From assembly GCA_036496605.1 (NCBI GenBank), contig DASXKV010000035.1:1-64000 (forward strand): 64,000 nucleotides of DNA. Direction: 5' to 3'. Below the pieces are notes generated by a model, which saw only the letters and a list, made by a program, of their open reading frames with translations, ran no database searches and was not told where the DNA came from. Source of the stretch: Gemmatimonadaceae bacterium (lineage in GTDB: Bacteria > Gemmatimonadota > Gemmatimonadetes > Gemmatimonadales > Gemmatimonadaceae). Made by a program: the position numbers and the translations under genes. Positions 1-64,000 of this stretch are shown here, one piece after another. Within the stretch, counting starts at the first letter, position 1; the number at the start of each line of letters is the position of its first letter.

Positions 1-2906
1 ACGTTGAACAGATCGAACGTGACGCCGTACGAGAGGCGCTGCTGTCCGAGGTTGGGGAAATCCTTTCGGAAGCGGACGTCGACATTCTGATACGGGAACG
101 TTCCCGGGACAGTGAAGCCACCACGTACATATGGATTGAGGTCGTTCGAGGCGCAGAAACGCGTATTGCAACCCACGTCCTGCTTGTACTTTCCGCCTAA
201 CGTCAGCAGCCCCGAGAACTGGATGCCCCACGCATATGGGAGGTCAGTAATCCAATTCCCGACCAACCGGTACTTTTCGTCATTCGACGGATGTCGCGGG
301 ATGCTCGCCGACGTCGGGAAATCGAAGTCGTCGCCCGGGTTATCGGCCCCCTTGAGGTCGCGCGACGCGTAGCTCCCGGAGAGGCCAGCTCCCCAGCCGA
401 TGCTGTGCGGAGTTGCCTTGGCGTACGGTCGATCGAGCTGCAGCAGGAGGGCGTTGTACCACGTCTGCTTATCGTTCGTCGAGTAGATGAAGTTGTTAAA
501 GCCAAGCGCGTTCAGGTTGATGCCTCGCGCCGGGGACGACCCTGGCACTGGCCCATTGCAAGTGACGCCGAAGCCGTTCCCATTGACGCCGCAATTCATC
601 CAATTCAGGGCCATCATGTCGTATGCGTGCGAGTAGGCATACGTGACCGTCGTCGCCCACCGACCAAACGAGTGCCGGACACCGAGATTCGCCTGCTGCG
701 AGCGCGGCACCTTTGCGTCATTCTGAATGAACCAGATCTCCGGAAGTCCCGACGAGTGCACCAGCTGATCCAGCACCGCGCGATTCGTCGTTAGGTAGGC
801 GTCGTTCCACGCCACCTGACCAGCCACCGGCGCGACGCCTCGCGGCGCAAAATTCACCGTAAACGCAGGGTGCGTGATCTTCTGCGTCTCGTCCGTGGCG
901 TAGAGGTCGCGCTGGATGCGGTCATAGTAGAGGCCCCAGCCGCCAAAGACCGTCGTCCGGTTGGCTTTGTCGATGGCGTACGAAAAGCCAACCCGCGGCT
1001 GGAACGCGCCATAGAACGGGTTGCGATTGTGCCCGTTGCTGATGTAATCGCTGAGGTTGATGGGATTCGCGAGCTGGTTGTTGTACTTCGTGACGGTGTC
1101 GACGGCATTCTGTGGCGTGACGAAGCCGCGATTCAACATGTTCGTCTCGAGATCCCAGCGAATACCCAGATTCAACGTCAAACGCTCGACGGGCGTCCAA
1201 TCATCCTGAATGTATGCGCCGACCTGCGTGTCGTTCGAGTTGAAGTTGGGATCGCCGGTCTGATAACTGAGTTGGAATGGTGTGTTGTAGTTATACGTCT
1301 GCGTACCGTTTCCCGTATTCGCCGTCGCTGCGTACTGGAACGTCGGAATGCGGCTGTTGTCCTTGATGCCGTACATGCGGACGAAGTCGAGGCTGAGACC
1401 GGACTTGAATACGTGCTCGCCGGACCAGCGGAATCCCGTATACGTGATGTCGTCGCGCAGCTCGATCGTACGCTGCTTGAAATCCTGGTCGCTGTCGTAG
1501 CTGCCGAGGGTGGCATTCCCGCCGGGGTATGTGTAGATCCGCTTGATCAGATCAGGATTATCCGCCGTTGGATTCCGCCGAAAGTACGTGAAAGCGAGCT
1601 TGGCTTCATTCAGCATCGGGCCGCGGACGTAGGTGTTCTTCGCCTGGGCGATGCTCACATTCTGCCGAAAATCGGTCGCGCCCTGCTGAACGGTGGGACC
1701 GCCGAAATCACGAAGGTCAGTCTCGGTGCGATTGCTGAAGCTGATCTCGCCCGTGGAATTCTCCGTGAAGGAATTGTCGAGTTTTCCAAACCATAATTGC
1801 TCGCGGAATGGCGACCCGAAGCTGCCGTTGTATTTCGTGACGTTCACTGAATCGAGCGCCGGAAAGGCGCCGGCCGTAACCTGCGGTGTGGCAACAGCGA
1901 CACGATTCACACGATCCTGAATGTTGCTTTCATATGAACCGAAGATGTGCATCTTGTCCTTGATAATCGGACCACCAAGGCTCAACGCGCCGAGTGTGCG
2001 CTTGTAATCGGGCTTCACGAACGTCGCCGGGTTCAGGTTCTTGTCTTTCTTCTGAAAGCTGTCGAGCGCGACCATGTTCTTGTTCTGGAAGTTGAGCAGC
2101 GCATCGCCGCTCCACGTATTGCCGCCAGACTTGGTCGTCGCCGTGATGACAGCACTCGATGCGTTCTGGTATTCCGCCTTGAAGTTTTGAGAGATGACGC
2201 GGTACTCCTGTACCGCACTCCGTGGAAAAGGATTGCCGCGGCTCGCATCCTGACCCGCGATTCCGCCAGCGGTGATGTCGTTTTTCAGGCTCGTGCCGTC
2301 GACAAAGAGGTTGATGGAGTTAGGCGCCTGACCACCGGCGGAAATCGTCTTGACCGCGAGGTTCCCGTTGACCGGGTTGATGCGGTCTTCCGAAACGATG
2401 ACACCGGGCGAGAGCGCCGCCAGATCGAGAAAATTCCGTGAGGTCGTCGGCAGGTTCTCGAGCTGCTGCTGCGTCACGTTTGTCGCAACCTCCGACGTCC
2501 GCATCTCCGGTGCGGGTGCCGCGGTTACGGCAACCGTTCCAAGCGTCACGGCCTGCGCTGAGAGATTGAAATCCTGGAATTGCGTCGCGCCGATTTGAAC
2601 GACGATGCGCCGTGTGATCGGCGAGTAGCCGATCCGCCGAACGGTGAAGTCGTAGGCGCCCGGCGTGAGTCCCGGCAGAATGTACGTGCCATCGTCACGG
2701 CTCGTCGCCGCGCGCGGAACGCCGCTTTCGACATTACGTGCCGCGATCTGCACGCCGCTCAGCGCCGCACCGCCCGTCCCGGTTACTGTGCCCCGGACCG
2801 TGCCCGTCGTCGTCTGGGCGAAAGCGCCGTGTCGCGCCGGCGCGAGGAACGCCAGTGCAGCCACGAGCAGTAGCATGAAGCGACCGACTCCTGTTTTTCG
2901 TGTCAT
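1..2906 (-). CDS. TonB-dependent outer-membrane receptor, C-terminus cut off by window edge
   Basis: The minus strand reads open from an ATG at 2906 to the left edge. Residues 1-30 form a signal peptide ending in AFAQ. Next comes a carboxypeptidase-regulatory-like beta-sandwich of about 90 residues ([15 protein letters not shown], then [19 protein letters not shown]), a plug region containing FVDGTSL and [14 protein letters not shown], and a long beta-barrel rich in aromatic strands, including [18 protein letters not shown]. This is the architecture of Oar/SusC-like receptors, which import large substrates across the outer membrane using TonB energy. A GGGAGG Shine-Dalgarno sequence sits about 8 nt before the ATG. 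The divergence of such barrels does not allow a substrate call. The LacI-type regulator next door, also on the minus strand and upstream, is a plausible controller of a sugar-uptake receptor, but this is inference. Confidence 0.88.
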
Positions 2907-2973
2907 GAAGCGAACCTCCCGAAGTGTGAAAACGACGACCGCGCGCGAGCCGCCGAGCGCGTCGCCATGCCCA

Positions 2974-3981
2974 TCATTCGACTACTCGTCCATCCGTGCA
3001 GCCGCACGACTGCCTAACGACGAGCGTCGTTGCCAGGATCTCGCAGCGCCGGCGCAGGCGCCGGTCGCCGCTCAAGGACTCCACAAGCCGCTCGGTCGCG
3101 CGTTCGCCCAATTCGATGATCGGCACGCGCACCGAGGTGAGAGGTGGACTGGTGTACTGCGCGATTGGAATGTCGTCGAAGCCCGTCACCGCGATCTCCT
3201 CCGGCACCGAGACCCCCGCTTCACGCAGGGCGCTCAACGCGCCGATGGCCATCGAGTCATTGGCCGCGAAAATCGCCGTTGGTCGCTGCGACAATCGGGA
3301 CAGCGCTTTGGCCGCTCGGTAGCCGCCCGTTTCCGTGAAGTCGCCGTCGATCTCCAGCAACGGATCGGCCTTCACGCGCGCCGCTTTGAGCGCCGAGCGA
3401 TAGCCGCGCCGCCGCTCCTCCGCGTCGACGTTCCCCGCCGCACCGCGGATGAAGGCGATACGGCGGTGACCCATGCCTAACAAGTGGCGCGTCATCGCCG
3501 ACGCGCCGCCAACGTTGTCGATCTTGATCGCGTCGAACCCCGGCGTGCGCGCCGCGCAATTGAGCAACACGACCGCCGGACACGCCGCGAGACTCGAGCG
3601 CAACGTCTCCTGATCCAGATCTGGCGACATCACGATCAATCCATCGACGCGGCCGCGCATCGCGCCGAGCGCCGCTTCGAGCGCCTGCTGCTCCGAGTGT
3701 GAGCTCGACACCAACATATGGTAGCCGCTGCCCTGTGCCACGAGATCGATTCCGCGAATCACCTCTGAGAAGAACTCTCCGTAGAGGTCCGGAAGTAACA
3801 CGCCGATTGTATGGGTGCGCCGGGTAATCAGACTGCGCGCGGCGCTATTCGGTGCGTACTGGAGACGCGACGCGACGCGCTCGATGCGCTGGCGCGCGTC
3901 GTGGCTCACCGGTCCGCTGTCGTTGAGCACACGCGAAACCGTGGCGACGGAAACTTTCGCCAGTCGAGCGACGTCGCGAAT
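2974..3981 (-). CDS. LacI-family transcriptional regulator, start codon anomalous
   Basis: A DNA-binding repressor of the LacI/GalR family. The N-terminal helix-turn-helix reads [20 protein letters not shown] and is followed by a periplasmic-binding-protein-like effector domain ([21 protein letters not shown], later [20 protein letters not shown]) and a C-terminal RQSCGC stretch. The helix-turn-helix is complete, but no in-frame ATG, GTG or TTG precedes it: the upstream in-frame stop is TGA at 4021-4023 and only ATT (3979-3981) or CTG (3961-3963) are available. The first ordinary start, GTG at 3928-3930, would delete the recognition helices. The coordinate given uses the ATT. A GTG lies at 4017-4019 in another frame, so a one-base sequence error or frameshift is equally possible. 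Effector unknown; the neighbouring TonB receptor suggests sugar uptake control. Confidence 0.8.
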
Positions 3982-4057
3982 CGTGGCCGAACGGGTGCGG
4001 GAACGCGGAGGCGTACGGGATCACCCCGTGAGGGAAGCGCGGCCTGCTCCTATCGAC

Positions 4058-4091
4058 TGGAAACGTTTACAGTGGGGCGGCGAACTGTCAA
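4058..4091 (-). promoter_or_regulatory. Putative promoter with LacI-type operator upstream of the LacI-family gene
   Basis: On the minus strand a -35 hexamer TTGACA (4086-4091) is followed about 15 nt later by TGTAAACGTTTCCA (4058-4071). The latter fits the classic LacI/CcpA operator pattern TGNAANCGNWNNCA with a central CG. The operator overlaps where the -10 region should be, which suggests autorepression by the adjacent LacI-family protein. Pattern match only. Confidence 0.55.
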
Positions 4092-4098
4092 GGCGGCG

Positions 4099-5013
4099 TC
4101 ACGATTCCGTCTCCACCCGCTCCACACGATTCGCCGTCCACACCACCACACCCCGCGTGCCCATCTCCGGACAGGCCTGCGCCGCCGACATCACCCCTTC
4201 GACAGCGCGCTCCGGCTCCGTGAATACGCCGTACACCGCAGAACCGGATCCGCTCATCAACGCGGGCAGCGCGCCGGCACCACGCAGCGCGTCGAGATAC
4301 GCGGTGATCTCCGGATGACGCCGGCTCACGACCGGTTCGAAATCATTCGCGGCGACGGCGCCCAGTCCCTCCCACGTATCGAGCTCGCTCGGTTGCAGCA
4401 CGCTGCTTTGCGCTTCGTACGTGCCGCGATCATGCGCGAGCCATGCATACGCGTCCTTCGTCGACACGGCGAAGCCCGGCATGACAAGAACAATTGGTCG
4501 CGGTGCGAGAACGGGGAGCGGCAACAGGCGGTCACCCCGTCCCCATGCGAGCGCCATCGGACTGTCGATCGTCATGAACGCGACGTCGGCGCCGAGCGAC
4601 GGAGCGAGCTCGGCGAGACGGCGTCCGAGCGGTGCGGGTGACATCGCGTCGAGCGCGCGCAGCACCGCGCCGCCATCCGCGCTACCACCGCCGAGTCCTG
4701 CACCGGCGGGAATCTCTTTCGTCAGCTCGATCGCGAACGTCGACGGCCAACCGGTCGCATTCGCGTACGCACATGCCGCACGGTATGCGAGATTCTTTTC
4801 TGTCGGTCCGAGCCCGCCTTCCGGAAGCGTGTCACCGGTGATGTCGAGCGACCGGCCGCGGACGTCGTCGCCGACGCGCACGAGGACGCGGTCGGCTAAC
4901 GAGAGCCGGAGGAAAACCGTCTCGATCGCGTGATAGCCGCCTTCTTCGCGAGCGAGGACGCGGAGCAGCAGATTCACCTTCGCCTGCGCCGCTACTCGCG
5001 CGATGCGACTCAT
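4099..5013 (-). CDS. ispE: 4-diphosphocytidyl-2-C-methyl-D-erythritol kinase
   Basis: Cytoplasmic GHMP kinase of the MEP (non-mevalonate) isoprenoid pathway; it phosphorylates the 2-hydroxyl of 4-diphosphocytidyl-methylerythritol with ATP. The 304-residue product begins AQAKVNLLLRVL at residues 9-20 and has the glycine-rich ATP loop IPAGAGLGGGSADGG at about 101-115 and the C-terminal GHMP signature LMSGSGSAVYGVF. Length is normal for the family. The ATG at 5013 overlaps the stop of the upstream membrane-protein gene (ATGA), so the two are translationally coupled. A much longer open frame extends upstream but runs antisense to codons of the neighbour and is not used. Confidence 0.93.
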   Translation of the reverse strand: MSRIARVAAQAKVNLLLRVLAREEGGYHAIETVFLRLSLADRVLVRVGDDVRGRSLDITGDTLPEGGLGPTEKNLAYRAACAYANATGWPSTFAIELTKEIPAGAGLGGGSADGGAVLRALDAMSPAPLGRRLAELAPSLGADVAFMTIDSPMALAWGRGDRLLPLPVLAPRPIVLVMPGFAVSTKDAYAWLAHDRGTYEAQSSVLQPSELDTWEGLGAVAANDFEPVVSRRHPEITAYLDALRGAGALPALMSGSGSAVYGVFTEPERAVEGVMSAAQACPEMGTRGVVVWTANRVERVETES

Positions 5014-6068
5014 GCAGCCGGCGGCTGGATCGATTTGTCGCTGCTCCCGCTGCGTACGTCCGGACCGCTTCCCGCGCTTCCAACTTTGCTCAACTCGGCG
5101 AACGTCAGACCCGCTCGTGCAAAGTAGTACGCACCGATGAGCGTGATCGGAATGAACGACAACAAGTGAAAGCCGACGGCCCACGTGAGCGCGATCGTCT
5201 GCGAGAACCCGTACACGCCTAACGCGAGCTTTCCGAAGGCCTCGAACGTCCCGAAGAAGCCGGGACTCGATGGAATGGCGACGCCGATCGCGATGATACC
5301 CTGCGTGAACATCGCCATACCGAATGGCGCGTGAATGCCGACGGCGACGAACGCGATCCAGAACGCGAGCGCGTTCAGGAGCCAGTGCAGGAGCGCCCAG
5401 AAGAAGACGGCGGCGAAGCGCCTCGGGCTGCGAAGCACGCTGAGACCGCTCGCGAACGCCACCAAAATCGTGCGCCCGCGGGACTCGAACGACGGCGCCA
5501 CGCGCCGCGCGAACAACTCGAACAGCGAAATGATCTGGGTCGGAAAGAACACGATCAGATAGAGCACGACGATCACGCCGGCGACGAACACCGCGCCGCC
5601 GAGCGCCAGGCGTGCGACCGATGCCGCCGCGCCCGTTGGAAAGCTCGGCAGGAGCATCGCCGTGAGCATGAGCAGCAGCACGATCAACGAGTCGAAGACC
5701 CGATCGACGGCGAGCGAGGCGAAGGCCGCCGAGAATGACACGCGATCGACTTCGCGAGACAACGCATACGGGCGTGCGAGCTCGCCGGCCCGCGCCGGTA
5801 GGATGTTGCTCACCATCATGCCGATCGCGGTCGCTCGCCAGAGCGGTCCGAATGGAAGATTCGGCTCCACGGGATCGAGGATCGTGCGCCAGCGTCGCGC
5901 GCGCAGCGGAAAGATTCCCGTCGCCGCCACCGCCGACAGCAACAAGAGCCACAGATTCGCGCGACGAATCTCGAGTCCAACCTGCTGCCACTCGATATCG
6001 TGGAATGCATACCAAAGGAGCGCGAGACTCAGCACTATGCCGAGCGCGCCCCGCCAGCCAAATCGCAT
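5010..6068 (-). CDS. Lysylphosphatidylglycerol-synthase-like integral membrane protein (UPF0104)
   Basis: A 352-residue polytopic inner-membrane protein with about eight hydrophobic segments, starting GALGIVLSLALLWYAF. It contains the family landmarks NILPARAGELARPYALSR (about 107-124) and DRVFDSLIVLLLML, and a PSSPGFFGTFEAFGKLALG segment near residue 260. These are typical of the AglD2/MprF-N-terminal flippase-like family. It lacks a soluble aminoacyl-phosphatidylglycerol synthase domain, so lipid aminoacylation is not supported; a role in lipid translocation or envelope synthesis is inference. It sits four bases from the following Hpt-like gene and overlaps ispE, so the three likely share a transcript. 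Confidence 0.8.
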   Translation of the reverse strand: MRFGWRGALGIVLSLALLWYAFHDIEWQQVGLEIRRANLWLLLLSAVAATGIFPLRARRWRTILDPVEPNLPFGPLWRATAIGMMVSNILPARAGELARPYALSREVDRVSFSAAFASLAVDRVFDSLIVLLLMLTAMLLPSFPTGAAASVARLALGGAVFVAGVIVVLYLIVFFPTQIISLFELFARRVAPSFESRGRTILVAFASGLSVLRSPRRFAAVFFWALLHWLLNALAFWIAFVAVGIHAPFGMAMFTQGIIAIGVAIPSSPGFFGTFEAFGKLALGVYGFSQTIALTWAVGFHLLSFIPITLIGAYYFARAGLTFAELSKVGSAGSGPDVRSGSSDKSIQPPAA

Positions 6069-6072
6069 GCAG

Positions 6073-7881
6073 TTACTCCGCTAGCGCGAGATCCAGCAGA
6101 TCGAACAGCTCGGCCATCGATTCGTCGTTGGCGTCTCCACCGCCGCGACGAATTTGCTCGCGCAACTCGATGGCGCGCTCGATCGCGGCGCGGCCGCGAT
6201 ACAGCAACGCATCGATCGGCACGAGCGGCTGCTCGGCGATGTCCACTGGCTCACTCATCGGGTGCGCGGCGATCGAGCTCAAACTGTCGATGCCTTGATC
6301 GAGCACCGCCATCGTGTCGCGTGGTGTCGAAACACGTTGTGCGCCGATCGGCGTCCGGCTCCGCGGAGCACTCGATATCGGACGCGAAGGCGGCAGTGGC
6401 GACGGCGTCGAAGGAACGGAGCTGTTCACGGGACTCCGAGGCTGATTGGCAGCATTGAGCGAGGCAGCCGCCGTGGCCAGACTCGCGTCGGCGCGAATGC
6501 GTGGCGTAATCACCGGCGTCGGTGAGGTCGAGGAGAATGATGGCGCCGGAGCCTGCCGCGCGGGAGCGGGGATCTGTGCGCTCGGAGGCGCGGCGCTCGA
6601 CGGCGGTGCGCTCGCAACACTGCTCGTCGGTACCGCCGCGAACCCCTCGCCGATTCCCGAGTCGACCTGCCGCGCCAGTTTGAGCTCCGCCAACTGTGAC
6701 GCGAGACGCTCGCCCTCCAGGCCGGGACTCGCCAACGCCTGTGCGAGCGCCTCGAGCGAGTTGAGCGAGAGATAATCGAGAGTTTTTACCGCATCGAAGT
6801 GCGCACCGATCAGCTCCGCCACCTGTTCTTCGGCGAAGCTCTCGGCATCGCTGCGCAGCGCGGCCAGCGCGTGGCGCAGCTCTCTCCGGACTCGATCCTG
6901 AGCTGGCGCGTCCTTCGCGCGCCGCGCCTCGGCGACGAGCCCGCGCAGATGTTCCCCCTGGCTCACGACCTCCAGTCGAAAACGCTCGGCAGGCGTCGTC
7001 GGCGGATGCGGAGACGCACTGACGACGTGGGGGCCCCCGTCCGCATAAAACAGCTCGGTGATCGGGACGATACGACTCGCGCCCTGCTCTTTCGATTCGA
7101 AGCGCGCGAGCGCGTCGACGAACGCGTCGCGCTCTGCCGAGGATGCGTCCGCGGGACGGCCCTCACGCAGCGCGGCAGCGGCGTGTCGGAGCAGTGCGGC
7201 GGCCGCACGGAGAAACGCGATTCGGTCTGCGTCGAGCGGTCCCTGACCCAGCTCCAGTGGCTTGGCAACGAGCTCCGCTCCTGCCATCACTTCCGACAGC
7301 GGCGTGACGTCCTTGATCCCGGCGACACCGCGCATCGCACGCACTCGACGCAGGACTTTCACCGCGGCATCCCGATCGTTAGGCCTGGTGGCGAGTAGCT
7401 CGAGTCCCGCGGCGATATTCGACGATTCCGCCGCGAAGAAACCGCCGCCCGTGGCAGCGGCGGGTGTGGACGACGCGCTCGGCGTCGCTGCCGGCGCGAT
7501 GCGGGCAAGTTCCGCGGTGCGGTTCGCGGCGCGCTGATCGTCGCCCGCCGCCCACGACCGCACCGACCGAATGAGAATCTTCAGATCGTCGATCGTGGCG
7601 ACGAGCGTTCCCGAGATTGCGGGCGACCACGCGACCGTGGCGTCGCGAAGACCTCGCGCGACGCGCTCGAGCGCCGTCGCCAGCTCGGCGAACGGCGTGA
7701 GCTTGGCCATCGTCGCACTGCCGCGAAGGGCCCGTGCGTTACGCGCGATCGCTTCCGCATCCGGCGCGCCCCCACCGGTCGCGTTGGCGCGCGCCAAGAG
7801 CCCGTCGAGCAACTCGACGTACTCGCTCGCTTCCAGGATGAAGAAGTCGAGGAATCCCGAGGTAGGAGTCGGATTCGTCAT
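6073..7881 (-). CDS. Hpt-like multi-domain scaffold lacking phospho-accepting histidines
   Basis: A 602-residue cytoplasmic protein with helical segments resembling histidine phosphotransfer modules. The first (residues about 7-110) has NARALRGSATMAKL, which aligns with the Hpt/CheA core (A-H-x-L-K-G-S) but carries Arg where the phosphorylated His belongs. A second, VRRVRAMRGVAGIKD near residue 180, again has Arg in place of His. A third helical block around 320 contains RRELRHALAALRSD. A Pro/Ser/Ala-rich linker (about 420-525) leads to a short helical C-terminus. The absence of the catalytic His suggests a docking or decoy role in a two-component or chemosensory pathway; no such partner is adjacent. 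It starts at ATG 7881, directly after a heptamer-periodic inverted repeat. Confidence 0.62.
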   Translation of the reverse strand: MTNPTPTSGFLDFFILEASEYVELLDGLLARANATGGGAPDAEAIARNARALRGSATMAKLTPFAELATALERVARGLRDATVAWSPAISGTLVATIDDLKILIRSVRSWAAGDDQRAANRTAELARIAPAATPSASSTPAAATGGGFFAAESSNIAAGLELLATRPNDRDAAVKVLRRVRAMRGVAGIKDVTPLSEVMAGAELVAKPLELGQGPLDADRIAFLRAAAALLRHAAAALREGRPADASSAERDAFVDALARFESKEQGASRIVPITELFYADGGPHVVSASPHPPTTPAERFRLEVVSQGEHLRGLVAEARRAKDAPAQDRVRRELRHALAALRSDAESFAEEQVAELIGAHFDAVKTLDYLSLNSLEALAQALASPGLEGERLASQLAELKLARQVDSGIGEGFAAVPTSSVASAPPSSAAPPSAQIPAPARQAPAPSFSSTSPTPVITPRIRADASLATAAASLNAANQPRSPVNSSVPSTPSPLPPSRPISSAPRSRTPIGAQRVSTPRDTMAVLDQGIDSLSSIAAHPMSEPVDIAEQPLVPIDALLYRGRAAIERAIELREQIRRGGGDANDESMAELFDLLDLALAE

Positions 7882-7904
7882 TGAGGGCGGTGGCCGGCCA
7901 TCGA

Positions 7905-8030
7905 GAGGAGTTGGGGGCTAGGGATTAGGGACTGGGGATTGAAGTCAGGGCGCGAGACTCTGGGACGGCGTTAAGCACTAAGCTCTGCGGCCCTAGCCCT
8001 AATCTCTAGCCCCTACCCCTTAGCCCATCT
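7905..8030 (-). repeat. Heptamer-periodic inverted repeat before the Hpt-like gene
   Basis: Between pdxJ and the Hpt-like gene. Read on the minus strand (direction of both genes) a G-rich arm (8026-7991, units such as GGGGCTA and GATTAGG) is followed by a C-rich arm (7943-7911, units such as CCCTAAT and CCCTAGC). Both have a period close to 7 nt and are partly complementary. The G-rich arm also encodes the last residues of PdxJ, LRGRG. On the plus strand 7913-7937 fits a four-tract G-quadruplex pattern with loops of 3, 4 and 3 nt. Confidence 0.7.
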
Positions 8031-8758
8031 GACGACGCTCGGGCCTCGTCCATAACGTTGCGGAGGTCGCGAACCGCCTGCAGCAAGCCGACGAAGATTG
8101 CTTGGCTGACCACCGAGTGGCCGATGTTGAGCTCCTCGATCTCGGGGATGACGGCGACGGGACGGACGTTGGCGACGGTGAGGCCATGTCCTGCGTGAAC
8201 GGCGAGACCGAGGCGAGCACCGAGTCGGGCGGCGTCCTGCAGCGCGGTGAGTGTTTGCGAATCGCCGGCGCAGTGGGCGTACTGGCCGGTGTGCAGCTCG
8301 ATGGCGGCGGCACCGAGCTCGCGGGAACGCTCAACCGAATCGGCGTGCGGCCCGATGAAGAGGCTTGTCCGAATCCCGGCGTCATTGAGCCGCGCCACGC
8401 CTTTGCGCAATCTCTCCGGATCATGATGGACGTCGAGCCCACCCTCGGTCGTGATCTCCTCACGGCGCTCCGGGACGAGGGTCACCTGATGCGGCCGCAA
8501 ACGCATCGCGATCGCGAGCATCTCGTCGGTGCACGCCATCTCGAGGTTGAAGACCGTCGCGATGCCGGTTGCGAGTTGCTCGACGTCGGCGTCCTGGATG
8601 TGCCGTCGATCCTCGCGGAGATGCGCCGTGATTCCGTCGGCGCCGGCCTGCTCGCAAAGCAGTGCGGCCTCGATGGGATCGGGTTCTGTTCCGCGCCGGG
8701 CTTGCCTCACGGTGGCGACATGGTCGACGTTGATGTACAGCCGCTGATGCTTGAGCAT
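8006..8758 (-). CDS. pdxJ: Pyridoxine 5'-phosphate synthase
   Basis: Last step of the DXP-dependent vitamin B6 pathway: condenses 1-deoxy-D-xylulose 5-phosphate with 3-amino-1-hydroxyacetone phosphate in the cytoplasm. The 250-residue TIM barrel starts LYINVDHVATVRQARRG and contains GADGITAHLREDRRHI, VTLVPERREEITTEGGLD, ELHTGQYA, and GLAVHAGHGL, all PdxJ signatures. ATG at 8758 is preferred because it places the conserved N-terminus correctly; a GTG at 8788 would add ten residues. The last six residues (GLRGRG) are encoded by a repeat arm and are probably not part of the ancestral enzyme. It is divergent from the lipoprotein gene at 8798. Confidence 0.94.
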   Translation of the reverse strand: MLKHQRLYINVDHVATVRQARRGTEPDPIEAALLCEQAGADGITAHLREDRRHIQDADVEQLATGIATVFNLEMACTDEMLAIAMRLRPHQVTLVPERREEITTEGGLDVHHDPERLRKGVARLNDAGIRTSLFIGPHADSVERSRELGAAAIELHTGQYAHCAGDSQTLTALQDAARLGARLGLAVHAGHGLTVANVRPVAVIPEIEELNIGHSVVSQAIFVGLLQAVRDLRNVMDEARASSDGLRGRG

Positions 8759-8797
8759 GATTATCTTGGGCTGGCGCCTTCCCTCCACGGAGATCGC

Positions 8798-9283
8798 ATG
8801 AAGTTAACTCTTCTGACCCTCGTCTCGATAACGCTCGCATCGGCGTGCGCGACATCGCCGTCGAAGGTCACGACGACCGCGCCGATGCCGGCCGTTGCTC
8901 CGGCAGGAAATACGACTGGAGCGGCCGACGCGAGAGGTGCCGTCCTCGCGTTTCTCGACGCGGCGAAAAGTCAGGATCTCCAGGCACTCTCGGCAGCATG
9001 GGGCTCAGTGGATGGATCGGTCCGCGATACGGGCGCGATTCCGCGCGAGGAGATGGAAAAGCGCGAGCTGGTGATGCTTTGCTATCTCACGCACGACACG
9101 CATCAAGTACTGAGCGACGCGCAGGCCCCGAACAACGAGCGGGTCGTTGCCGTGCAGCTCCGCCGCGGCAATCTGGCCCGCACATCGAACTTCTACGCGG
9201 TCGCCGGCCCTGGCGGTCGGTGGTATGTTCGAGCGTTCGACATGGAGCCGCTAACCGACTTCTGCAGAGCCAAGGGTCGCTAG
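8798..9283 (+). CDS. Small predicted lipoprotein, unknown function
   Basis: A 161-residue product. Residues 1-17 form a lipoprotein signal with lipobox ending LASAC, so it should be anchored to a membrane after lipidation. After a Thr/Ala/Pro-rich linker, residues 45-160 resemble a small NTF2-like or lumazine-binding fold (DARGAVLAFLDAAKSQDLQALSAAWGS, later GGRWYVRAFD), a common scaffold in secreted proteins of this group. The start ATG at 8798 is preceded by GGAG at good spacing. An in-frame open region upstream runs antisense to pdxJ and is rejected. No catalytic motif is visible. Confidence 0.75.
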   Translation: MKLTLLTLVSITLASACATSPSKVTTTAPMPAVAPAGNTTGAADARGAVLAFLDAAKSQDLQALSAAWGSVDGSVRDTGAIPREEMEKRELVMLCYLTHDTHQVLSDAQAPNNERVVAVQLRRGNLARTSNFYAVAGPGGRWYVRAFDMEPLTDFCRAKGR

Positions 9284-9311
9284 TCGCGAACTTGGTCAGC
9301 CGAACCCAAGT

Positions 9312-9728
9312 TCATCGTTCGGTCAACTCGATCAAGACGCCGCCTGTGGAGGATGGATGGAGGAAAGCGATGGGCTTGCCTTCGGCACCGATACGCGGCT
9401 TTTCATCGATCAGCCGGATACCCGCGGCGCGGCAGCGCTCGAGCGCTGCCGAAAGGTCGTCGACCGCAAAACAGAGGTGGTGGATCCCCGGGCCACGTTT
9501 GGCGATGAATTTGCCGATGGGTGAATCATCGACCGCCGGCTCGAGGAGCTCGACCAGCGATTCCCCGGCGGAAAAACCGGCGATTCTGGCCCCATCCGCG
9601 TCATCCAGAGAAAGGCCGTCCATTCCGAGCACATCGCGATAGAATGGTGTGAGGGCCTCGAGGTCTCGCACGGCGATGCCAATGTGGGCAAGGCGAGCTC
9701 CAGAGCGGGGCAAGGACGATTTGGGCAA
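9312..9728 (-). CDS. mce: Methylmalonyl-CoA epimerase
   Basis: A VOC-superfamily enzyme of 138 residues that interconverts the R and S forms of methylmalonyl-CoA in propionate, odd-chain and branched-chain catabolism. The metal ligands appear in place: HIGIAVRDL near residue 15, GIHHLCFAVDDL around 82-93, and a C-terminal VLIELTE. PFYRDVLGM is typical. The start appears to be TTG at 9728; a second TTG five codons in is an alternative and no clear Shine-Dalgarno sequence is visible. It is convergent with the lipoprotein gene. Its mutase partner is not in the window, but acyl-CoA genes at 57-62 kb fit the same metabolism. Confidence 0.9.
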   Translation of the reverse strand: MPKSSLPRSGARLAHIGIAVRDLEALTPFYRDVLGMDGLSLDDADGARIAGFSAGESLVELLEPAVDDSPIGKFIAKRGPGIHHLCFAVDDLSAALERCRAAGIRLIDEKPRIGAEGKPIAFLHPSSTGGVLIELTER

Positions 9729-9820
9729 GATTACGAAGGCTGAAGTCAGGAAAAGCTAACCTTAAAGCGGGGCGACACGATCGAATTTCGCCCTCACAGG
9801 CAAGGAGGAGAAAGCCGAGC

Positions 9821-10171
9821 ATGTCCAACGCCGTAGTGGTCACCGACGCGACCTTCGAGCAAGAGGTCGAGAAGCACGACGGTCTCTCCGTCGTCGATTT
9901 CTGGGCGACCTGGTGTGGCCCGTGTCGAATCATCTCACCTATCCTCGATCAACTCTCCGTCGAGTACGAGGGACGGGTCAAAATCTCGAAGATGGACGTC
10001 GACGCCAACATCAAGACGGCGTCCCGGTTCAACGTCCGATCGATCCCGATGCTGTTGTTCTTCAAGAACGGGAAGGTCGTGGATCAGATCATCGGCGCGG
10101 TGCCGAAGAACATGATCCAATCCAAGTTCGAGCAGCATGCCGCTCCTCAGAGCGCGGAGCGCGGTGCATAG
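9821..10171 (+). CDS. trxA: Thioredoxin
   Basis: Cytoplasmic disulfide reductase of 116 residues with the active site WCGPC at residues 31-35 inside VVDFWATWCGPCRIISP, and the cis-proline loop RSIPMLLFF. Length and motif are those of a classical thioredoxin; the C-terminal dozen residues (HAAPQSAERGA) extend a little beyond the usual fold. The GGAGGAGA sequence 10 nt upstream of ATG 9821 is one of the strongest ribosome binding sites in the window. A hairpin at 10294-10331 with a T-rich tail lies downstream. Confidence 0.96.
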   Translation: MSNAVVVTDATFEQEVEKHDGLSVVDFWATWCGPCRIISPILDQLSVEYEGRVKISKMDVDANIKTASRFNVRSIPMLLFFKNGKVVDQIIGAVPKNMIQSKFEQHAAPQSAERGA

Positions 10172-10225
10172 GCGGGACGCAGTAGGGGCGGCAGTGCTAG
10201 CACCTAGCACCTGGCAATTCAGAAC
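10172..10225 (+). repeat. Weak heptamer-periodic repeat downstream of trxA
   Basis: A G-rich stretch (TAGGCGG, TAGGGGC) is followed by C-rich units TAGCACC TAGCACC at 10197-10211. Same arm order and 7-nt period as the stronger elements in the window, but short and about 140 nt before the next start codon. Confidence 0.4.
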
Positions 10226-10293
10226 TACCGGCGTTTCCTGATAGCGGAGTCGAGCGTCCCTAAGGTGCCGCTGGTGGCGGACCTAGGGGCCTG

Positions 10294-10339
10294 AGAACGC
10301 CTGGGCCGACACGTCCGCGGCCAGGCGTTCTTCTTTTTC
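10294..10339 (+). terminator. Rho-independent terminator after trxA
   Basis: Arms AGAACGCCTGG (10294-10304) and CCAGGCGTTCT (10321-10331) form a perfect 11-bp stem with a 16-nt loop, followed by TCTTTTTCC. Placed 120 nt after the trxA stop, with the next gene starting at 10352. Confidence 0.8.
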
Positions 10340-10351
10340 CTCTGCTCCGCG

Positions 10352-11326
10352 ATGCACCATCATGTAGCCGGTCTCCGGTATCCGCACGCACGCGTGCTGC
10401 TGCCGCGCACCCGGCTCGCGTACATCCACCTCCGCAACCTGCTGACCGACGCGAAGCGCGATCGGTCCGCGCGCGTTTCGGGCTACGTCGCCATTTGGCT
10501 GCCAGAGGAATTCGTCACGCTTTACATGCAGCGCGGCGAGGTCGTGAACGCAACGATTCGCGACAAGAGTGGCTCGTGCGTCATCGCTATTGCGAAGGCG
10601 CTCGAGATGGTGCCAACGGAGCCCGAGTACGGTGACATCTGCTTTCACGAGGCGGACGAGGCGCAACTCGCCTGCATGTTCATCGCCCAGACTCGTGAGT
10701 CCGAGGCGTGGCCCGACGGACTCGCCGTCACCGATCCGGCCGTGCTCTTTCCGTATCTCATGGCGATCACGTTCGACGGATCGATCGAAATCATTGCTGA
10801 CGAGACCGTGAATTATCTGCTTTTCAAGAACGGAAACGTCGAGCGCGCGTTCATGGCCGCGGGCAATCAGGGCACGCTCGTCGATCGCGTTGCCAAGTTG
10901 TTCGCACGCGAAGGACGAAGCGGATCGAAGCTTCAGCGCTGGCCCGAGATGCCGACGCTCCCCGAGCAAGCTCCGCCCGCGCTTGTGCAAGCATACCGCG
11001 AGCTCGCTACGGGGCTCGTCCAACGTCTCATCGCGCAGGGAAAGGAAGGTGCGCCAGCGATCGCCGAGCAAGCGCGTCAGAATCTGCTCACCGAGCACGA
11101 TTCTCTCGAAGGATTCTCGTTCAATGGGCGCCCGGCTCGCGACCCGGTAACGGAGACGGCGAAACTCACGAAGGCGATGGCGGCATGGATGAAAGAAGTC
11201 ATTTGGGCTGCCGTCGATCACGATGTGCTTCCGCCGGAACAGCTGATCAAAGAGCTGACGTGGGATCGCCGGCACATGTTCCAGTCTGCCGGGCTGTACG
11301 ATCAGCTTCCCTGGAGGGTATCCTAG
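10352..11326 (+). CDS. Conserved-looking protein of unknown function (DUF4388/PATAN-like N-terminus)
   Basis: A 324-residue soluble protein without signal peptide or membrane segment. The N-terminal third (NLLTDAKRDRSARVSGYVAI then FVTLYMQRGEVVNATIRD) resembles the PATAN/DUF4388 fold found near signalling domains; the remainder is helical with no catalytic motif I recognise. Start ATG 10352 has no clear ribosome binding site and follows the trxA terminator closely, so a start a few codons later is possible. The C-terminus runs right up to rsmI, whose GTG start is six bases after this stop, and the GGAGG near 11313 inside this gene may serve rsmI. Confidence 0.62.
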   Translation: MHHHVAGLRYPHARVLLPRTRLAYIHLRNLLTDAKRDRSARVSGYVAIWLPEEFVTLYMQRGEVVNATIRDKSGSCVIAIAKALEMVPTEPEYGDICFHEADEAQLACMFIAQTRESEAWPDGLAVTDPAVLFPYLMAITFDGSIEIIADETVNYLLFKNGNVERAFMAAGNQGTLVDRVAKLFAREGRSGSKLQRWPEMPTLPEQAPPALVQAYRELATGLVQRLIAQGKEGAPAIAEQARQNLLTEHDSLEGFSFNGRPARDPVTETAKLTKAMAAWMKEVIWAAVDHDVLPPEQLIKELTWDRRHMFQSAGLYDQLPWRVS

Positions 11327-11331
11327 ATGGG

Positions 11332-12177
11332 GTGAGCGCGTCGGTCGCCGCCGGTCGACTTTATGTCGTCAGTACCCCCATCGGAAACTTGGGGGATTTT
11401 TCTTTTCGAGCGATCGACGTTTTGCGCGCGGCGTCGCTGATCCTCGCCGAGGACACGCGGCACTCGCGGACGCTGCTGAACCGGTACGAGATCCGAACGC
11501 CAGTCAGCTCGTATCACGAACACAATGAAGCGAAGACAACACCGGGATTGATCGAGCGTCTTCGGAGGGGCGACGATCTCGCGCTGATCTCCGATGCGGG
11601 AACGCCCTTGCTTTCCGATCCGGGATCGCGACTCGTTTCGGCTGCCATCGACGCGAGCATCATCGTCATTCCGATTCCCGGTGCCTCCGCCTTGTTGCCG
11701 GCGTTGATCGCGTCGGGAATCGACGCCGAGCGATTCACATTCTTTGGCTTTCTTCCGCGCAAGGGACGCGAGCGCGCGTCGACGCTCGCCGAGCTCGTAT
11801 CGTTGCCACATACTGCCGTGTTGTATGAAGCGCCGACGAGGCTGGCCGAAACGCTCAGTGAACTGGAAGAGCACGGCGCGGGGCAAAAAAAGATCGCGGT
11901 GGCCCGCGAAATGACAAAGCAGTATGAAGAGGTGCGTCGGGGAACGGTGAGTACGCTCCGCGCGTACTACAAGGACACGCCTCCGAAAGGCGAATGCGTG
12001 ATCGTGCTCGCAGGCGCCGATGTGTGTGCCGTGGATGAATCGGATGTGCGCGCACGTGCGCGCGCGCTCGCGGCCGAGGGCCGGAGCGCACGTGACGTGG
12101 TCGCTCAGCTGGTCGCGGAACTTGGCGTCCCTCGGAATAAGGCGTACGCGATTGTGGAAGAGGAGAAGCATGCGTAG
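11332..12177 (+). CDS. rsmI: 16S rRNA (cytidine(1402)-2'-O)-methyltransferase
   Basis: SAM-dependent methyltransferase that modifies C1402 in the decoding centre of 16S rRNA. The 281-residue product has the tetrapyrrole-methylase fold with LYVVSTPIGNLGDFSFRA at the N-terminus, LILAEDTRHSRTLL, SSYHEHNE, LALISDAGTPLLSDPG and the motif PIPGASALLPAL, all diagnostic of RsmI. A GTG at 11332 is chosen because it is immediately before the conserved region; the ATG at 11326 in another frame hits a stop. Its end overlaps the ATG of the DUF4159 gene, making it the first gene of a coupled operon. Confidence 0.93.
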   Translation: MSASVAAGRLYVVSTPIGNLGDFSFRAIDVLRAASLILAEDTRHSRTLLNRYEIRTPVSSYHEHNEAKTTPGLIERLRRGDDLALISDAGTPLLSDPGSRLVSAAIDASIIVIPIPGASALLPALIASGIDAERFTFFGFLPRKGRERASTLAELVSLPHTAVLYEAPTRLAETLSELEEHGAGQKKIAVAREMTKQYEEVRRGTVSTLRAYYKDTPPKGECVIVLAGADVCAVDESDVRARARALAAEGRSARDVVAQLVAELGVPRNKAYAIVEEEKHA

Positions 12178-12931
12178 AGGGCGGAGCAAAGAGCGCGGAG
12201 CGCAGAGCGTTGCGCGCAGAGCGAGAAGCATCGCTATCGGCGTTGGAGCTCTCGCGCTGAGCGGCGGTCTCCTTGCCGCCGCCGGACCGCGCTCTTCCCA
12301 CAGCGCTCTACACTCTCGGCCACCGGCGCGTCTGACTATTGCGCGTCTCCAGTACGACGGCGGCGGAGACTGGTACGCGAATCCGTCGAGCCTTCCCAAT
12401 CTGCTCGCCGCCATCCGGGAACGGACCTCGCTCGATGTCGGCAAGGTCGAGGCGCGGGTTCGGATCATGGACGACAAGCTCTGGGATTATCCCTTCCTTC
12501 ACGTCACCGGTCACGGCAACATTCGCTTGAGTGACGAAGAGGTCGTGCGTCTGCGCGAGTATCTCATGCGCGGCGGCTTCCTGCACGTGAGCGATAATTA
12601 CGGGATCGACTCGAGCTTCCGCCGGGAGATCAAGCGCGTCTTTCCCGACCGTGAGCTGGTCGACGTTCCGTTGTCGCATCCGATCTACCACATCGTCTAC
12701 GACTTTCCGAAAGGTTTACCAAAGATTCACGAGCACGACGGTAAGCCGGCGCGCGGCTTCGGCATCTTCATTGGAGATCGTCTCGCGGTCTTCTACGATT
12801 GGTCGTGCGATCTGGGAAATGGCTGGGAAGACTACGAGGTCTATCACGACCCGCCGGCGCTGCATGAAGCGGCGCTGCGCATGGGCGTGAACCTGTTCGT
12901 CTACGCCGTAACGAGTCGACCGGTGCCATGA
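12170..12931 (+). CDS. DUF4159 exported protein
   Basis: A 253-residue protein with a basic N-terminus, a hydrophobic segment (SIAIGVGALALSGGLLAAAG) and then the DUF4159 domain (RLTIARLQYDGGGDWYANPSSL, FLHVTGHG, FLHVSDNYG, HPIYHIVYDFP, FYDWSCDLGNGWED). The family usually occurs in operons with DUF4175/TPR proteins and MoxR-type AAA ATPases; the fold resembles glutamine-amidotransferase-like domains without a clear catalytic triad. The ATG at 12170 overlaps the rsmI stop and has GAGGAG upstream. The basic residues of the signal region are encoded by a G-rich heptamer-periodic repeat arm. Confidence 0.85.
   Translation: MRRGRSKERGAQSVARRARSIAIGVGALALSGGLLAAAGPRSSHSALHSRPPARLTIARLQYDGGGDWYANPSSLPNLLAAIRERTSLDVGKVEARVRIMDDKLWDYPFLHVTGHGNIRLSDEEVVRLREYLMRGGFLHVSDNYGIDSSFRREIKRVFPDRELVDVPLSHPIYHIVYDFPKGLPKIHEHDGKPARGFGIFIGDRLAVFYDWSCDLGNGWEDYEVYHDPPALHEAALRMGVNLFVYAVTSRPVP
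12176..12320 (+). repeat. Heptamer-periodic inverted repeat inside the 5' end of the DUF4159 gene
   Basis: A G-rich arm (12176-12230, units GAGCGCG, GAGCGCA) and a C-rich arm (12288-12320, units CGCTCTT, CGCTCTA) lie at the very start of the coding region. The arms are partly complementary and each has a 7-nt period, matching the other elements in arm order relative to the gene. Confidence 0.6.
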
Positions 12932-15900
12932 CGCCACTCGAATTCGTCGAACGAGAACGCGCACGCCTCCGACGCCTGCACATCGTCGCGGGCGTGTCGC
13001 TTGCGCTCGCCGTCACTTTCGTCGTGTTGGCGCTCGGCGTGCTCCTGCTCGGCAATGCGCGCTGGATTGCCCTGCCGCGCTCCGCGCCGTTCGCGGTATG
13101 GCTGGTTGTCGGCGCGCTGGATATGTCGGTCATCGTCTGGAGCTGGCGACGGCTGCGCGGCGACGTGACTCGAACAGGCATGGCGGCGACGATCGAGCGC
13201 GAGCAAGCGCTGCGGGCCGGTGCCTTACGAGGCGCGCTCGAGGTGGCTGACCGTGGCGCGCTGGGACGTCACGCCGCGACGGAAATGTCGAACAGGCTCC
13301 GGGGCGCGGGACCGAATCTCGCGCCGACGTCGCGACGTTCCGCGCGCCGGCACGCGGGTCGCACCTTCGCTGCCGCCGCGATCAGTATCGCGCTCCTCGG
13401 CGGCTTGACACCGGTGTTCGGCGACGGTCTGCTCGCGCTGCTGCTTCCGGTCAAGGCATGGAACGGCACGCTCCTGCCGAAGTTGGAGTTCCGCAGTCTG
13501 CCCCGTGAAGTGATGCGCGGCGAGGAACTGAAGCTGGAAATCGTCGCGCCGCGCCGATCGCAGGTGACGTTGGCGCAGCGAACGACTGGTGAGGGATGGC
13601 GCACGACGTCGATCGCGGTGTCACCTGACGGTATTGCACGCACCGAGATCGGGGCGATGCGCGGCGCGCTCACGCTCGTCGTCTCCGACGGCCGCGCGTC
13701 GACGGACACCGCAGTCGTTAGGGTCACGGATCGGCCGTTTGTCGGCGCGATCTCGATGCACGCGACGTATCCCGAGTATCTCGGACGGGCACCCGAAGGA
13801 CTTCCTGTCGGCGAGCCGGCGCGCGTGCCACAGGGCACAATCGTCGAGATCTCCGGCCGTGCGTCGACGGAACTGAAAGGCGTCCGTCTCGTGAACCCGA
13901 AGAATTCGATCGAGTTGCACCCCAACGGTCATGCCTTCAGCGGCCGCTTCACGGCGACGCAGACCGCCAAATGGAATTGGAGCGCCGTGGGTCCGTTCGG
14001 TCCGATCAGCGACGTGCCGCTCCCGCTCGAGCTCGAGGTCGTACCGGATTCGGCGCCGCGCGTCGAGCTCGTATCTCCGGCTGCCGACACCCTCGTTGCC
14101 GGCGGCGACCGCATTCCACTTCGCCTAACGGTGAGCGACGATCACGGCATCGCGCGCGTGGAACTGCAGAGCTGGAAGCAGGGCAATGGTGCGCAGCAGC
14201 CCATGCTCGTTCAGATGCTCTCGGGACCGCAATCCACGCTCTGGAACGGCTCGGCGATGCTCGATCTCGCTCCGCGTGAGCTTCAGCCCGGTGACGCGCT
14301 GCACGTGAAGGTTGTGGCAATCGACAACTCACCGTGGGCGCAGAAAGGCGAGAGCCGGGAGTTGCTCCTCAAGATTCCAACGATGGAGGAGCGCCGCGCC
14401 ATGGCGCGCGATGCCGCCGACTCGGCGGTGCGTGAGGCGCAGGCGACGGCGACTGCGCAGCGCGCTCTCGAACAACGCACCGATGACGCCGCTCGTGATC
14501 GCGGCCAGCGGGCAAACGGTACGCGCAACGGCGACAACGCGTCCTCGTCGGAATCGAAGGCGAACGGCGGACAACAGGGCTCGATGAGCTATGAGGCGGC
14601 GGAGCAGGCGCGCGCCGTCGCGAAGGAACAACGCGCGCTCACCGACCGTGTGAAGAATCTCGAAGAGCAGGCGAAGAGTCTCGAGCAGCAGCTCAAACAG
14701 GCGGGCGCGCTGGATACCAGCTTGGCGCGCCAGCTCCGCGACGCGCAGGAATTGCTGCGTCAAGCGCTGACGCCCGAGCTGATGGAGCAAATGAAGAAGC
14801 TCGAGGACGCGGCGCAACAGCTCTCCGGCGATCAGGCTCGTCAGGCAATGAAGGATCTTGCCGCGATGCAACAACGATTGCGCGAGCAACTCGAGAAAAG
14901 TGCGGAAATGCTCAAGCGCGCCGCCTTCGAGGGCGCGATGCAGACCTTGAAGGACGAAGCGAAGGACATCGCCGATCGTGAACGGAAGCTTGCGGACAGC
15001 GCGAAGGCCAAGCGCGACAGCGCGAGCGAGGCGCAGCAAAACCAGGCGCGACAGCTCGCCGAGCGGTCGGACCGTTTCAGCGACGACGTGCGGAAGCTTC
15101 AGGAGCGGCTCGCGCGCGAGAAGGCAGATCCGGGCGCAAAGCGCGCTGACGAGGCGCGAAAGCACGGTGAAGCATCCGCCGAGAAAATGAAAGAGGCTGC
15201 TGGGGATCAGTCCGCTGCCAGCGAGCAACAAAACGGACGCGACTCGCTGAAAGCGTCGAGCGGCAAGCCTAACGAGCAGCGCTCGTCAGCGGCGCAGCAA
15301 CGCCAGTCGGGGCAGAGCTCGCAGACGCAAGCGGGTGGTGATCAGCAGCGGGGACAGGGCCAAGCCAGCGCGCAGGCGCAGAATGGCAAGCAGTCCAGCG
15401 GTGCGCAGGGCCAGCGCCGGCAGCAGGGTCAATCCGGTCAGTCGGGTCAGCGCGGCCAATCCGGGCAGCAGGGTGGCGAGATGCAGGAGAGCGCGCGCGA
15501 CGCCGCCAGCCAGATGGAGCAGGCAGCACAGGCGATGCAGGACGCGCGTGATGCGCAGGTTTCGGAGTGGAAGAAGGAGCTCACGGGCGATCTCGATCAA
15601 ACGATTCAGGAGCTCTTGCAGATGGCGCGCGAAGAGTCGGCGATGGAGCAGAAGGCGCGCTCCGGCGATGGGAAGGCCGACGAGATGCGCGGCCAGCAGA
15701 GCGCGGTGAAGCAGGGCGTCGACGAAGCCGCGCAGCGCATGCAGAAAGCCGGGCAGAAGTCCTCGCTCCTCTCCGCTCGATCGCAACGCGCGATGGCCGA
15801 GGCGCAGCAAAAGGTGGGGCAGGCAACGCAGCAGATGACAGACCAGCGTGGCTCGTCGCAATCCGCGAGCTCGTTAGGTGAGGCCGCCGAATCACTCAAC

Positions 15901-16494
15901 CGTGCGGCAGCGTCGCTCGCGCGCGACCGCGAACGCGTGAACACGGCGTCGTCCGCGTCCGGATTCGCCGAGATGCTGCAACAGCTGCAGGAGATGGCCA
16001 AGAAGCAAGGATCCATCAATGCCCAGGCGCAGGGGCTCATGCCGATGCCCGGTGGGCAGATGTCGAGTGAGATGCAAGCGACCGCGCGCGCGCTCGCGCG
16101 CCAGCAGCGAAGCGTGGCGCAGCAGCTCGACGAGATGGGCGAAGGCCCTGGCGGTGATCGTGCCGCTCAACTGGCGAAGGAAGCGCGGCAGCTGGCCGAC
16201 GCGCTGGAGGGAGGCCGCATCGATGGAACGACGCTCGCGCGGCAACAGCAGCTCTTCCGACGATTGTTGGACGCCGGCCGCTCGCTCGAGAAAGACGAGC
16301 GTGAGGACAGCAACAAGCGGGAGGCAAAGGCCGCGAAGGGTGACGACGTGTTCGCGCCCACGAACACCGATGCGACAGGGAAGAACGCATCGAAGTTCCG
16401 CGAGCCGAACTGGAACGAGCTGCGAGGACTCACCGCGGACGAACGGCGGGCGATCCTCGATTACTTCAAGCGCATCAATGAACAGAAGCCGTAA
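12928..16494 (+). CDS. DUF4175 family large membrane-anchored protein
   Basis: A 1188-residue protein. Two membrane segments near residues 20-45 and 55-75, plus another around 150, anchor the N-terminus; a presumably periplasmic beta-rich region (about 180-480, including LKLEIVAPRRSQVTL and a bacterial Ig-like stretch around 370-475) follows. From residue 490 to 1100 the protein is highly charged, Gln/Ala/Glu-rich and predicted coiled coil, with a Ser/Gln/Gly low-complexity segment around 770-850. This matches the DUF4175 family. It overlaps the upstream DUF4159 gene by four bases (ATGA). Function unknown; an envelope structural or stress role is inference from the operon type. Confidence 0.82.
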   Translation: MTPLEFVERERARLRRLHIVAGVSLALAVTFVVLALGVLLLGNARWIALPRSAPFAVWLVVGALDMSVIVWSWRRLRGDVTRTGMAATIEREQALRAGALRGALEVADRGALGRHAATEMSNRLRGAGPNLAPTSRRSARRHAGRTFAAAAISIALLGGLTPVFGDGLLALLLPVKAWNGTLLPKLEFRSLPREVMRGEELKLEIVAPRRSQVTLAQRTTGEGWRTTSIAVSPDGIARTEIGAMRGALTLVVSDGRASTDTAVVRVTDRPFVGAISMHATYPEYLGRAPEGLPVGEPARVPQGTIVEISGRASTELKGVRLVNPKNSIELHPNGHAFSGRFTATQTAKWNWSAVGPFGPISDVPLPLELEVVPDSAPRVELVSPAADTLVAGGDRIPLRLTVSDDHGIARVELQSWKQGNGAQQPMLVQMLSGPQSTLWNGSAMLDLAPRELQPGDALHVKVVAIDNSPWAQKGESRELLLKIPTMEERRAMARDAADSAVREAQATATAQRALEQRTDDAARDRGQRANGTRNGDNASSSESKANGGQQGSMSYEAAEQARAVAKEQRALTDRVKNLEEQAKSLEQQLKQAGALDTSLARQLRDAQELLRQALTPELMEQMKKLEDAAQQLSGDQARQAMKDLAAMQQRLREQLEKSAEMLKRAAFEGAMQTLKDEAKDIADRERKLADSAKAKRDSASEAQQNQARQLAERSDRFSDDVRKLQERLAREKADPGAKRADEARKHGEASAEKMKEAAGDQSAASEQQNGRDSLKASSGKPNEQRSSAAQQRQSGQSSQTQAGGDQQRGQGQASAQAQNGKQSSGAQGQRRQQGQSGQSGQRGQSGQQGGEMQESARDAASQMEQAAQAMQDARDAQVSEWKKELTGDLDQTIQELLQMAREESAMEQKARSGDGKADEMRGQQSAVKQGVDEAAQRMQKAGQKSSLLSARSQRAMAEAQQKVGQATQQMTDQRGSSQSASSLGEAAESLNRAAASLARDRERVNTASSASGFAEMLQQLQEMAKKQGSINAQAQGLMPMPGGQMSSEMQATARALARQQRSVAQQLDEMGEGPGGDRAAQLAKEARQLADALEGGRIDGTTLARQQQLFRRLLDAGRSLEKDEREDSNKREAKAAKGDDVFAPTNTDATGKNASKFREPNWNELRGLTADERRAILDYFKRINEQKP

Positions 16495-16496
16495 AG

Positions 16497-16602
16497 CGTG
16501 GAGGGTGGAAAGCGGAGCGCTGAGCGTTATGCCACGTGTCTTCGCCTTGTGTTGCGTATTGATGGCTTGCGCTCCACTCTCTGCGCTCTACCCTCAGCGC
16601 AG
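16497..16602 (+). repeat. Heptamer-periodic inverted repeat straddling the TPR gene start
   Basis: A G-rich arm (16497-16527, units GTGGAGG, GCGGAGC, GCTGAGC) and a C-rich arm (16569-16602, units CGCTCCA, CGCTCTA, CCCTCAG) flank the ATG at 16529, which would lie in the loop of a hairpin. Both arms keep a 7-nt period. Confidence 0.6.
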
Positions 16603-18238
16603 CGAAGACTCCACGGCGTTCTACAAGGCGCTCGAGCTCGAGAGCGCGGGAAAGTACAAGGAGGCGGCGCCCCTCTTTCGAACAGCGCTGAGCACGTCGA
16701 GCGCCGTGAGCGCTTTGCTTGGCCTCGAACGCGTGTACGCCGAGCTCGGATGGAGCGACTCGTTGCTCGCTCCGCTCGATACGCTCATTCGACGCAATCC
16801 GCACGAGTCGGTGTATCGCAGCGTGCAGCTGCGCACGCTGCAATCACTCGGCCGCGAGGACGACCTTCACCTCGCGATCGATCGCTGGGTCAAGCAGGTG
16901 CCGGGCGATCCATCCCCGTACCGCGAATACGCGCGACTGTTGCTGCAGCGCGGACTCACCGCGTCCGCCGATAGCGTGATTCGTCAGGCACGAGAGGCGC
17001 TCGGTTCGACCAACGACCTGCAGCTCGAGATCGCGCAACTGCGCGCGGCGATGGGCCTGTGGGAGGAATCCGCGCAGGCGTGGCGATTGGCGCTCGCGCC
17101 ATCGCCGTACCTCGAGCAAGCGGCCATCTACGCACTCATGCCGACGCCCGTGGGGACGCGGAATGGCGTTAGGCAGGTACTGCTCTCGTCACCCGTGGAC
17201 GTGACGGCGCGACGTGCACTCGCCGGTCTGGAGATGGGCTGGGGCTCACCGACCGACGGCTGGCTCGCGCTGAAAGACCTTCCGCCGGACAGCGCGAGCG
17301 CGGCCGCATGGACGGACTTCGCCACGCGCGCCGAGGGCGAGGAACGCTGGCCGCTGGCGCGAGACGCGTTGGTCGCGGCACTACGATGGCGGCGCACACC
17401 CGAGGTCACCCTGCGCGCGGCCAACGCGGCGGTGCGATCGGCCGATCCCGGAACGGCGTTAGCGCTTCTGCCCGTCGATGCACCGATCGCCGACTCGGCG
17501 CGCGCGGCGCGCACGACCGTGCCGCTTCAGGCACGAGCGCTGGCGATGATCGGACGACCTGCAGCCGCCGAGCGGCTTGTCGAACGCTTCGATCGATGGT
17601 TCACACCCGGTATTCGAACCGCCCTCACCCGCGCGGTGGCACTCGGCTGGGTACGTTCCGGCGACATGGCCCGCGCGCGGGCCTCGCTCTCGACTGCGGG
17701 CACCGAAGGCGACTCGAGCGATGCGGCGGGTTGGCTCGCTCTGTATGAGGGCAACCTCCGCACGGCGCGCGTTCTCCTACGCACGAGTACGGAGACGACG
17801 CCCGAGCTGGCGAGCGCGCTCGCGATCATCGCACGCATCCACGCCGATAGCGCACCAGCGTTAGGCAAGGCGTTCCTGCTTCTCGCGCGAAACGACACCG
17901 TCGGCGCGGCGACGGCGTTCGCGGAGGCGGCGGAGCGGCAAGCCAGCGGTGACGCGACGTCGATTCTGCTCTCGACCGCCGCGCAGCTCCGTGCCGCGCT
18001 CAGGGACGACGCGCAGGCGATGGCGCTGTGGCGCCGTATCGTCGAGCAGCAGAGTAGTACACCGGAGGCACCGTCAGCGGAGCTCGAATGGGCGCGCGCG
18101 CTTCGACGGCACGGCGATTCAGCGGGCGCAGTGGGGCGATTGGAGCACCTCATTCTCACCTATCCGCAGAGCGCTCTCGTGCCGCAGGCACGCCGTGAGC
18201 TGGACTTGGCGCGGGCGAGCATTCCTGGGACAACATGA
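16529..18238 (+). CDS. Exported tetratricopeptide-repeat protein
   Basis: A 569-residue protein with a short signal peptide (VFALCCVLMACAPLSAL) and many helical repeats of TPR type: ALELESAGKYKEAAPLFRTAL near residue 32, LGLERVYAELGWSDSLLAPLD, and C-terminal ALRRHGDSAGAVGRLEHLILTYP. It probably acts as a periplasmic scaffold for its operon partners. It lies 34 bases after the DUF4175 stop and overlaps the next gene by four bases. The long open frame upstream overlaps DUF4175 in another frame and is not used. Confidence 0.82.
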   Translation: MPRVFALCCVLMACAPLSALYPQRSEDSTAFYKALELESAGKYKEAAPLFRTALSTSSAVSALLGLERVYAELGWSDSLLAPLDTLIRRNPHESVYRSVQLRTLQSLGREDDLHLAIDRWVKQVPGDPSPYREYARLLLQRGLTASADSVIRQAREALGSTNDLQLEIAQLRAAMGLWEESAQAWRLALAPSPYLEQAAIYALMPTPVGTRNGVRQVLLSSPVDVTARRALAGLEMGWGSPTDGWLALKDLPPDSASAAAWTDFATRAEGEERWPLARDALVAALRWRRTPEVTLRAANAAVRSADPGTALALLPVDAPIADSARAARTTVPLQARALAMIGRPAAAERLVERFDRWFTPGIRTALTRAVALGWVRSGDMARARASLSTAGTEGDSSDAAGWLALYEGNLRTARVLLRTSTETTPELASALAIIARIHADSAPALGKAFLLLARNDTVGAATAFAEAAERQASGDATSILLSTAAQLRAALRDDAQAMALWRRIVEQQSSTPEAPSAELEWARALRRHGDSAGAVGRLEHLILTYPQSALVPQARRELDLARASIPGTT

Positions 18239-19512
18239 TCAACTTCTCATTCACCCGGCGCGTCATCGTCGCGCTGCTTCTTTCCTTCGCTGCCGTGCCG
18301 GCGCTCGTCGCGCAGCGGCTGCTCGTTCCCATGGACGACTCCCAACAAGATCACCTCAAGGCCTACGGCATCGTCTACAACGTCCTCAAGGATGGTCTGA
18401 GTGGTGAGTGGTTGCTCAACTATCGCGGCGGGTCGTTCCTGATTCCCGACACCCCGGAGTTGCGCAAGCGCGCGGCCCTGGCCGGCGTGACGACCGAAGC
18501 GATCGACGACGCGCAGCTTGGCGGAATTCGGAGCGAGATCGCGAACAGCAATATGGAATCGGTGCCGCTCGAGAAGGCGCCGAAGATCGCCGTCTATTCG
18601 CCGCCCGAAGCGCTCCCGTGGGACGACGCGGTGACGTTGGCGCTCAAGTACGCGGGTATCGAGTACACGCGCATCTACGACGACGAGGTCGAGCACGGCG
18701 ATCTCTCGAAGTACGAGTGGCTGCACCTGCACCATGAAGACTTCACGGGGCAGTTGAACAAGTTCTATCTGACGTACCGGGAAGCGCCGTGGTTTATCGA
18801 GTTGATGCAGCAGAATCTGACCGCGGCGAAACGTCTCGGCTTCGCCAACATCCCGGCGCTGAAGAAAGACGTGGCAGAGAAGATTCGGCAATTCGTCGAG
18901 CGGGGCGGTTTTCTATTCGCGATGTGCGGGGCCACCGAGACGCTCGAGCTGGCGATCGCGGGCCACGACGTCGATTTAGCGTCTGCTTATATCGACGGCA
19001 CGCCGATGGACGATGACGCCGATCGCAAGATGGACTGGAAGCGCAGCTTCGCGTTCCGCGATGCCCATCTCGAGCACTCGCCGTTCGTGAACTCGATGAG
19101 CGACATCGACGGTCATCAGGTGAACGTGCCGGGCCGACGCCAGCCCCTCGGCACCTTCACGCTCTTCAACTTTTCGGCGAAATTCGATCCGGTGCCTTCG
19201 ATGCTCGTCCAGAATCATCGCTCCGTGGTCAGCGACTTCTACGGCGTGACGACGAGCTTCAATCGCTCCGTGCTCAAGCCCGGCGACGTCATCCTCGCCG
19301 AGGAGCCGGGTGCGCCGTGGGTCAAATACCTCCATGGCGACTACGGAAAGGGCACGTGGACGTACTATGGTGGTCACGACCCGGAGGACCCCCAGCATGC
19401 CATCGGCAATGCGCCGACGGATCTGTCGCTGCACAAGAATTCCCCGGGGTACCGGTTGATTCTGAACAACGTGCTGTTCCCGGCCGCGAAGAAGAAGCCC
19501 TTGAAGACTTGA
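18235..19512 (+). CDS. Exported protein of the kind often labelled 'asparagine synthetase B'
   Basis: A 425-residue secreted protein: signal peptide RVIVALLLSFAAVPALVAQ, then LLVPMDDSQQDHLKAYGIVYN and KAPKIAVYSPPEALPWDDAVTLAL, a flavodoxin/amidotransferase-like alpha-beta region with GGFLFAMCGATETLELA, and a C-terminal YGKGTWTYYGGHDPEDPQH. Family members carry the label asparagine synthetase B, but I see neither the N-terminal catalytic Cys of glutamine amidotransferases nor an ATP-pyrophosphatase loop, so that label is probably wrong. The CGATE segment resembles a ThuA or glutamine-amidotransferase nucleophile region. Last gene of the rsmI-DUF4159-DUF4175-TPR operon, overlapping its neighbour by ATGA. 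Confidence 0.75.
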   Translation: MINFSFTRRVIVALLLSFAAVPALVAQRLLVPMDDSQQDHLKAYGIVYNVLKDGLSGEWLLNYRGGSFLIPDTPELRKRAALAGVTTEAIDDAQLGGIRSEIANSNMESVPLEKAPKIAVYSPPEALPWDDAVTLALKYAGIEYTRIYDDEVEHGDLSKYEWLHLHHEDFTGQLNKFYLTYREAPWFIELMQQNLTAAKRLGFANIPALKKDVAEKIRQFVERGGFLFAMCGATETLELAIAGHDVDLASAYIDGTPMDDDADRKMDWKRSFAFRDAHLEHSPFVNSMSDIDGHQVNVPGRRQPLGTFTLFNFSAKFDPVPSMLVQNHRSVVSDFYGVTTSFNRSVLKPGDVILAEEPGAPWVKYLHGDYGKGTWTYYGGHDPEDPQHAIGNAPTDLSLHKNSPGYRLILNNVLFPAAKKKPLKT

Positions 19513-19580
19513 CCAGGCCCGCAGTGATTCAGTAGGACGGTAAAGGTCCCGCTTACGGTGCTTCTTCGGTATATTGCGCC

Positions 19581-22145
19581 GTGGCAACTGACCGCCTCTC
19601 GCCCAAGGCCGCCCTCGCAATCAAAGCCGCGATCCGACTCGCCCAGGGTCGCGAGGTTTGCTTCGTTTGCGCAGTTGATGAGGATGGGGTGGTGCAGTCC
19701 GCGCGCGTTGCCGCGCGGGGGGACGTCGGGAAGGTCCTCGCCCTGCCGGGGTTCGCGCAGCGTGGCGAGATGCTCATCCACAACCATCCATCCGGCGTCC
19801 TCGAGCCATCCAATCAGGACCTCGAGATCGCCGCGCGTATCCACGACGACGGAATCGGCTTCGGGATCGTCGACAACTTCGCGACCGAGCTTTATGTCGT
19901 CGTCGAAGTCCCGCGTGCGAAAAAAGAGACGCTCCTCGACGAGAGCGCGATCGACCGCGATCTTGGCCGCGACGGGCCGATCGCGGTACACCTAACGAGG
20001 TACGAAGACCGAACCAGCCAACGCGAGATGGCGGTCGAGGTTGCACGGCTCTTCAACGGCGGCGGCGTTGGACTGCTGGAGGCTGGCACCGGCGTCGGGA
20101 AGTCGCTCGGATATCTGGTGCCCGCGCTGCGCTGGGCAGCAGCCAACGGCCAGCGCACCATTGTCTCGACGAACACGATCAACCTGCAGGAGCAACTCGT
20201 CGGAAAAGATCTACCTTTTCTGGCGGAGGCGCTCTCTGACCAACGCGTTCGTTTCGCCCTTCTCAAGGGCTGGCGCAATTACCTCTGCTTGCAGCGGCTC
20301 GAGCAGGCGCGCGCATCGGCAGGCAGCCTGCTCGACGACGGACAGCGCGACGAATTGCAATCGATCGCCGACTGGGCCGAGCGTACGAGCGACGGCTCAC
20401 TGAGTGATCTTCCGACGCCACCGCGATCCGAGCTCTGGGACGAAGTCGCGGCCGAACCGGATCTCTGCCTGCGACTCAAATGCCCGCTGTACGACAAGTG
20501 CTTCCTCTACAAGGCCCGTCGCGCGGCGGCACAGGCCGATGTGATCGTCGTCAATCATCATCTGCTCATGTCCGATGTCGCCGTCCGGCGGGCGTCGAAC
20601 AATTGGGAAGAGGCGGCGGTACTGCCGGCGTACTCGCGTCTCGTCGTCGACGAGGGGCATCATCTCGAGGACGCAGCCGCGGCGCACCTTGGCATGACCG
20701 CGACACGACGCTCACTTCAGCGTTTGTTCAATCGCCTCGAGCGTCGCGGCCGCGGACTGCTCCCCGCGCTCGTCGGTCGCCTTTCGGCGAGCGACGACCT
20801 GCTCAGCACCGCGAGCCTCGACCTCGTCCATGCGCGTCTCGAGCCCGCTGTCGGCGCGGTACGCGACAAGAGCTCGATCGTTTTCGATCTGCTGGAAGTG
20901 TTGCTGAGCGAGTCGGGTCAGCCGGTGTTGCGACTTACCGACCGCTTCAAGAATGATCGGATCTGGGACGCTGGCTTGCGCCGCGCTCTCGACGACACGC
21001 TTGGCGAGATCCAGCTCCTGCATCAAGGTCTGGCGCTCGTTCGAGAGCGTATCGAAGGCAGCACGCGTCTCGACGAGCAGCTCGCGCCGCTGATGAACGA
21101 GCTGCGCGCGGTGATTCGACGTCTCCAGCTCGCGGGTGACGCATTGCTCCAGGCGCTCGACCCCCCGCCTGGTGACGCTACCGTGAGATGGATCGAAGCA
21201 AAGGGAAGGGAACGTTCCGCCTCCGTCACGAGTGTGCCGCTCGACCTCGCGCCGGTGCTACGTGAGGATTTGTTCAAGCGCAACGTTACCACCATCGTGA
21301 CGAGCGCCACGCTCACCGCCAATGCAAGCGCGCGGAACGCCTTACGAGACGTCGCGAGTGCGCCTGCCGCCGACTTCAGATTCCTCGCAAGCCGCCTCGG
21401 TCTTACCGAACCTGACGTTTCGCTCCGGACGGGTCTCTATCCTTCGCCCTTTCGCTACCGGGAGCAGGCGCTACTCGCTATCGCGACGGACGTGCCCGCG
21501 CCTAACGTGGACGCGTCCGGTCACCAGCTGGCGGCCGCGCGACTCGCCCTGGATCTTGCCGCTGCGGCCGATGGAGGAATGTTCGTGCTCTTCACCAGCC
21601 ATCGTGACGTTCGTGCGATGGCCTCGGAGCTGCGTGCGCGAGGCGCGGATCGTCGCTGGCCACTCCTCGTCCACGGCGAGGAACCGCGCGACGCCCTTCT
21701 TGCCCGCTTTCGTGAATCGGGTCGCGCGGTGCTCCTCGGAACGGCATCGTTTTGGGAGGGCGTCGACGTCCCTGGCGACGCGCTGCGCGCGCTGATGTTG
21801 GCGAAGCTACCGTTCCGCGTCCCAACCGAGCCGGTGACGGCCGCACACTGCGAAGCGATCACAGCGCGCGGAGGCGATGCGTTCGTCGACTACATGCTGC
21901 CCCACGCAGCGCTGCGATTGAAGCAGGGATTCGGGCGATTGATTCGCAGCGGAACAGACCGGGGCGTCGTAGTCATCGCGGATCCACGCATCGTGACGAA
22001 GACATACGGGCGTGGGTTGTTGGAAGGATTGCCAGGCGCTCGCCGCAAGATCGGCCCGTGGCGCGAGGTTGTTGAGGATGTCAGAGCGTTTTTCAGTGCG
22101 TCCTGTCTTCCTGAGCGGAGCGAAGGATCTACTGTCCCTTGTTAG
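19581..22145 (+). CDS. DinG-type helicase with N-terminal RadC/JAB domain
   Basis: An 854-residue fusion. Residues 1-115 match the RadC JAB/MPN fold: Glu25, then HNHPSG at 67-72 with Ser77 and Asp80, the full JAMM metal-site pattern. Residues about 145-830 are an XPD/DinG superfamily-2 helicase: Walker A GTGVGKS (169-175), four candidate iron-sulfur cysteines (236, 296, 301, 307), DEGH box (357-360), and C-terminal GFGRLIRSGTDRGVVVIADPR. DinG helicases unwind forked DNA, R-loops and G-quadruplexes in repair. The start is GTG 19581, only seven bases after TATATT, so the transcript may be leaderless. The last ~16 residues are encoded by a repeat-like sequence. Confidence 0.88.
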   Translation: MATDRLSPKAALAIKAAIRLAQGREVCFVCAVDEDGVVQSARVAARGDVGKVLALPGFAQRGEMLIHNHPSGVLEPSNQDLEIAARIHDDGIGFGIVDNFATELYVVVEVPRAKKETLLDESAIDRDLGRDGPIAVHLTRYEDRTSQREMAVEVARLFNGGGVGLLEAGTGVGKSLGYLVPALRWAAANGQRTIVSTNTINLQEQLVGKDLPFLAEALSDQRVRFALLKGWRNYLCLQRLEQARASAGSLLDDGQRDELQSIADWAERTSDGSLSDLPTPPRSELWDEVAAEPDLCLRLKCPLYDKCFLYKARRAAAQADVIVVNHHLLMSDVAVRRASNNWEEAAVLPAYSRLVVDEGHHLEDAAAAHLGMTATRRSLQRLFNRLERRGRGLLPALVGRLSASDDLLSTASLDLVHARLEPAVGAVRDKSSIVFDLLEVLLSESGQPVLRLTDRFKNDRIWDAGLRRALDDTLGEIQLLHQGLALVRERIEGSTRLDEQLAPLMNELRAVIRRLQLAGDALLQALDPPPGDATVRWIEAKGRERSASVTSVPLDLAPVLREDLFKRNVTTIVTSATLTANASARNALRDVASAPAADFRFLASRLGLTEPDVSLRTGLYPSPFRYREQALLAIATDVPAPNVDASGHQLAAARLALDLAAAADGGMFVLFTSHRDVRAMASELRARGADRRWPLLVHGEEPRDALLARFRESGRAVLLGTASFWEGVDVPGDALRALMLAKLPFRVPTEPVTAAHCEAITARGGDAFVDYMLPHAALRLKQGFGRLIRSGTDRGVVVIADPRIVTKTYGRGLLEGLPGARRKIGPWREVVEDVRAFFSASCLPERSEGSTVPC
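22099..22141 (+). repeat. REP-like dispersed sequence at the 3' end of the DinG-like gene
   Basis: CCTGAGCGGAGCGAAGGATCT (22114-22134) with its flanks resembles a short dispersed sequence I know from many bacterial genomes with the core TGAGCGAAGCGAAGGATC. Here it encodes the CLPERSEGS tail of the helicase. Only one copy lies in the window, so dispersal in this genome is inference. Confidence 0.5.
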
Positions 22146-22169
22146 AGTGACGCCACGCGACTCAAAAGC

Positions 22170-22787
22170 ATGCCAACACAACCCTCCAAAATCGTTTGCA
22201 TCGGCCGGAACTACACCGAGCACGCGAAAGAACTCGGCCACGAGATTCCCAAAGAGCCGCTGTTCTTTCTCAAGCCGCCGTCGAGCATCATCGCATCCGG
22301 TGAGACGATCGAGCTACCCAAGCAATCGACGCAGGTCGAGCACGAAGGCGAGATCGGTCTCATCATCGGCAAGCGAATGCGGCACGCTTCGTCGCGCGAC
22401 GCCAAGACGGCGATTCGCGGCATCGTCGCCTTGAATGACGTCACCGCGCGCGATCTTCAGCGCGTCGACTCACAGTGGACGCGCGCAAAGGGCTTCGACA
22501 CGTTCTGCCCAATCGGTGAGGTTGGTGCCGTTCCAAACGATTTGTCGTCACTCACAGTAGTTACAAGAGTGAATGGCGTGGAGCGCCAGCGCGGGTCGGC
22601 GTCGGAAATGCTCTTCTCGATTCCTGACGTGCTCGCCTACGTTTCGAACGTCATGACACTCGAACCCGGCGATGTCGTCGCGACCGGCACTCCATCTGGC
22701 GTCGGGATCCTGAAGGATGGCGACGAAGTAGAAGTCGAGATCGTTGGGGTGAGTCGGGTGCGTAATCCAGTGAAGGCGGGAGGCTAG
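22170..22787 (+). CDS. Fumarylacetoacetate hydrolase family protein (acylpyruvase-like)
   Basis: A 205-residue single-domain FAH enzyme, cytoplasmic, Mg/Mn dependent. Visible signatures: KIVCIGRNYTEHAKELG at the N-terminus, KPPSSIIASGETIELP, the metal ligands in QVEHEGEIGLIIG, ALNDVTARDLQ, KGFDTFCPIG, and the C-terminal GDVVATGTPSGVG. The short form fits oxaloacetate tautomerase/acylpyruvate hydrolase (FAHD1-like) or 2-hydroxyhepta-2,4-diene-1,7-dioate isomerase; the substrate cannot be told from sequence. It starts 25 nt after the DinG-like gene, and its TAG overlaps the GTG of the aminotransferase. Confidence 0.88.
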   Translation: MPTQPSKIVCIGRNYTEHAKELGHEIPKEPLFFLKPPSSIIASGETIELPKQSTQVEHEGEIGLIIGKRMRHASSRDAKTAIRGIVALNDVTARDLQRVDSQWTRAKGFDTFCPIGEVGAVPNDLSSLTVVTRVNGVERQRGSASEMLFSIPDVLAYVSNVMTLEPGDVVATGTPSGVGILKDGDEVEVEIVGVSRVRNPVKAGG

Positions 22788-23971
22788 TGCCGAAACACGC
22801 CGAGCGATTCAAGACACTGCCCGAATACCCGCTGGCCACCATTCCACAGCGCAAGCGCCAGCTGCTCGAACGTGGGCTCGACGTCATCGATCTCGGTGCT
22901 GGTGATGCCGATCTCGCGCCACCGGCGGCCGCCGTCGAGGCACTCACCAACGCGACGAAGAATCCGCTGATGAGCCGCTATGGCTTCGGGCTTGGCTACG
23001 TGCCATTTCGCGACGAAATCGCTGCCTGGACAGAAAAGCGATTCGGCTTCCGCCCTGATCCGCTGAAGGAGATCGTCCCGCTGATCGGATCGAAGGAGGG
23101 CATTTCACACCTCGCGCTCGCCTACGCCGAGCCGGGCACCTACACGATTATTCCCGAGCCAGGCTACAACGCGTACCAGGGCGGAACACTATTCGCCGGC
23201 GCAAAACCGTACCGGTACCCATTACGCCCTCGCACAGAATTCTTAGTCGATCTGAACGAGATTCCGCGTGACATACTGCAGAAGACGCGGATTCTGTATT
23301 TGAACTACCCGAACAACCCAACGGCGGCGATCGCGCCGGTCGAGTACCTCGAGCGCGTCGTTGCGCGGTGCCGCGAGCTGGACATTCTGCTGGTCTACGA
23401 CAACGCATATTCGGAGCTGGCGTACGACGGCTACGTACCGCCCAGCATCTTTCAGATCGATGGGGCGCGTGAGATCGCGATCGAGTTCCACTCGCTCTCG
23501 AAGACCTACAACATGACTGGGTGGCGGTGCGGGTGGGCGGTCGCAAACCCCGAGATCTGTGCGACGCTTGCGAAGGTCAAATCTTTCGTTGATACTGGCC
23601 AATTCATGGCGGTACAGGCCGCCGGAGTGGCAGCCCTACGGAGCTGGGCGGATTTCGTCCCAGGAAATGTCGCGGCATTCAAGGAGCGCCGCGACGCCGC
23701 GGTACGAGCTTTCCGGGATGCCGGATTTGGGTGTGACGTTCCGAAGGCTGCGATGTATCTTTGGCTACGATTACCAGAGGATGTCCCGAGCGGACTCTTC
23801 GCTGAGCGACTTTTGGAGGACGAAGGGGTAGTCATCATGCCCGGATCTGCATTTGGGGCGGGCGGAGAAGGCTTCTTTCGCGTATCCTTCATTACAGCGC
23901 CGCATCGCATTGCCGAAGCGGCGCGTCGCGCAGGAAGAGTGTTGGCCAATCTGATGGCGGAGGTTGCGTGA
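22787..23971 (+). CDS. PLP-dependent class I/II aminotransferase (DapL/AlaA-like)
   Basis: A 394-residue fold-type I aminotransferase. Motifs: VIDLGAGDADLAPP at about 26-39, YGFGLGYVPFRDEIAAW, LYLNYPNNPTAA, VYDNAYSELAYDGY and the Schiff-base lysine in SLSKTYNMTGWRCGWA (about 237-252), plus a C-terminal FRVSFITAP containing the substrate-carboxylate Arg. The start GTG overlaps the upstream TAG (TAGTG). Overall it resembles LL-diaminopimelate or alanine/aspartate-type enzymes; specificity is not decidable here. The next gene overlaps its stop. Confidence 0.87.
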   Translation: MPKHAERFKTLPEYPLATIPQRKRQLLERGLDVIDLGAGDADLAPPAAAVEALTNATKNPLMSRYGFGLGYVPFRDEIAAWTEKRFGFRPDPLKEIVPLIGSKEGISHLALAYAEPGTYTIIPEPGYNAYQGGTLFAGAKPYRYPLRPRTEFLVDLNEIPRDILQKTRILYLNYPNNPTAAIAPVEYLERVVARCRELDILLVYDNAYSELAYDGYVPPSIFQIDGAREIAIEFHSLSKTYNMTGWRCGWAVANPEICATLAKVKSFVDTGQFMAVQAAGVAALRSWADFVPGNVAAFKERRDAAVRAFRDAGFGCDVPKAAMYLWLRLPEDVPSGLFAERLLEDEGVVIMPGSAFGAGGEGFFRVSFITAPHRIAEAARRAGRVLANLMAEVA

Positions 23972-24837
23972 AGCCACAGCGCGAGAGGCTGAATCTGACG
24001 ATGAACAAGAAGCAGCGCGGCAGTTCCCTGCTGCTCTCGGTTGCCGTTCACGTCCTGATCATCTTCGCCCTCGCCGCCATCACCTTCCGATATCCTCTCG
24101 GGCAGCTCATCGGTCTCCCGAAAGATCGTGACCGCACAACCGAGCGGCTCCAGTACATGGTGTTGCCGCGCGGTGAACAGTTTGGCAACGGCTCGCGTTC
24201 CGCTACCACGCCTCCGGCGAAGGGACGTCCGGCGCCTCTTCAGGCCCCAGCATTCATACCGACCACAATTCCACCAGCTCCTGCCAAGGATTCGACCTCC
24301 GGTGCGGTCTCCGGTAAGGCAGGCGGCAGCGGTGGAGCGCCAGCTGGGATTGCTACCGGCGTGGAGCCAGCCGCGCCGGATCCACGCATTCCGCTCGCGC
24401 CTGGTCCGTTCGTACCTACGCAGCGCACCGCCGCGGAAAAAGTGGATTCGGTTGTGATGGCTGCCTTCGGCGTCTATTTCGACTCAGCGCAGTACGCAGC
24501 GGATCATCCCGGGCGTCAACCAGGCGACTGGACGAAGACAACCGCCGATGGTCAGAAGTGGGGCTGGGATCCCACGGGTATTCGCCTCGGCAAGTTCACG
24601 ATACCTAACGCGATTCTCGCCGCGCTCCCGCTCAATATCGGCAGCGGTCAGTCGCCGATCGAAGCGCGAAGCCGGGCGTTCATGTACAACGACATTCGCC
24701 TCCACGCCCAGCAGTCCATCAGTGAGGACGAGTTCCGCGATGCCGTGCGCCGCATTCGCGAGCGCAAAGAGAAAGAGCGTCGCGAGAAGGACAAGGACAA
24801 GACAGTCGCCGCGGACGGAAAGGGCAGCGATCGCTAA
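23968..24837 (+). CDS. TonB-like single-span membrane protein of unknown function
   Basis: A 289-residue protein whose N-terminus (GSSLLLSVAVHVLIIFALAAITF, residues about 17-39) looks like the membrane anchor of TonB/energy-transducing proteins, including the VHVLII motif. A Pro/Ala/Gly-rich linker spans about 65-145; residues 155-265 are a small mixed domain and the C-terminus is highly charged (RERKEKERREKDKDK). The C-terminal TonB box-binding fold is not evident. A GTG at 23968 overlaps the upstream TGA; ATG at 24001, just before the membrane segment, is an alternative start. Its stop overlaps that of lexA on the opposite strand. Confidence 0.66.
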   Translation: MKPQRERLNLTMNKKQRGSSLLLSVAVHVLIIFALAAITFRYPLGQLIGLPKDRDRTTERLQYMVLPRGEQFGNGSRSATTPPAKGRPAPLQAPAFIPTTIPPAPAKDSTSGAVSGKAGGSGGAPAGIATGVEPAAPDPRIPLAPGPFVPTQRTAAEKVDSVVMAAFGVYFDSAQYAADHPGRQPGDWTKTTADGQKWGWDPTGIRLGKFTIPNAILAALPLNIGSGQSPIEARSRAFMYNDIRLHAQQSISEDEFRDAVRRIRERKEKERREKDKDKTVAADGKGSDR

Positions 24838-25502
24838 CTGATCGGCTGCTGTGGCTCCTCGTCGATGAATGTCGGCGGCGGCTCCTCTTCGTAGAACGGC
24901 CTGAACACACCGCACACCACGCCGAGCACCGCGAAGTCGGACCTTGGTCCAACTTCGATCGCGCGTTCCGAGGCGTTCGCGGGTTCGAGGACGATTGTCG
25001 CGCCGCGATGCGTCAACGTTTTCACTGTCGCTTCTTCACCGATGCGCGCGGCGACCATGTCGCCGTCCTTCGCGCGCGCCGACGGTGACACCATCACGAA
25101 ATCCCCGTCGAGAATTCCGCGACCGATCATGCTATCGCCTTTGATCTTCACGAAGAAAACATCTTCGCTCGGGACGAAACGACGATCGATCGTTATGAAA
25201 TACTTACGATGCTCCGGCAAGAGTGACGGTTCTCCCGCGTGCACTCTGCCATAGTACGGAACGGGCTGTGTGTGACCAGCGGCGGCGAAGCCGAGTAGGC
25301 GCACGCCGCGCGAGCGCGATTCATCGCGCTGGATATAGCCTTTGCTCTCGAGCGCGTGCAACAAGTCTGAAACTGTCTTTGTTGACTTGATGCGAAAGCG
25401 CTTCGCGATTTCGCGAATGCTCGGCTGATAAGTGTTCTCAGCGAGAAAGTCTATCATGTAGTGATAGACGCGCTTCTCGAGCTGGGTGAGTGGCTCCGTC
25501 AT
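24834..25502 (-). CDS. lexA: LexA SOS-response repressor and autoprotease
   Basis: A 222-residue repressor of DNA-damage genes. The winged helix-turn-helix at about 27-60 reads PSIREIAKRFRIKSTKTVSD. The cleavage site is Ala89-Gly90 in VHAGE, and the catalytic dyad is Ser124 (KGDSMIGRGI) and Lys161 (TVKTLTHRG). All parts needed for RecA-stimulated self-cleavage are present. A Glu/Pro-rich tail of about 15 residues is longer than usual. It has its own promoter and a palindromic operator candidate at 25550-25573. It is convergent with the TonB-like gene, the two stop codons overlapping. Confidence 0.95.
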   Translation of the reverse strand: MTEPLTQLEKRVYHYMIDFLAENTYQPSIREIAKRFRIKSTKTVSDLLHALESKGYIQRDESRSRGVRLLGFAAAGHTQPVPYYGRVHAGEPSLLPEHRKYFITIDRRFVPSEDVFFVKIKGDSMIGRGILDGDFVMVSPSARAKDGDMVAARIGEEATVKTLTHRGATIVLEPANASERAIEVGPRSDFAVLGVVCGVFRPFYEEEPPPTFIDEEPQQPIS

Positions 25503-25549
25503 GAGCCCCGCTCTTGAATGAAAGGGTGGTTCCCCAAGCGGCGGGAAGC

Positions 25550-25601
25550 GTTACACGGCACGTGCGGCGTGACAATGTAGCGACCGCTTCGCGAGGGTCA
25601 A
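25550..25601 (-). promoter_or_regulatory. lexA promoter with palindromic operator candidate
   Basis: On the minus strand TTGACC (25601-25596), 16 nt, TACATT (25579-25574). Immediately downstream, at the expected transcription start, is a 24-bp imperfect palindrome (25573-25550) with half-sites GTCAC and GTAAC around the core GCACGTGC. This is where an autoregulating LexA would bind. Confidence 0.6.
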
Positions 25602-25621
25602 AGCGCGATTCTCCTCGTTAC

Positions 25622-25690
25622 GCGAGAAAATGTTTTTTACCGCGTCGACAAAAATTCTTTTCTTTTATGTGCGCAAAAATTTTACCGCAT
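25622..25690. other. AT-rich island between gltX and lexA
   Basis: Runs of T and A (for example TGTTTTTTAC and CAAAAATTCTTTTCTTTTATG) in otherwise about 65% GC DNA. It contains the gltX stop and reaches to about 20 nt upstream of the lexA -35 box, where A-tracts can act as an UP element. No gene visible. Confidence 0.5.
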
Positions 25691-27098
25691 CATCGATGCG
25701 CGCGAGCGCACGATCACGCCCAAGCAATGCAAGTACCTCGAAGATCCCGGCACTCACGCTCAATCCAGTAAGTGCGACACGCAGCGGCTGAAACAACTTC
25801 CCCGCCCCCACACCGCGTCTTTCCGCCTGCCTGCGCAATGCATCCTCCATCTGAGGAGGCTCCCATGCATCGACCGATGCGAGAGTGTCGCGTACACTCG
25901 ACAACAATTCAACTGTCGCGCCACGATCCTTCCATTGGGTCGCGATGGCGTCCGGATCGTAGCTCACCTGCTCGGCGAGGTACGGAATTGCCTGACGGAC
26001 GATGTCGTCGATCGTGCGCGAGCGCACTTTCAGCAGATCGATCAGAGAAAGCAGCCACTCGCGCTCTGGATCCAGTCGATCACGCGTGGCGAGTCCCGCG
26101 TCGATGAGCGCGCTCGCCACGATCGGCTCGAGTACGTCACTCGCGAGCAGGCTCAGATGCTGGCCGTTCATCCACTCGAGCTTCTTGAGATCGAAAATGG
26201 CTGCCTTCTTCGAGAGTCCCTCTGTGGAGAACAGCTCGATCATCTGCGGAACCGTCATGACCTCGATATCGTTCCCTGGCGACCAGCCGAGCAGGCCAAG
26301 GAAGTTCACCATTGCCTGCGGCAGGATCCCGATGTGCCGATAGTCACCAACCGCGGTCGCGCCGTGTCGTTTGCTGAGCTTCTTTCCGTCGAGACCGTGG
26401 ATCATTGGCAGATGCGCGAAGCGCGGCAGCGCCGCGCCCAGCGCCTCGTACAACATGATCTGTTTGGGCGTGTTCGAGATGTGATCGTCGCCGCGCATAA
26501 CGAGCGTGATGCGCATGGCGATGTCGTCCGACACGACGGCCATGTTGTAGATCGGCGTCCCGTCGGAGCGGAGAATGATGAAGTCCTCGATGTCCTTGTT
26601 CGGGAAAGTGATCACGCCGTGCACGACATCGTCCCACGACGTCTCGCCCTCGGGAACACGGAAGCGCACCACAGATGAGATCCCCGCGGCGACGCGCCGC
26701 GTGACCTCGTCGGCGGGCAACCGATCACACCGTCGATCGTACTTGAACGCCTCTCCGCTCGCCTCGGCTTCACGACGGCGCGCATCGATTTCGTCAGATG
26801 TACAGAAGCAACGATAGGCTGCGGCCCGGTCGAGCAACAATTGCGCGTCGGCTCGATGTTGGGCGAGGTTGGCGCCCTGGTACACGACCTCCTCGTCCCA
26901 ATCCAGGCCAAGCCATCGCAATCCCTCGAAGATGCTGCGCGTGCTCTCCTCGGTGCTGCGCGCCCGGTCCGTGTCCTCGACGCGAAGCAGGAATTGACCA
27001 CCGTAGTGCTTCGCGAACAGCCAGTTGAATAGCGCTGTGCGCGCTACGCCAACGTGCAGATAGCCGGTAGGCGAAGGGGCGAATCGGAGCCGGTGCAT
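25665..27098 (-). CDS. gltX: Glutamyl-tRNA synthetase
   Basis: Class I aminoacyl-tRNA synthetase charging tRNA-Glu (possibly tRNA-Gln as well in organisms lacking GlnRS). The 477-residue protein starts RFAPSPTGYLHVGVARTALFN, where HVGV is the HIGH-motif variant; KKLSKRHG at about 240 is the KMSKS motif. RVEDTDRARS, GDDHISNTPKQ and the C-terminal anticodon-binding helical domain are present. Length is typical for discriminating or non-discriminating bacterial GluRS, which cannot be distinguished here. ATG 27098 begins directly at the conserved region. Confidence 0.96.
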   Translation of the reverse strand: MHRLRFAPSPTGYLHVGVARTALFNWLFAKHYGGQFLLRVEDTDRARSTEESTRSIFEGLRWLGLDWDEEVVYQGANLAQHRADAQLLLDRAAAYRCFCTSDEIDARRREAEASGEAFKYDRRCDRLPADEVTRRVAAGISSVVRFRVPEGETSWDDVVHGVITFPNKDIEDFIILRSDGTPIYNMAVVSDDIAMRITLVMRGDDHISNTPKQIMLYEALGAALPRFAHLPMIHGLDGKKLSKRHGATAVGDYRHIGILPQAMVNFLGLLGWSPGNDIEVMTVPQMIELFSTEGLSKKAAIFDLKKLEWMNGQHLSLLASDVLEPIVASALIDAGLATRDRLDPEREWLLSLIDLLKVRSRTIDDIVRQAIPYLAEQVSYDPDAIATQWKDRGATVELLSSVRDTLASVDAWEPPQMEDALRRQAERRGVGAGKLFQPLRVALTGLSVSAGIFEVLALLGRDRALARIDDAVKFLRT

Positions 27099-27135
27099 GA
27101 GGGGAAGCTATCGGCGGGAGCCAGGCCCTTGCGAG

Positions 27136-27163
27136 AAGCCCCCGCGCGTCAGCGCGGGGGCTT
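27136..27163 (-). terminator. Strong GC hairpin after tRNA-Ser(GCU)
   Basis: AAGCCCCCGCGC and GCGCGGGGGCTT (27136-27147 and 27152-27163) form a perfect 12-bp stem with a 4-nt loop directly downstream of the tRNA on the minus strand. No U-run follows, so termination or RNA processing signal are both possible. Confidence 0.65.
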
Positions 27164-27165
27164 CA

Positions 27166-27256
27166 CGGAGAGGGAGGGATTCGAACCCTCGATACAGGTT
27201 TAACCCCGTATAACGGTTTAGCAAACCGCCGCCTTCAGCCTCTCGGCCACCTCTCC
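27166..27256 (-). tRNA. tRNA-Ser (anticodon GCU)
   Basis: On the minus strand the acceptor arms GGAGAGG and CCTCTCC pair perfectly with discriminator G. The D-region GCCGAGAGGCTGAAGG, anticodon arm GGTTTGCTAAACC with anticodon GCT, a long variable arm (class II, as for serine) and T-arm GAGGGTTCGAATCCCTC are all present. The 3' CCA is not encoded. Confidence 0.95.
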
Positions 27257-27417
27257 CGTTCGTGATCTTTCAGTCACCGGGACCGCGCAATCTAATCCTT
27301 ATCACGAGGGCAGAGCAACGGTGAAGCGAAACCACGCGCCTCGGTTGTCCTTGCCGCGCAGACGTTTGCGAGGTCTCCAGTCGTTACGATTGGCCGGCGC
27401 GGTGAGTCCTGCTAGCG

Positions 27418-29277
27418 ATGATACGCGACCCCGTGGCCGATCTGCCTCCGCCCACGCTCGCGCCATTCGCATTGCCGAGCGAGGGGCGCGCGATTCCAAC
27501 GCTCGACGGCGCTCTCGCGGCGGCCCTCGAGCGCGTCACGGGCTTGGCGTCTACCGTGCTTCGCGTACCAACGGCGTTCGTCGCCCTGCTGGGAAGCGAT
27601 CGACGCTGCTTCGCCGGCGGACCCGCGATCCCGCGCTGGCTCTCCCACGATCCAGGCACGCTTTTCCGCTCGGGACTGTCCGGGCGCATTCTGATGTCCG
27701 AGAAGCCCACCGCGATTCGCGACGCGCGCGGCGACGAGTCGCCCGGCGTCGCCACTACCGCGCGCGACTTCGGCGTTGCGGGTTTTCTCGGAATGCGGCT
27801 CGTTTCGGCCGATGGTGAGGCGACCGCGATTTTCTGCGCGGTCGACGTCGAGCCTCGTGACTGGACCGCCGAAGAGATTCGACTCTTCCGAGAGATCGCT
27901 ATCTCCGCTCTCACGGAAATCGAGCTGCAGCGCCGGACAGCGGAGGCGGAGCGCATCGAACAGCAGCTGCGTCACGATGCGCTGCACGACCGTCTCACCG
28001 GACTTCCAAACCGCGCATTCTTCGTGGAGCGCGTCCGAATTGCCGTCGAGCGCGCGCGGCGCAATCTCGACGAGTGCTTCGGAGTCCTGTTCCTCGATCT
28101 CGACAACTTCAAGGCGATCAACGACAGCTTCGGCCACGTCGCCGGCGACGAGCTCCTGCTCGAAGTCTCCCGGCGCTTCACCGGTTGTCTGCGCTCGCTC
28201 GACATGATCGCGCGTCTCGGCGGCGATGAATTCGCACTGCTCCTCGAGAACATTCGTGAGCCGAGCGACGCGGCTCGCGTCGCCGAGCGCCTGCAGGCGT
28301 CACTGCATGCGCCGATCAAGGTCGGCGAAGACGAAGCCTATGCTTCGGTGAGCCTTGGTATAGCGGTACATAGCAACGCGGACGATCATCCCCAGCATCT
28401 GCTGCGCAGTGCCGATCTGGCGCTCTACCGCGCGAAAGAGCAGGGACGGGCGCGATTCCAGGTATTCGATCCGCGCATGCACGAAGAGGCGGTCCGGCGT
28501 CTTCGTCTCGAGACGGATCTCCGGCGCGCGCTCGAGCGGAATCAGTTTCGGCTGCACTATCAGCCCGTGGTTTCCCTGAAGAGTGGGCGCATCGTCGCGG
28601 TCGAAGCGCTACTCCGTTGGGAACACCCGGAACGAGGCCTCGTGCCGCCGGCGGAATTCGTACATGTCGCCGAGGAGACAGGACTCATCTCCGACGTCAG
28701 TCGCTGGGTGCTCGAGCAGGCATGCCGACAGTGCCAGATGTGGCGGCGTGAGCACGGCGACGATGCGCCCGAGTCGGTGTGGGTAAATGTCTCCGTTCGT
28801 CAGCTGGCGGAGGGTGGCCTCGCGCGGCAAGTGGAGGAGGTGCTCCAATCACTCCGCTTCGACCCGAAGCGATTGACGCTCGAAGTGACGGAGAATCTTC
28901 TCGTCGAGAACATCGACATGGCGCGACGAACGCTGGCCGAGCTCCAGGCGCTCGGCGTGCGCATCTTCATGGATGATTTCGGCAGCGGGCATTCGTCGTT
29001 AGGCTTTCTCGACCGCTTGGCAATCGACGGGATCAAGATCGACCGCGCGTTCATTGGCCATCTCGACGCGGGTGAACGCCCCCTGCAGCTCGTCAGAACC
29101 ATCATCGGTCTCGTGCGCGGTCTCGGTTTCACACCCATCGCCGAGGGCGTCGAAACCGAAGATCAATTGCGCTTGTTGCGCGACATGGGATGTGAGTTCG
29201 CACAGGGCTTTCATTTCTCGAAGGCCGTACCGCCTGAAGGAATCGCCAAGCTGCTCAAGGTGCGCGTGCGCTGGTAG
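27418..29277 (+). CDS. GAF-GGDEF-EAL cyclic-di-GMP signalling protein
   Basis: A 619-residue cytoplasmic protein. A GAF-like sensor occupies residues about 15-170 (STVLRVPTAFVALLGSDRRCF). The GGDEF domain (about 190-350) has an intact RLGGDEFAL active site with an RSLD inhibitory site five residues before it. The EAL domain (about 370-615) keeps AVEALLRW, NVSVRQL, DDFGSGHSSLGFL and AEGVETEDQ, so both diguanylate cyclase and phosphodiesterase motifs look functional. The following receiver protein, 12 nt downstream, is a likely signalling partner. ATG 27418 fits the conserved start. A conserved Leu-Gly in the EAL motif is encoded TTA-GGC within a CGTTAGGC word. Confidence 0.93.
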   Translation: MIRDPVADLPPPTLAPFALPSEGRAIPTLDGALAAALERVTGLASTVLRVPTAFVALLGSDRRCFAGGPAIPRWLSHDPGTLFRSGLSGRILMSEKPTAIRDARGDESPGVATTARDFGVAGFLGMRLVSADGEATAIFCAVDVEPRDWTAEEIRLFREIAISALTEIELQRRTAEAERIEQQLRHDALHDRLTGLPNRAFFVERVRIAVERARRNLDECFGVLFLDLDNFKAINDSFGHVAGDELLLEVSRRFTGCLRSLDMIARLGGDEFALLLENIREPSDAARVAERLQASLHAPIKVGEDEAYASVSLGIAVHSNADDHPQHLLRSADLALYRAKEQGRARFQVFDPRMHEEAVRRLRLETDLRRALERNQFRLHYQPVVSLKSGRIVAVEALLRWEHPERGLVPPAEFVHVAEETGLISDVSRWVLEQACRQCQMWRREHGDDAPESVWVNVSVRQLAEGGLARQVEEVLQSLRFDPKRLTLEVTENLLVENIDMARRTLAELQALGVRIFMDDFGSGHSSLGFLDRLAIDGIKIDRAFIGHLDAGERPLQLVRTIIGLVRGLGFTPIAEGVETEDQLRLLRDMGCEFAQGFHFSKAVPPEGIAKLLKVRVRW

Positions 29278-29289
29278 CGCAGACCGCCT

Positions 29290-29691
29290 ATGGCTGACGA
29301 ATCGAAGGGCCGAATCCTGATCGTGGACGATGATGACCAAGTGCGCTTGGGCCATCAGCGGCTGCTCGAGCGCGCGGGGTATGATGTCCGAACGTCACGC
29401 TCGCCGTTCGAGGGACTCGAGCTGGCGCGCGACTGGCCGCCGGATGTCGTCCTCCTCGATCTCGTGATGCCGACCGTCAGCGGCTTCGAAGCCGTCAAGG
29501 TGTTCCGGAAGAAGCCGACCACAAAGGACGCGCTCCTGGTCGCCTTCAGCGGCATGATCGCGGAAGAGGAAGTCGAGCGCTTCCGCCGTATTGGATTCGA
29601 CGAAGTGCTACCGAAGCCGGTACGCGCGGAGGATCTCGCGGCACGGATCGGCGGATTCATCGCCCGCCGCCGCATGAACACGAAAGCCTGA
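29290..29691 (+). CDS. Stand-alone receiver (CheY-like) protein
   Basis: A 133-residue response-regulator receiver with no output domain. Acidic pocket in LIVDDDDQVR, phospho-acceptor Asp57 in VVLLDLVMP, Ser in VAFSGM and the invariant Lys in EVLPKPVRAEDL. A C-terminal basic tail RRRMNTKA extends slightly past the fold. It probably transmits a phosphorylation signal to, or is controlled with, the GGDEF-EAL protein just upstream; no histidine kinase is nearby. Confidence 0.9.
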   Translation: MADESKGRILIVDDDDQVRLGHQRLLERAGYDVRTSRSPFEGLELARDWPPDVVLLDLVMPTVSGFEAVKVFRKKPTTKDALLVAFSGMIAEEEVERFRRIGFDEVLPKPVRAEDLAARIGGFIARRRMNTKA

Positions 29692-29705
29692 TCGCGGCGC
29701 GTCCC

Positions 29706-29735
29706 GCATGACGGCAGTTAAGTAACTGCTCATGC
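29706..29735. terminator. Hairpin between convergent receiver and stress-protein genes
   Basis: GCATGACGGCAGTTA (29706-29720) and TAACTGCTCATGC (29723-29735) form an imperfect inverted repeat in the gap between two convergent genes, overlapping the stop of the minus-strand gene. A bidirectional terminator is plausible; no long T-run is present. Confidence 0.4.
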
Positions 29736-30620
29736 TGCGCTCGTGCGCGTAGTCCACATGGCGGGCGGCACAAGCAGGATCGGCAACGCGATGCGCCGGG
29801 TGACGTCGCGCGATATCGAACCGATACGGCTCACGTCATCCAGGCCAACGCCACGCGTGCCGAGCACGACGATGTCGAACTCGTGATCTCTCGCGTAGCC
29901 AGCGACGGCGGCTGCGACATCGCGGCTTCTCACGACGGCGCTGTTGATGGCGACACCGGCCCATGTCCCGGCGTCTCTTCGAAGGCGACCCAACGTGTCG
30001 TCCAACGCATGGATCGGCGATGAGCCACCTGGATCGCTCGCCTGATCGACGTAGATCGCCGTCAGATTCACCGCTTCGGTCAGTGTTGTCCCCTCGGGTA
30101 CGACGGCTCCGCGGAGCGCCGATGCCCACGACAGCGCGACCGTCAGAGCGCCGCGCGAGTTGTCCGAGAGATCGACGGGAACGAGCACTCGCTCGAGCGG
30201 CAATCGCATCGGTCCCGAAAGGATCAGGCATGGAGCCCAAGAGCTCGTGACGATTTGCAGCGCAGTGTCACCCATCGGGCGATTGGCTTCGGCTCGGTCG
30301 CGATGGCGGCCGAGCACGATCACATCGGCACGGATCCAGTCTGCCAAGGAGTGAATCACACGCGCCGGCTCACCCACGCCGAGATGTACCGTGATCTCAT
30401 CGATGTGCAGTCCGGCGCGCTCTACGAGTCCACGAATGATGCGTTCCCGCTCGGCTCGCGGCGACTGGCTTCCGTTGCCGGCGCCGAAGGGCGCGCTATG
30501 GATGACGTGGAGCCTGGCATTCGCCGCGGCCGCGAGCTCGCCCGCGCCATGCAGGATGGTGATCGACTGCTCGTCTACGTCGATCGCGGCGAGCACGACT
30601 CTGAGGTGAAGCAACTGCAT
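29730..30620 (-). CDS. Tandem universal stress protein
   Basis: A 296-residue protein with two UspA domains. Domain one (about 7-137) has VVLAAIDVDEQS and ends ADVIVLGRHRDRAEANRPMGDTA. Domain two (about 142-290) has RVLVPVDLSDNSRGALTVAL and FDIVVLGTRGVGLDDVSRIGSISRDVTR, the second with the ATP-binding G-x2-G-x9-G-S pattern. USPs bind ATP or respond to starvation and oxidative stress. It stands alone, convergent with the receiver gene. The 220 bases upstream (30621-30842) show no further gene. Confidence 0.87.
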   Translation of the reverse strand: MQLLHLRVVLAAIDVDEQSITILHGAGELAAAANARLHVIHSAPFGAGNGSQSPRAERERIIRGLVERAGLHIDEITVHLGVGEPARVIHSLADWIRADVIVLGRHRDRAEANRPMGDTALQIVTSSWAPCLILSGPMRLPLERVLVPVDLSDNSRGALTVALSWASALRGAVVPEGTTLTEAVNLTAIYVDQASDPGGSSPIHALDDTLGRLRRDAGTWAGVAINSAVVRSRDVAAAVAGYARDHEFDIVVLGTRGVGLDDVSRIGSISRDVTRRIALPILLVPPAMWTTRTSAA

Positions 30621-30842
30621 GGCGTTGGCGGCGCGTACTGCTCGAGGCTGTGCCGATCGTGATACTGCTCGCGGGTGAGATTAGGGCAGTGCGTCGCCGA
30701 GCCACATGGGGCCTTGGTCCAAGCCGAACCGGTCCGCTCTCTATTCACTTTCGGAGCTGGATGGCAACTATGACAGAGAGTCGCTTCCGATTACGGCCTC
30801 GTTCGGCTAATCGTTACTCGCGTCCTCGGACCGGCCGTTGCT

Positions 30843-31067
30843 TCATGTCGCGACCCGGAAATGGGCTTCGAGCGTGTCCTCGAGGTCGAACGGCGACATC
30901 GTACCTTGAGCGATGTTGTTCCAGACGATCTCGCGACAGGGTGCGATGCGCTCCGCGGTTCCGCTGCGAAAGATCATCCGACCTACTGTCTGGCCGTCCA
31001 ATCCCGCTACCTCGAACGTGACGGTCCAGTGCCGGCGTTCCTCGTCGGTGTAGTTCTGCTTTGTCAT
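30843..31067 (-). CDS. Small hypothetical protein (74 residues)
   Basis: Starts ATG at 31067 after an AAGA-rich stretch and ends at 30843. The sequence is ordinary soluble protein: charged N-terminus DEERRHWTVTFEVAGLDGQTVGRMIF, then PCREIVWNNIAQG and acidic DLEDTLEAHF. No signal peptide, membrane segment or known motif. Amino-acid composition and the small-residue pattern look coding, but I do not recognise the family. Confidence 0.55.
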   Translation of the reverse strand: MTKQNYTDEERRHWTVTFEVAGLDGQTVGRMIFRSGTAERIAPCREIVWNNIAQGTMSPFDLEDTLEAHFRVAT

Positions 31068-31233
31068 GAGAAGAAAAGTAAAGTGGCGGCGCAGTGGATG
31101 CCCGCGCCGTCCTCTCCGCGTCGCGCGTTCGTGATTTCCGTCACGTTGCGCACCGTGTAAAAGATTCCTGAATGCGCTTGTTATTTCGCTTTTGTTGCGT
31201 ATGCTCGAACCCTAACGATGCGACGCAGCGACC

Positions 31234-31428
31234 GTGGAGTCCCGAACGCGAGTGGTTCACCTCGACGGCGAGCTTTGGACAGTCCACGAGCAGCTCGCGC
31301 CGCCGGACTGGGTGCCGACCCTTATGTTCAAGACGGATGTTCGGGCCCGGCGCGTCCGCGCATATCCCGACGCGTGGTACGAGCTCACTGAGCGCGAACT
31401 GACCGATCTCGCGTGGGGCCGCCGTTAG
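31234..31428 (+). CDS. Small protein with W-x-L-T-x-x-E-L C-terminus
   Basis: A 64-residue product starting GTG at 31234 and ending in a TAG that lies inside a CGTTAGGC word. It ends RRVRAYPDAWYELTERELTDL, a pattern strikingly similar to that of the truncated gene 16 nt downstream on the opposite strand (RRVRDYPANWREMTDQELSAL). I have seen comparable tiny proteins, typically 60-75 residues, in this bacterial group, without known function. A start upstream in another frame is not supported. Confidence 0.62.
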   Translation: MESRTRVVHLDGELWTVHEQLAPPDWVPTLMFKTDVRARRVRAYPDAWYELTERELTDLAWGRR

Positions 31429-31444
31429 GCAGGGAAGGTCTGCG

Positions 31445-31579
31445 CTAGCGCGACCGACTCAATGCGGAGAGCTCCTGGTCGGTCATTTCGCGCCAGTTGG
31501 CGGGATAGTCACGCACGCGGCGCGCGACCTTGTCGTATTCAAAGACGAGCGCGGGCCCAACGATCGCCTTCGGTATCAC
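31445..31579 (-). pseudogene. Truncated paralogue of the small protein at 31234
   Basis: The minus strand encodes 44 residues, ending with LVFEYDKVARRVRDYP and NWREMTDQELSAL. This is the C-terminal half of the family seen at 31234-31428, convergent with it and separated by 16 nt. Upstream, an in-frame TAG follows within seven codons of the only start (GTG 31579), and the usual N-terminal half is missing. The truncation lies about 50 bp from a decayed tRNA-Ser copy (31631-31665). It could alternatively be a genuine 44-residue protein. Confidence 0.55.
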
Positions 31580-31630
31580 CTCTCGCGCCGCGCACTACGC
31601 AGGCGTCAGACGTGGCGCAGCGCCACTTCC

Positions 31631-31665
31631 TGGCGTGAAGCGAGCGGAGGGCCGGGGCCTCGAAC
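31631..31665. repeat. Direct repeat copy A: decayed 3' end of tRNA-Ser(UGA)
   Basis: This 35-bp stretch matches 32409-32443 at 32 of 35 positions; that second copy is the T-arm/acceptor end of the intact tRNA-Ser(UGA) plus 14 bp of flank. Sequence beyond it (31666-31700) only vaguely resembles an anticodon arm, so this is not a functional tRNA. The two copies bound a 778-bp segment, as attachment sites or a tRNA duplication would. Confidence 0.7.
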
Positions 31666-31686
31666 TACTCGATTTCGCTTCGTGCT

Positions 31687-32064
31687 TCAAAAGCTGCTCA
31701 GGGCGGCGACGACAGCAACGGCTGCAGCGACGACGAGAGCCGCAAGGACGACGGCGGTAACTCCGCCGGCGGCGAGCGCAGTCCGTCCCGCGCTGACTTG
31801 TTGCCGCGCGACGCTATGGACGTCCCCCACCGCAAACGCGACGCGCTGGCCGGTCGAGCGGTTAAGGCCGACGATGCTATCGCCGACAACGTGCGGTGCT
31901 GTAATCTCGATGTCGGCGCCGGACGTCAGAGTCAGACGGACCGGCTTGGTCGAATCTGCCGCCGCTAATGCGACGGCGCTGGAGCTGGGGCCGGATTGCA
32001 CCTGCCATGTGTGGCACGCTGCCACCGTTAGGCACATCGAGGCGAAAAATGGGCGGAGGCGCAT
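31687..32064 (-). CDS. Small predicted lipoprotein with C-terminal membrane segment
   Basis: A 125-residue product from ATG 32064: signal peptide ending in lipobox LTVAAC, then VRLTLTSGADIEITAPHVVGDSIVGLNRSTG and FAVGDVHSVARQQ, a small beta-rich domain of the type seen in many unnamed lipoproteins here, and a C-terminal hydrophobic stretch (about 98-123). The upstream in-frame extension to 32277 is not protein-like and is rejected. It lies between the two tRNA-derived direct repeats. Confidence 0.68.
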   Translation of the reverse strand: MRLRPFFASMCLTVAACHTWQVQSGPSSSAVALAAADSTKPVRLTLTSGADIEITAPHVVGDSIVGLNRSTGQRVAFAVGDVHSVARQQVSAGRTALAAGGVTAVVLAALVVAAAVAVVAALSSF

Positions 32065-32408
32065 GGCGCCTAACATAGCGAGCTCGGGCTGTCCCGCTAG
32101 GGCGAGGCGGGTTTCGCGTTGCGGCTTCTGCGGCACCCAACCCTGGCCTGTGAAATTAGGGCGATTCGCGGAGAGGCCGGGATAGCTCTCGAGCGGTTGA
32201 CTCGCCGCCAAGGAATCATCAGCCATCTGCCTCGGTGACCGAACACGGAAAACTGCGGCACCAATGCAGGAAGCCACCTCGTTAGGCGCAATGAACCGAG
32301 ACAGCCCTCTCTCGAAGAATCATCACAGCGACCACGGGCCACGAAACGTGCTTCGCGTCGAGACCTCGCGGTCGATTCCCTCGGCCGGGGAAAAGCGCGT
32401 AAGTCGTT
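32065..32408. other. Region without a recognisable gene between lipoprotein and tRNA-Ser(UGA)
   Basis: About 340 bases, presumably holding the lipoprotein promoter on the minus strand. Two CCTAAC/GTTAGG words lie here (near 32072 and 32280). I see no conserved protein, RNA structure or repeat arm that I can support. Confidence 0.5.
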
Positions 32409-32443
32409 GTAGCGTAAAGCGAGCGGAGGGCCGGGGACTCGAA
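32409..32443. repeat. Direct repeat copy B, at the intact tRNA-Ser(UGA) 3' end
   Basis: Partner of 31631-31665. Bases 32423-32443 are the 3' end of the tRNA gene and 32409-32422 its downstream flank, so the repeat extends past the tRNA, arguing for a duplication or attachment site rather than chance similarity. Confidence 0.7.
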
Positions 32444-32506
32444 CCCCGAAGCGCTTGCGCGCGGCAGTTTTCAAGACTGCTGCCTTACCAATTAGGTCTA
32501 GCCCTC
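32423..32506 (-). tRNA. tRNA-Ser (anticodon UGA)
   Basis: Minus strand. Acceptor GGAGGGC (32506-32500) pairs with GCCCTCC near 32424-32430, discriminator G. Anticodon arm GCAGTCTTGAAAACTGC has anticodon TGA. A variable arm with CGCGCGCAAGCGC marks a class II tRNA. T-arm CGGGGTTCGAGTCCCCG. CCA not encoded. Confidence 0.92.
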
Positions 32507-32616
32507 CGGCCCGAAAGATCATTGTCCCCACCAGCCGGCGCAACGCCGAGCCCAGCGCTCACGCGGACGACTGTTCAGCCCTGCTACACTTCCTTCGGTA
32601 CTCGTCCGGAGCACTC

Positions 32617-34278
32617 GTGAGCGACATCCTCGGCATTCACCACGTTACCGCGATCGCCAGCGATCCGCAGCGCAACGTCGACTTCTATTCGGGGCTGCTC
32701 GGCCTGCGGCTCGTCAAGCGCACGGTCAATTTCGACGATCCGCAGACCTATCACCTCTACTACGGCGACGAAGTCGGTACGCCGGGCAGCATCATGACGT
32801 TCTTTCCCTGGCCCGGCGCGCGACGCGGCCGCATCGGCGCGGGACAGGTCGCGGTCACCTCCTTTTCGGTACTGCCCAGTGCAATTGGTTTCTGGGTCGA
32901 GCGACTCGTTAGGCATGGCGTCGCTCACAAGAGCCCGACGCGACGCGGCGACGGCGCCAACGTCGAACAGGTGATCTCACTGGCCGATCCGGACGGATTG
33001 CTGCTCGAGATCGTGGGTCATCCGGCAGCCGAGTCACGTCCCGCATGGGCCGACGCGCCGGGAATACCTCGCGAGCATGCGATCCATGGCTTTCACTCGG
33101 TCACGCTCTGGTTAGGCGATGCAACGCGCAGCGAGCGCGTTCTCGTCGACACGCTGGGCTTTCGCGCGGTGCGGGACGATGGATCGACGCGCCGCTTCGC
33201 GGCCGGTGACGGGGGACCTGGGGCCATCGTCGACGTGCGCACCGTCGGTGACTTCACTCGCGGGGCAGGAGGGGCCGGCACCGTGCACCACGTCGCGTTC
33301 CGCGTGCCTAACGACGAGACGCAGCTCACGGTCAGAAGCGTCGTGACCGATGCCGGCCTTCATCCAACGCCCGTCATCGACCGCAACTACTTCCACTCGG
33401 TCTACTTTCGCGAGCCAGGTGGGGTTCTGTTCGAGGTGGCGACCGATCCGCCGGGCTTCGCGATCGACGAGCCTGTCGAGCACCTTGGTGAGCAGCTCAA
33501 GTTGCCCGCTCAGTATGAGCCCCACCGCGCCGAGATCGAGGCGATCCTGCCGCCGATTCATCTCGCCGTATCGCCGGCCTCCGCGTCCCTGTTTGCGACG
33601 ACGACGGGCCCCGAGGACGTGAGCGGTGACGCGCTCGGATTCGTCCACCGGTACATTCCGCCTAACGCGGGCGCCGAACTGGCGGGCGGGACGACCCTCT
33701 TGCTCCTGCACGGGACCGGTGGTGACGAGGATGATCTGCTTCCGGTTGGCCGAGAGCTTCTTCCGGGTGCGGGCATGCTGAGTCCGCGAGGGAAGGTCCT
33801 CGAGCGTGGCGCGCCGCGCTTCTTCCGTCGGCTCGCCGAGGGCGTATTCGATCAGGAAGATCTCGCACACCGCACGCAGGAACTGGCTGAGTTCATCCAG
33901 GCGGCGGCACGCACGTATAACCTCGAGCGCGACGGCATCGTCGCGGTCGGCTTCTCGAATGGCGCGAACATCGCCGCGAGCCTGCTCCTGCGACACGCCG
34001 GGTTGCTGCGCGGTGCGGTGCTCTTCAGCCCGATGGTCCCATTCGAGCCAGCCGCGCTACCGCGCCTCGATGGAACGTCTGTCTTCATCGGCGCAGGACG
34101 TGCCGATCCGATCGCCCCGGCGGCGCAAGCCGAGCGTCTCGCGACGCTCTTGCGCGACGCGGGTGCCGACGTGACGTTGCACTGGGAGCCGGACGGACAC
34201 GCCTTGACGCGGCCCGAGCTCGCCGCCGCTCGCGATTGGATGGCGAGGTGCCTAACGGTGGCCGAAAGGCGCGACTGA
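32617..34278 (+). CDS. Fusion of MhqO-like ring-cleaving dioxygenase and MhqD-like hydrolase
   Basis: A 553-residue protein. Residues 1-300 contain two VOC modules (GIHHVTAIASDPQRNVDFY at the start; HAIHGFHSVTLWLGD near 148; TVHHVAFRVPNDE and GGVLFEVATDPPG), the layout of MhqO/LinE-type dioxygenases, with His/His/Glu metal ligands visible. Residues about 345-550 are an alpha/beta hydrolase of the carboxylesterase MhqD type: LLLLHGTGGDEDDLLP, nucleophile Ser around 446 in VGFSNGANIA, acid in GRADPIAPAAQ, His in PDGHALT. In Bacillus the two are separate genes in quinone and thiol-stress detoxification. GTG 32617 directly precedes the VOC start; TACACT near 32583 may be a -10 box. Confidence 0.87.
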   Translation: MSDILGIHHVTAIASDPQRNVDFYSGLLGLRLVKRTVNFDDPQTYHLYYGDEVGTPGSIMTFFPWPGARRGRIGAGQVAVTSFSVLPSAIGFWVERLVRHGVAHKSPTRRGDGANVEQVISLADPDGLLLEIVGHPAAESRPAWADAPGIPREHAIHGFHSVTLWLGDATRSERVLVDTLGFRAVRDDGSTRRFAAGDGGPGAIVDVRTVGDFTRGAGGAGTVHHVAFRVPNDETQLTVRSVVTDAGLHPTPVIDRNYFHSVYFREPGGVLFEVATDPPGFAIDEPVEHLGEQLKLPAQYEPHRAEIEAILPPIHLAVSPASASLFATTTGPEDVSGDALGFVHRYIPPNAGAELAGGTTLLLLHGTGGDEDDLLPVGRELLPGAGMLSPRGKVLERGAPRFFRRLAEGVFDQEDLAHRTQELAEFIQAAARTYNLERDGIVAVGFSNGANIAASLLLRHAGLLRGAVLFSPMVPFEPAALPRLDGTSVFIGAGRADPIAPAAQAERLATLLRDAGADVTLHWEPDGHALTRPELAAARDWMARCLTVAERRD

Positions 34279-34456
34279 CCAGAGACGCGACTGGCTAACG
34301 GGCCCTGCCAAGAACCCAGTTGTGCGATTTAGTGACGCAGTCGTCGGTTGCGCGGTCTCAAGGTAGCGCCGTTCGATGCTGTGCGGTCTCCTCCCCGGTT
34401 GCCTCGTCGTCGATGATCCCGTGGGGTATGTTCATGCTGGTGTGTCTCAATTCAGC

Positions 34457-35641
34457 ATGCCGCACACACTGACGCGATTGCTCCCGACGCCCATCCGTCG
34501 CATCGAGCCCGCGCTCCGCGCGAGCTGGCTTCGCCTTCTGCTGAGAGTTCTTGGCCGCGAGGGTGGCCCGCTTCCGGACTGGAGCCGTGGTCCCTACAAC
34601 CTGCTCTTCATTCGGCACGACAAGCTCGGCGACATGATCATGTGTTCTGGTGTGCTGCGGGAAATCGTCCGCGCGCATCCCGGCATCAGAATCGATGTGT
34701 TGACGACGCCCGCGAACGCTCCGGCACTCGAGCATCTTCCCTTTGTGCGCGACGTGATCCTGCACGAACGCGGAAAGGGTCAGAGCCTCCTGTCACTCGC
34801 GCGGCGCCTCGAGCAGAGCCGCTACGACGTGGTGATCGACGGACTCGTTTGGCGGCCGTCGGTGAGCTCGTACACGTCCAAGCTCATGCTGGCGTCGCGT
34901 GCTCGATGGCGCGTTGGGAGCGCCGGTCGGCCGAATGACTTCATGTACAACGTTCCGCTCACGCCGCCGGCCCATCGTTGGGCGGAGCACCACGTCGATC
35001 ATCTGGCGCGGCTTGCCAGTCCCTTCGGAATCGCGCGTGCGGTGGACTGTCGCCCGGAGATTGCGCTAACGGCCAGCGAGTGCGCCGCCGCCGAATGGCG
35101 ATGGGACGCGGTGCCGGGATCGGGTGCGCGCGTGCTTGTGAATCTGTCCGCGGGGAACGCCGAGCGCCGGTGGGGCGACGAGCAGTTCGCGCAGGCCCTC
35201 GCGCATCTTCGGCGCCGCGTGCCTAACGCGGCAATCGCCATCATCGCGCTGCCATCGGATCGCGCGAGCGCCGATCGTCTCGCATCGCTCGTGCACGGCG
35301 TCGCGATCACGCCGACGGTTCGCGAGCTGTTCGGGCTCGTGGCGAGTGCCGATCTCATCATCACGCCCGATACCGCGGTCTCTCATGTGGCGTCGGCGTT
35401 CGTCCGGCCCACTCTCACGCTGCTGCGCCGACGCGCCGAGTATCACATCTGGGTTCCATACCGGACGCCCGGCCGGAACGTGTTCGGCGACGAGGAAGCG
35501 ACGCTCGCCAACCTGCCGGTCGACCGCGTGATCGCGGGTCTCGACGAGCTCCTGGACGAGTGGCTTCCCGAGTATGCAGGCGACAGCACACGGGCGCGAC
35601 TTCGGCGACCGGCCGCGCGCAGCCTACTCGTTAGCCGTTAG
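34457..35641 (+). CDS. Glycosyltransferase family 9 (heptosyltransferase-like)
   Basis: A 394-residue GT-B enzyme of the ADP-heptose:LPS heptosyltransferase family, acting at the cytoplasmic face of the inner membrane on core-oligosaccharide acceptors. Motifs: NLLFIRHDKLGDMIMCSGVLRE (about 46-67), ARVLVNLSAGNAERRW, and the nucleotide-sugar site DLIITPDTAVSHVASAF. ATG 34457 is preferred; an upstream in-frame ATG at 34376 would add a non-conserved stretch. A gmhB-like heptose phosphatase gene at 48.0 kb supports heptose use. The 3' end overlaps the convergent anti-sigma gene by 18 nt. Confidence 0.87.
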   Translation: MPHTLTRLLPTPIRRIEPALRASWLRLLLRVLGREGGPLPDWSRGPYNLLFIRHDKLGDMIMCSGVLREIVRAHPGIRIDVLTTPANAPALEHLPFVRDVILHERGKGQSLLSLARRLEQSRYDVVIDGLVWRPSVSSYTSKLMLASRARWRVGSAGRPNDFMYNVPLTPPAHRWAEHHVDHLARLASPFGIARAVDCRPEIALTASECAAAEWRWDAVPGSGARVLVNLSAGNAERRWGDEQFAQALAHLRRRVPNAAIAIIALPSDRASADRLASLVHGVAITPTVRELFGLVASADLIITPDTAVSHVASAFVRPTLTLLRRRAEYHIWVPYRTPGRNVFGDEEATLANLPVDRVIAGLDELLDEWLPEYAGDSTRARLRRPAARSLLVSR

Positions 35642-35878
35642 ATCCGATCGCAGCGCCTGCCGCAGCCGCGTCTCGAGCGCGTCGGGAACGCGAACGCGGC
35701 GCAACTTGACGCGAAGTCCGTCCAGCACCGCACCCTCGAATTGAAAGCGTTTGAGGCACCCATCGCAGACCTCGAGGTGCCGCTCGACTTCGTGCGTCTC
35801 GGCGGGACTGAGCTCGCGATCGAGATAGTCGTCGAGCCGGCGCACCGTTTCGAGACAGGTATAGCGATCGAGCGTCAT
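35624..35878 (-). CDS. Zinc-finger anti-sigma factor
   Basis: An 84-residue cytoplasmic zf-HC2 protein with zinc ligands in HEVERHLEVCDGCLKRF (His-x3-Cys-x2-Cys) and no membrane segment, so it is a soluble, probably redox- or metal-sensitive anti-sigma factor. Its ATG overlaps the TGA of the ECF sigma gene (ATGA), the standard arrangement for a sigma/anti-sigma pair that keeps their synthesis coupled. Confidence 0.9.
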   Translation of the reverse strand: MTLDRYTCLETVRRLDDYLDRELSPAETHEVERHLEVCDGCLKRFQFEGAVLDGLRVKLRRVRVPDALETRLRQALRSDLTANE

Positions 35879-36528
35879 GAGTCACCTCTCGCCGGCGAGG
35901 GCACGATTCCCAATTCCTCGGCGACCCGCCAGAGTTGTTTCTGGAGCATGTGCCGCCCGCGGTGGAGGCGCGAGCGGACCGTCCCGATCGGCACCTCGAG
36001 GATGTCGGCGATCTCCTGGTACGAGAGATCGTCCATGAAGTACAGAGTGCATACGGTACGAAACTCGTCGGGCAGCGAGGCCAGCGCCCGCGCGACATCG
36101 TCCTCGGCCATGCGAGCGACTACGCTGGACGCGGGATCAGCGTCTGGGCGAAGCAGGCCCGCCTCCGCGCTCCGCAGATAGAGGAAGATGTCCGTCGCCT
36201 CGGTGAGGTCGTCGAGCGACGTCGCGGTGCCGCGCTTCCGACGCGTCGTCGTGTAGAAATGATTGACGACAATACGATAGAACCACGCCTTGAAGCTCGT
36301 TCCACGCTGGAACGTGTGCCGAAAGCGAAACGCGCGGAGGGCAGCCTCCTGGATGAGATCCTCGGCGTCCTGGGAGTCGCCCGTCAATCGCATGGCGAGG
36401 CGGTAGGAGCCGTCGAGCATGCCGACGAGCAGAGTCTCGAACTCCTGATCTGAGATTCGCTCGTTGACGGCCATCGGCACCACTCCGTCGACGGCCGGCC
36501 GATCCTCAGGGCGCGAAGGCGATGTCAT
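35875..36528 (-). CDS. ECF-family RNA polymerase sigma factor
   Basis: A 217-residue group IV sigma factor. Region 2 includes RLAMRLTGDSQDAEDLIQEAALRAFR and TSFKAWFYRIVVNHFY (about 42-96); region 4 includes ALASLPDEFRTVCTLYFMDDLSYQEIADILEVPIGTVRSRLHRGR split across about 145-190. A linker of about 45 residues joins them. Start ATG 36528 gives a slightly long N-terminus; an internal ATG at codon 19 is possible. It directs transcription to genes controlled by the adjacent anti-sigma factor; the target promoters cannot be read here. Confidence 0.92.
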   Translation of the reverse strand: MTSPSRPEDRPAVDGVVPMAVNERISDQEFETLLVGMLDGSYRLAMRLTGDSQDAEDLIQEAALRAFRFRHTFQRGTSFKAWFYRIVVNHFYTTTRRKRGTATSLDDLTEATDIFLYLRSAEAGLLRPDADPASSVVARMAEDDVARALASLPDEFRTVCTLYFMDDLSYQEIADILEVPIGTVRSRLHRGRHMLQKQLWRVAEELGIVPSPARGDS

Positions 36529-36569
36529 ACTCTCAAAACTGCCTCGACCGCCGTTGGGTTCCGATCCGT

Positions 36570-37361
36570 TCAGGAACCGGCGCCGGCGTCGTCGATTCCC
36601 AATCCGGCGATGAACGCCGCCGGCAGGTCGGCGCGAAGCCGTCGAAAGGTCATGACATCGAGCGCCGACGGCGCGACGTGAGATATCGTCGCGAGGCCGA
36701 TGGCGCGCTCGAGGTCGTGACAGTTGGTGATCACCGTGCGACCAAGACTGGCGGCGGTGAGAGCCGCTCCACCGAAGAACGCACCATCGAAGTTTGCGTT
36801 CAGCAGGAGGGCACCGCGGAGCGACGCCGACGCGAGCTTTATCGACGGGGCGTCAGCAAACTCGAATGTCGCGAAGGAGAGATCAGCGTGACGGCAATCG
36901 GCGAACCGAAGACAGGCACCCGTGAAATCGGCGCCGGTGCACTGCGCCCCCTGGAGCGTGGTGTGCATGAGGCGCGCCCACGTAAAACGCGCACTGCGCG
37001 CGGATGCTTTCCGCAGATCCGCATGATGCATGAACGCGCGCGTAAACGCCGCCTCGTCGAGCTGCGCGCCGGCAAAGCCGGCGTACAGCAAACGCGCATC
37101 GGTGAATAGCGCGCCGCGAACGTCAGCCTCCTGGAATTGCGCGCCACTCAGGTCGGCGCCCTCGAAATTCGCGCCGTCGAGGACGGCGCCTCGGAAGTCG
37201 GCCATCGAGAGGTCGCTGCCGCGAAAGTCAGCGCCGCGGAGCGCGAGATTCGCGAATGACTCGCGGGGAAGTGATTTGCCCGCGAACGTCTCTGTCGAAA
37301 AACGCTCTCCCGGCTCGGCGACTTCGGGAAGCGTTGTCGTGCTGTCGTAGTGCTCGCTCAC
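36570..37361 (-). CDS. Pentapeptide-repeat protein
   Basis: About 263 residues, mostly tandem A(D/N)Lxx/ADFRG-type pentapeptides: LALRGADFRGSDLSMADFRG, then GANFEGADLSGAQF, GADFTGACLRFADC and so on, forming a right-handed quadrilateral beta-helix. Repeats span about residues 35-215, after which a short degenerate tail ends GLGIDDAGAGS. GTG 37361 is taken as start; an upstream GTG at 37457 overlaps the molybdoenzyme gene and would add 32 residues. Such proteins range from gyrase protection to scaffolds; no specific role can be assigned. It follows the molybdoenzyme gene on the same strand. Confidence 0.78.
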   Translation of the reverse strand: MSEHYDSTTTLPEVAEPGERFSTETFAGKSLPRESFANLALRGADFRGSDLSMADFRGAVLDGANFEGADLSGAQFQEADVRGALFTDARLLYAGFAGAQLDEAAFTRAFMHHADLRKASARSARFTWARLMHTTLQGAQCTGADFTGACLRFADCRHADLSFATFEFADAPSIKLASASLRGALLLNANFDGAFFGGAALTAASLGRTVITNCHDLERAIGLATISHVAPSALDVMTFRRLRADLPAAFIAGLGIDDAGAGS

Positions 37362-37438
37362 GGTGCCACGGGGGAAATGATGGGTCGCGCGCTGCGCGAA
37401 CAACCCTAGCACCGGACGCGGATTATTGGAAGAGAGCC

Positions 37439-38173
37439 TCAGGTTCCGCCGTACCACTCATAGCCGCGATCGCTCCAGTAGCCTCCGTTGCGCGCCGGCA
37501 TGAACACGACGCGCGTTAGATACTTCGTGTTCTTGTAACCCAGCTTGACCGGCGAATGGAGACGTGCCGGCGCGCCGTGGCCCGGACCGAGGTAGTGCCC
37601 GTCCATCGCGTAGGCGATCAGCGTCTGGTGATGCATCGCGCTGTCCATGTCCCAGCTCTCGTGGTAGTCCGAGTCGAAGGACTGAAAGTCGGCGTAGTGG
37701 GCGTCGTTGGTGATCCCGGCGAGCTTGGCGAGCTCGCTGACGCGGACGCCGATCCATTGCGCGCGCGCCGTCCAGCCCTCGACGCAGAAATGGTCGACGC
37801 TCTGCGCGACGCGCGGAAGCTTCGTGAGATCGTCGAGAGAGAGCGAGAGCGGGCGCCTAACTGCTCCGCTCACCTCGAGACGCCAGATTCCTCGCGTCGC
37901 CTCGTCCCAGATGGGAACTTCATCGGAGACAAAATACTGTGGGAAGGCATTCCCGCTGAGCCGAGCGCCGCCGGGAATTCGATCTTCCGACCGATGCCGG
38001 AAGAGGAGTCGCTCGACGCGCTCGTTGCCGCGCTGCGCGGCGGCGAGCGCCGGCTCGAAGTGTCGCGAGCCGAACGAATCACAGCCGATGAGCGCGGCTG
38101 CCGCGCCCGCGCCGGCAATCGTGAGGAAGCCGCGACGGTCGATACGCGAGTCGCTTCGAGATCGCTCCGACAT
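37439..38173 (-). CDS. Tat-exported molybdopterin-dependent oxidoreductase (sulfite oxidase/MsrP-like)
   Basis: A 244-residue periplasmic molybdoenzyme. The Tat signal RRGFLTIAGAGAAAALIG lies at about 12-29. The molybdopterin domain shows WRLEVSGAVRRPLSLSLDDLTKL, the Mo-ligand Cys in VDHFCVEGWTA, GVRVSELAKLAG, LIAYAMDG, GHGAPARLHSPVKLGYKNTKYLT and the C-terminal GYWSDRGYEWYG, features of the YedY/MsrP and sulfite-oxidase group. ATG 38173 is chosen because the Tat motif follows; an open frame upstream overlaps the cytochrome gene. The cytochrome b gene six bases upstream is its likely electron donor or acceptor. Substrate (methionine sulfoxide, sulfite or other) not decidable. Confidence 0.87.
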   Translation of the reverse strand: MSERSRSDSRIDRRGFLTIAGAGAAAALIGCDSFGSRHFEPALAAAQRGNERVERLLFRHRSEDRIPGGARLSGNAFPQYFVSDEVPIWDEATRGIWRLEVSGAVRRPLSLSLDDLTKLPRVAQSVDHFCVEGWTARAQWIGVRVSELAKLAGITNDAHYADFQSFDSDYHESWDMDSAMHHQTLIAYAMDGHYLGPGHGAPARLHSPVKLGYKNTKYLTRVVFMPARNGGYWSDRGYEWYGGT

Positions 38174-38178
38174 TTTCG

Positions 38179-38925
38179 TCAGCTCGGCGTTGGATTTGAG
38201 GTCGGCGTCGTATTCGTGGGCTTGTGACGCGGCAGCAGATGGTAGAATGGCCGCGCGTTCCGGGCTTCGGGCGACTGATCTTCGTTGTACCAGCCCGTGA
38301 TCATCGATCGGAGCGAGTACGGGTCGACGGCGAAGATCATGAAGATGTGGCCGAGCACGAGCACGACGAGCACGATCATCGCCATGAAGTGGACGTATCG
38401 CGCCCACACGTAACCGCCGAAGAGCATCGTCATCCAATGGAGCTGAACCGGCTTCCAGATGGCGATACCGCTGAGTACGATGACGGCGGCAATGATCGGC
38501 ATCGCGAAGTACGCCGATTTCTGGAGCGCGTTGTGCTTTCCCTGGTGCGGGTGCTCGCGACGCGCGAACGTATAGAACTTGATCATCTCCCACGCCTGCC
38601 GCGCGTCATCGCGTCGCGGCGCGAGTTCGCGCCACTCGCCGCGGAGATAGAGAAAGCCGAGATAGACAATCGCGTTGAGAACCAGAATCCACATGACGGC
38701 GAAATGCCAGTGGCGAGCGCCCGCGAGCCAGCCGCCGAACGTCAGCCAGGCGGGAATCGGCTTTCCCTCGAATGGATAACAGCAGAACGTACCGCCTTTG
38801 CGCGCGAAGCGCGGATACGCATTGAAGATCCGGAGTCCGCTCGCGACCATGAGTGGCAGCGCAATGACGTTGACCCAGTGCGTGACGCGGACAATCCAAT
38901 GCGTTCGCTTCGTCAGTGAGGCCAT
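38179..38925 (-). CDS. Cytochrome b/b561-type membrane subunit
   Basis: A 248-residue protein with about four or five transmembrane helices and heme-ligating histidines: THWIVRVTHWVNVIALPLMV at the start, ARHWHFAVMWILVLNAIVYL, RYVHFMAMIVLVVLVLGHIFMI near the end. It resembles Ni-Fe hydrogenase/thiosulfate-reductase b-type cytochromes. ATG 38925 is preferred over the ATG at 38994, which lies within the preceding terminator hairpin. It is upstream of, and separated by five bases from, the molybdoenzyme gene; together they form a membrane-anchored redox pair. Confidence 0.85.
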   Translation of the reverse strand: MASLTKRTHWIVRVTHWVNVIALPLMVASGLRIFNAYPRFARKGGTFCCYPFEGKPIPAWLTFGGWLAGARHWHFAVMWILVLNAIVYLGFLYLRGEWRELAPRRDDARQAWEMIKFYTFARREHPHQGKHNALQKSAYFAMPIIAAVIVLSGIAIWKPVQLHWMTMLFGGYVWARYVHFMAMIVLVVLVLGHIFMIFAVDPYSLRSMITGWYNEDQSPEARNARPFYHLLPRHKPTNTTPTSNPTPS

Positions 38926-38955
38926 CTCGGGGGTTGGTCGAAGACCACGGAATAA

Positions 38956-38990
38956 CGAATGCGCCGGGAAGATGGTTCCCGGCGCATTCG
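38956..38990 (-). terminator. Perfect 15-bp hairpin after the beta-propeller gene
   Basis: CGAATGCGCCGGGAA (38956-38970), 5-nt loop, TTCCCGGCGCATTCG (38976-38990). On the minus strand it follows the stop at 39012 by about 20 nt and is followed by TTATTCC. The core TTCCCGGCGCATT recurs at 40275-40287 on the other side of the same gene. Confidence 0.75.
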
Positions 38991-39011
38991 TCATCCAGGG
39001 TCACGAATGGA

Positions 39012-40172
39012 TCAGTAGGCGGCGATTCCCATCTGGCCGCTCTTCGTCGGAAGACCGCCAACGCCATCAGGCAAGTTCGTCAGCGCGCCGTCGTGAGCTA
39101 CGGCGAACGCACCGATCGCGTTCGCGCCCGCCTTCAGGACGTAGAGAAACCTGCTGTCCTGGCTGACGTCGAGATCGAGGGGCGTACTGCCCGCGCCGAG
39201 GTCGCCCGTAACGCCGGACGGGGAGAGTATTGCGAGCGCGCCGTTCGCGGCGACGGCGAAGCCCGTCACGCTCCCGCTACCTGCATTCGCCACGTAGGCG
39301 AAACGGCCATCGTGCGTGGTGATCAGCCAGCACGGTGCGGCCTGGTTGGTCGAGATCCGCGACGTCACCGCGGACAGCGCACCACTCCGAGCGGCGAGGT
39401 ACGATGATGCGGATCCGCTGCCCGCTTCCGACGCGATCAGCTGCTGGCGCGGCGTCCAGTCGAAGCCGAATGGGGTCACACCGGCCGATGCCGTCGAGAC
39501 CGGATGCTGCGAGAGCCGGCCGTCGCGAACCTCGAACACGTCGATCGTGTTGGACGTGCGCTCGGTGACCGCGAGCAAATGCTGATCGCGATCGAACCGA
39601 ATGGCGGCGGCGCCACCCGCGCCGGCGCTCAAGGAGCGGCTCAGGCTCGGTTCGGCGACGAGATGCCCGCCGTCGATGCGAAAGCCGGTGACGGTATTGC
39701 TGTACTTGTTCAGCGCATACACAACATGATTCGTCGCCGCGAGGCTAACCGTACCCGTGCCATTCGACGAGACGGTGCCGATGCTGCGCAGGCCGTTCTT
39801 GCTCACGCCGAAAGCGGCAATGGTGTTGCTGCCCGCGTTCACCGCGAACAGGTATCGATGGTCGGGCGTGAGCGCGACCGCGTACTGCGACTGGAGGGGG
39901 TCGACGACGTTGGCACCGCCAAGTCCCTTGCCATCGGTGGGGTAGTTCGCGACGTAACTGAGCGTGCCGTCGGGGTGACGAGCGAAGGCGACGACGCTGT
40001 TGCTCGTCGCGTCATCGGTCTGCGTGAATACACCCCCAACGATGTCGTCATCATGCTCGTTAGGCCCGGCGACACGATCGAAATTGACGCTCGGTGAGCT
40101 CGGTCCCGAGATCGTACGCTCACTACACGCGGCGGCGACGAGGAGCAACAGTGCTGACACATGAGGACGCAT
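39012..40172 (-). CDS. Beta-propeller lipoprotein (lactonase-like)
   Basis: A 386-residue predicted lipoprotein with signal LLLLVAAAC. The rest is a seven-bladed beta-propeller of the 6-phosphogluconolactonase/YncE group: repeated units such as NSVVAFARHPDGTLSYVANYP, HRYLFAVNAGSNTIAAFGV, GRFAYVANAGSGSVTGFAV and SRFLYVLKAGANAIGAFAV. Enzymatic activity is doubtful for a surface-anchored form; many such proteins are binding modules. A strong hairpin terminates it. Confidence 0.83.
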   Translation of the reverse strand: MRPHVSALLLLVAAACSERTISGPSSPSVNFDRVAGPNEHDDDIVGGVFTQTDDATSNSVVAFARHPDGTLSYVANYPTDGKGLGGANVVDPLQSQYAVALTPDHRYLFAVNAGSNTIAAFGVSKNGLRSIGTVSSNGTGTVSLAATNHVVYALNKYSNTVTGFRIDGGHLVAEPSLSRSLSAGAGGAAAIRFDRDQHLLAVTERTSNTIDVFEVRDGRLSQHPVSTASAGVTPFGFDWTPRQQLIASEAGSGSASSYLAARSGALSAVTSRISTNQAAPCWLITTHDGRFAYVANAGSGSVTGFAVAANGALAILSPSGVTGDLGAGSTPLDLDVSQDSRFLYVLKAGANAIGAFAVAHDGALTNLPDGVGGLPTKSGQMGIAAY

Positions 40173-40304
40173 GGAATGCCTCCCGGCAGAAAGGTGACGG
40201 GCCGAGACACGTCACGCGCGGTGCGTGACTCATGCTCGACTCGGGATAGGAGAACGACGGCACCTCGCAAACAGTTCCCGGCGCATTGCGAAGGTCGTGA
40301 AGCA

Positions 40305-40334
40305 CGAACGGCCCGCGTTGTCGCGAGCCGTTCG
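40305..40334 (-). terminator. Hairpin after the orphan anti-sigma-like gene
   Basis: CGAACGGC (40305-40312) and GCCGTTCG (40327-40334), 8-bp stem with a 14-nt loop, about 20 nt beyond the stop of the minus-strand gene at 40354. No T-run is obvious. Confidence 0.5.
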
Positions 40335-40353
40335 GTGTTCAGCAAGTGCTCAC

Positions 40354-40620
40354 TCAGCAATCGGTGGTCGGTGACGCTCGTGCTGCGGCGAGGCGCAGCG
40401 CGATGCGATGACGCAGCTCGCTCGGCACGTCGACGCGCTGCAATTTCGCTCTGACGGCGAGAAGTATGGTCTCCTCGAACGCGAACTCGCTCGCGCAAGC
40501 GCCGCAGGTCTCGAGATGCGCGCGAACGCGCGCCACCTCGCTCGGTCGCAGCTCGCGGTCGAGGAAGTCGTCGATGCGGCGAAAGACTTCTTCGCACGAG
40601 TAGCGGTCGAGTGGTGACAC
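40354..40620 (-). CDS. Orphan zf-HC2 anti-sigma-like protein
   Basis: An 88-residue protein strongly resembling the anti-sigma factor at 35624: both begin with a short acidic helix (SCEEVFRRIDDFLDREL here) and have HxxxCxxC zinc ligands, here in RVRAHLETCGACASEF, then LLAVRAKLQRVDVP and a C-terminal arginine-rich helix. No sigma factor gene is adjacent, unlike the pair at 35.6-36.5 kb, and both flanks end in hairpins, so it is a single-gene unit. It may bind a distant sigma factor or share the same one. Confidence 0.78.
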   Translation of the reverse strand: MSPLDRYSCEEVFRRIDDFLDRELRPSEVARVRAHLETCGACASEFAFEETILLAVRAKLQRVDVPSELRHRIALRLAAARASPTTDC

Positions 40621-40636
40621 GGATCCAGAACCGACG

Positions 40637-40662
40637 AAGGCTCCGGAAGGTTCCGGAGCCTT
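40637..40662 (-). terminator. Perfect palindromic hairpin after DUF2723
   Basis: AAGGCTCCGGAA and TTCCGGAGCCTT (40637-40648, 40651-40662) around a 2-base centre, 35 nt beyond the DUF2723 stop on the minus strand. Confidence 0.65.
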
Positions 40663-40697
40663 GTCGTGCCGACGAGCGACGCGTGCGTACGGACGCG

Positions 40698-43100
40698 CTA
40701 TTTCTTCGCGGCCTTGGGCTTCGTCTGCTCCTGCGTCTTCTGCGCCGGCGGCGGCTTTATCGGGAGCTGGATGCCCTCTGACTCGCTAGGCACGAGTGGC
40801 GACTGGTCGACCGCTCCACCTGGCGGCGTGTCGCCAACCAGCCGCTCGAGGTGCACGGCCGTCGCGACCTGCTTGGCCGTGTTCCACACCTGGTTCGCCT
40901 GCGTCTTGTCGCCGCGCGACGCCAGGGCTTCCGAGAGCTCGAGCCCTGTCGCGACGTAGAGGTATGGAATACCGACAGATGGCTGGTCGATCCAGTCGCC
41001 CGTTCGGATGACCGACTTCGGGCCGACGAAATCGTTGTTCCACAACTCCGCCGTGCGCTTCACATCCATCCAGCCGTCTCCCGCGACGTTCATCGTGTCG
41101 CGAGTCGATGCCTTTGGCGGAACGAAGACCTTCGCCGCGAGCGCCTGGGTCAGCACGTGGTCGCCGAGGCCGAGCTCACGCGCATAGCCACCGGAGGTAC
41201 GGCTGAAGTATATCGGACGTGAAGGGTACGAGTCCTGAATCATGCGCAACACGAAGAGATCCGCGCGCTGCAGCAGATGCGGTGGGATCACAGCGTTGAT
41301 GTCACACGTCGCGTTAGGCTCGGGGTGACATCCGGCCTTGAAGATCATCGGCTTATCGATCTGCCAATACGGTGGGACGGAGTCGGCCTCGTCGAGCGTC
41401 ATCTTGAGAGGTGCGGCCGCCGGCTTCTGCCACGTCGTGTTGCGATAGGCCGCCGGTCCCTTCGCTGCGTCGTAGGTGAAGATCGGCCGCCGGATGAGCT
41501 GTCGCGTGTACCAGTCGGTGTTGAGAAGAGACGTATTTGCGACAACGACGTCTTTTCTAATGCCCTCGACTTCCTGCGCGTACCAGAGAGGAAACGTATC
41601 GTTGTCGCCGACGGTGACGAGCACGCCGTACGGCTCGACGGAGTCGAGGAGATCGTGGGCGAAGTCCCTGGTGTACGTCTGTCCGCGCCGCGGCGCCGTG
41701 TGGATGTTCATCACCAGCGGGATTCCCGCGATGAGCAGGATTGGCGTCGTGAGGAGCAAACTCTGACGGTTCGGCAGGAAGACCGACTCGCGGCCCAAAC
41801 GCGTTTGCTCAGTGCCGAAGAGCGCAGCGAGATTCTCCCAGATGTACATCAAGCCTAACGCGGCCCAGACCCCCCACGCCGAGAAGCTCCAGAGGAAGAA
41901 ATAGTCCCGGTCGCGAACCTCGCGTTGCACGCTGTCGCCCAGCTCGGGAGACTGCGAGGATCCGTACTTGAAGTTCAGGTAGATAATGAGCACCAGGGTG
42001 ACGGTGAGCATATAGGTACCGAAGTACCAGAAGCTCCGCCGGTCACGCTGGAAATGCACCCAACCGCCAAAGAGACCGAGAACGAGGAATAGTCCGCCGA
42101 AGACACCCTGGAGCACCTGCGCCTTCAGTTGTGGATCGCGGAACCATTGCCACTTGAAGTAGAACCACCACATATCGACCTGCGCCGTGAACGGCGCTTG
42201 GCGGTCGCTGAGGTCGGGCTTGCCGTACTGTCCGCGATTGAAGTTGTACATGAACGCGTCGTACGTGCCCTTCGAGAACGTGCACGAGAAGTGGAGGCCG
42301 TCGCGACACGCGGTCGGTTCGCCTTCGTTGAGCGGCGGATTCCAGGCGGCGCGAATCGGCTGGATCGCGAATGGCGTGATGCCGAAAACGAGCGCCCCCC
42401 CACAGGCGAGCATAACTCGCCAACGCGTTAGCGTGCGCGGCCGACGCACGAGGACGGCAAGCGCCGCTGCTGGCGCGGCGAGCATGCCGCCCATGTGGTT
42501 CGCGTAGCCGAGGCCGAGCAGATACGCGACGAGCACGAGAATCCGATCTGCCTTGCGACCATCGGGATCGTCGGACCAGCGAATCATCAACCACGAAATG
42601 ATCGCGATGCCGACGAGCGAAACCGTGTAGACCTTCTCGTTGACGACGGACTGATTCCACACGGTGAAAGCCGTCGCGCCAATGAGCGCCGCGAGGGTGC
42701 CACCGGTGATGCGCTGCCAGCGCTGCGGAAACCACCCCACGAGCACGCGCTCGGTGACGAGGAACCACATCCCAGCCGACACCGCACTGCAGAGCGCGGC
42801 AAGGAAATTGATCCGCGACGCGACGCTCGGCCCGAAAAGGGGAATGATCGTGAACACGCGCCCGAGAAGCACGAAGAGCGGGTTACCGGGCGGGTGGGGC
42901 AGTCCGAGCGTATACGCGGCCGCAATGTACTCGCTCGTGTCCCACATCGCCGTCGAGGGCGCGAGGGTCACGAGGTAGAGCAGGAGTACAACGATCGCTA
43001 CGACAGCCGCCGCGATGTACGACGGGCGATAATCGAGATCATTAGCCGGCGCGCGATTTTCCGCGCGGGACGGACGTTGGGCGACAGAAGAGGTTGCCAT
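40698..43100 (-). CDS. DUF2723 polytopic membrane protein, probable lipid-linked glycosyltransferase
   Basis: An 800-residue inner-membrane protein. The N-terminal two thirds holds about 10-12 membrane spans starting at IAAAVVAIVVLLLYLVTLAP; the first loop has TAMWDTSEYIAAAYTLGLPHPPGNPLF, an acidic catalytic-type loop characteristic of DUF2723 and of GT-C (O-mannosyltransferase-like) enzymes. The remaining C-terminal third is a soluble periplasmic domain with PYGVLVTVGDNDTFPLWYAQEVEGIRKD, typical of the family, and ends in a Lys-rich tail. It starts at ATG 43100, 145 bases after a large heptamer-based repeat. GT-C membership is established for the family; donor and acceptor are unknown. Confidence 0.85.
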   Translation of the reverse strand: MATSSVAQRPSRAENRAPANDLDYRPSYIAAAVVAIVVLLLYLVTLAPSTAMWDTSEYIAAAYTLGLPHPPGNPLFVLLGRVFTIIPLFGPSVASRINFLAALCSAVSAGMWFLVTERVLVGWFPQRWQRITGGTLAALIGATAFTVWNQSVVNEKVYTVSLVGIAIISWLMIRWSDDPDGRKADRILVLVAYLLGLGYANHMGGMLAAPAAALAVLVRRPRTLTRWRVMLACGGALVFGITPFAIQPIRAAWNPPLNEGEPTACRDGLHFSCTFSKGTYDAFMYNFNRGQYGKPDLSDRQAPFTAQVDMWWFYFKWQWFRDPQLKAQVLQGVFGGLFLVLGLFGGWVHFQRDRRSFWYFGTYMLTVTLVLIIYLNFKYGSSQSPELGDSVQREVRDRDYFFLWSFSAWGVWAALGLMYIWENLAALFGTEQTRLGRESVFLPNRQSLLLTTPILLIAGIPLVMNIHTAPRRGQTYTRDFAHDLLDSVEPYGVLVTVGDNDTFPLWYAQEVEGIRKDVVVANTSLLNTDWYTRQLIRRPIFTYDAAKGPAAYRNTTWQKPAAAPLKMTLDEADSVPPYWQIDKPMIFKAGCHPEPNATCDINAVIPPHLLQRADLFVLRMIQDSYPSRPIYFSRTSGGYARELGLGDHVLTQALAAKVFVPPKASTRDTMNVAGDGWMDVKRTAELWNNDFVGPKSVIRTGDWIDQPSVGIPYLYVATGLELSEALASRGDKTQANQVWNTAKQVATAVHLERLVGDTPPGGAVDQSPLVPSESEGIQLPIKPPPAQKTQEQTKPKAAKK

Positions 43101-43245
43101 TGAGAATTCGTTACTTGCTCATAAAGCACACCCGAGCTCACTCGGTCGATCGGGCAGTTCTAGGACGATGAAAGATGAAGGAGTGAAACGGGAGAAGAAA
43201 GTGAACGCAGTCAGGGAAATGTCAGCCTGAAGGGCGGGAACTACT

Positions 43246-43621
43246 AGAGGGGCGCGTCGAGAACGGCGCGTCGAGAGGGGCGCGTCGAGAACAGCGCGTC
43301 GAAAAGAGCGCGCCGAGAAGACCGTTGACCAACGAGGTGTCAGCTTCGGGCGGCCAGCTGTGAGCAGGAGCTGAACGTTGTGGACCCAGGGCTCCAGGCT
43401 GACAGCTCGGAAGATTGTCGCCCATTCGACGCGCCGTTCTCGACGCGCCGTTCTCGACGCGCCCCTCTCGACGCGCCCCTCTCGACGCGCCCCTCTCGAC
43501 GCGCTCTTTTCGACGCGCTCTTTTCGACGCGCTCTTTTCGACGCGCTGTTCTCGACGCGCTGTTCTCGACGCGCTGTTCTCGACGCGCCGTTCTCGACGC
43601 GCCCTCTCGACGCGCCCCTCT
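43246..43621 (-). repeat. Large heptamer-based inverted repeat (14-bp units) upstream of DUF2723
   Basis: Plus strand 43427-43621 holds 14 tandem 14-bp units of the form CGACGCG plus a heptamer, in four variants: CCGTTCT, CCCCTCT, CTCTTTT, CTGTTCT, in the order A A B B B C C C D D D A B B (the 13th unit is one base short). About 110 nt away, 43246-43315 holds five units in the opposite orientation, carrying all four variants (order B A B D C). Read toward the DUF2723 gene on the minus strand it is a G/A-rich arm, a 110-nt spacer and a C/T-rich arm ending 145 bases before the ATG. No gene overlaps it. Confidence 0.88.
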
Positions 43622-43645
43622 CGACGCCCTCCGGCCCTTCACCCT

Positions 43646-45175
43646 TCAATGGCGGAATTGTCTCTTACCCGTCAGCACCATCGCGATCCCCCTCTCGTTC
43701 GCTGCGGCAATCACCTCGCCATCACGGACGGATCCGCCGGGCTGGACGATCGCGGTCACACCGGCTTCGGCAGCTTGATCGACGCCGTCGCGGAAGGGGA
43801 AATACGCGTCGGAGCCCAGGACCGCGCCCTTCGTGTCCAGTCCTTGCTGCTGAGCCTTGTGTACCGCGAGAAAGGCGGCGTCGACGCGCGACATCTGTCC
43901 GGCGCCGATGCCGATCGTTGCGCCGTCGCGCGCGAGCACAATCGCGTTCGATTTCACGGCCGCCACCGCGCGCCAGACGAAAAGAAGATCGCGGCGCTCG
44001 TCGGCCGTCGGCTCACGCGTCGTCGCAAGCTTCCACCCTTCGTCGTCGATCACGGTATGGGGACGCTCCTGCACCAGCACGCCGCCGCGTACGCGCTTGT
44101 AGTCCAGCGCGTGCGTGGGCCACGACGCGCGACCCTCGAGCACGCGCAGGTTCTTCTTGCGGCCGAGAATCTCGACGGCCTCCTCGCTGAACGACGGCGC
44201 GACGATGCACTCGACGAACAAGCTCGAGACGGCATCGGCCGTCGCTTCGTCGACGGGCACGGTGAACGCGATCACGGATCCGAACGCGGAGACCGGATCG
44301 CACGCCAGCGCTTTTCGATACGCGTCCAACGCACTCGCTCCGACGGCGAGACCGCACGGTGTCGTATGCTTGATGATCGCGCACGCGGTCTCGGCCGCGT
44401 ACGGATCGACGGTCAGCAACGCACCCTCCAGATCGAGGAGATTGTTGAACGACAACTCCTTTCCACCGCGCTGCACGAGTGACGACAGCCCGGCTGCGGG
44501 AAAGTCGACGTAGAACGCCGCGGCCTGATCCGGATTCTCTCCGTAACGCAGCTTCTGCTGTCGAGCGACCGAGAGCGTCACGGTTTCAGGAAACTTTTCC
44601 TGTCGCTGCTGGGCGAACCACGCCGCGATTGCCGCGTCGTACCCCGCGGTATGAGCAAATGCTTTCTCGGCGAGCAAACGGCGGAGATCCCAATCGTCGT
44701 CTTCGACCTTCAATGCCGCGAGCACGCGCGGGTAGTCGCGCGGCTCGACGACGACCAGCACTGCGTCGAAATTCTTCGCGGCGGATCGCAACATGCTCGG
44801 GCCGCCGATGTCGATCTGCTCGATCACTTCCTCCGGACTCACGCCGCTGCGCGCGGCCGTGGCGCGGAAGGGGTACAGATTCACAGCGACGAGATCGATT
44901 GGCGAGATCTTTTCGGCCTCGAGCGTCTTCATGTGCTCGGGGTTATCGCGTCGCGCGAGCAAGCCCCCGTGCACCGCGGGATGCAGCGTCTTTACGCGCC
45001 CATCGAGCATCTCGCGTACGCCGGTGATGTCACTGACGTCGCGCGGCGCGAGGCCGGCGTCACGCAACGCGCGCGCGGTGCCGCCGGTCGATACGATCTC
45101 CCATCCGAGCTCCACAATGCCGCGTGCGAAGTCGACGACGCCGGTTTTGTCGGAGACGGAGATGAGCGCGCGCAT
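43646..45175 (-). CDS. purH: Bifunctional AICAR transformylase/IMP cyclohydrolase
   Basis: A 509-residue enzyme for the last two steps of purine synthesis. The N-terminal cyclohydrolase domain begins [19 protein letters not shown] with [25 protein letters not shown] and [15 protein letters not shown]. The C-terminal transformylase domain has [46 protein letters not shown] and ends [17 protein letters not shown] 45175 overlaps the stop of the M42 peptidase gene (TGATG). The extra upstream open frame in the same register is antisense-like and unused. Downstream lies the large repeat at 43.2-43.6 kb. Confidence 0.96.
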
Positions 45176-47322
45176 CAGCGGGCGCCTCCACCAGTCATCG
45201 CGAGCGCCGCGATTATTCGCGAGAGCGAATGAATGTCGCGAAGGTCGAGCAGCTCGGCAGGGGAGTGGCTGTATCGTGAGGGCCAACCCAGCGGATCATC
45301 GAGCGCGCCGTAGTGTGCGAGCTCGGAGCCGTCGTTGCCGCCATTCGTCGTTCCAACCTGCAATGGGATGCGGTTGATGCGCGCCAGTCTCGTTATGCGG
45401 TCGACTTCCTCAGGGGGCGTCACGCTCGAGTTGTCCAGCGCTCGCGCCACGGCGCCCTCGCCGAGTTTCGCGTCTGCAAAACGCGAGCTCTCGAGCGGCG
45501 AATCGCTCGAGACGAAGGTATCGATCGCGTAGACGCGGCTCACGCTTGGTCCGAACTCCGCTGCGAGACCTCGCGCGCCCTCGAGGCCGCTCTCCTCGCG
45601 CACTGACCAGGCGAAGATCACTTTGTGATCGAGCTTCGCGCGTTCGATCGACTCGAGGGCGATCAGCATCGCGGTGTCGCCCGCCCGGTCGTCGATCGAG
45701 CGCGCGGTGAAGCGGGTGGTCGCAAGCCGTGCCGAGCATTTGTAGCTCGTGACAGCGTCCCCGATTGTAACGCCCGCCTTCACGAGGGCCGCCGAGTCGA
45801 GGCCGAACCAGGCGGTGAGCTGCGTTGGCTGTTTGTGCGGCGCGCTGTCTCGGGGAACGAAGACGCCACGGAGCGGTCCTTCGCGCGCGGCGCCGCATGA
45901 CCGAGCGTCACGGGCCGGGATCTTGTCATCGTTGCGATGCAGCAGCGCCGTCTGACCTTCCCAGAGAGACTCGAAGAAGCCACCGCGCGTCCGCAGCGAC
46001 ACCGTGCCGTCCTTCGCGATATGTGAGACCTCGAAACCGACTTCGTCCATGTGCGCGACGAAAACGGTGGTGTCGCGATCGGGGCCCATCGCGAGATACA
46101 GATTGCCAGCGCTGTCGGTGACGACGGAATCGCGCGCCCAGGCCGGCAGTGCTTCTTTCACGGCGTCGCGCATCGCCGCTTCGTGGCCAGCCACGCCGTA
46201 GACGTCGGCGAGGCGGCCGAGCAGGTCTGCATAACGAGAGAGGCTATCGTGCAGCACCGAGGGCGGTGGCGGGGCCCAGACGCGCGCGAGCATGATCGGC
46301 GGCGGCGTGCCTGGGATGCCGGCCAACCTCGCCACGGTGGTAAAGAGATCGCGGAGGTCTTCCTCGCTGATGCTCTCGACGAGGGTACCCGTCCAGCGCG
46401 TCTGCGGCACGGCGGCCAGCGATGTCGTCACCTGCACGCGTGGCATCGCACTCCAGGGACTCGCGCGCGGTCCGGCCAACATCGTTCCCGCGCGCGCGAG
46501 CGCCTCGTCGAGCACGATGAGCGTATCGATCTGGCCGAGCCGCGCGAGCACGGCGCTCAATCCCGTGAAGTTGAATCGGCTCTGCGTGCTCACGACGAAG
46601 ATGGTCTCGCCGGACTTCGGCGCAGCCGCCTGGCTCGCGGCGACGATGGCGGCGCATGACGCGCGATTCGCGGCACCGGGCCCGGCGACGTGGTCCGCGA
46701 ATGTCCATGACGGCCACTCGCGATGCACGGCATCGAGGATCTGGATGCCAAGGTGCGCGACGTCGGCGCGAGAGCGCGCGCCGATGTCGATCCAAAGATC
46801 CTCAACACCCGCCGGCGTATCCTCAGCGGACCGGCGGCGCCAGAGGTGTGTGCTGCGGACGCCGACGACGCCGGGAATGTATCGCTCCACATCGCCGGCG
46901 TGGCCGACGACGTACACGCGTTGCCCCTCGTGGAACTGGTCCCACAATGCACCGCGGCGCCCATTCCCGGCTGGATGCACTCTGAGGTAGCCCTCGTCGG
47001 TAATCTCACTCACGGCGTAGCCGACCTCGTCGATGCCGCAAGCGAGCACGCGGCGCGGCTTTCCCGAGCCGACGCGCCTAACGAGATTGCCGAGGGCATC
47101 GCGCGCGAAGCCGCGCGTCGCCGACTGAATGCGACCCGTGGCCTGGTCCTCGTTGCCGGGCGTCGCCGGAACCGCGATCCATGTCGTGAGCGCGTGCGCA
47201 TACGTGAGCTTGTCCTGAGCATGCGACGGCGCCGCAAGCGTCGTCGTCAGCGCCGCCGCGAAGAGCAGAGCGCACCCGTCAGCAGGCAAGCGCGCGATCG
47301 ATGGCTTCGGCAAGGCAATCAT
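45175..47322 (-). CDS. Exported tandem M42-type metallopeptidase, N-terminal copy degenerate
   Basis: A 715-residue protein with a signal peptide (LLFAAALTTTLAAPSHAQ). It carries two M42/M28-like domains. The N-terminal one (about 40-340) has VLACGIDEVGYAVSEITDEGYLRV, where the first metal-binding His is replaced by Gly, and lacks other ligands. The C-terminal one (about 365-700) has VFVAHMDEVGFEVS, IDDRAGDTAMLIALE, WSVREESGLEGARG, AIDTFVSSDSP and a late HSPAELLDL, a full set of two-zinc ligands. M42 enzymes are aminopeptidases; the exported form suggests peptide scavenging in the periplasm. It overlaps purN by about 44 bases. Confidence 0.82.
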   Translation of the reverse strand: MIALPKPSIARLPADGCALLFAAALTTTLAAPSHAQDKLTYAHALTTWIAVPATPGNEDQATGRIQSATRGFARDALGNLVRRVGSGKPRRVLACGIDEVGYAVSEITDEGYLRVHPAGNGRRGALWDQFHEGQRVYVVGHAGDVERYIPGVVGVRSTHLWRRRSAEDTPAGVEDLWIDIGARSRADVAHLGIQILDAVHREWPSWTFADHVAGPGAANRASCAAIVAASQAAAPKSGETIFVVSTQSRFNFTGLSAVLARLGQIDTLIVLDEALARAGTMLAGPRASPWSAMPRVQVTTSLAAVPQTRWTGTLVESISEEDLRDLFTTVARLAGIPGTPPPIMLARVWAPPPPSVLHDSLSRYADLLGRLADVYGVAGHEAAMRDAVKEALPAWARDSVVTDSAGNLYLAMGPDRDTTVFVAHMDEVGFEVSHIAKDGTVSLRTRGGFFESLWEGQTALLHRNDDKIPARDARSCGAAREGPLRGVFVPRDSAPHKQPTQLTAWFGLDSAALVKAGVTIGDAVTSYKCSARLATTRFTARSIDDRAGDTAMLIALESIERAKLDHKVIFAWSVREESGLEGARGLAAEFGPSVSRVYAIDTFVSSDSPLESSRFADAKLGEGAVARALDNSSVTPPEEVDRITRLARINRIPLQVGTTNGGNDGSELAHYGALDDPLGWPSRYSHSPAELLDLRDIHSLSRIIAALAMTGGGAR

Positions 47323-47983
47323 CCTTTCGTGAGAGCATGGTAAACTCGGCGTCGCGTGGCCCGGTCACGCACGGCCCGACCTCGCATGACGCCAAGGTCA
47401 CGCGTCCTCCGGCAACGGCATCGACGACGCGCGGATAGAGCAGGTGCTCGACACGCAGCACGCGCGCCGCGAGCGAGCCGCAGTCGTCACCGGCGAGAAC
47501 CGGCACCGGCCACTGCGCAATGATCCGCCCACGGTCGTACACTTGGTCGACGAAGTGGACGGTGACGCCCGTGACCGTCACGCCTGCGGCGAGCACGGCA
47601 TCATGCACTCGCCGGCCATACATCCCGGGTCCTCCGAACGAGGGAAGCAGCGATGGATGGACGTTGACGATCCGGCCTGCATAACGAGTAACGACGGCCG
47701 TCGGCACGTACCGCAGGTATCCGGCGAGCGCCACGAGCTCGACCGCGTGTTCGGCGAGCACCGCCTCGAGATCGAGGCCGGCTCGCTCCTGCGCAGCGGC
47801 GATGGTCGCGACCGCGATCCCGCGCGCGCGCGCTCGAGCGAGCGCACCCGCGTCGGCGCGATCGCTCGCGACGACGACGACCTCACCGCAGCGTCGTTCG
47901 CCGAGATGCTCGAGATGCTCGAGGATCGCTTGAAGATTCGTCCCGCCGCCGGATGCGAGCACGGCGATGCGCGTTCGGGTCAC
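47279..47983 (-). CDS. purN: Phosphoribosylglycinamide formyltransferase
   Basis: A 234-residue folate-dependent enzyme for the third step of purine synthesis. Starts RIAVLASGGGTNLQAILEHL, a glycine-rich substrate loop, followed by LVALAGYLRYVPTAVVTRYAGRIVNVHPSLLPSFGGPGMYG (split across about 90-135) with the catalytic Asn-His region and GVTVHFVDQVYDRGRIIAQ. GTG 47983 is preferred; the longer open frame begins with a non-conserved Trp-rich stretch. The C-terminus overlaps the peptidase gene. PurH two genes downstream indicates co-transcribed purine genes around a peptidase. Confidence 0.93.
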   Translation of the reverse strand: MTRTRIAVLASGGGTNLQAILEHLEHLGERRCGEVVVVASDRADAGALARARARGIAVATIAAAQERAGLDLEAVLAEHAVELVALAGYLRYVPTAVVTRYAGRIVNVHPSLLPSFGGPGMYGRRVHDAVLAAGVTVTGVTVHFVDQVYDRGRIIAQWPVPVLAGDDCGSLAARVLRVEHLLYPRVVDAVAGGRVTLASCEVGPCVTGPRDAEFTMLSRKDDCLAEAIDRALAC

Positions 47984-48017
47984 GGCGCGGAAAGTAGGCA
48001 CCACCACGGTGCAGTGG

Positions 48018-48596
48018 CTAGTGGAGTGGCTCGTAGAGCGTCGAGGCCAGGACTCGTTCCACTGCTTCGGCGAGAGACATGACCAACTCCACTCCTGCAC
48101 CCTCGGCGCGCTCGCGCTCGTCGAGGCGCGTGTCGTCGTCGACGATCAGCATCGGGCGCCCGCCCAGCGCGACTCCGGGCGCGACGTCGCGCCACCGATC
48201 GCCGATGTAGGTCGAGCGCTCGAGATCGAGATGCAGATCGTTGGCGGCCTGACGGAACAACAGCGTGCCCGGCTTTCGGCAGTCGCATTCGCCGTCGAAA
48301 TCGGGATGATGCGGACAGACATACGTCGCGTCGACGTGCGCGCGATGCTCCGCGAGCAGCTCGGCCATTCGTGAGGCGACGCGGTCGTAATCCGCCCGGC
48401 TCAGCAAGTGACGCGCAATCCCCGATTGATTCGTGACGACAATGACTGGCACGTGGGCCCGATTGAGTTGCGCAATCGCGGCCCCGGCGCCCGGGCGTAG
48501 CGCAACGAGCTTCGGATCGGCGATGTAGTGGGCGTCGTCGATGATCGTTCCGTCGCGATCCAGAAACGCCGCCGCGCGGGGGACCGACGTACTCAC
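48018..48596 (-). CDS. gmhB: D-glycero-manno-heptose-1,7-bisphosphate 7-phosphatase-like HAD protein
   Basis: A 192-residue HAD-superfamily phosphatase. FLDRDGTIIDD (about 11-21) holds the nucleophile Asp and acid/base Asp; VIVVTNQSGIAR is motif II; the zinc-binding loop CPHHPDFDGECDCRKP (about 94-109) is diagnostic of the GmhB/histidinol-phosphatase group; STYIGDRWRDVAPG is motif IV. GmhB makes heptose 1-phosphate for LPS core; the GT9 gene at 34.5 kb supports this over histidinol phosphatase. Its stop overlaps selA's neighbour by four bases, so selA, gmhB and purN appear to be one run of genes. Confidence 0.85.
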   Translation of the reverse strand: MSTSVPRAAAFLDRDGTIIDDAHYIADPKLVALRPGAGAAIAQLNRAHVPVIVVTNQSGIARHLLSRADYDRVASRMAELLAEHRAHVDATYVCPHHPDFDGECDCRKPGTLLFRQAANDLHLDLERSTYIGDRWRDVAPGVALGGRPMLIVDDDTRLDERERAEGAGVELVMSLAEAVERVLASTLYEPLH

Positions 48597-49987
48597 GAGC
48601 GCGTATGCAGTGCTGCGATAAGGGCCGTGGCGAGCGCGCGGTCGTCGCGCGGTAACACGGTGCGCACGTCGAGCAGCATTTTGCCCTCCGCAACGCGACC
48701 GATCACGGCGCGCTCGCCAAGTCGAAGCGTGTTCTCCAGCGCGGTCGCGTCGCGGGCGAGCGAGAGTGCGACGGACGGAATCTTCGCCGTGGGGAATGCA
48801 CCTCCACCAACGCTGGCCTCGCTGTCTGCGATCTCGATGAATCCAGCGAATGCGCCGAGCGCGTCACTCAGCGCCTGGGCACGCCGGCGCAGACCGTCGA
48901 TCGATGCGCCCAGCATCGCGAGCACGGGGACGTCGCGCATGGCCTGCGCGGGCTCGCGATACAACGCCAACGTTGCCTCGAGCGCCGCGAGCGTGAGTTT
49001 GTCCACGCGATACGACCGCGCGAGCGGATTCCGGCGTAACGAGGCGATTGCGTCTCGCTCGCCGACGATCAGTCCGGCTTGTGGTCCGCCAAGCAGCTTA
49101 TCGCCGCTCATCGTAACGAGCGTCGCGCCCGCGCTGAGCGCCTCGCGCGCTGTCGGCTCGCCCGTTAGGCCGAAGGCCTCGAGCGAGATGAGCAGGCCGC
49201 TGCCGAGATCGTGAATGATGGGCACGCCCGCACCCACGGCGATCGGTTGCAGCTCGGCGACCGACGCCTCGGCCACGAATCCCTCGATCGCGAAGTTGCT
49301 GCGATGGACCTTGAGCAGGGCGCCAATCGCGTTCGGGTCGCCTAACGCGCGACGGTAGTCGTCGACGTGCGTCCGATTGGTCGTGCCGACCTCGACGAGC
49401 CGCGCACCGCTTCGCTCCATGATTTCGGGAATGCGGAAGCTGCCACCGATCTCCACCATCTCGCCGCGCGAAATGATAGCGCCGCGTCGATCGGCGAACG
49501 TGTTGAGCGCGAGGACGAGCGCCGCTGCGCAGTTGTTGACGACGAGCGCGTCTTCGGCGCCGGTGAGCTCGCGCAGGAGCGCGGCGCAGTGCACGTAGCG
49601 AGAACCGCGAGCGCCGGTCTCGATGTCATACTCGAGATTGGAGTAGCCACTGGCGACCGACGCGATTGCGGCGACGGCGGCTTCGGGAAGTGGCGCGCGG
49701 CCGAGGTTCGTGTGCAGCACAACGCCGGTCGCGTTGATGACCGGCCGCAGGGATGGACGTACGATGCGCGCCAGCTCACGATCGACGGCCGCCACCCATG
49801 CATCCTCGTCATGCGGAGCGCCGTCGCCTACGCGCGCGGCGTCGATGACGGCTCGGACCGCATCGACGACGCTCGCCCGCGGCGCCCGCTCGAGCAACGC
49901 GTGCATGCCCGGCATCTCGAGCAGCGTGTTGACGCTCGGCAAGCTGCGCCGCGGGTCGGCGTTAGGCGCGGACGCGCCGCGAATCAT
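48593..49987 (-). CDS. selA: L-seryl-tRNA(Sec) selenium transferase
   Basis: A 464-residue PLP enzyme that converts seryl-tRNA(Sec) to selenocysteinyl-tRNA using selenophosphate. Signatures: RRSLPSVNTLLEMP near the N-terminus, VINATGVVLHTNLGRAPLPE (about 83-102), ALVVNNCAAALVLAL, GSFRIPEIMERSGARLVEVGTTNRTH and the PLP lysine in TLVTMSGDKLLGGPQAGLIVG. All parts of a full-length SelA are present. SelB, SelD and the tRNA-Sec are not in the window. Overlaps gmhB downstream and the Ig-like lipoprotein gene upstream by four bases. Confidence 0.94.
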   Translation of the reverse strand: MIRGASAPNADPRRSLPSVNTLLEMPGMHALLERAPRASVVDAVRAVIDAARVGDGAPHDEDAWVAAVDRELARIVRPSLRPVINATGVVLHTNLGRAPLPEAAVAAIASVASGYSNLEYDIETGARGSRYVHCAALLRELTGAEDALVVNNCAAALVLALNTFADRRGAIISRGEMVEIGGSFRIPEIMERSGARLVEVGTTNRTHVDDYRRALGDPNAIGALLKVHRSNFAIEGFVAEASVAELQPIAVGAGVPIIHDLGSGLLISLEAFGLTGEPTAREALSAGATLVTMSGDKLLGGPQAGLIVGERDAIASLRRNPLARSYRVDKLTLAALEATLALYREPAQAMRDVPVLAMLGASIDGLRRRAQALSDALGAFAGFIEIADSEASVGGGAFPTAKIPSVALSLARDATALENTLRLGERAVIGRVAEGKMLLDVRTVLPRDDRALATALIAALHTRS

Positions 49988-51357
49988 CGGTGACTCGGTG
50001 GCCTGCGAGGAGGCGCCGTGCGCGTCGTGTCGCGAACCCGCGTCGAATCACGCTTGAGAGAGTCCTTCGCAGTTGGCAGCGGCACCTTCGGCATCGTCAC
50101 CGTCCGCGTGCTGGTTCCGGCGCGCCCAACGATGTTCCGAACGTTGCGCGCCGTGACGCGATATGTCACCCCCGGTTCGAGCAGCGCCGGCGACGCGATC
50201 TTGAGCAGCACCGTACTCTCCGGTCCCGGCACCGATGGTTTCGGCGGTGGTGGCGCGGTCCCAATGCGCGGCACGAGTCGCGGTCCGGCCGGCTGTCCTG
50301 CCGGCGCGCGCGCCGGCGTTGGTGCTGGGAGCGGCACGATCGACGGTGGTGCACCCGGCGGTGCCGCGGCGCGCACCGGAATGGTATCGCGCCGTGCGGT
50401 TGTGTCGCGCCGTACGGTTGTGTCCCGCCGCGCGGTGCTATCGCGTCGCGTCGAGTCGCGCCGAGCCGCACTATCTGCAGCGGCCCGCGCTCCAATCACC
50501 GACGCGATCGCAACCTGCGTCGAATCGGATTTCTGGAGCCGAAAGAGCGCCGGCGTCAATGGCATTTTTGGATCGAGTGCCCGATCGAATGTCACGCGCA
50601 TCGTCGCGCTGTCTTCGCGCGACGCCGCCGTCATGCGCGGCGGGAACGTGTCTCGCGAGATCGCGAGCAGCTCGACGACGGGGCGTACCTGGCCGATGAT
50701 GACCGTGGCGCTGTCCCACATCTCGGCATTGTCGAGGATTCGATTGTTGTTGCGATCGAGAAAGCCCAGGAGCGTGTAACGTCCGGGTTTGAGCGGACCC
50801 ACCACGTACTGGCCTAACGAGTCGGCCGCCGTGATGTACAGGACGCTATCGGGTCGCGAGATGGCCTCGATGAGTGCGCCCCCCGCTGGACGCTCGGCCG
50901 TCCAATCGAAGATGGTTCCGAGGATACCAAACTGCGGAATCGTCGCGCCGGTCGAAAACACGGTGGCACCGCCTTGCTTCATCTGATTTCCGCGGACGTC
51001 AGCGAGTCCCGGCAGCAACGTTACGGTGTAGGCAGTGTTCGCGCGAAAGCCGTGTCGCGGCCGCACGTCGATCCGATCGCGATGCCAGTTCACGCGCGGA
51101 TCCCCGTCTGTCGGCGAGATGAGGAAAAACCGATCGAGCTGTCCACCGCTCGGATTGTCGTTAATGACCTTGTTGAACTCGAAGCGAACCGAGCCCGCAC
51201 GCTGGTTCACGCTACCGGATTCCGGCGTCACCAGGGTCACTCGGGGCGGTGTCGGGTCGACGGGACCACCCGGTGGCCCGAGCCCGCCGCGATTCGCGCA
51301 TCCGAACGTCAACACGGCGCCGAGCGCGCCGACGAGCCAGCGCGTCAGGTGCCGCAC
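49984..51357 (-). CDS. Predicted lipoprotein with bacterial Ig-like domain and arginine-rich repeats
   Basis: About 457 residues. Signal with lipobox VLTFGC, then PPRVTLVTPESGSVNQRAGSVRFEFNKVINDN, an SbsA/Big_5 Ig-like domain, then GQYVVGPLKPGRYTLLGFLDRNNNRILD, a calcium-type loop common to such domains. A low-complexity region around 300-370 repeats R-D-S/T-T-x units (RRDSTRRDSTARRDTTVRRD) and a Pro/Ala linker, then a second beta region and another basic tail. GTG 51357 overlaps the valS stop by 13 nt; other starts further upstream would overlap valS entirely. Confidence 0.75.
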   Translation of the reverse strand: MRHLTRWLVGALGAVLTFGCANRGGLGPPGGPVDPTPPRVTLVTPESGSVNQRAGSVRFEFNKVINDNPSGGQLDRFFLISPTDGDPRVNWHRDRIDVRPRHGFRANTAYTVTLLPGLADVRGNQMKQGGATVFSTGATIPQFGILGTIFDWTAERPAGGALIEAISRPDSVLYITAADSLGQYVVGPLKPGRYTLLGFLDRNNNRILDNAEMWDSATVIIGQVRPVVELLAISRDTFPPRMTAASREDSATMRVTFDRALDPKMPLTPALFRLQKSDSTQVAIASVIGARAAADSAARRDSTRRDSTARRDTTVRRDTTARRDTIPVRAAAPPGAPPSIVPLPAPTPARAPAGQPAGPRLVPRIGTAPPPPKPSVPGPESTVLLKIASPALLEPGVTYRVTARNVRNIVGRAGTSTRTVTMPKVPLPTAKDSLKRDSTRVRDTTRTAPPRRPPSHR

Positions 51358-54128
51358 AACGCTCGCACCTTCTCGGTGAGTTGCCCACGCTTCGAGACCA
51401 TCTCCTCGAGTGTTGCCCGATCGCTGCGGACGACATGCTCCGGCGCGCGCTCCACGTATTTCGGATTCGCTAAACGTTGCTCTCGCGACATGATCTGCTT
51501 GTCCAATGCTTCGAGCTCGCCGCGAAGCCGCGAACACTCCTTGTCGACGTCGATCAGCCCCGCGAGCGGTACGATGACTTCGCTCCCGCCGCGCAAGAGC
51601 ACGTGCGCTGCGCCTTCGGGTCCCTCTCCAACGCCCGACGACACGGTCACGCGCGCTCGCGCCAGGCGCCCGATCGTGTCCGCATTCTCCTCATAGACTC
51701 GCGCATCGCTCCTGGCGAGAATGGAGGCATCGAGTGCTTTGCCCGGTGCGACGTTGTAATCGCCGCGAATCTGCCGAATACCAAGCACCGCGTCGCGAAC
51801 GAGCTCGAAGTCCGCGCCTCTCGGGGCTCCGTCCCGAGACGTTCCCCCCGGCCAGCTGGCGCGCACGAGATTTTCTCCCGCGGACCGCCCCGGCAGCTTC
51901 TGCCACAACGCCTCGGTAATGAACGGTACGATCGGATGGAGCAGGCGGAGCGCACCGTCGAAGACATGCAGCAGCACCGAGCGCGCGACCTCGCGATCGT
52001 TAGGCTCGGCGTCGGGAGCGAGCCGCCCCTTCAGGGACTCGAGGTACCAATCGGCGACCTCGTTCCAGACGAACCGCCGGGCCGACTCGGCGTATTCATT
52101 GAGGCGCAGCCCCAGGTAACGCTCGTCTTCACGCCAGATCCGCTTGTCGACGCCATCGGACGGCGCCGTCGGCTGCAGCGGACCTAACGCGGCATCGCAC
52201 TCCGCGATTGCCGCGTCGAGCCGATCGAGCACCCAGGCGTCCGGCAGCGTCAATTGCCGTTGATCGACGGCGCTCAGTGGTTGAACGGGTGCGTCGCCGA
52301 GATTCGAGAGCAGGAACCGGCCGATGTTCCAGAGCTTCGTCGCGAAGTTGCGTCCGGGCGAAAATGACTTCTCGAGATCCGCCGGGTCGAGAATGACGTC
52401 GGCGCCGATTCCGAGACCAGCAATGAGCGTCCAGCGAAAGGCGTCGGCCCCATAGAGCGTCACGACGTCCAGCGGATCCACGCCGTTGCCGAGCGACTTC
52501 GACATCCGGCGATGCTGGGTGTCGCGTGCCGTGCCGTGCAGGTACACCGTGTGATACGGCGCGCGCCCGAGGAACGCGTAACCGGCCATGATCATGCGCG
52601 CGACCCAGAAGAAGAGAATCTCCGGTGCCGTGACGAGCACGTCGGTTGGATAGAAGGCCTTGAGGTCTCGCGCCTCCTCGTTAGGCCAGCCCAGCGTCGA
52701 CAAGGGCCAGAGCCAGGATGAGAACCACGTATCGAGCACGTCCTCATCCTGCCGCACGGGACCCTCGCAATACGGACAACGAGCGACATCCTCGCGACTG
52801 ACGATGACATTCTGCGGTGGATCGCAGTCGTCGCAATACCAGACCGGAATTCGGTGACCCCACCAGAGCTGTCGCGAGATGTTCCAGTCGCGGATGTTCT
52901 CCATCCAGTTCACGTACACCGCTTCCCACCGTTCGGGCAGGATGCGGATCGCTCCGGTGCGGACGGCCGCGAGCGCCGGCTCCGCGAGGGGCGCCATCTT
53001 GACGAACCATTGATCGGACAGGCGCGGCTCGACCACCGTATCGCAACGATAGCAGTGCCTAACGGCATGCTCGTGCGTTTCGACGCGAGCGAGAGCGCGC
53101 TCGGCCTCGAGCAGCCCGACGATCCGGTCGCGTGCCTCGAAGCGATCCAATCCCTGCAGCTCGGCGGGCACACGCCCGGCGGAATCGCGCTCCTCGCGCA
53201 TCGTGCCGGTCTCGTCGATCACGACGGGAGCGGACAACCCGTGGCGCTTCCCCACGTCGAAATCGTTCGCGTCGTGCGCCGGTGTGATCTTGACCACGCC
53301 CGTACCAAACTCCGGATCGGCATAGTCGTCCGCAATGATCGGGATATCGACGTGCACGATCGGAAGCCGCACGGTTTTCCCGATCAGCGCGCGATATCGC
53401 TCGTCCTTCGGATTCACCGCGACGGCGACATCGGCGAGCATCGTCTCCGGCCGCGTCGTCGCAATCGTGACGCTGCGCGATGGATCGTCGGAGAGCGGAT
53501 ACTTGATGTGAAACAACGAGCCCGGCTCGTCCTGAAATTCCGCTTCCTCATCGCTCAGCGACGTGAGACAGCGCGGGCACCAGTGAATCACGCGGTGGCC
53601 CTTGTAGATCAGGCCGCGCTCGTACAGGCGCACGAACGACTCACGCACCGCGCGCGACAGCTCCGGCGAGAGCGTGTACGCCGTGCGATCCCAGTCGGCC
53701 GACGCCCCGATCGCGCGCAGCTGTTTGAGAATGACGCCGCCCTTCTCCTCGACGAACGCTCTCGTCCGCATTACGAACGTCTCACGTCCGAGATCGAAGC
53801 GCGTCTTTCCCTCCTGAGCGATCAGCCGCTCGACGACGTTCTGCGTCGCGATGCCGGCGTGATCCGTCCCAGGGACCCAGAGTGTTTCAGTCCCACGCAT
53901 CCGCGCCCAGCGAACGAGGACATCCTGCACGGTGTAGGTGAGCCCATGACCGACGTGGAGAATGCCGGTCACGTTAGGCGGCGGCATGACGATGGTGAAG
54001 GGCGCGCGATCGCCGCCGATGCGCGACGATCGCGTCGCATCGGCCGCAAACGACCCGTGCTCCAACCACTGTTCGTAGACCTCGGACTCCGTTGTCGCGG
54101 GGTCGTATCTGTCAGGGAGCTCAGTCAT
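51345..54128 (-). CDS. valS: Valyl-tRNA synthetase
   Basis: A 927-residue class I synthetase. HIGH motif in PNVTGILHVGHGLTYTVQD (about 46-65), editing domain with RPETMLADVAVAVNP, zinc-type WYCDDCDPP and ARCPYCEGP in the insertion, KMSKS motif RRMSKSLGNGVDPLD, anticodon-binding domain, and a C-terminal coiled-coil arm ending KGQLTEKVRALCG. ATG 54128 is followed by the conserved LPDRYDPATTES. The longer frame to 54449 overlaps the BON gene and is unused. The downstream lipoprotein gene overlaps its end by 13 bases. Confidence 0.96.
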   Translation of the reverse strand: MTELPDRYDPATTESEVYEQWLEHGSFAADATRSSRIGGDRAPFTIVMPPPNVTGILHVGHGLTYTVQDVLVRWARMRGTETLWVPGTDHAGIATQNVVERLIAQEGKTRFDLGRETFVMRTRAFVEEKGGVILKQLRAIGASADWDRTAYTLSPELSRAVRESFVRLYERGLIYKGHRVIHWCPRCLTSLSDEEAEFQDEPGSLFHIKYPLSDDPSRSVTIATTRPETMLADVAVAVNPKDERYRALIGKTVRLPIVHVDIPIIADDYADPEFGTGVVKITPAHDANDFDVGKRHGLSAPVVIDETGTMREERDSAGRVPAELQGLDRFEARDRIVGLLEAERALARVETHEHAVRHCYRCDTVVEPRLSDQWFVKMAPLAEPALAAVRTGAIRILPERWEAVYVNWMENIRDWNISRQLWWGHRIPVWYCDDCDPPQNVIVSREDVARCPYCEGPVRQDEDVLDTWFSSWLWPLSTLGWPNEEARDLKAFYPTDVLVTAPEILFFWVARMIMAGYAFLGRAPYHTVYLHGTARDTQHRRMSKSLGNGVDPLDVVTLYGADAFRWTLIAGLGIGADVILDPADLEKSFSPGRNFATKLWNIGRFLLSNLGDAPVQPLSAVDQRQLTLPDAWVLDRLDAAIAECDAALGPLQPTAPSDGVDKRIWREDERYLGLRLNEYAESARRFVWNEVADWYLESLKGRLAPDAEPNDREVARSVLLHVFDGALRLLHPIVPFITEALWQKLPGRSAGENLVRASWPGGTSRDGAPRGADFELVRDAVLGIRQIRGDYNVAPGKALDASILARSDARVYEENADTIGRLARARVTVSSGVGEGPEGAAHVLLRGGSEVIVPLAGLIDVDKECSRLRGELEALDKQIMSREQRLANPKYVERAPEHVVRSDRATLEEMVSKRGQLTEKVRALCGT

Positions 54129-54196
54129 GAATGGCAGAAAAGTAAACGAGCCGCATCGCTGCGGCTCGCTGATGGTCGGACAGGAACGAGGACTTA

Positions 54197-55060
54197 CTAT
54201 GTGCGACTCGTGTCGCCAAAGTCCGTGCGTTCGCCGCCGGGTTCGCGGGCCGCGTCGACACGCGCGCCTTGTACATCGACGTCGCGTCCACGCGCTACGT
54301 GATCTGCCTTGGGTACACCAGTCGGCGCGACTGGTGCGCCGCCTGTGCGATCGCCGCGAACGGTGCGCTTGCCGCCGCCGCGACGTCGCTCCGCGAGCCC
54401 TTCGGTGTCGTCCGCCGCGTTGCGAAGCTCGGCTTCCGTACTCATCCACCGATCCTCGAGCTCCACTTTCGGCGACGCATGACGATCGGGTTCCTGTGAC
54501 GTCCCCTGACGCCGGCGACCAGTCCCAACGGTGCGTCCTTCCCAGCCAGTCTCCGTCAGCGACGGATCGCCCTGCCGCACGCGGCGCGAGGATTCGCGAA
54601 GCCGGCGCTCTTCGTCGCCAATGGACATGCGGTTCACGACCGTGTCGACGTCGGGCACCCCGCGGGCGATCGTGACCGCGTGCTCGGCTTCGTCGTCGGA
54701 CTCTACCCAGCCCGCGAGCTCGATGATTCCATCACCGATCGATCCGATGTCGACTGCGCGCTCGCTGAGGATCGGGTCGTTGCGGAATGCTTCGAGCACG
54801 CGCTCTTCGAGCGACTCGTCGGACTCCTCCGACTCGAGCTCGTCCTCTTCGTACTCCTCGAGCTCTTCGTCCTCGGCCTCTGGCGCTGCCGCGAAGAAGC
54901 GACCGCCAGCGCGCCTTCGAATCTTCGAGGTGAGTCCGCCGAATCCACCAACCCGCTGCGCGACGAACATGCCCGCGGCAAATCCAGCAAGCGCGCCCAC
55001 CAAGACGCCTACAATCGTGCCGGTCGACGACTCGTCATCGCGATAGCGGAATGGTGACAT
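54197..55060 (-). CDS. BON-domain membrane protein with acidic linker
   Basis: A 287-residue protein. One N-terminal membrane segment (GTIVGVLVGALAGFAAGMFVAQ, about 14-35), an Ala/basic patch, an acidic coiled-coil-like linker (EAEDEELEEYEEDELESEESDE, about 62-84), then a BON domain (VLEAFRNDPILSERAVDIGSIGDGIIELAGWVESDDEAEHA, about 88-128) continuing VTIARGVPDVDTVVNRM. BON domains bind phospholipid membranes or peptidoglycan. The remaining C-terminal half is charged and low-complexity. Start ATG 55060 follows a promoter pair shared with the divergent small gene. Confidence 0.78.
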   Translation of the reverse strand: MSPFRYRDDESSTGTIVGVLVGALAGFAAGMFVAQRVGGFGGLTSKIRRRAGGRFFAAAPEAEDEELEEYEEDELESEESDESLEERVLEAFRNDPILSERAVDIGSIGDGIIELAGWVESDDEAEHAVTIARGVPDVDTVVNRMSIGDEERRLRESSRRVRQGDPSLTETGWEGRTVGTGRRRQGTSQEPDRHASPKVELEDRWMSTEAELRNAADDTEGLAERRRGGGKRTVRGDRTGGAPVAPTGVPKADHVARGRDVDVQGARVDAAREPGGERTDFGDTSRT

Positions 55061-55087
55061 CGTCAGGTGTCCCTGTGGCGGAGGTAA

Positions 55088-55116
55088 TTGACAAAGGGTA
55101 ACTTACGCGCACAATC
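55088..55116 (+). promoter_or_regulatory. Sigma-70-type promoter upstream of small membrane protein and thrS
   Basis: TTGACA (55088-55093), 17 nt, ACAATC (55111-55116). It lies 70 nt before the small ORF at 55186 and is divergent from the BON gene. Confidence 0.55.
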
Positions 55117-55185
55117 GTCTAGCGACAGGCGTGCAAGAAGAAGGCCACCTACGGTTCCTCAACTCATCGCATTTTTCGACGTCTC

Positions 55186-55338
55186 ATGGCCGATTCACAA
55201 CTCGATACTTCCGCATCCGCGAAGGAGGAGCGTCCGTCGATCGTTCGCTTCTCGCTATGGGCCGCCGTGGCGATCGCGTTGATCGTCGGTCTCGTGCTGT
55301 TCTTCCGCTACACGCGGTTGTTGACGCCACTGCTGTAG
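55186..55338 (+). CDS. Small single-span membrane protein (50 residues)
   Basis: A 50-residue ORF too short for most gene finders: ATG at 55186, stop TAG at 55336-55338. It has a charged N-terminus (SQLDTSASAKEERPSIVRF) and one hydrophobic helix (WAAVAIALIVGLVLFFRYTRLL, about 26-47), so it is an inner-membrane protein. A promoter, the GGAGGAG-like context inside the gene and a terminator hairpin just downstream support a real transcription unit. I do not recognise the family. Confidence 0.6.
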   Translation: MADSQLDTSASAKEERPSIVRFSLWAAVAIALIVGLVLFFRYTRLLTPLL

Positions 55339-55365
55339 CATACCGGCATCGCCGCTATTCGCCCT

Positions 55366-55394
55366 CGAGGCGTCGCCGCGGCGACGCCTCGTTT
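55366..55394 (+). terminator. Rho-independent terminator after the small membrane protein
   Basis: CGAGGCGTCGCC and GGCGACGCCTCG (55366-55391) form a near-perfect stem, followed by GTTTG. It separates the small gene from the thrS leader. Confidence 0.7.
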
Positions 55395-55397
55395 GAC

Positions 55398-55562
55398 GTG
55401 GTAGTTGGTAGTTGGTCGTTGGTCGTTGGTCGTTGGTCGTTGGTTATTGGTAATTGCTAGCGACGAGCCACGAACCACCAACCACCAACCACCAACCACC
55501 AACCACCAACCACCAACCACCAACCACCAACCACCAACCACCAACCACCAGCAACCAGCCAC
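55398..55562 (+). repeat. Heptamer-periodic inverted repeat before thrS
   Basis: A G/T-rich arm with unit GTCGTTG (about 55400-55455) and, 20 nt later, a long C/A-rich arm with unit CACCAAC repeated about ten times (55477-55555), ending only a few bases before the thrS ATG. The arms are complementary apart from one position per unit. In one frame the C/A arm would encode PPTTNHQ repeats, but it lies upstream of the true start. Confidence 0.9.
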
Positions 55563-55564
55563 CA

Positions 55565-57493
55565 ATGCAAACCGACGAGATCACACTCACGCTTCCCGAT
55601 GGCGCCACTCGCACGGTGTCGCGCGGGACGCTGCCGAGTGAAGTCGTGCGGTCGATCGGTGAGCGGTTGTTGCGCGACGCGATCGCCGTCGAGATCGATG
55701 GCCAGATTCAGGATCTCATGACGCCGCTCCGATCGAGTGGATCCTTCCGCGTCCTGACGCGGAAAGATCCACGCTCGCTCGAGGTGCTTCGTCACTCGGC
55801 GGCGCACGTTCTCGCGACTGCCGTGCGTCGTCTCCGTCCCGAGGCGAAGATCGGGTTCGGTCCGGCGATCGAGGATGGCTTCTACTACGACTTCGAGGTC
55901 GACAAGCCCTTCACACCCGAGGATCTCGCCGCCTTCGAGGCGGAGATGAGCAAGGTTGCCGAGGAGAAGTACCCCTTCGTGCGCGCAGAAGTGTCGCGCA
56001 AAGACGCGCAGAGGATTTTTGTTGAGGATCCACTCAAGTTAGAGCGGCTCGGCGAACTCGGTGACGGCGAGGTGATCTCGACGTACACTGATGGTCCGTT
56101 TGTCGATCTGTGTCGTGGACCGCACGTGCCAGATACCTCGTACGTGCGTGCTACCAAACTGACCTCCGTAGCTTCCGCGTACTGGCGCGGCGACGAGAAG
56201 CGCCAGCAGTTGCAGCGTATTTACGGCACCGCGTGGTGGAAGCAGGAGGATCTCGATGCGTATGTCTTCCGCACCGAGGAAGCGAAGCGTCGCGATCATC
56301 GCAAGCTCGGTCGCGAGCTCGATCTCTTCCTGATGAGTCCTGTCTCGCCCGGTGCCACCTTCTGGACCGAGCGCGGGACGTTCCTGTATAACACACTCGT
56401 CGACTTCATTCGCGAGCGTCAACGCGGACAGTTTCAAGAGATCAAAACTCCGCTCATCTACAACAAGGCGCTCTGGGAGCAGTCGGGTCACTGGGGCAAG
56501 TATCGCGAGAACATGTTCCTCATACTCGACAAAGAGACGAATGAGCACGACATGTCGCTCAAGCCGATGAACTGCCCGTCGCACTACGTGCTGTACCTCT
56601 CGAAGCGGCATTCGTACCGCGAGCTGCCCAAGCGCTTCGTGACCTTCGACGTGCTGCATCGCAACGAGGTGACAGGCGCCCTGTCCGGACTCACTCGCGT
56701 TAGGCAGTTCCAGCAGGACGACTGCCACGTCTTTCTGCGCGAGGATCAGATCGAGCAGGAGGTCAAGTTCCTGATGGGCTTCATCCTCGCCTACTACGCG
56801 ACGTTTGGTCTGACGGCGCAGGTGCGTTTCGCGACTCGGCCGCCGGTGCGGCTGGGCGACGATGCGCTCTGGGATCGCGCCGAGGCGGCGCTCAAGGCGG
56901 CGCTCGACGCCACGGGCGCCGCGTACGAGCTCAAGCCTGGCGACGGTGCGTTTTACGGCCCCAAGATCGATTTCGATGTCACCGACTCGTTAGGTCGCGC
57001 CTGGCAGCTGGGGACGATCCAGCTCGACTACAACGCGCCGGAGCGGTTCAACCTGCTCTATGTCGGCGAGGACAACGCCGAGCACCGTCCGGTGGTGATT
57101 CACCGCGCGGTGAGCGGCTCGCTCGAGCGATTCATCGCGATCCTCATCGAGCACTTTGCGGGTGCGTTCCCGGTGTGGCTGGCACCGGAGCAGGTGCGCG
57201 TGTTGCCGATCTCCGACGAGGTGAAGGAGGTCGCGGCGAAGATCGCGGTCGAGATGCGTGCGGCGGGCTTGCGCGCGTCGCTCGACGACCGTTCGGAAAC
57301 ACTCAACTATCGAATTCGTGACGGCGAGGTAATGAAGGTCCCGTACATGGCCGTTGTCGGCAAACGCGAAGCGGAGGCGGGAACCATCGCCGTGAGGGCG
57401 CGCGGGGCGGGGAAGAAGCAGGAGATCGTCCCGGTCGCGGAGTTCATCGAACGCATCAGGCGGGAGTCGGAGACGCGTGCACTGAGTACGTGA
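55565..57493 (+). CDS. thrS: Threonyl-tRNA synthetase
   Basis: A 642-residue class II synthetase with N-terminal TGS domain (ITLTLPDGATRTVSRGTLPSE), editing domain (LRHSAAHVLATAVRRLRPEAKIGFGPAIEDGFYYDF, split), zinc-binding and catalytic core with KPMNCPSH, FVTFDVLHRNEVTGALSGLTRVRQFQQDDCHVF (split) and C-terminal anticodon domain (PVWLAPEQVRVLPISDE). ATG 55565 has no Shine-Dalgarno sequence; the preceding bases are the C/A-rich repeat arm. A longer in-frame start inside the repeat is rejected. A hairpin at 57496-57526 follows the stop. Confidence 0.96.
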   Translation: MQTDEITLTLPDGATRTVSRGTLPSEVVRSIGERLLRDAIAVEIDGQIQDLMTPLRSSGSFRVLTRKDPRSLEVLRHSAAHVLATAVRRLRPEAKIGFGPAIEDGFYYDFEVDKPFTPEDLAAFEAEMSKVAEEKYPFVRAEVSRKDAQRIFVEDPLKLERLGELGDGEVISTYTDGPFVDLCRGPHVPDTSYVRATKLTSVASAYWRGDEKRQQLQRIYGTAWWKQEDLDAYVFRTEEAKRRDHRKLGRELDLFLMSPVSPGATFWTERGTFLYNTLVDFIRERQRGQFQEIKTPLIYNKALWEQSGHWGKYRENMFLILDKETNEHDMSLKPMNCPSHYVLYLSKRHSYRELPKRFVTFDVLHRNEVTGALSGLTRVRQFQQDDCHVFLREDQIEQEVKFLMGFILAYYATFGLTAQVRFATRPPVRLGDDALWDRAEAALKAALDATGAAYELKPGDGAFYGPKIDFDVTDSLGRAWQLGTIQLDYNAPERFNLLYVGEDNAEHRPVVIHRAVSGSLERFIAILIEHFAGAFPVWLAPEQVRVLPISDEVKEVAAKIAVEMRAAGLRASLDDRSETLNYRIRDGEVMKVPYMAVVGKREAEAGTIAVRARGAGKKQEIVPVAEFIERIRRESETRALST

Positions 57494-57495
57494 AC

Positions 57496-57526
57496 GGCGG
57501 GAACCACGTGTGAAGCGGTTCCCGCC
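57496..57526 (+). terminator. Terminator hairpin after thrS
   Basis: GGCGGGAACC (57496-57505) and GGTTCCCGCC (57517-57526) with a 11-nt loop, then CTTCGATC. Short T-run, but placed directly after the stop. Confidence 0.65.
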
Positions 57527-57553
57527 CTTCGATCCCGCATTAGCTTGAACGGC

Positions 57554-58753
57554 ATGAGCACCCCAGTAATCCTCGCTGCCGCCCGGACGCCGATCGGCAA
57601 GTTCCTGGGCGGGTTATCAACGCTGTCTGCCCCCGAGCTCGGCGCTGCGGCCATCCGCGCTGCCGTCGAACGTTCCCGCGTTCCCGCGGACGACATCGAC
57701 GAAGTCATCATGGGCAACGTCATCCAGGGCGGCGTCGGCCAGGCACCCGCGCGCCAGGCGGCCCTCAAAGCAGGTCTCCCTTCGAGCGTTTCGGCGCTCA
57801 CCGTCAACAAAGTCTGCGGCTCTGGACTCAAGGCGGTGATGCTCGCCGCGCAATCGATTCGCGCCGGTGACGCCGAAGTCGTCGTCGCCGGCGGTCAGGA
57901 GTCGATGTCCAACGCGCCGTACTATGTCTATGGTTTGCGCAATGGCGTGAAGCTCGGCGATCAGCAGATGGTCGACGGCATGATCAAGGACGGCCTCTGG
58001 TGCGCCTTCTGCGACGTGCACATGGGCGGACACGCCGAGTATACGGCTCGTAAAGCACACGTCACGCGCGACATGCAGGACGACTTTGCCGTCGAGTCAC
58101 ATCGACGCGCTGCCGCCGCGATCGAGCGCGGCAAGTTCAAGGCGGAGATCACGCCAGTTTCGGTGCCGGGTCGCAAGGGTCCAACCGTCGTCGACACCGA
58201 CGAAGGCCCGCGCAAGGACACAACGCGCGAGTCGCTTGCCAAGCTGCGTCCTGCATTTCCGCAGCAGGGCACGGCGGCCGAGCAACTCACGGTCACCGCC
58301 GGCAACGCATCGAGCCTGAACGATGGCGGCGCAGCGACCGTCGTCGCGAGTGAGGAATACGCCCGGGCTCATGGCCTTTCGATTCTTGCGCGGATCACGG
58401 GCTACGCAACTGGTGCGACGAATCCGGAAGATCTATTCTTCGCCCCGATTTACGCCGTGCGGAACCTGATGGCGAAGACAGGTACTCGTATCGGCGACTA
58501 CGATCTCATCGAGGCGAATGAGGCCTTTGCCTCTCAGGCGATCGCCGACGGCCAGGAGCTTGGCTGGGACTGGAGTCGCGTCAACGTCAACGGCGGCGCG
58601 ATTGCGCTCGGCCATCCGATCGGGGCGAGCGGGGCGCGGGTGTTGACGACGCTCCTCTATGCCATGCAGGATCGTGGAGCGCGCACCGGCCTCGCGACAC
58701 TCTGCCTCGGCGGCGGCGACGCTGTTGCTCTGAGCGTCGAACGTGTCGATTGA
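57554..58753 (+). CDS. Acetyl-CoA acetyltransferase (thiolase)
   Basis: A 399-residue thiolase catalysing Claisen condensation of two acyl-CoA molecules or its reverse. The nucleophilic Cys88 lies in [16 protein letters not shown]; the acid/base His and Cys are in [17 protein letters not shown] (about 339-355) and [17 protein letters not shown] 57554 gives the standard start [17 protein letters not shown]; a TTG nine bases upstream is an alternative. Together with the hydroxyacyl-CoA dehydrogenase at 60.2 kb and acyl-CoA dehydrogenase at 61.2 kb it outlines an acetoacetyl-CoA/butanoyl-CoA route, used either for beta-oxidation or for storage/fermentation. Confidence 0.93.
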
Positions 58754-58765
58754 TGAAGCTCTAAA

Positions 58766-58786
58766 GCCCCCTGGCCCCTACCCCAG
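58766..58786 (+). repeat. C-rich half-element before bioY
   Basis: Units CCCCTGG and CCCCTAC with 7-nt spacing, ending about 10 nt before the bioY ATG. No matching G-rich arm is visible, so this is a half-copy of the heptamer-periodic class or coincidental. Confidence 0.35.
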
Positions 58787-58795
58787 CGTCCGTCG

Positions 58796-59359
58796 ATGAG
58801 TACTCTCTTAACTCCCGTCCGTTCTGCGCGCGATACCCGCGTCGCCCTCGTCGGCATCACCGGCTTCGCGATCGCGCTCGCCGCCGCGTCGCAGGTCGCG
58901 ATTCCGCTGCCGTTGACGCCCGTGCCAATCACGTTGCAGCCGCTCGTGGTCGCACTCGCTGGCCTGATGCTCGGGCCAACCGCGGGCGCCGCGAGCATGG
59001 TCCTCTATCTCGCCGCGGGCGCCGCCGGATTGCCCGTGTTCGCACCGATCGGCGCGCCGGGTATCGCACGCTTTTTCGGACCCACCGGCGGTTATCTCAT
59101 CGCTTATCCCGCGGCCGCCTTCGTTGCTGGAGTGCTCGCCCGCCGTGAGCCGAGTCTGGTCGGCCGCTGGCTCGCGGCCACCGCTGGCGTCGTCGTGATC
59201 CTCTTCGGCGGCGTCGCACAGCTCGCGATCGTCAGTCAGAGCGTCGGCCGAGCGATAGCTATTGGGCTCACGCCCTTTGCGCTGCTCGATATCGTCAAGG
59301 CGTTCGTCGCCGCGCTCATTGCCGGACGTCGCCTCCCGAGCATTCGTCAGGCAGATTGA
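58796..59359 (+). CDS. bioY: Biotin transporter BioY (ECF substrate-binding component)
   Basis: A 187-residue membrane protein with about six spans and the BioY fingerprint: ASQVAIPLPLTPVPITLQPLVVALAGLMLGPTAGA (split across about 30-65), YLAAGAAGLPVF, and GPTGGYLIAYPAAAFVAG. It binds biotin and normally works with an energizing AAT module or alone in some species; no bioMN genes are adjacent. Its TGA overlaps the TTG start of the CPBP gene. Confidence 0.92.
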   Translation: MSTLLTPVRSARDTRVALVGITGFAIALAAASQVAIPLPLTPVPITLQPLVVALAGLMLGPTAGAASMVLYLAAGAAGLPVFAPIGAPGIARFFGPTGGYLIAYPAAAFVAGVLARREPSLVGRWLAATAGVVVILFGGVAQLAIVSQSVGRAIAIGLTPFALLDIVKAFVAALIAGRRLPSIRQAD

Positions 59360-60231
59360 ACGCTCGTGCATGGCTGTTCACGGCCGAGGGCCGGCTCCGC
59401 GCCCCTTGGCGGCTTCTCTTTTTCCTCGCGGCCACGTACTGCTGCGGACTCATCGCATCGATCGTAATCGCGCCGGCAATAGCATTTCTGTATTCAGTCA
59501 CGCGGCTGCGCCTCTCGTCGGAAGGGTGGATCATCGTCGCCGCGCTCGTTGGCGGACACGCCACAACCCTGCGCTTCGTCGATAATCGGCCATGGTCCGA
59601 TGTATGGATGGACCGGCGCGCCGCCCACCCCGCGCTTCTTGCGCGGGGCTTCTTGTTTGGGGCCTTCGCCATCGCGCTCCCGACGCTCTTCCTCATCGCC
59701 ATTGGGTGGATGACTCTGCGTTCGAGCGCCAGCGGCTCCCTCGGGGGAGCGGCGCTTCGTGTTTCGATGGTCCTGCTTCCCGCTGCCTTTTACGAGGAGC
59801 TCGCGACGCGCGGCTACATCTTCACCGTGTTGCGAGAAACATTCGGTTGGCGTACGACGCTCATCGCGACCAGCGTGATCTTTGGGCTACTGCATCTTCA
59901 GAACTCGGGGGCGAACGTCGAGTCGATCACCCTCGTCATCCTCGCTGGCGTCTTTCTCGGTGGGCTGCTCGTCGCGACGAGAAGCTTGTACGCAGCGTGG
60001 ATGGCCCACTTCGCGTGGAACTGGACGATGGCGGTGGTCTTTCACACCGCCGTGAGCGGGCTGGCCCTCGAATCGCCGGACTATCGTTATGTAGATGCCG
60101 GTCCCGACTGGGCAACTGGCGGAGTGTGGGGGCCCGAAGGCGGCGCAGCGGGTGGACTCGGGATGTTGGGCGGACTCGCCTACCTTTATGCGCGACGCAA
60201 TTCACGCCGACGAGAACTTCCCGACGAATGA
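59356..60231 (+). CDS. CPBP-family intramembrane metalloprotease
   Basis: A 291-residue integral membrane protein of the CAAX/Abi (CPBP) family. Eight or so hydrophobic segments, with conserved EELATRGYIF (about 149-158), FGLLHLQN and HFAWNW, the Glu-Glu/Arg and two histidine motifs of the active site. The start appears to be TTG at 59356 overlapping the bioY stop. Its stop overlaps the next gene by four bases. Members range from Abi toxins and prenyl-proteases to antibiotic-production regulators; the function here is unknown. Confidence 0.85.
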   Translation: MNARAWLFTAEGRLRAPWRLLFFLAATYCCGLIASIVIAPAIAFLYSVTRLRLSSEGWIIVAALVGGHATTLRFVDNRPWSDVWMDRRAAHPALLARGFLFGAFAIALPTLFLIAIGWMTLRSSASGSLGGAALRVSMVLLPAAFYEELATRGYIFTVLRETFGWRTTLIATSVIFGLLHLQNSGANVESITLVILAGVFLGGLLVATRSLYAAWMAHFAWNWTMAVVFHTAVSGLALESPDYRYVDAGPDWATGGVWGPEGGAAGGLGMLGGLAYLYARRNSRRRELPDE

Positions 60232-61079
60232 CCACGACCGAACAAATCGCCGTACTCGGCGCGGGCCAGATGGGCAACGGTATCGCCCACGTCTTCGCGC
60301 AGAGCGGCTTTGCGGTGACCATGATCGACGTCTCGAACGACGCGCTTGCCAGGGGCCGGGCGACGATCGCTTCGAACCTCGAGCGACAGATCAAGAAGGG
60401 CTCACTCGTTGCCGATCAGAGGGACTCGATTCTTAGCCGCGTGACCACCGCATCATCGACCGAGGCGGTGGCTGATGCTTCTCTGGTGATCGAAGCCGTC
60501 ACCGAGAATCGTGAGCTCAAATTCAAGATCTTCGGTGATCTCGATCGACGCGCGCGCTCCGACGCGATTCTCGCGTCGAACACGAGCTCCATCTCGATTA
60601 CCGAGATCGGTGCGCGCACTCGCCGCCCCGAACTCGTCATCGGCATGCATTTCATGAATCCGGTGCCCGTGATGCAGCTCGTGGAAGTGATCCGCGGTCT
60701 TGCGACTTCGCAGGAGACGACGACGCGGGTGCTCGCACTGAGCAAGGCCGTCGGAAAGACGCCCGTCGAGGTGCAGGATTATCCAGGCTTCGTGGCGAAT
60801 CGCGTGCTGATGCCGATGATCAATGAGGCCGTGTATTGTCTGATGGAGGGTGTCGGCAGCGCTGAGGCGATCGACACCGTAATGAGGTTGGGTATGAATC
60901 ATCCGATGGGCCCGCTCGCGCTGGCGGACCTCATCGGACTCGATACCTGCGTCGCCATCCTCGAGGTGCTGCACGAGGGTCTCGGCGATCCCAAGTATCG
61001 CCCGTGTCCGCTACTCAGGAAATACGTTGCGGCAGGGTGGCTGGGACGAAAGACGAAGCGAGGATTTTACGCGTACTGA
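60228..61079 (+). CDS. 3-hydroxyacyl-CoA (3-hydroxybutyryl-CoA) dehydrogenase
   Basis: A 283-residue NAD(P)-dependent dehydrogenase. Rossmann motif VLGAGQMGNGIAHVFAQSG (about 9-27), VIEAVTENRELK, NTSSISITEIGA, MHFMNPVPVMQLVEVIRG with the catalytic His, and C-terminal NHPMGPLALADLIGLDTC. Length and layout fit the monofunctional PaaH/HBD enzyme of butyrate or PHB-type metabolism. ATG 60228 overlaps the CPBP stop (ATGA). A longer open frame upstream reads across the CPBP gene in the wrong frame and is rejected. Confidence 0.93.
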   Translation: MTTTEQIAVLGAGQMGNGIAHVFAQSGFAVTMIDVSNDALARGRATIASNLERQIKKGSLVADQRDSILSRVTTASSTEAVADASLVIEAVTENRELKFKIFGDLDRRARSDAILASNTSSISITEIGARTRRPELVIGMHFMNPVPVMQLVEVIRGLATSQETTTRVLALSKAVGKTPVEVQDYPGFVANRVLMPMINEAVYCLMEGVGSAEAIDTVMRLGMNHPMGPLALADLIGLDTCVAILEVLHEGLGDPKYRPCPLLRKYVAAGWLGRKTKRGFYAY

Positions 61080-61080
61080 G

Positions 61081-61190
61081 GTTGTTGGTGGTTGGTGATC
61101 GGTGGTTGGCGGGTAGGGACTGCCGGAACGAAGCGCTGGCAAATCCGAACGCACCAATCACCAACCACCAATCACCAATCACAAATCACG
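61081..61190 (+). repeat. Heptamer-periodic inverted repeat before acyl-CoA dehydrogenase
   Basis: G/T-rich arm (61084-61128, units GTGGTTG, GTGATCG) and C/A-rich arm (61151-61186, units CACCAAC, CACCAAT), complementary and ending about 7 nt before the ATG of the acyl-CoA dehydrogenase. Strong copy, closely resembling those at 55.4 and 63.5 kb. Confidence 0.88.
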
Positions 61191-61193
61191 ACC

Positions 61194-62360
61194 ATGGCTT
61201 GGGCTCTAACTCCGCTAACTGAAGAACAACGCGAGATACAGCGCGTCGCGCGCGATTTTGCGCAGCGAGAGATCGCGCCCAACGTCGATCGGTGGGATCG
61301 CGACCAGCAGTTCGACCCGGCGATGGTGGGGAAGCTGGGCGAGCTTGGCTTCCTGGGGATGCTTCTCCCGGAGGAGCACGACGGCCTCGGCCTCGATATG
61401 CTCACGTATCTCGTCGCGCTCGAGGAGATCGCGACCGTGGACGCGTCGATCGCGGTGATGATGAGCGTTCACAACTCGCTTCCGACGCAGATGATTCTTC
61501 GCTGGGGAAGCGAGGAGCAGAAGAAACGGTATCTGGGTCCGATGGCGCGGGGCGAGCAGCTCGGCGCCTTTGCACTTTCGGAACCGGACGCGGGCTCGGA
61601 CGCTGCGTCGCTCCGCGCTCAGGCCGTGCGCGATGGTGAGTGCTGGGTGTTGAATGGCACGAAGGCGTGGGTGACGAGCGGTACGCAGGCAGGTGTCATC
61701 CTCGCGATGGTTCGCACCGACACGCCGAAGGACCGTCGCGGTGCACGCGGCATCAGCGCGTTCATCATCACGCCGGATTTGGCGGGGTTCAGCGTCGGCA
61801 AGAAAGAAGACAAGATGGGACTTCGCTCGTCGCCCACGGTGCAGATCAGCTTCGACAATTTGCGCGTGCCGGCGGCGAATCTCCTGGGAGAGGAAGGCAG
61901 CGGTTTCATTTATGCGATGCAGTCGCTGGACAATGGCCGGCTCGGGATCGCGGCGCAGGCAATCGGGATTTCCGAAGCAGCGTTGCGCCTCTCGTCTCGC
62001 TATGCGGCAGAGCGGCGCCAGTTCGGTAAGCCGATCAAGGAATTTCAGGCAATCCAGTTCAAGCTCGCCGACATCGCGACGCGCGTGAGCGCTGGCCGAG
62101 CGCTCCTCCACGCCGCGGCGACGGCGAAGGATCGTGGAGAACACGTGAGGCAGTTCAGCGCGATGGCGAAATTGTTCGCGAGCGAGACGGCGATGGCGGC
62201 GACGTCGGAGGCGATCCAGATCTTCGGCGGCTACGGCTATGTGAAGGACTATCCTGTGGAACGCCTCTTTCGCGACGCGAAGGTTACCGAGATCTACGAA
62301 GGCACGTCCGAAATTCAGAGAATTGTCATTGCGCGCGAGTTGTACTCGCGTAGCACATAA
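61194..62360 (+). CDS. Acyl-CoA dehydrogenase
   Basis: A 388-residue FAD-dependent dehydrogenase. LTEEQREIQRVARDFAQREIAP at the N-terminus, MSVHNSLPTQMILRWGSEEQ, FALSEPDAGSDAASLRA, the catalytic-Glu region RDAKVTEIYEGTSEIQRIVIARELY at the C-terminus. It introduces an alpha-beta double bond into acyl-CoA and hands electrons to ETF. The ATG at 61194 follows the repeat directly with no Shine-Dalgarno sequence. Substrate chain length not decidable; butyryl- or isovaleryl-CoA is suggested by the neighbours. Confidence 0.92.
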   Translation: MAWALTPLTEEQREIQRVARDFAQREIAPNVDRWDRDQQFDPAMVGKLGELGFLGMLLPEEHDGLGLDMLTYLVALEEIATVDASIAVMMSVHNSLPTQMILRWGSEEQKKRYLGPMARGEQLGAFALSEPDAGSDAASLRAQAVRDGECWVLNGTKAWVTSGTQAGVILAMVRTDTPKDRRGARGISAFIITPDLAGFSVGKKEDKMGLRSSPTVQISFDNLRVPAANLLGEEGSGFIYAMQSLDNGRLGIAAQAIGISEAALRLSSRYAAERRQFGKPIKEFQAIQFKLADIATRVSAGRALLHAAATAKDRGEHVRQFSAMAKLFASETAMAATSEAIQIFGGYGYVKDYPVERLFRDAKVTEIYEGTSEIQRIVIARELYSRST

Positions 62361-62369
62361 TCACTGGTG

Positions 62370-62404
62370 CTAGGCCCCCAAGCCCTAGCCCCTAGCCCCC
62401 TGTT
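62370..62404 (+). repeat. C-rich half-element before the amino-acid dehydrogenase gene
   Basis: Units CCCTAGC and CCCCTAG with 7-nt spacing at 62375-62400, ending about 8 nt before the ATG at 62409. No clear G-rich arm. Same unit as the C-arm near 8.0 kb. Confidence 0.5.
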
Positions 62405-62408
62405 TCCG

Positions 62409-63530
62409 ATGGAAACATCAACACTTGAAGGTCCAGTTCAGTCGGCGCCGATGCCGGGCATGCAACTCTTCGAAACCATCGCCAGCATGGGGCACGAGCA
62501 GCTCGTGCTCTGCCAGGATGCAGCGTCCGGCTATCGCGGTATCATCGCCGTCCACAGCACGGTGCTCGGTCCCGCGTTAGGCGGCACGCGCTTCTGGAGC
62601 TACGCCACCGATGACGAGGCCATCGTCGACGCGCTGCGGCTCGCGCGTGGGATGACGTACAAGAACGCGGTCGCCGGGCTCAATCTCGGCGGCGGCAAGT
62701 CGGTCATCATCGGCGACAACAAGACGACGAATCGCGAGCTGCTCTTTCGCGCGCACGGGCGCTTCGTCGAGAGCTTGGGCGGCAGATACATCACCGCGGA
62801 GGATGTCGGTACGAGTACCGCCGACATGGACTTCGTCCACATGGAGACCGATTACGTCACCGGTCTCGCGGGCAGGTCGGGAGATCCATCGCCCGTCACG
62901 GCGCACGGGGTGTTCCGCGCGATCCAGGCAGCGGCGAAGGAGCGCTGGAATAGCGACGACGTCTCGGGACGCACGATCGCGCTCCAGGGCTGCGGCCACG
63001 TCGGTTACTATCTTGCTAAAGAGCTGCACGAGGCCGGTGCGCGGCTCGTCGTCACCGACATCGATGCCGAGCGCGTGAAGCGTGTGACGAACGAGTTCGG
63101 GGCGCGCGCCGTCGCGTCCGAAGATATCTACGCCGTCCAGGCGGACGTCTTCGCGCCGTGCGCGTTAGGCGCGATCATCAACGACAAGACGATTGCGCAG
63201 CTCAAGGTCGAGATCGTCGCCGGCGCGGCGAACAATCAGCTGCTCGACGAGCGCCACGGCGAAGAGCTCGAGGATCACGAGATTCTCTATACGCCCGACT
63301 ACGTCGCCAACGCCGGCGGTGTGATCAACGTCTACAGCGAGCTGGCCGGCTGGACGTCGGCGCGCTCTTTCCGAAAAGCCGACGAGATCTACGACACGGT
63401 GCTGCGCGTCTTCGCGATCGCCAAGGACGAGCGCATCCCCACCTACCTCGCCGCCGACCGCCTCGCCGAGCAGCGCATTCACGCCGTGAACGCGATGGTG
63501 CGTACCTGGCCGCAGTGGCCGAACAAATAG
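62409..63530 (+). CDS. Leucine/valine-type amino-acid dehydrogenase
   Basis: A 373-residue Glu/Leu/Phe/Val dehydrogenase. Catalytic-lysine region LNLGGGKSVIIGD (about 92-104), VAGAANNQLLD, NADH-binding ALQGCGHVGYYLAKELHEAGARLVVTDID (about 195-223), and TPDYVANAGGVINVY. The overall layout and length fit leucine dehydrogenase, deaminating branched-chain amino acids to 2-oxoacids. ATG 62409 is preferred over the ATG at 62367, which lies in the C-rich half-element. It adjoins acyl-CoA genes, consistent with branched-chain amino-acid breakdown. Confidence 0.88.
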   Translation: METSTLEGPVQSAPMPGMQLFETIASMGHEQLVLCQDAASGYRGIIAVHSTVLGPALGGTRFWSYATDDEAIVDALRLARGMTYKNAVAGLNLGGGKSVIIGDNKTTNRELLFRAHGRFVESLGGRYITAEDVGTSTADMDFVHMETDYVTGLAGRSGDPSPVTAHGVFRAIQAAAKERWNSDDVSGRTIALQGCGHVGYYLAKELHEAGARLVVTDIDAERVKRVTNEFGARAVASEDIYAVQADVFAPCALGAIINDKTIAQLKVEIVAGAANNQLLDERHGEELEDHEILYTPDYVANAGGVINVYSELAGWTSARSFRKADEIYDTVLRVFAIAKDERIPTYLAADRLAEQRIHAVNAMVRTWPQWPNK

Positions 63531-63590
63531 GTGGTTGGCCGCGGGTGGTTGGTCGTTGGTGAACACCAACAACCAACTACCAACCACCAG
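63531..63590 (+). repeat. Heptamer-periodic inverted repeat before rpiB
   Basis: G-rich arm (63531-63560, units GTGGTTG, GTCGTTG), short loop GAA, C/A-rich arm (63564-63588, units CACCAAC, TACCAAC), nearly perfect complement, then about 14 nt to the rpiB ATG at 63602. Confidence 0.88.
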
Positions 63591-63601
63591 AAAATCCATT
63601 G

Positions 63602-64000
63602 ATGCCTCCAATTCTGATCGCCTCCGACCACGCCGGGTTCGAGCTCAAGGAAAAGCTCGAGCGATGGCTTCGCGAGACGGGCTACACGGTGAAGGATCTC
63701 GGTACCAATGGCGAGGAGTCCACCGACTATCCTGACTACGCCCATCCTCTCGCCCAACAAGTCTCCGATGGCGTTGCCGACCGGGGCGTTTTACTCTGTG
63801 GGACGGGGCTCGGTATGAGCTACGTCGCGAATCGGTATCCGCATGTTCGCGCCGCCGTCGCCTGGTCGCCGGAGGTTGCCGAGCTGGCGCGGCGGCACAA
63901 CGACGCAAATGTTCTCGCGCTACCTGCCCGCTTCCTCTCCGAGGCTGAGGCGCGCCAAATTCTCCAGACGTGGCTGGACACGCCGTTCGAGGGTGGCCGG
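63602..64000 (+). CDS. rpiB: Ribose 5-phosphate isomerase B, cut off by window edge
   Basis: The first 133 residues of the RpiB fold: IASDHAGFELKEKLERWL (about 6-23), GTNGEESTDYPDYAHPLA, DRGVLLCGTGLGMSYVANRYPHVRAAVAWSPEVAELARRHNDANVLALPAR. RpiB interconverts ribose and ribulose 5-phosphate in the pentose phosphate pathway. The start ATG at 63602 lacks a Shine-Dalgarno sequence and follows the C-rich repeat arm. The 3' end is outside the window. Confidence 0.93.
   Translation, partial: MPPILIASDHAGFELKEKLERWLRETGYTVKDLGTNGEESTDYPDYAHPLAQQVSDGVADRGVLLCGTGLGMSYVANRYPHVRAAVAWSPEVAELARRHNDANVLALPARFLSEAEARQILQTWLDTPFEGGR

Follow-up and report, generated by a model that had tools for sequence, protein, structure and literature searches.

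The array of facing 14-bp repeats between purH and a DUF2723 gene in the window (the whole stretch of 64,000 nucleotides analyzed here, from a soil bacterium of the Gemmatimonadaceae, contig DASXKV010000035.1) is probably a gene-less, that is, non-autonomous, copy of a small IVP/S23 foldback element. Within the genome it would belong to the subfamily whose IVP genes (PF05635) are located on contigs C10 and C16. The reading draws on unit matching, gene association, dispersal, presence/absence polymorphism and purifying selection on the IVP protein, all of which were observed. As best we can read these data, the IVP/S23 foldback element works like the REPIN/RAYT system without being a member of it, and is related to the intervening sequences of rRNA. 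The array and its neighbors are organized as follows.

40698 to 43100, minus strand: TMEM260-like/DUF2723 protein O-mannosyl-transferase (PF11028), starting about 145 nt beyond the array
43246 to 43319, minus strand: left (5-unit) arm of 14-bp units, with the core TCGACGCGC on the minus strand; B A B D C in plus-strand order
43320 to 43425, no strand: central core, with inverted repeats of its own
43426 to 43629, plus strand: right arm, 14 units and a partial core; AABBBCCCDDDABB
43646 to 45286, minus strand: purH (AICARFT/IMPCHase, MGS domain; PF01808/PF02142), ending about 17 nt from the array

The facing array described in the earlier note is real, with 5 units opposite 14, and the positions of the cores and the identity of the spacers bear out the variant order given there for the right arm as well as that of the opposing arm. 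The description as fourteen 14-bp units at 43246-43621 is correct in the number of units, although one of them is 13 bp long and the array reaches about 43629. Specifically, the right-arm cores TCGACGCGC are found at 43426, 43440, 43454, 43468, 43482, 43496, 43510, 43524, 43538, 43552, 43566, 43580, 43594 and 43607, with the partial core at 43621, and the 5-nt spacers are, in order, CGTTC twice (A), CCCTC three times (B), TCTTT three times (C), TGTTC three times (D), and then A, B and B. The first of the two final B units lacks one C, whereas the other 13 units are all 14 bp. Almost all the variation in the array falls in this pyrimidine-rich spacer, the 9-nt core being nearly constant.

Adjacent identical units are more frequent in the window array than in shuffles (8 vs 2.7, p about 0.001), the same excess of runs is found over all arms (p=0.004), and variants are shared within the two arms of a locus more than between arms of different loci (p=0.005, 11 loci). 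The local, unit-by-unit duplication with homogenisation that had been proposed from the variant order agrees with these statistics, and also with related elements on near-identical plasmids, in which the length of one arm varies by exactly 7 or 14 bp. The two arms can indeed pair in many registers, as had been suggested, and the single strand is predicted to fold strongly (z about -10). No arrays were obtained from shuffled sequence. An Rfam scan of 42800-44000 gave no match, and a known RNA family was rejected on that ground.

The position between purH and the DUF2723 gene, both on the minus strand, is verified on either flank by Pfam matches, but the proposal that the array forms a large leader specific to DUF2723 is not supported. 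In the sister species (purH 81% identical), the same position contains no 14-mer array but a terminator-like hairpin with another repeat unit, and in the genome analyzed here the array family is found at about 28 sites. A leader or terminator specific to purH/DUF2723 was rejected given the array-less sister species; the identical order in distant strains that would have spoken against the earlier reading was not seen, the array being simply missing there. The 145-bp segment that separates the array from the DUF2723 start retains similarity to the sister species and, because this segment resembles that of a genome without the array, the array appears more likely to lie upstream of the DUF2723 promoter than to be part of a leader. 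The earlier interpretation was thus supported in part and missed the dispersed nature of the element. A more general version of the regulatory idea is that the array serves the host as a terminator, mRNA stabiliser or leader in the purH-DUF2723 region, with IVP as the RNA-binding regulator of such structures. Such a role would be in the spirit of proposals for the TAACTGA and GGGAATC repeats and would account for the very stable predicted fold, the intergenic position and the terminator-like cores in some copies (L007, L043). We nevertheless consider it improbable, given the vacant site in the sister species, the empty alleles on near-identical plasmids described below, and neighbors without evident functional linkage.

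Dispersal is apparent from the genome itself (G000; 70 contigs, 5.97 Mb). Half of the roughly 28 loci of the facing 14-mer family (14) lie at contig ends, so that the assembled array lengths are lower bounds there. The pattern TCGACGCGCN5TCGACGCGC occurs 225 times in the genome, compared to 0 for the reversed control, and the central core (43320-43425) has four homologues (74-81%), solely inside other 14-mer-array elements (C46, C58 and, twice, C60). A terminator-like hairpin core (GAAACGGGCGC...GCGCCCGATTTCC) is present between 14-mer arms in this genome (the L007, L043, L014 and L034 set) and between differing arms in the sister species G001. A second family, of CCACCAA/TTGGTGG heptamers, has 59 matches among those listed for the genome, and the window contains two of its members.

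55399 to 55565, no strand: second element, TGGTAGT/TGGTCGT facing CCACCAA heptamers; same kind, other unit
61080 to 61191, no strand: third element, GGTGGTT facing CACCAAC heptamers; same kind

Both of these heptamer arrays extend as far as the start codon (ATG) of the following ORF. The IVP gene at G000:C30:7178, which lies between TTGGTGG arrays, is the likely cognate gene of the element at 55399-55565. In a random sample of G000, the density of facing arrays was modest, with 1 pair outside the window; array densities, here and below, are those of samples of 270-460 kb rather than of whole genomes. The window also contains a period-30 repeat at 37135-37209, within coding sequence and pentapeptide-repeat-like.

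The link to the IVP protein comes from two 14-mer loci that contain an ORF assigned by Pfam to PF05635 (23S_rRNA_IVP, four helix bundle/S23). In C16, the gene is located between both arms; in C10, the right arm is present and the left one is cut by the contig end. The window copy has no PF05635-family ORF between its arms. The genome encodes 11 IVP genes, at least one such gene is present in 36 of the 41 genomes searched, and there are 0 in 14 control genomes. Most of the other IVP genes of this genome are also found between facing arrays, each with a different unit (GGGCGAC, GGCGCGCGAGGAAC, TAGAGGG, TTGGTGG, GGGCTAG and a 17-mer at C59; the C8 gene has a long inverted repeat). More generally, IVP genes mostly come with their own tandem unit, usually of 7 or 14 bp. 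The location of IVP genes inside rRNA genes was rejected, since the three IVP loci scanned contained no rRNA and one distant tRNA only. Phage records gave no IVP match at the sensitivity used.

PF05635 is a large protein family without an assigned function, for which, to our knowledge, no catalytic activity has been described. Among solved structures, 2gsc (Xcc0516) and 2rld are the closest, and the C10/C16 subfamily has lost the N of the usual motif as well as its RR. In the C10/C16 pair, dN is 0.18 vs a dS of about 3.9 (near saturation), and in the G025/G040 pair, dN is 0.038 vs a dS of 0.27. Because dN is well below dS in these pairs, the IVP protein is under purifying selection.

The association between IVP genes and facing arms was quantified by scoring each left flank against the reverse complement of the right flank, with cross-locus pairs as the null. 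Within loci the median score is 55, compared to 21 across loci. For 40 of the 57 IVP genes in Gemmatimonadota, the inverted flanks match with a score that attains or exceeds the 99th percentile of cross-locus pairs, whereas none of the 721 control ORFs from the genome analyzed here reaches this cut-off or exceeds a score of 35. The cross-locus comparison takes composition into account, so the match between the two arms is specific. A strict periodicity detector recovers 26 of the same 57 loci, missing many short arms. Facing arms at IVP genes were found also in Cyanobacteria, Xanthomonas, Acidobacteria, Bacteroidetes and ANME archaea. Among the loci on cyanobacterial plasmids, 7 of 10 score at least 46 (two of the seven are near-identical copies from one strain), and short arms are visible by eye at two further plasmid loci, in Trichormus and Scytonema. 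Of the scorable GTDB loci, which represent many phyla including ANME-1 archaea, 34 of 75 attain at least the 99th percentile, and short arms are seen at many others. Where arms are present, the G-rich one is 5' of the gene in 70 of 79 loci (p=8e-13) and the unit period is 7 or 14 in 54 of 80, the loci not all being independent in either count. About a quarter of the IVP genes have no recognisable arms.

The units of gene-less arrays correspond to those at IVP genes elsewhere in the same genome. In Gemmatirosa kalamazoonensis (G018), which has 9 IVP genes, 400 kb of sampled sequence contain 21 facing arrays, and 17 of these match the unit of one of eight of its own IVP flanks, a match meaning that the own flanks outscore 95% or more of the pools of equal size drawn from other genomes. 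The contrast in array density between IVP-rich and IVP-free genomes depends on few genomes and is not clean everywhere: 359 kb of the IVP-free G031 contain neither a facing array nor one of period 7, and the IVP-free G005 has 1 facing array (period 9) in 269 kb, whereas G021, with 11 IVP genes, has just 2 in 329 kb. In three Xanthomonas species (L181, L186, L190), an IVP gene is located between accB and accC (neighbors read from flanking sequence, without annotation) with short GGGAATC-type arms on both sides, and the genomes contain 327-394 dispersed GGGAATC triplet matches each, compared to 0 for the control. For these heptamers, the searched text of an earlier study gives 70-75 convergent pairs (PMC4692102).

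Could the arrays be neutral minisatellites, produced by replication slippage and fold-back template switching, with nearby IVP genes merely tolerated? Gain and loss of 7- or 14-bp units, runs of identical variants and the concordance between arms fit slippage plus conversion well. However, slippage leaves unexplained the occurrence of one unit at about 28 distant sites with a shared core, the unit-specific match to IVP loci in trans, the enrichment around one gene family across phyla, and the insertions that comprise gene plus arms; we therefore regard an entirely neutral origin as unlikely.

An indication that the IVP/S23 foldback elements move is provided by cyanobacterial plasmids, 90-98% identical to each other, in which the element is filled, gene-less or absent at the same sites. 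At the first such site, on conjugative plasmids with about 98% identity, the same operon gap is 13 bp in L224, L225 and L226 and 427-441 bp, with arms and an IVP gene, in L140 and L139; Brasilonema has a gene-less version and Nostoc C052 a shortened one. The junctions read AAA[GTAAT]AAATCAG ... TTCTTT[GTAAT]TAACAAAT and, since GTAAT is found at both of them, the insert is flanked by a 5-bp direct repeat of the target. At the second site, a gap of 3 bp compares to one of 468 bp, and at the third, some alleles are filled and others are gene-less, empty or built from a different unit. In one arm, a length difference of 7 bp separates two of the filled alleles, and a difference of 14 bp separates two others. 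An IVP insertion lies between ribonucleotide reductase genes at a site that is empty in Calothrix. IVP genes have been reported in cas loci (PMC3936711). In type I-D CRISPR loci of the Anabaena sp. 90 (L135) and Pseudanabaena galeata (L143) plasmids, an IVP gene with arrays is located between cas6 and cas4, where Pseudanabaena ABRG5-3 has a short gap; this gene is likely an insertion rather than a cas gene. The mobility suggested by the filled, gene-less and empty alleles is thus a deduction from sequence comparison; a clean short direct repeat is seen at one site only, and the alleles of any single site could come from excision as well as from insertion.

Two observations on plasmid loci can be added. 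In Nostoc sp. C057 p057_H (L235), the gap on the TraM side (562-903) contains a different facing array, of AAAATTC units, and other repeats, as if it were an insertion hot spot. The IVP ORFs of L141 and L232 are identical at 362 of 363 positions, compared to 433 of 512 for the upstream gene and 658 of 693 for the downstream one, suggesting a recent spread or conversion of the element.

In the element as we propose it, tandem units, mostly of 7 or 14 bp, make up two facing arms that enclose either a PF05635 gene or just a short core, and the G-rich arm is on the 5' side of the gene strand. Several subfamilies can coexist in a genome, each having a unit and an IVP gene of its own, and the gene-less copies carry the unit of a resident IVP. 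An IVP oligomer might recognise its own unit in the arms, probably as a hairpin or cruciform, and promote the copying of the element or its insertion into intergenic gaps; replication or repair enzymes of the host might take part. If anything bounded by arms is copied or inserted, gene-less copies could spread in trans. The arms would grow by slippage, yielding runs such as BBB CCC DDD, and could homogenise or exchange variants by mutual pairing.

Reports of dispersed heptamer repeats go back decades, but a source for them has been missing. By joining PF05635 to these repeats, the unit-specific matching yields a testable hypothesis, namely that the protein recognises and spreads its own unit. 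Should IVP move DNA despite having no nuclease or polymerase domain that is recognised, this would be a new mechanism; should it recruit host enzymes, the element, at about 430 bp, would count as a minimal mobile element. IVP genes in cas or ribonucleotide reductase operons would then appear to be insertions, not functional partners. With confidence somewhat short of even, we further suggest that PF05635 proteins and facing 7n-bp arrays together form a very widespread class of mobile elements, which extends over many bacterial phyla as well as some archaea. Its copies, both autonomous and gene-less, would be unit-specific and would move without a known transposase or reverse transcriptase. This class would be the source of many published heptamers (Xanthomonas GGGAATC, cyanobacterial STRRs, perhaps Beggiatoa TAACTGA) and of the S23-bearing rRNA intervening sequences.

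Some pieces of this picture are known, namely the S23-bearing IVS described as selfish, IVP genes in cas loci and dispersed heptamers (PMC4990558, PMC3936711, PMC4692102 in its searched text, PMC4679880). The searchable literature contains no paper tying IVP genes to facing arrays, nor did we find there unit matching in trans or gene-less copies as dependants of IVP; with subscription papers and preprints thinly covered, this is weak evidence of novelty. In the searched text on the Xanthomonas and Nostoc heptamers (PMC4692102) and the cyanobacterial STRRs, such arrays are treated as simple repeats or G-quadruplex formers, and no partner gene is mentioned; the arrays are of the same kind as those described here, where the same unit flanks an IVP gene. 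The TAACTGA repeats of Beggiatoaceae, Bacteroidetes and cyanobacteria are likewise intergenic heptamer arrays in distant lineages, for which a mobile element or binding protein has been suspected, but they are mostly direct repeats with no reported IVP partner (PMC4679880).

Diversity-generating retroelements, or other reverse transcriptase-dependent retrohoming with an Avd-like protein, come to mind because PF05635 has been reported as homologous to the DGR protein Avd (PMC10053308). This origin is very doubtful, however: Gemmatirosa has its 9 IVP genes and no RVT_1 (PF00078) match, and reverse transcriptases are found in 8 of 41 relatives vs 36 of 41 for IVP. The only match in the genome analyzed here is an apparently broken reverse transcriptase, split over two frames (G000:C38:192525-193035).

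REPIN/RAYT systems consist of REP doublets located between genes and a TnpA_REP transposase gene flanked by the same repeats, in a subfamily-specific manner. A true system of this type, with intergenic REP-like palindromes moved by RAYT, would have the same architecture of dispersed facing repeats that are shared with the flanks of a partner gene, with several subfamilies per genome, and this likeness was found here. Yet the partner is a PF05635 four-helix bundle rather than a Y1 transposase, PF01797 (Y1_Tnp) has no match in this genome or in the array-rich Gemmatirosa, and the arms are tandem arrays of 7-17 bp units instead of single REP hairpins, so that actual membership is highly improbable. 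Given the lack of RVT_1 and Y1_Tnp matches in Gemmatirosa, the elements of that genome do not require RAYT or a typical reverse transcriptase.

Eukaryotic foldback (FB) transposons have long inverted arms of short tandem units around a loop; the IVP/S23 foldback elements resemble them in arm design, but FB transposons are eukaryotic, show no homology and have different proteins. A close parallel is the 23S rRNA IVS, known for example from Leptospira and Coxiella burnetii, which in the latter is about 430 nt long, with terminal inverted repeats, a PF05635/S23 ORF and strain-variable GACAGAT heptamers before the ORF, and has been described as selfish (PMC4990558). Autonomous copies such as that on C16 share the PF05635 ORF within terminal inverted repeats, whereas the window copy is intergenic, between purH and DUF2723, rather than within a 23S rRNA gene, and the elements described here have long two-sided tandem arms and many gene-less copies of the same unit.
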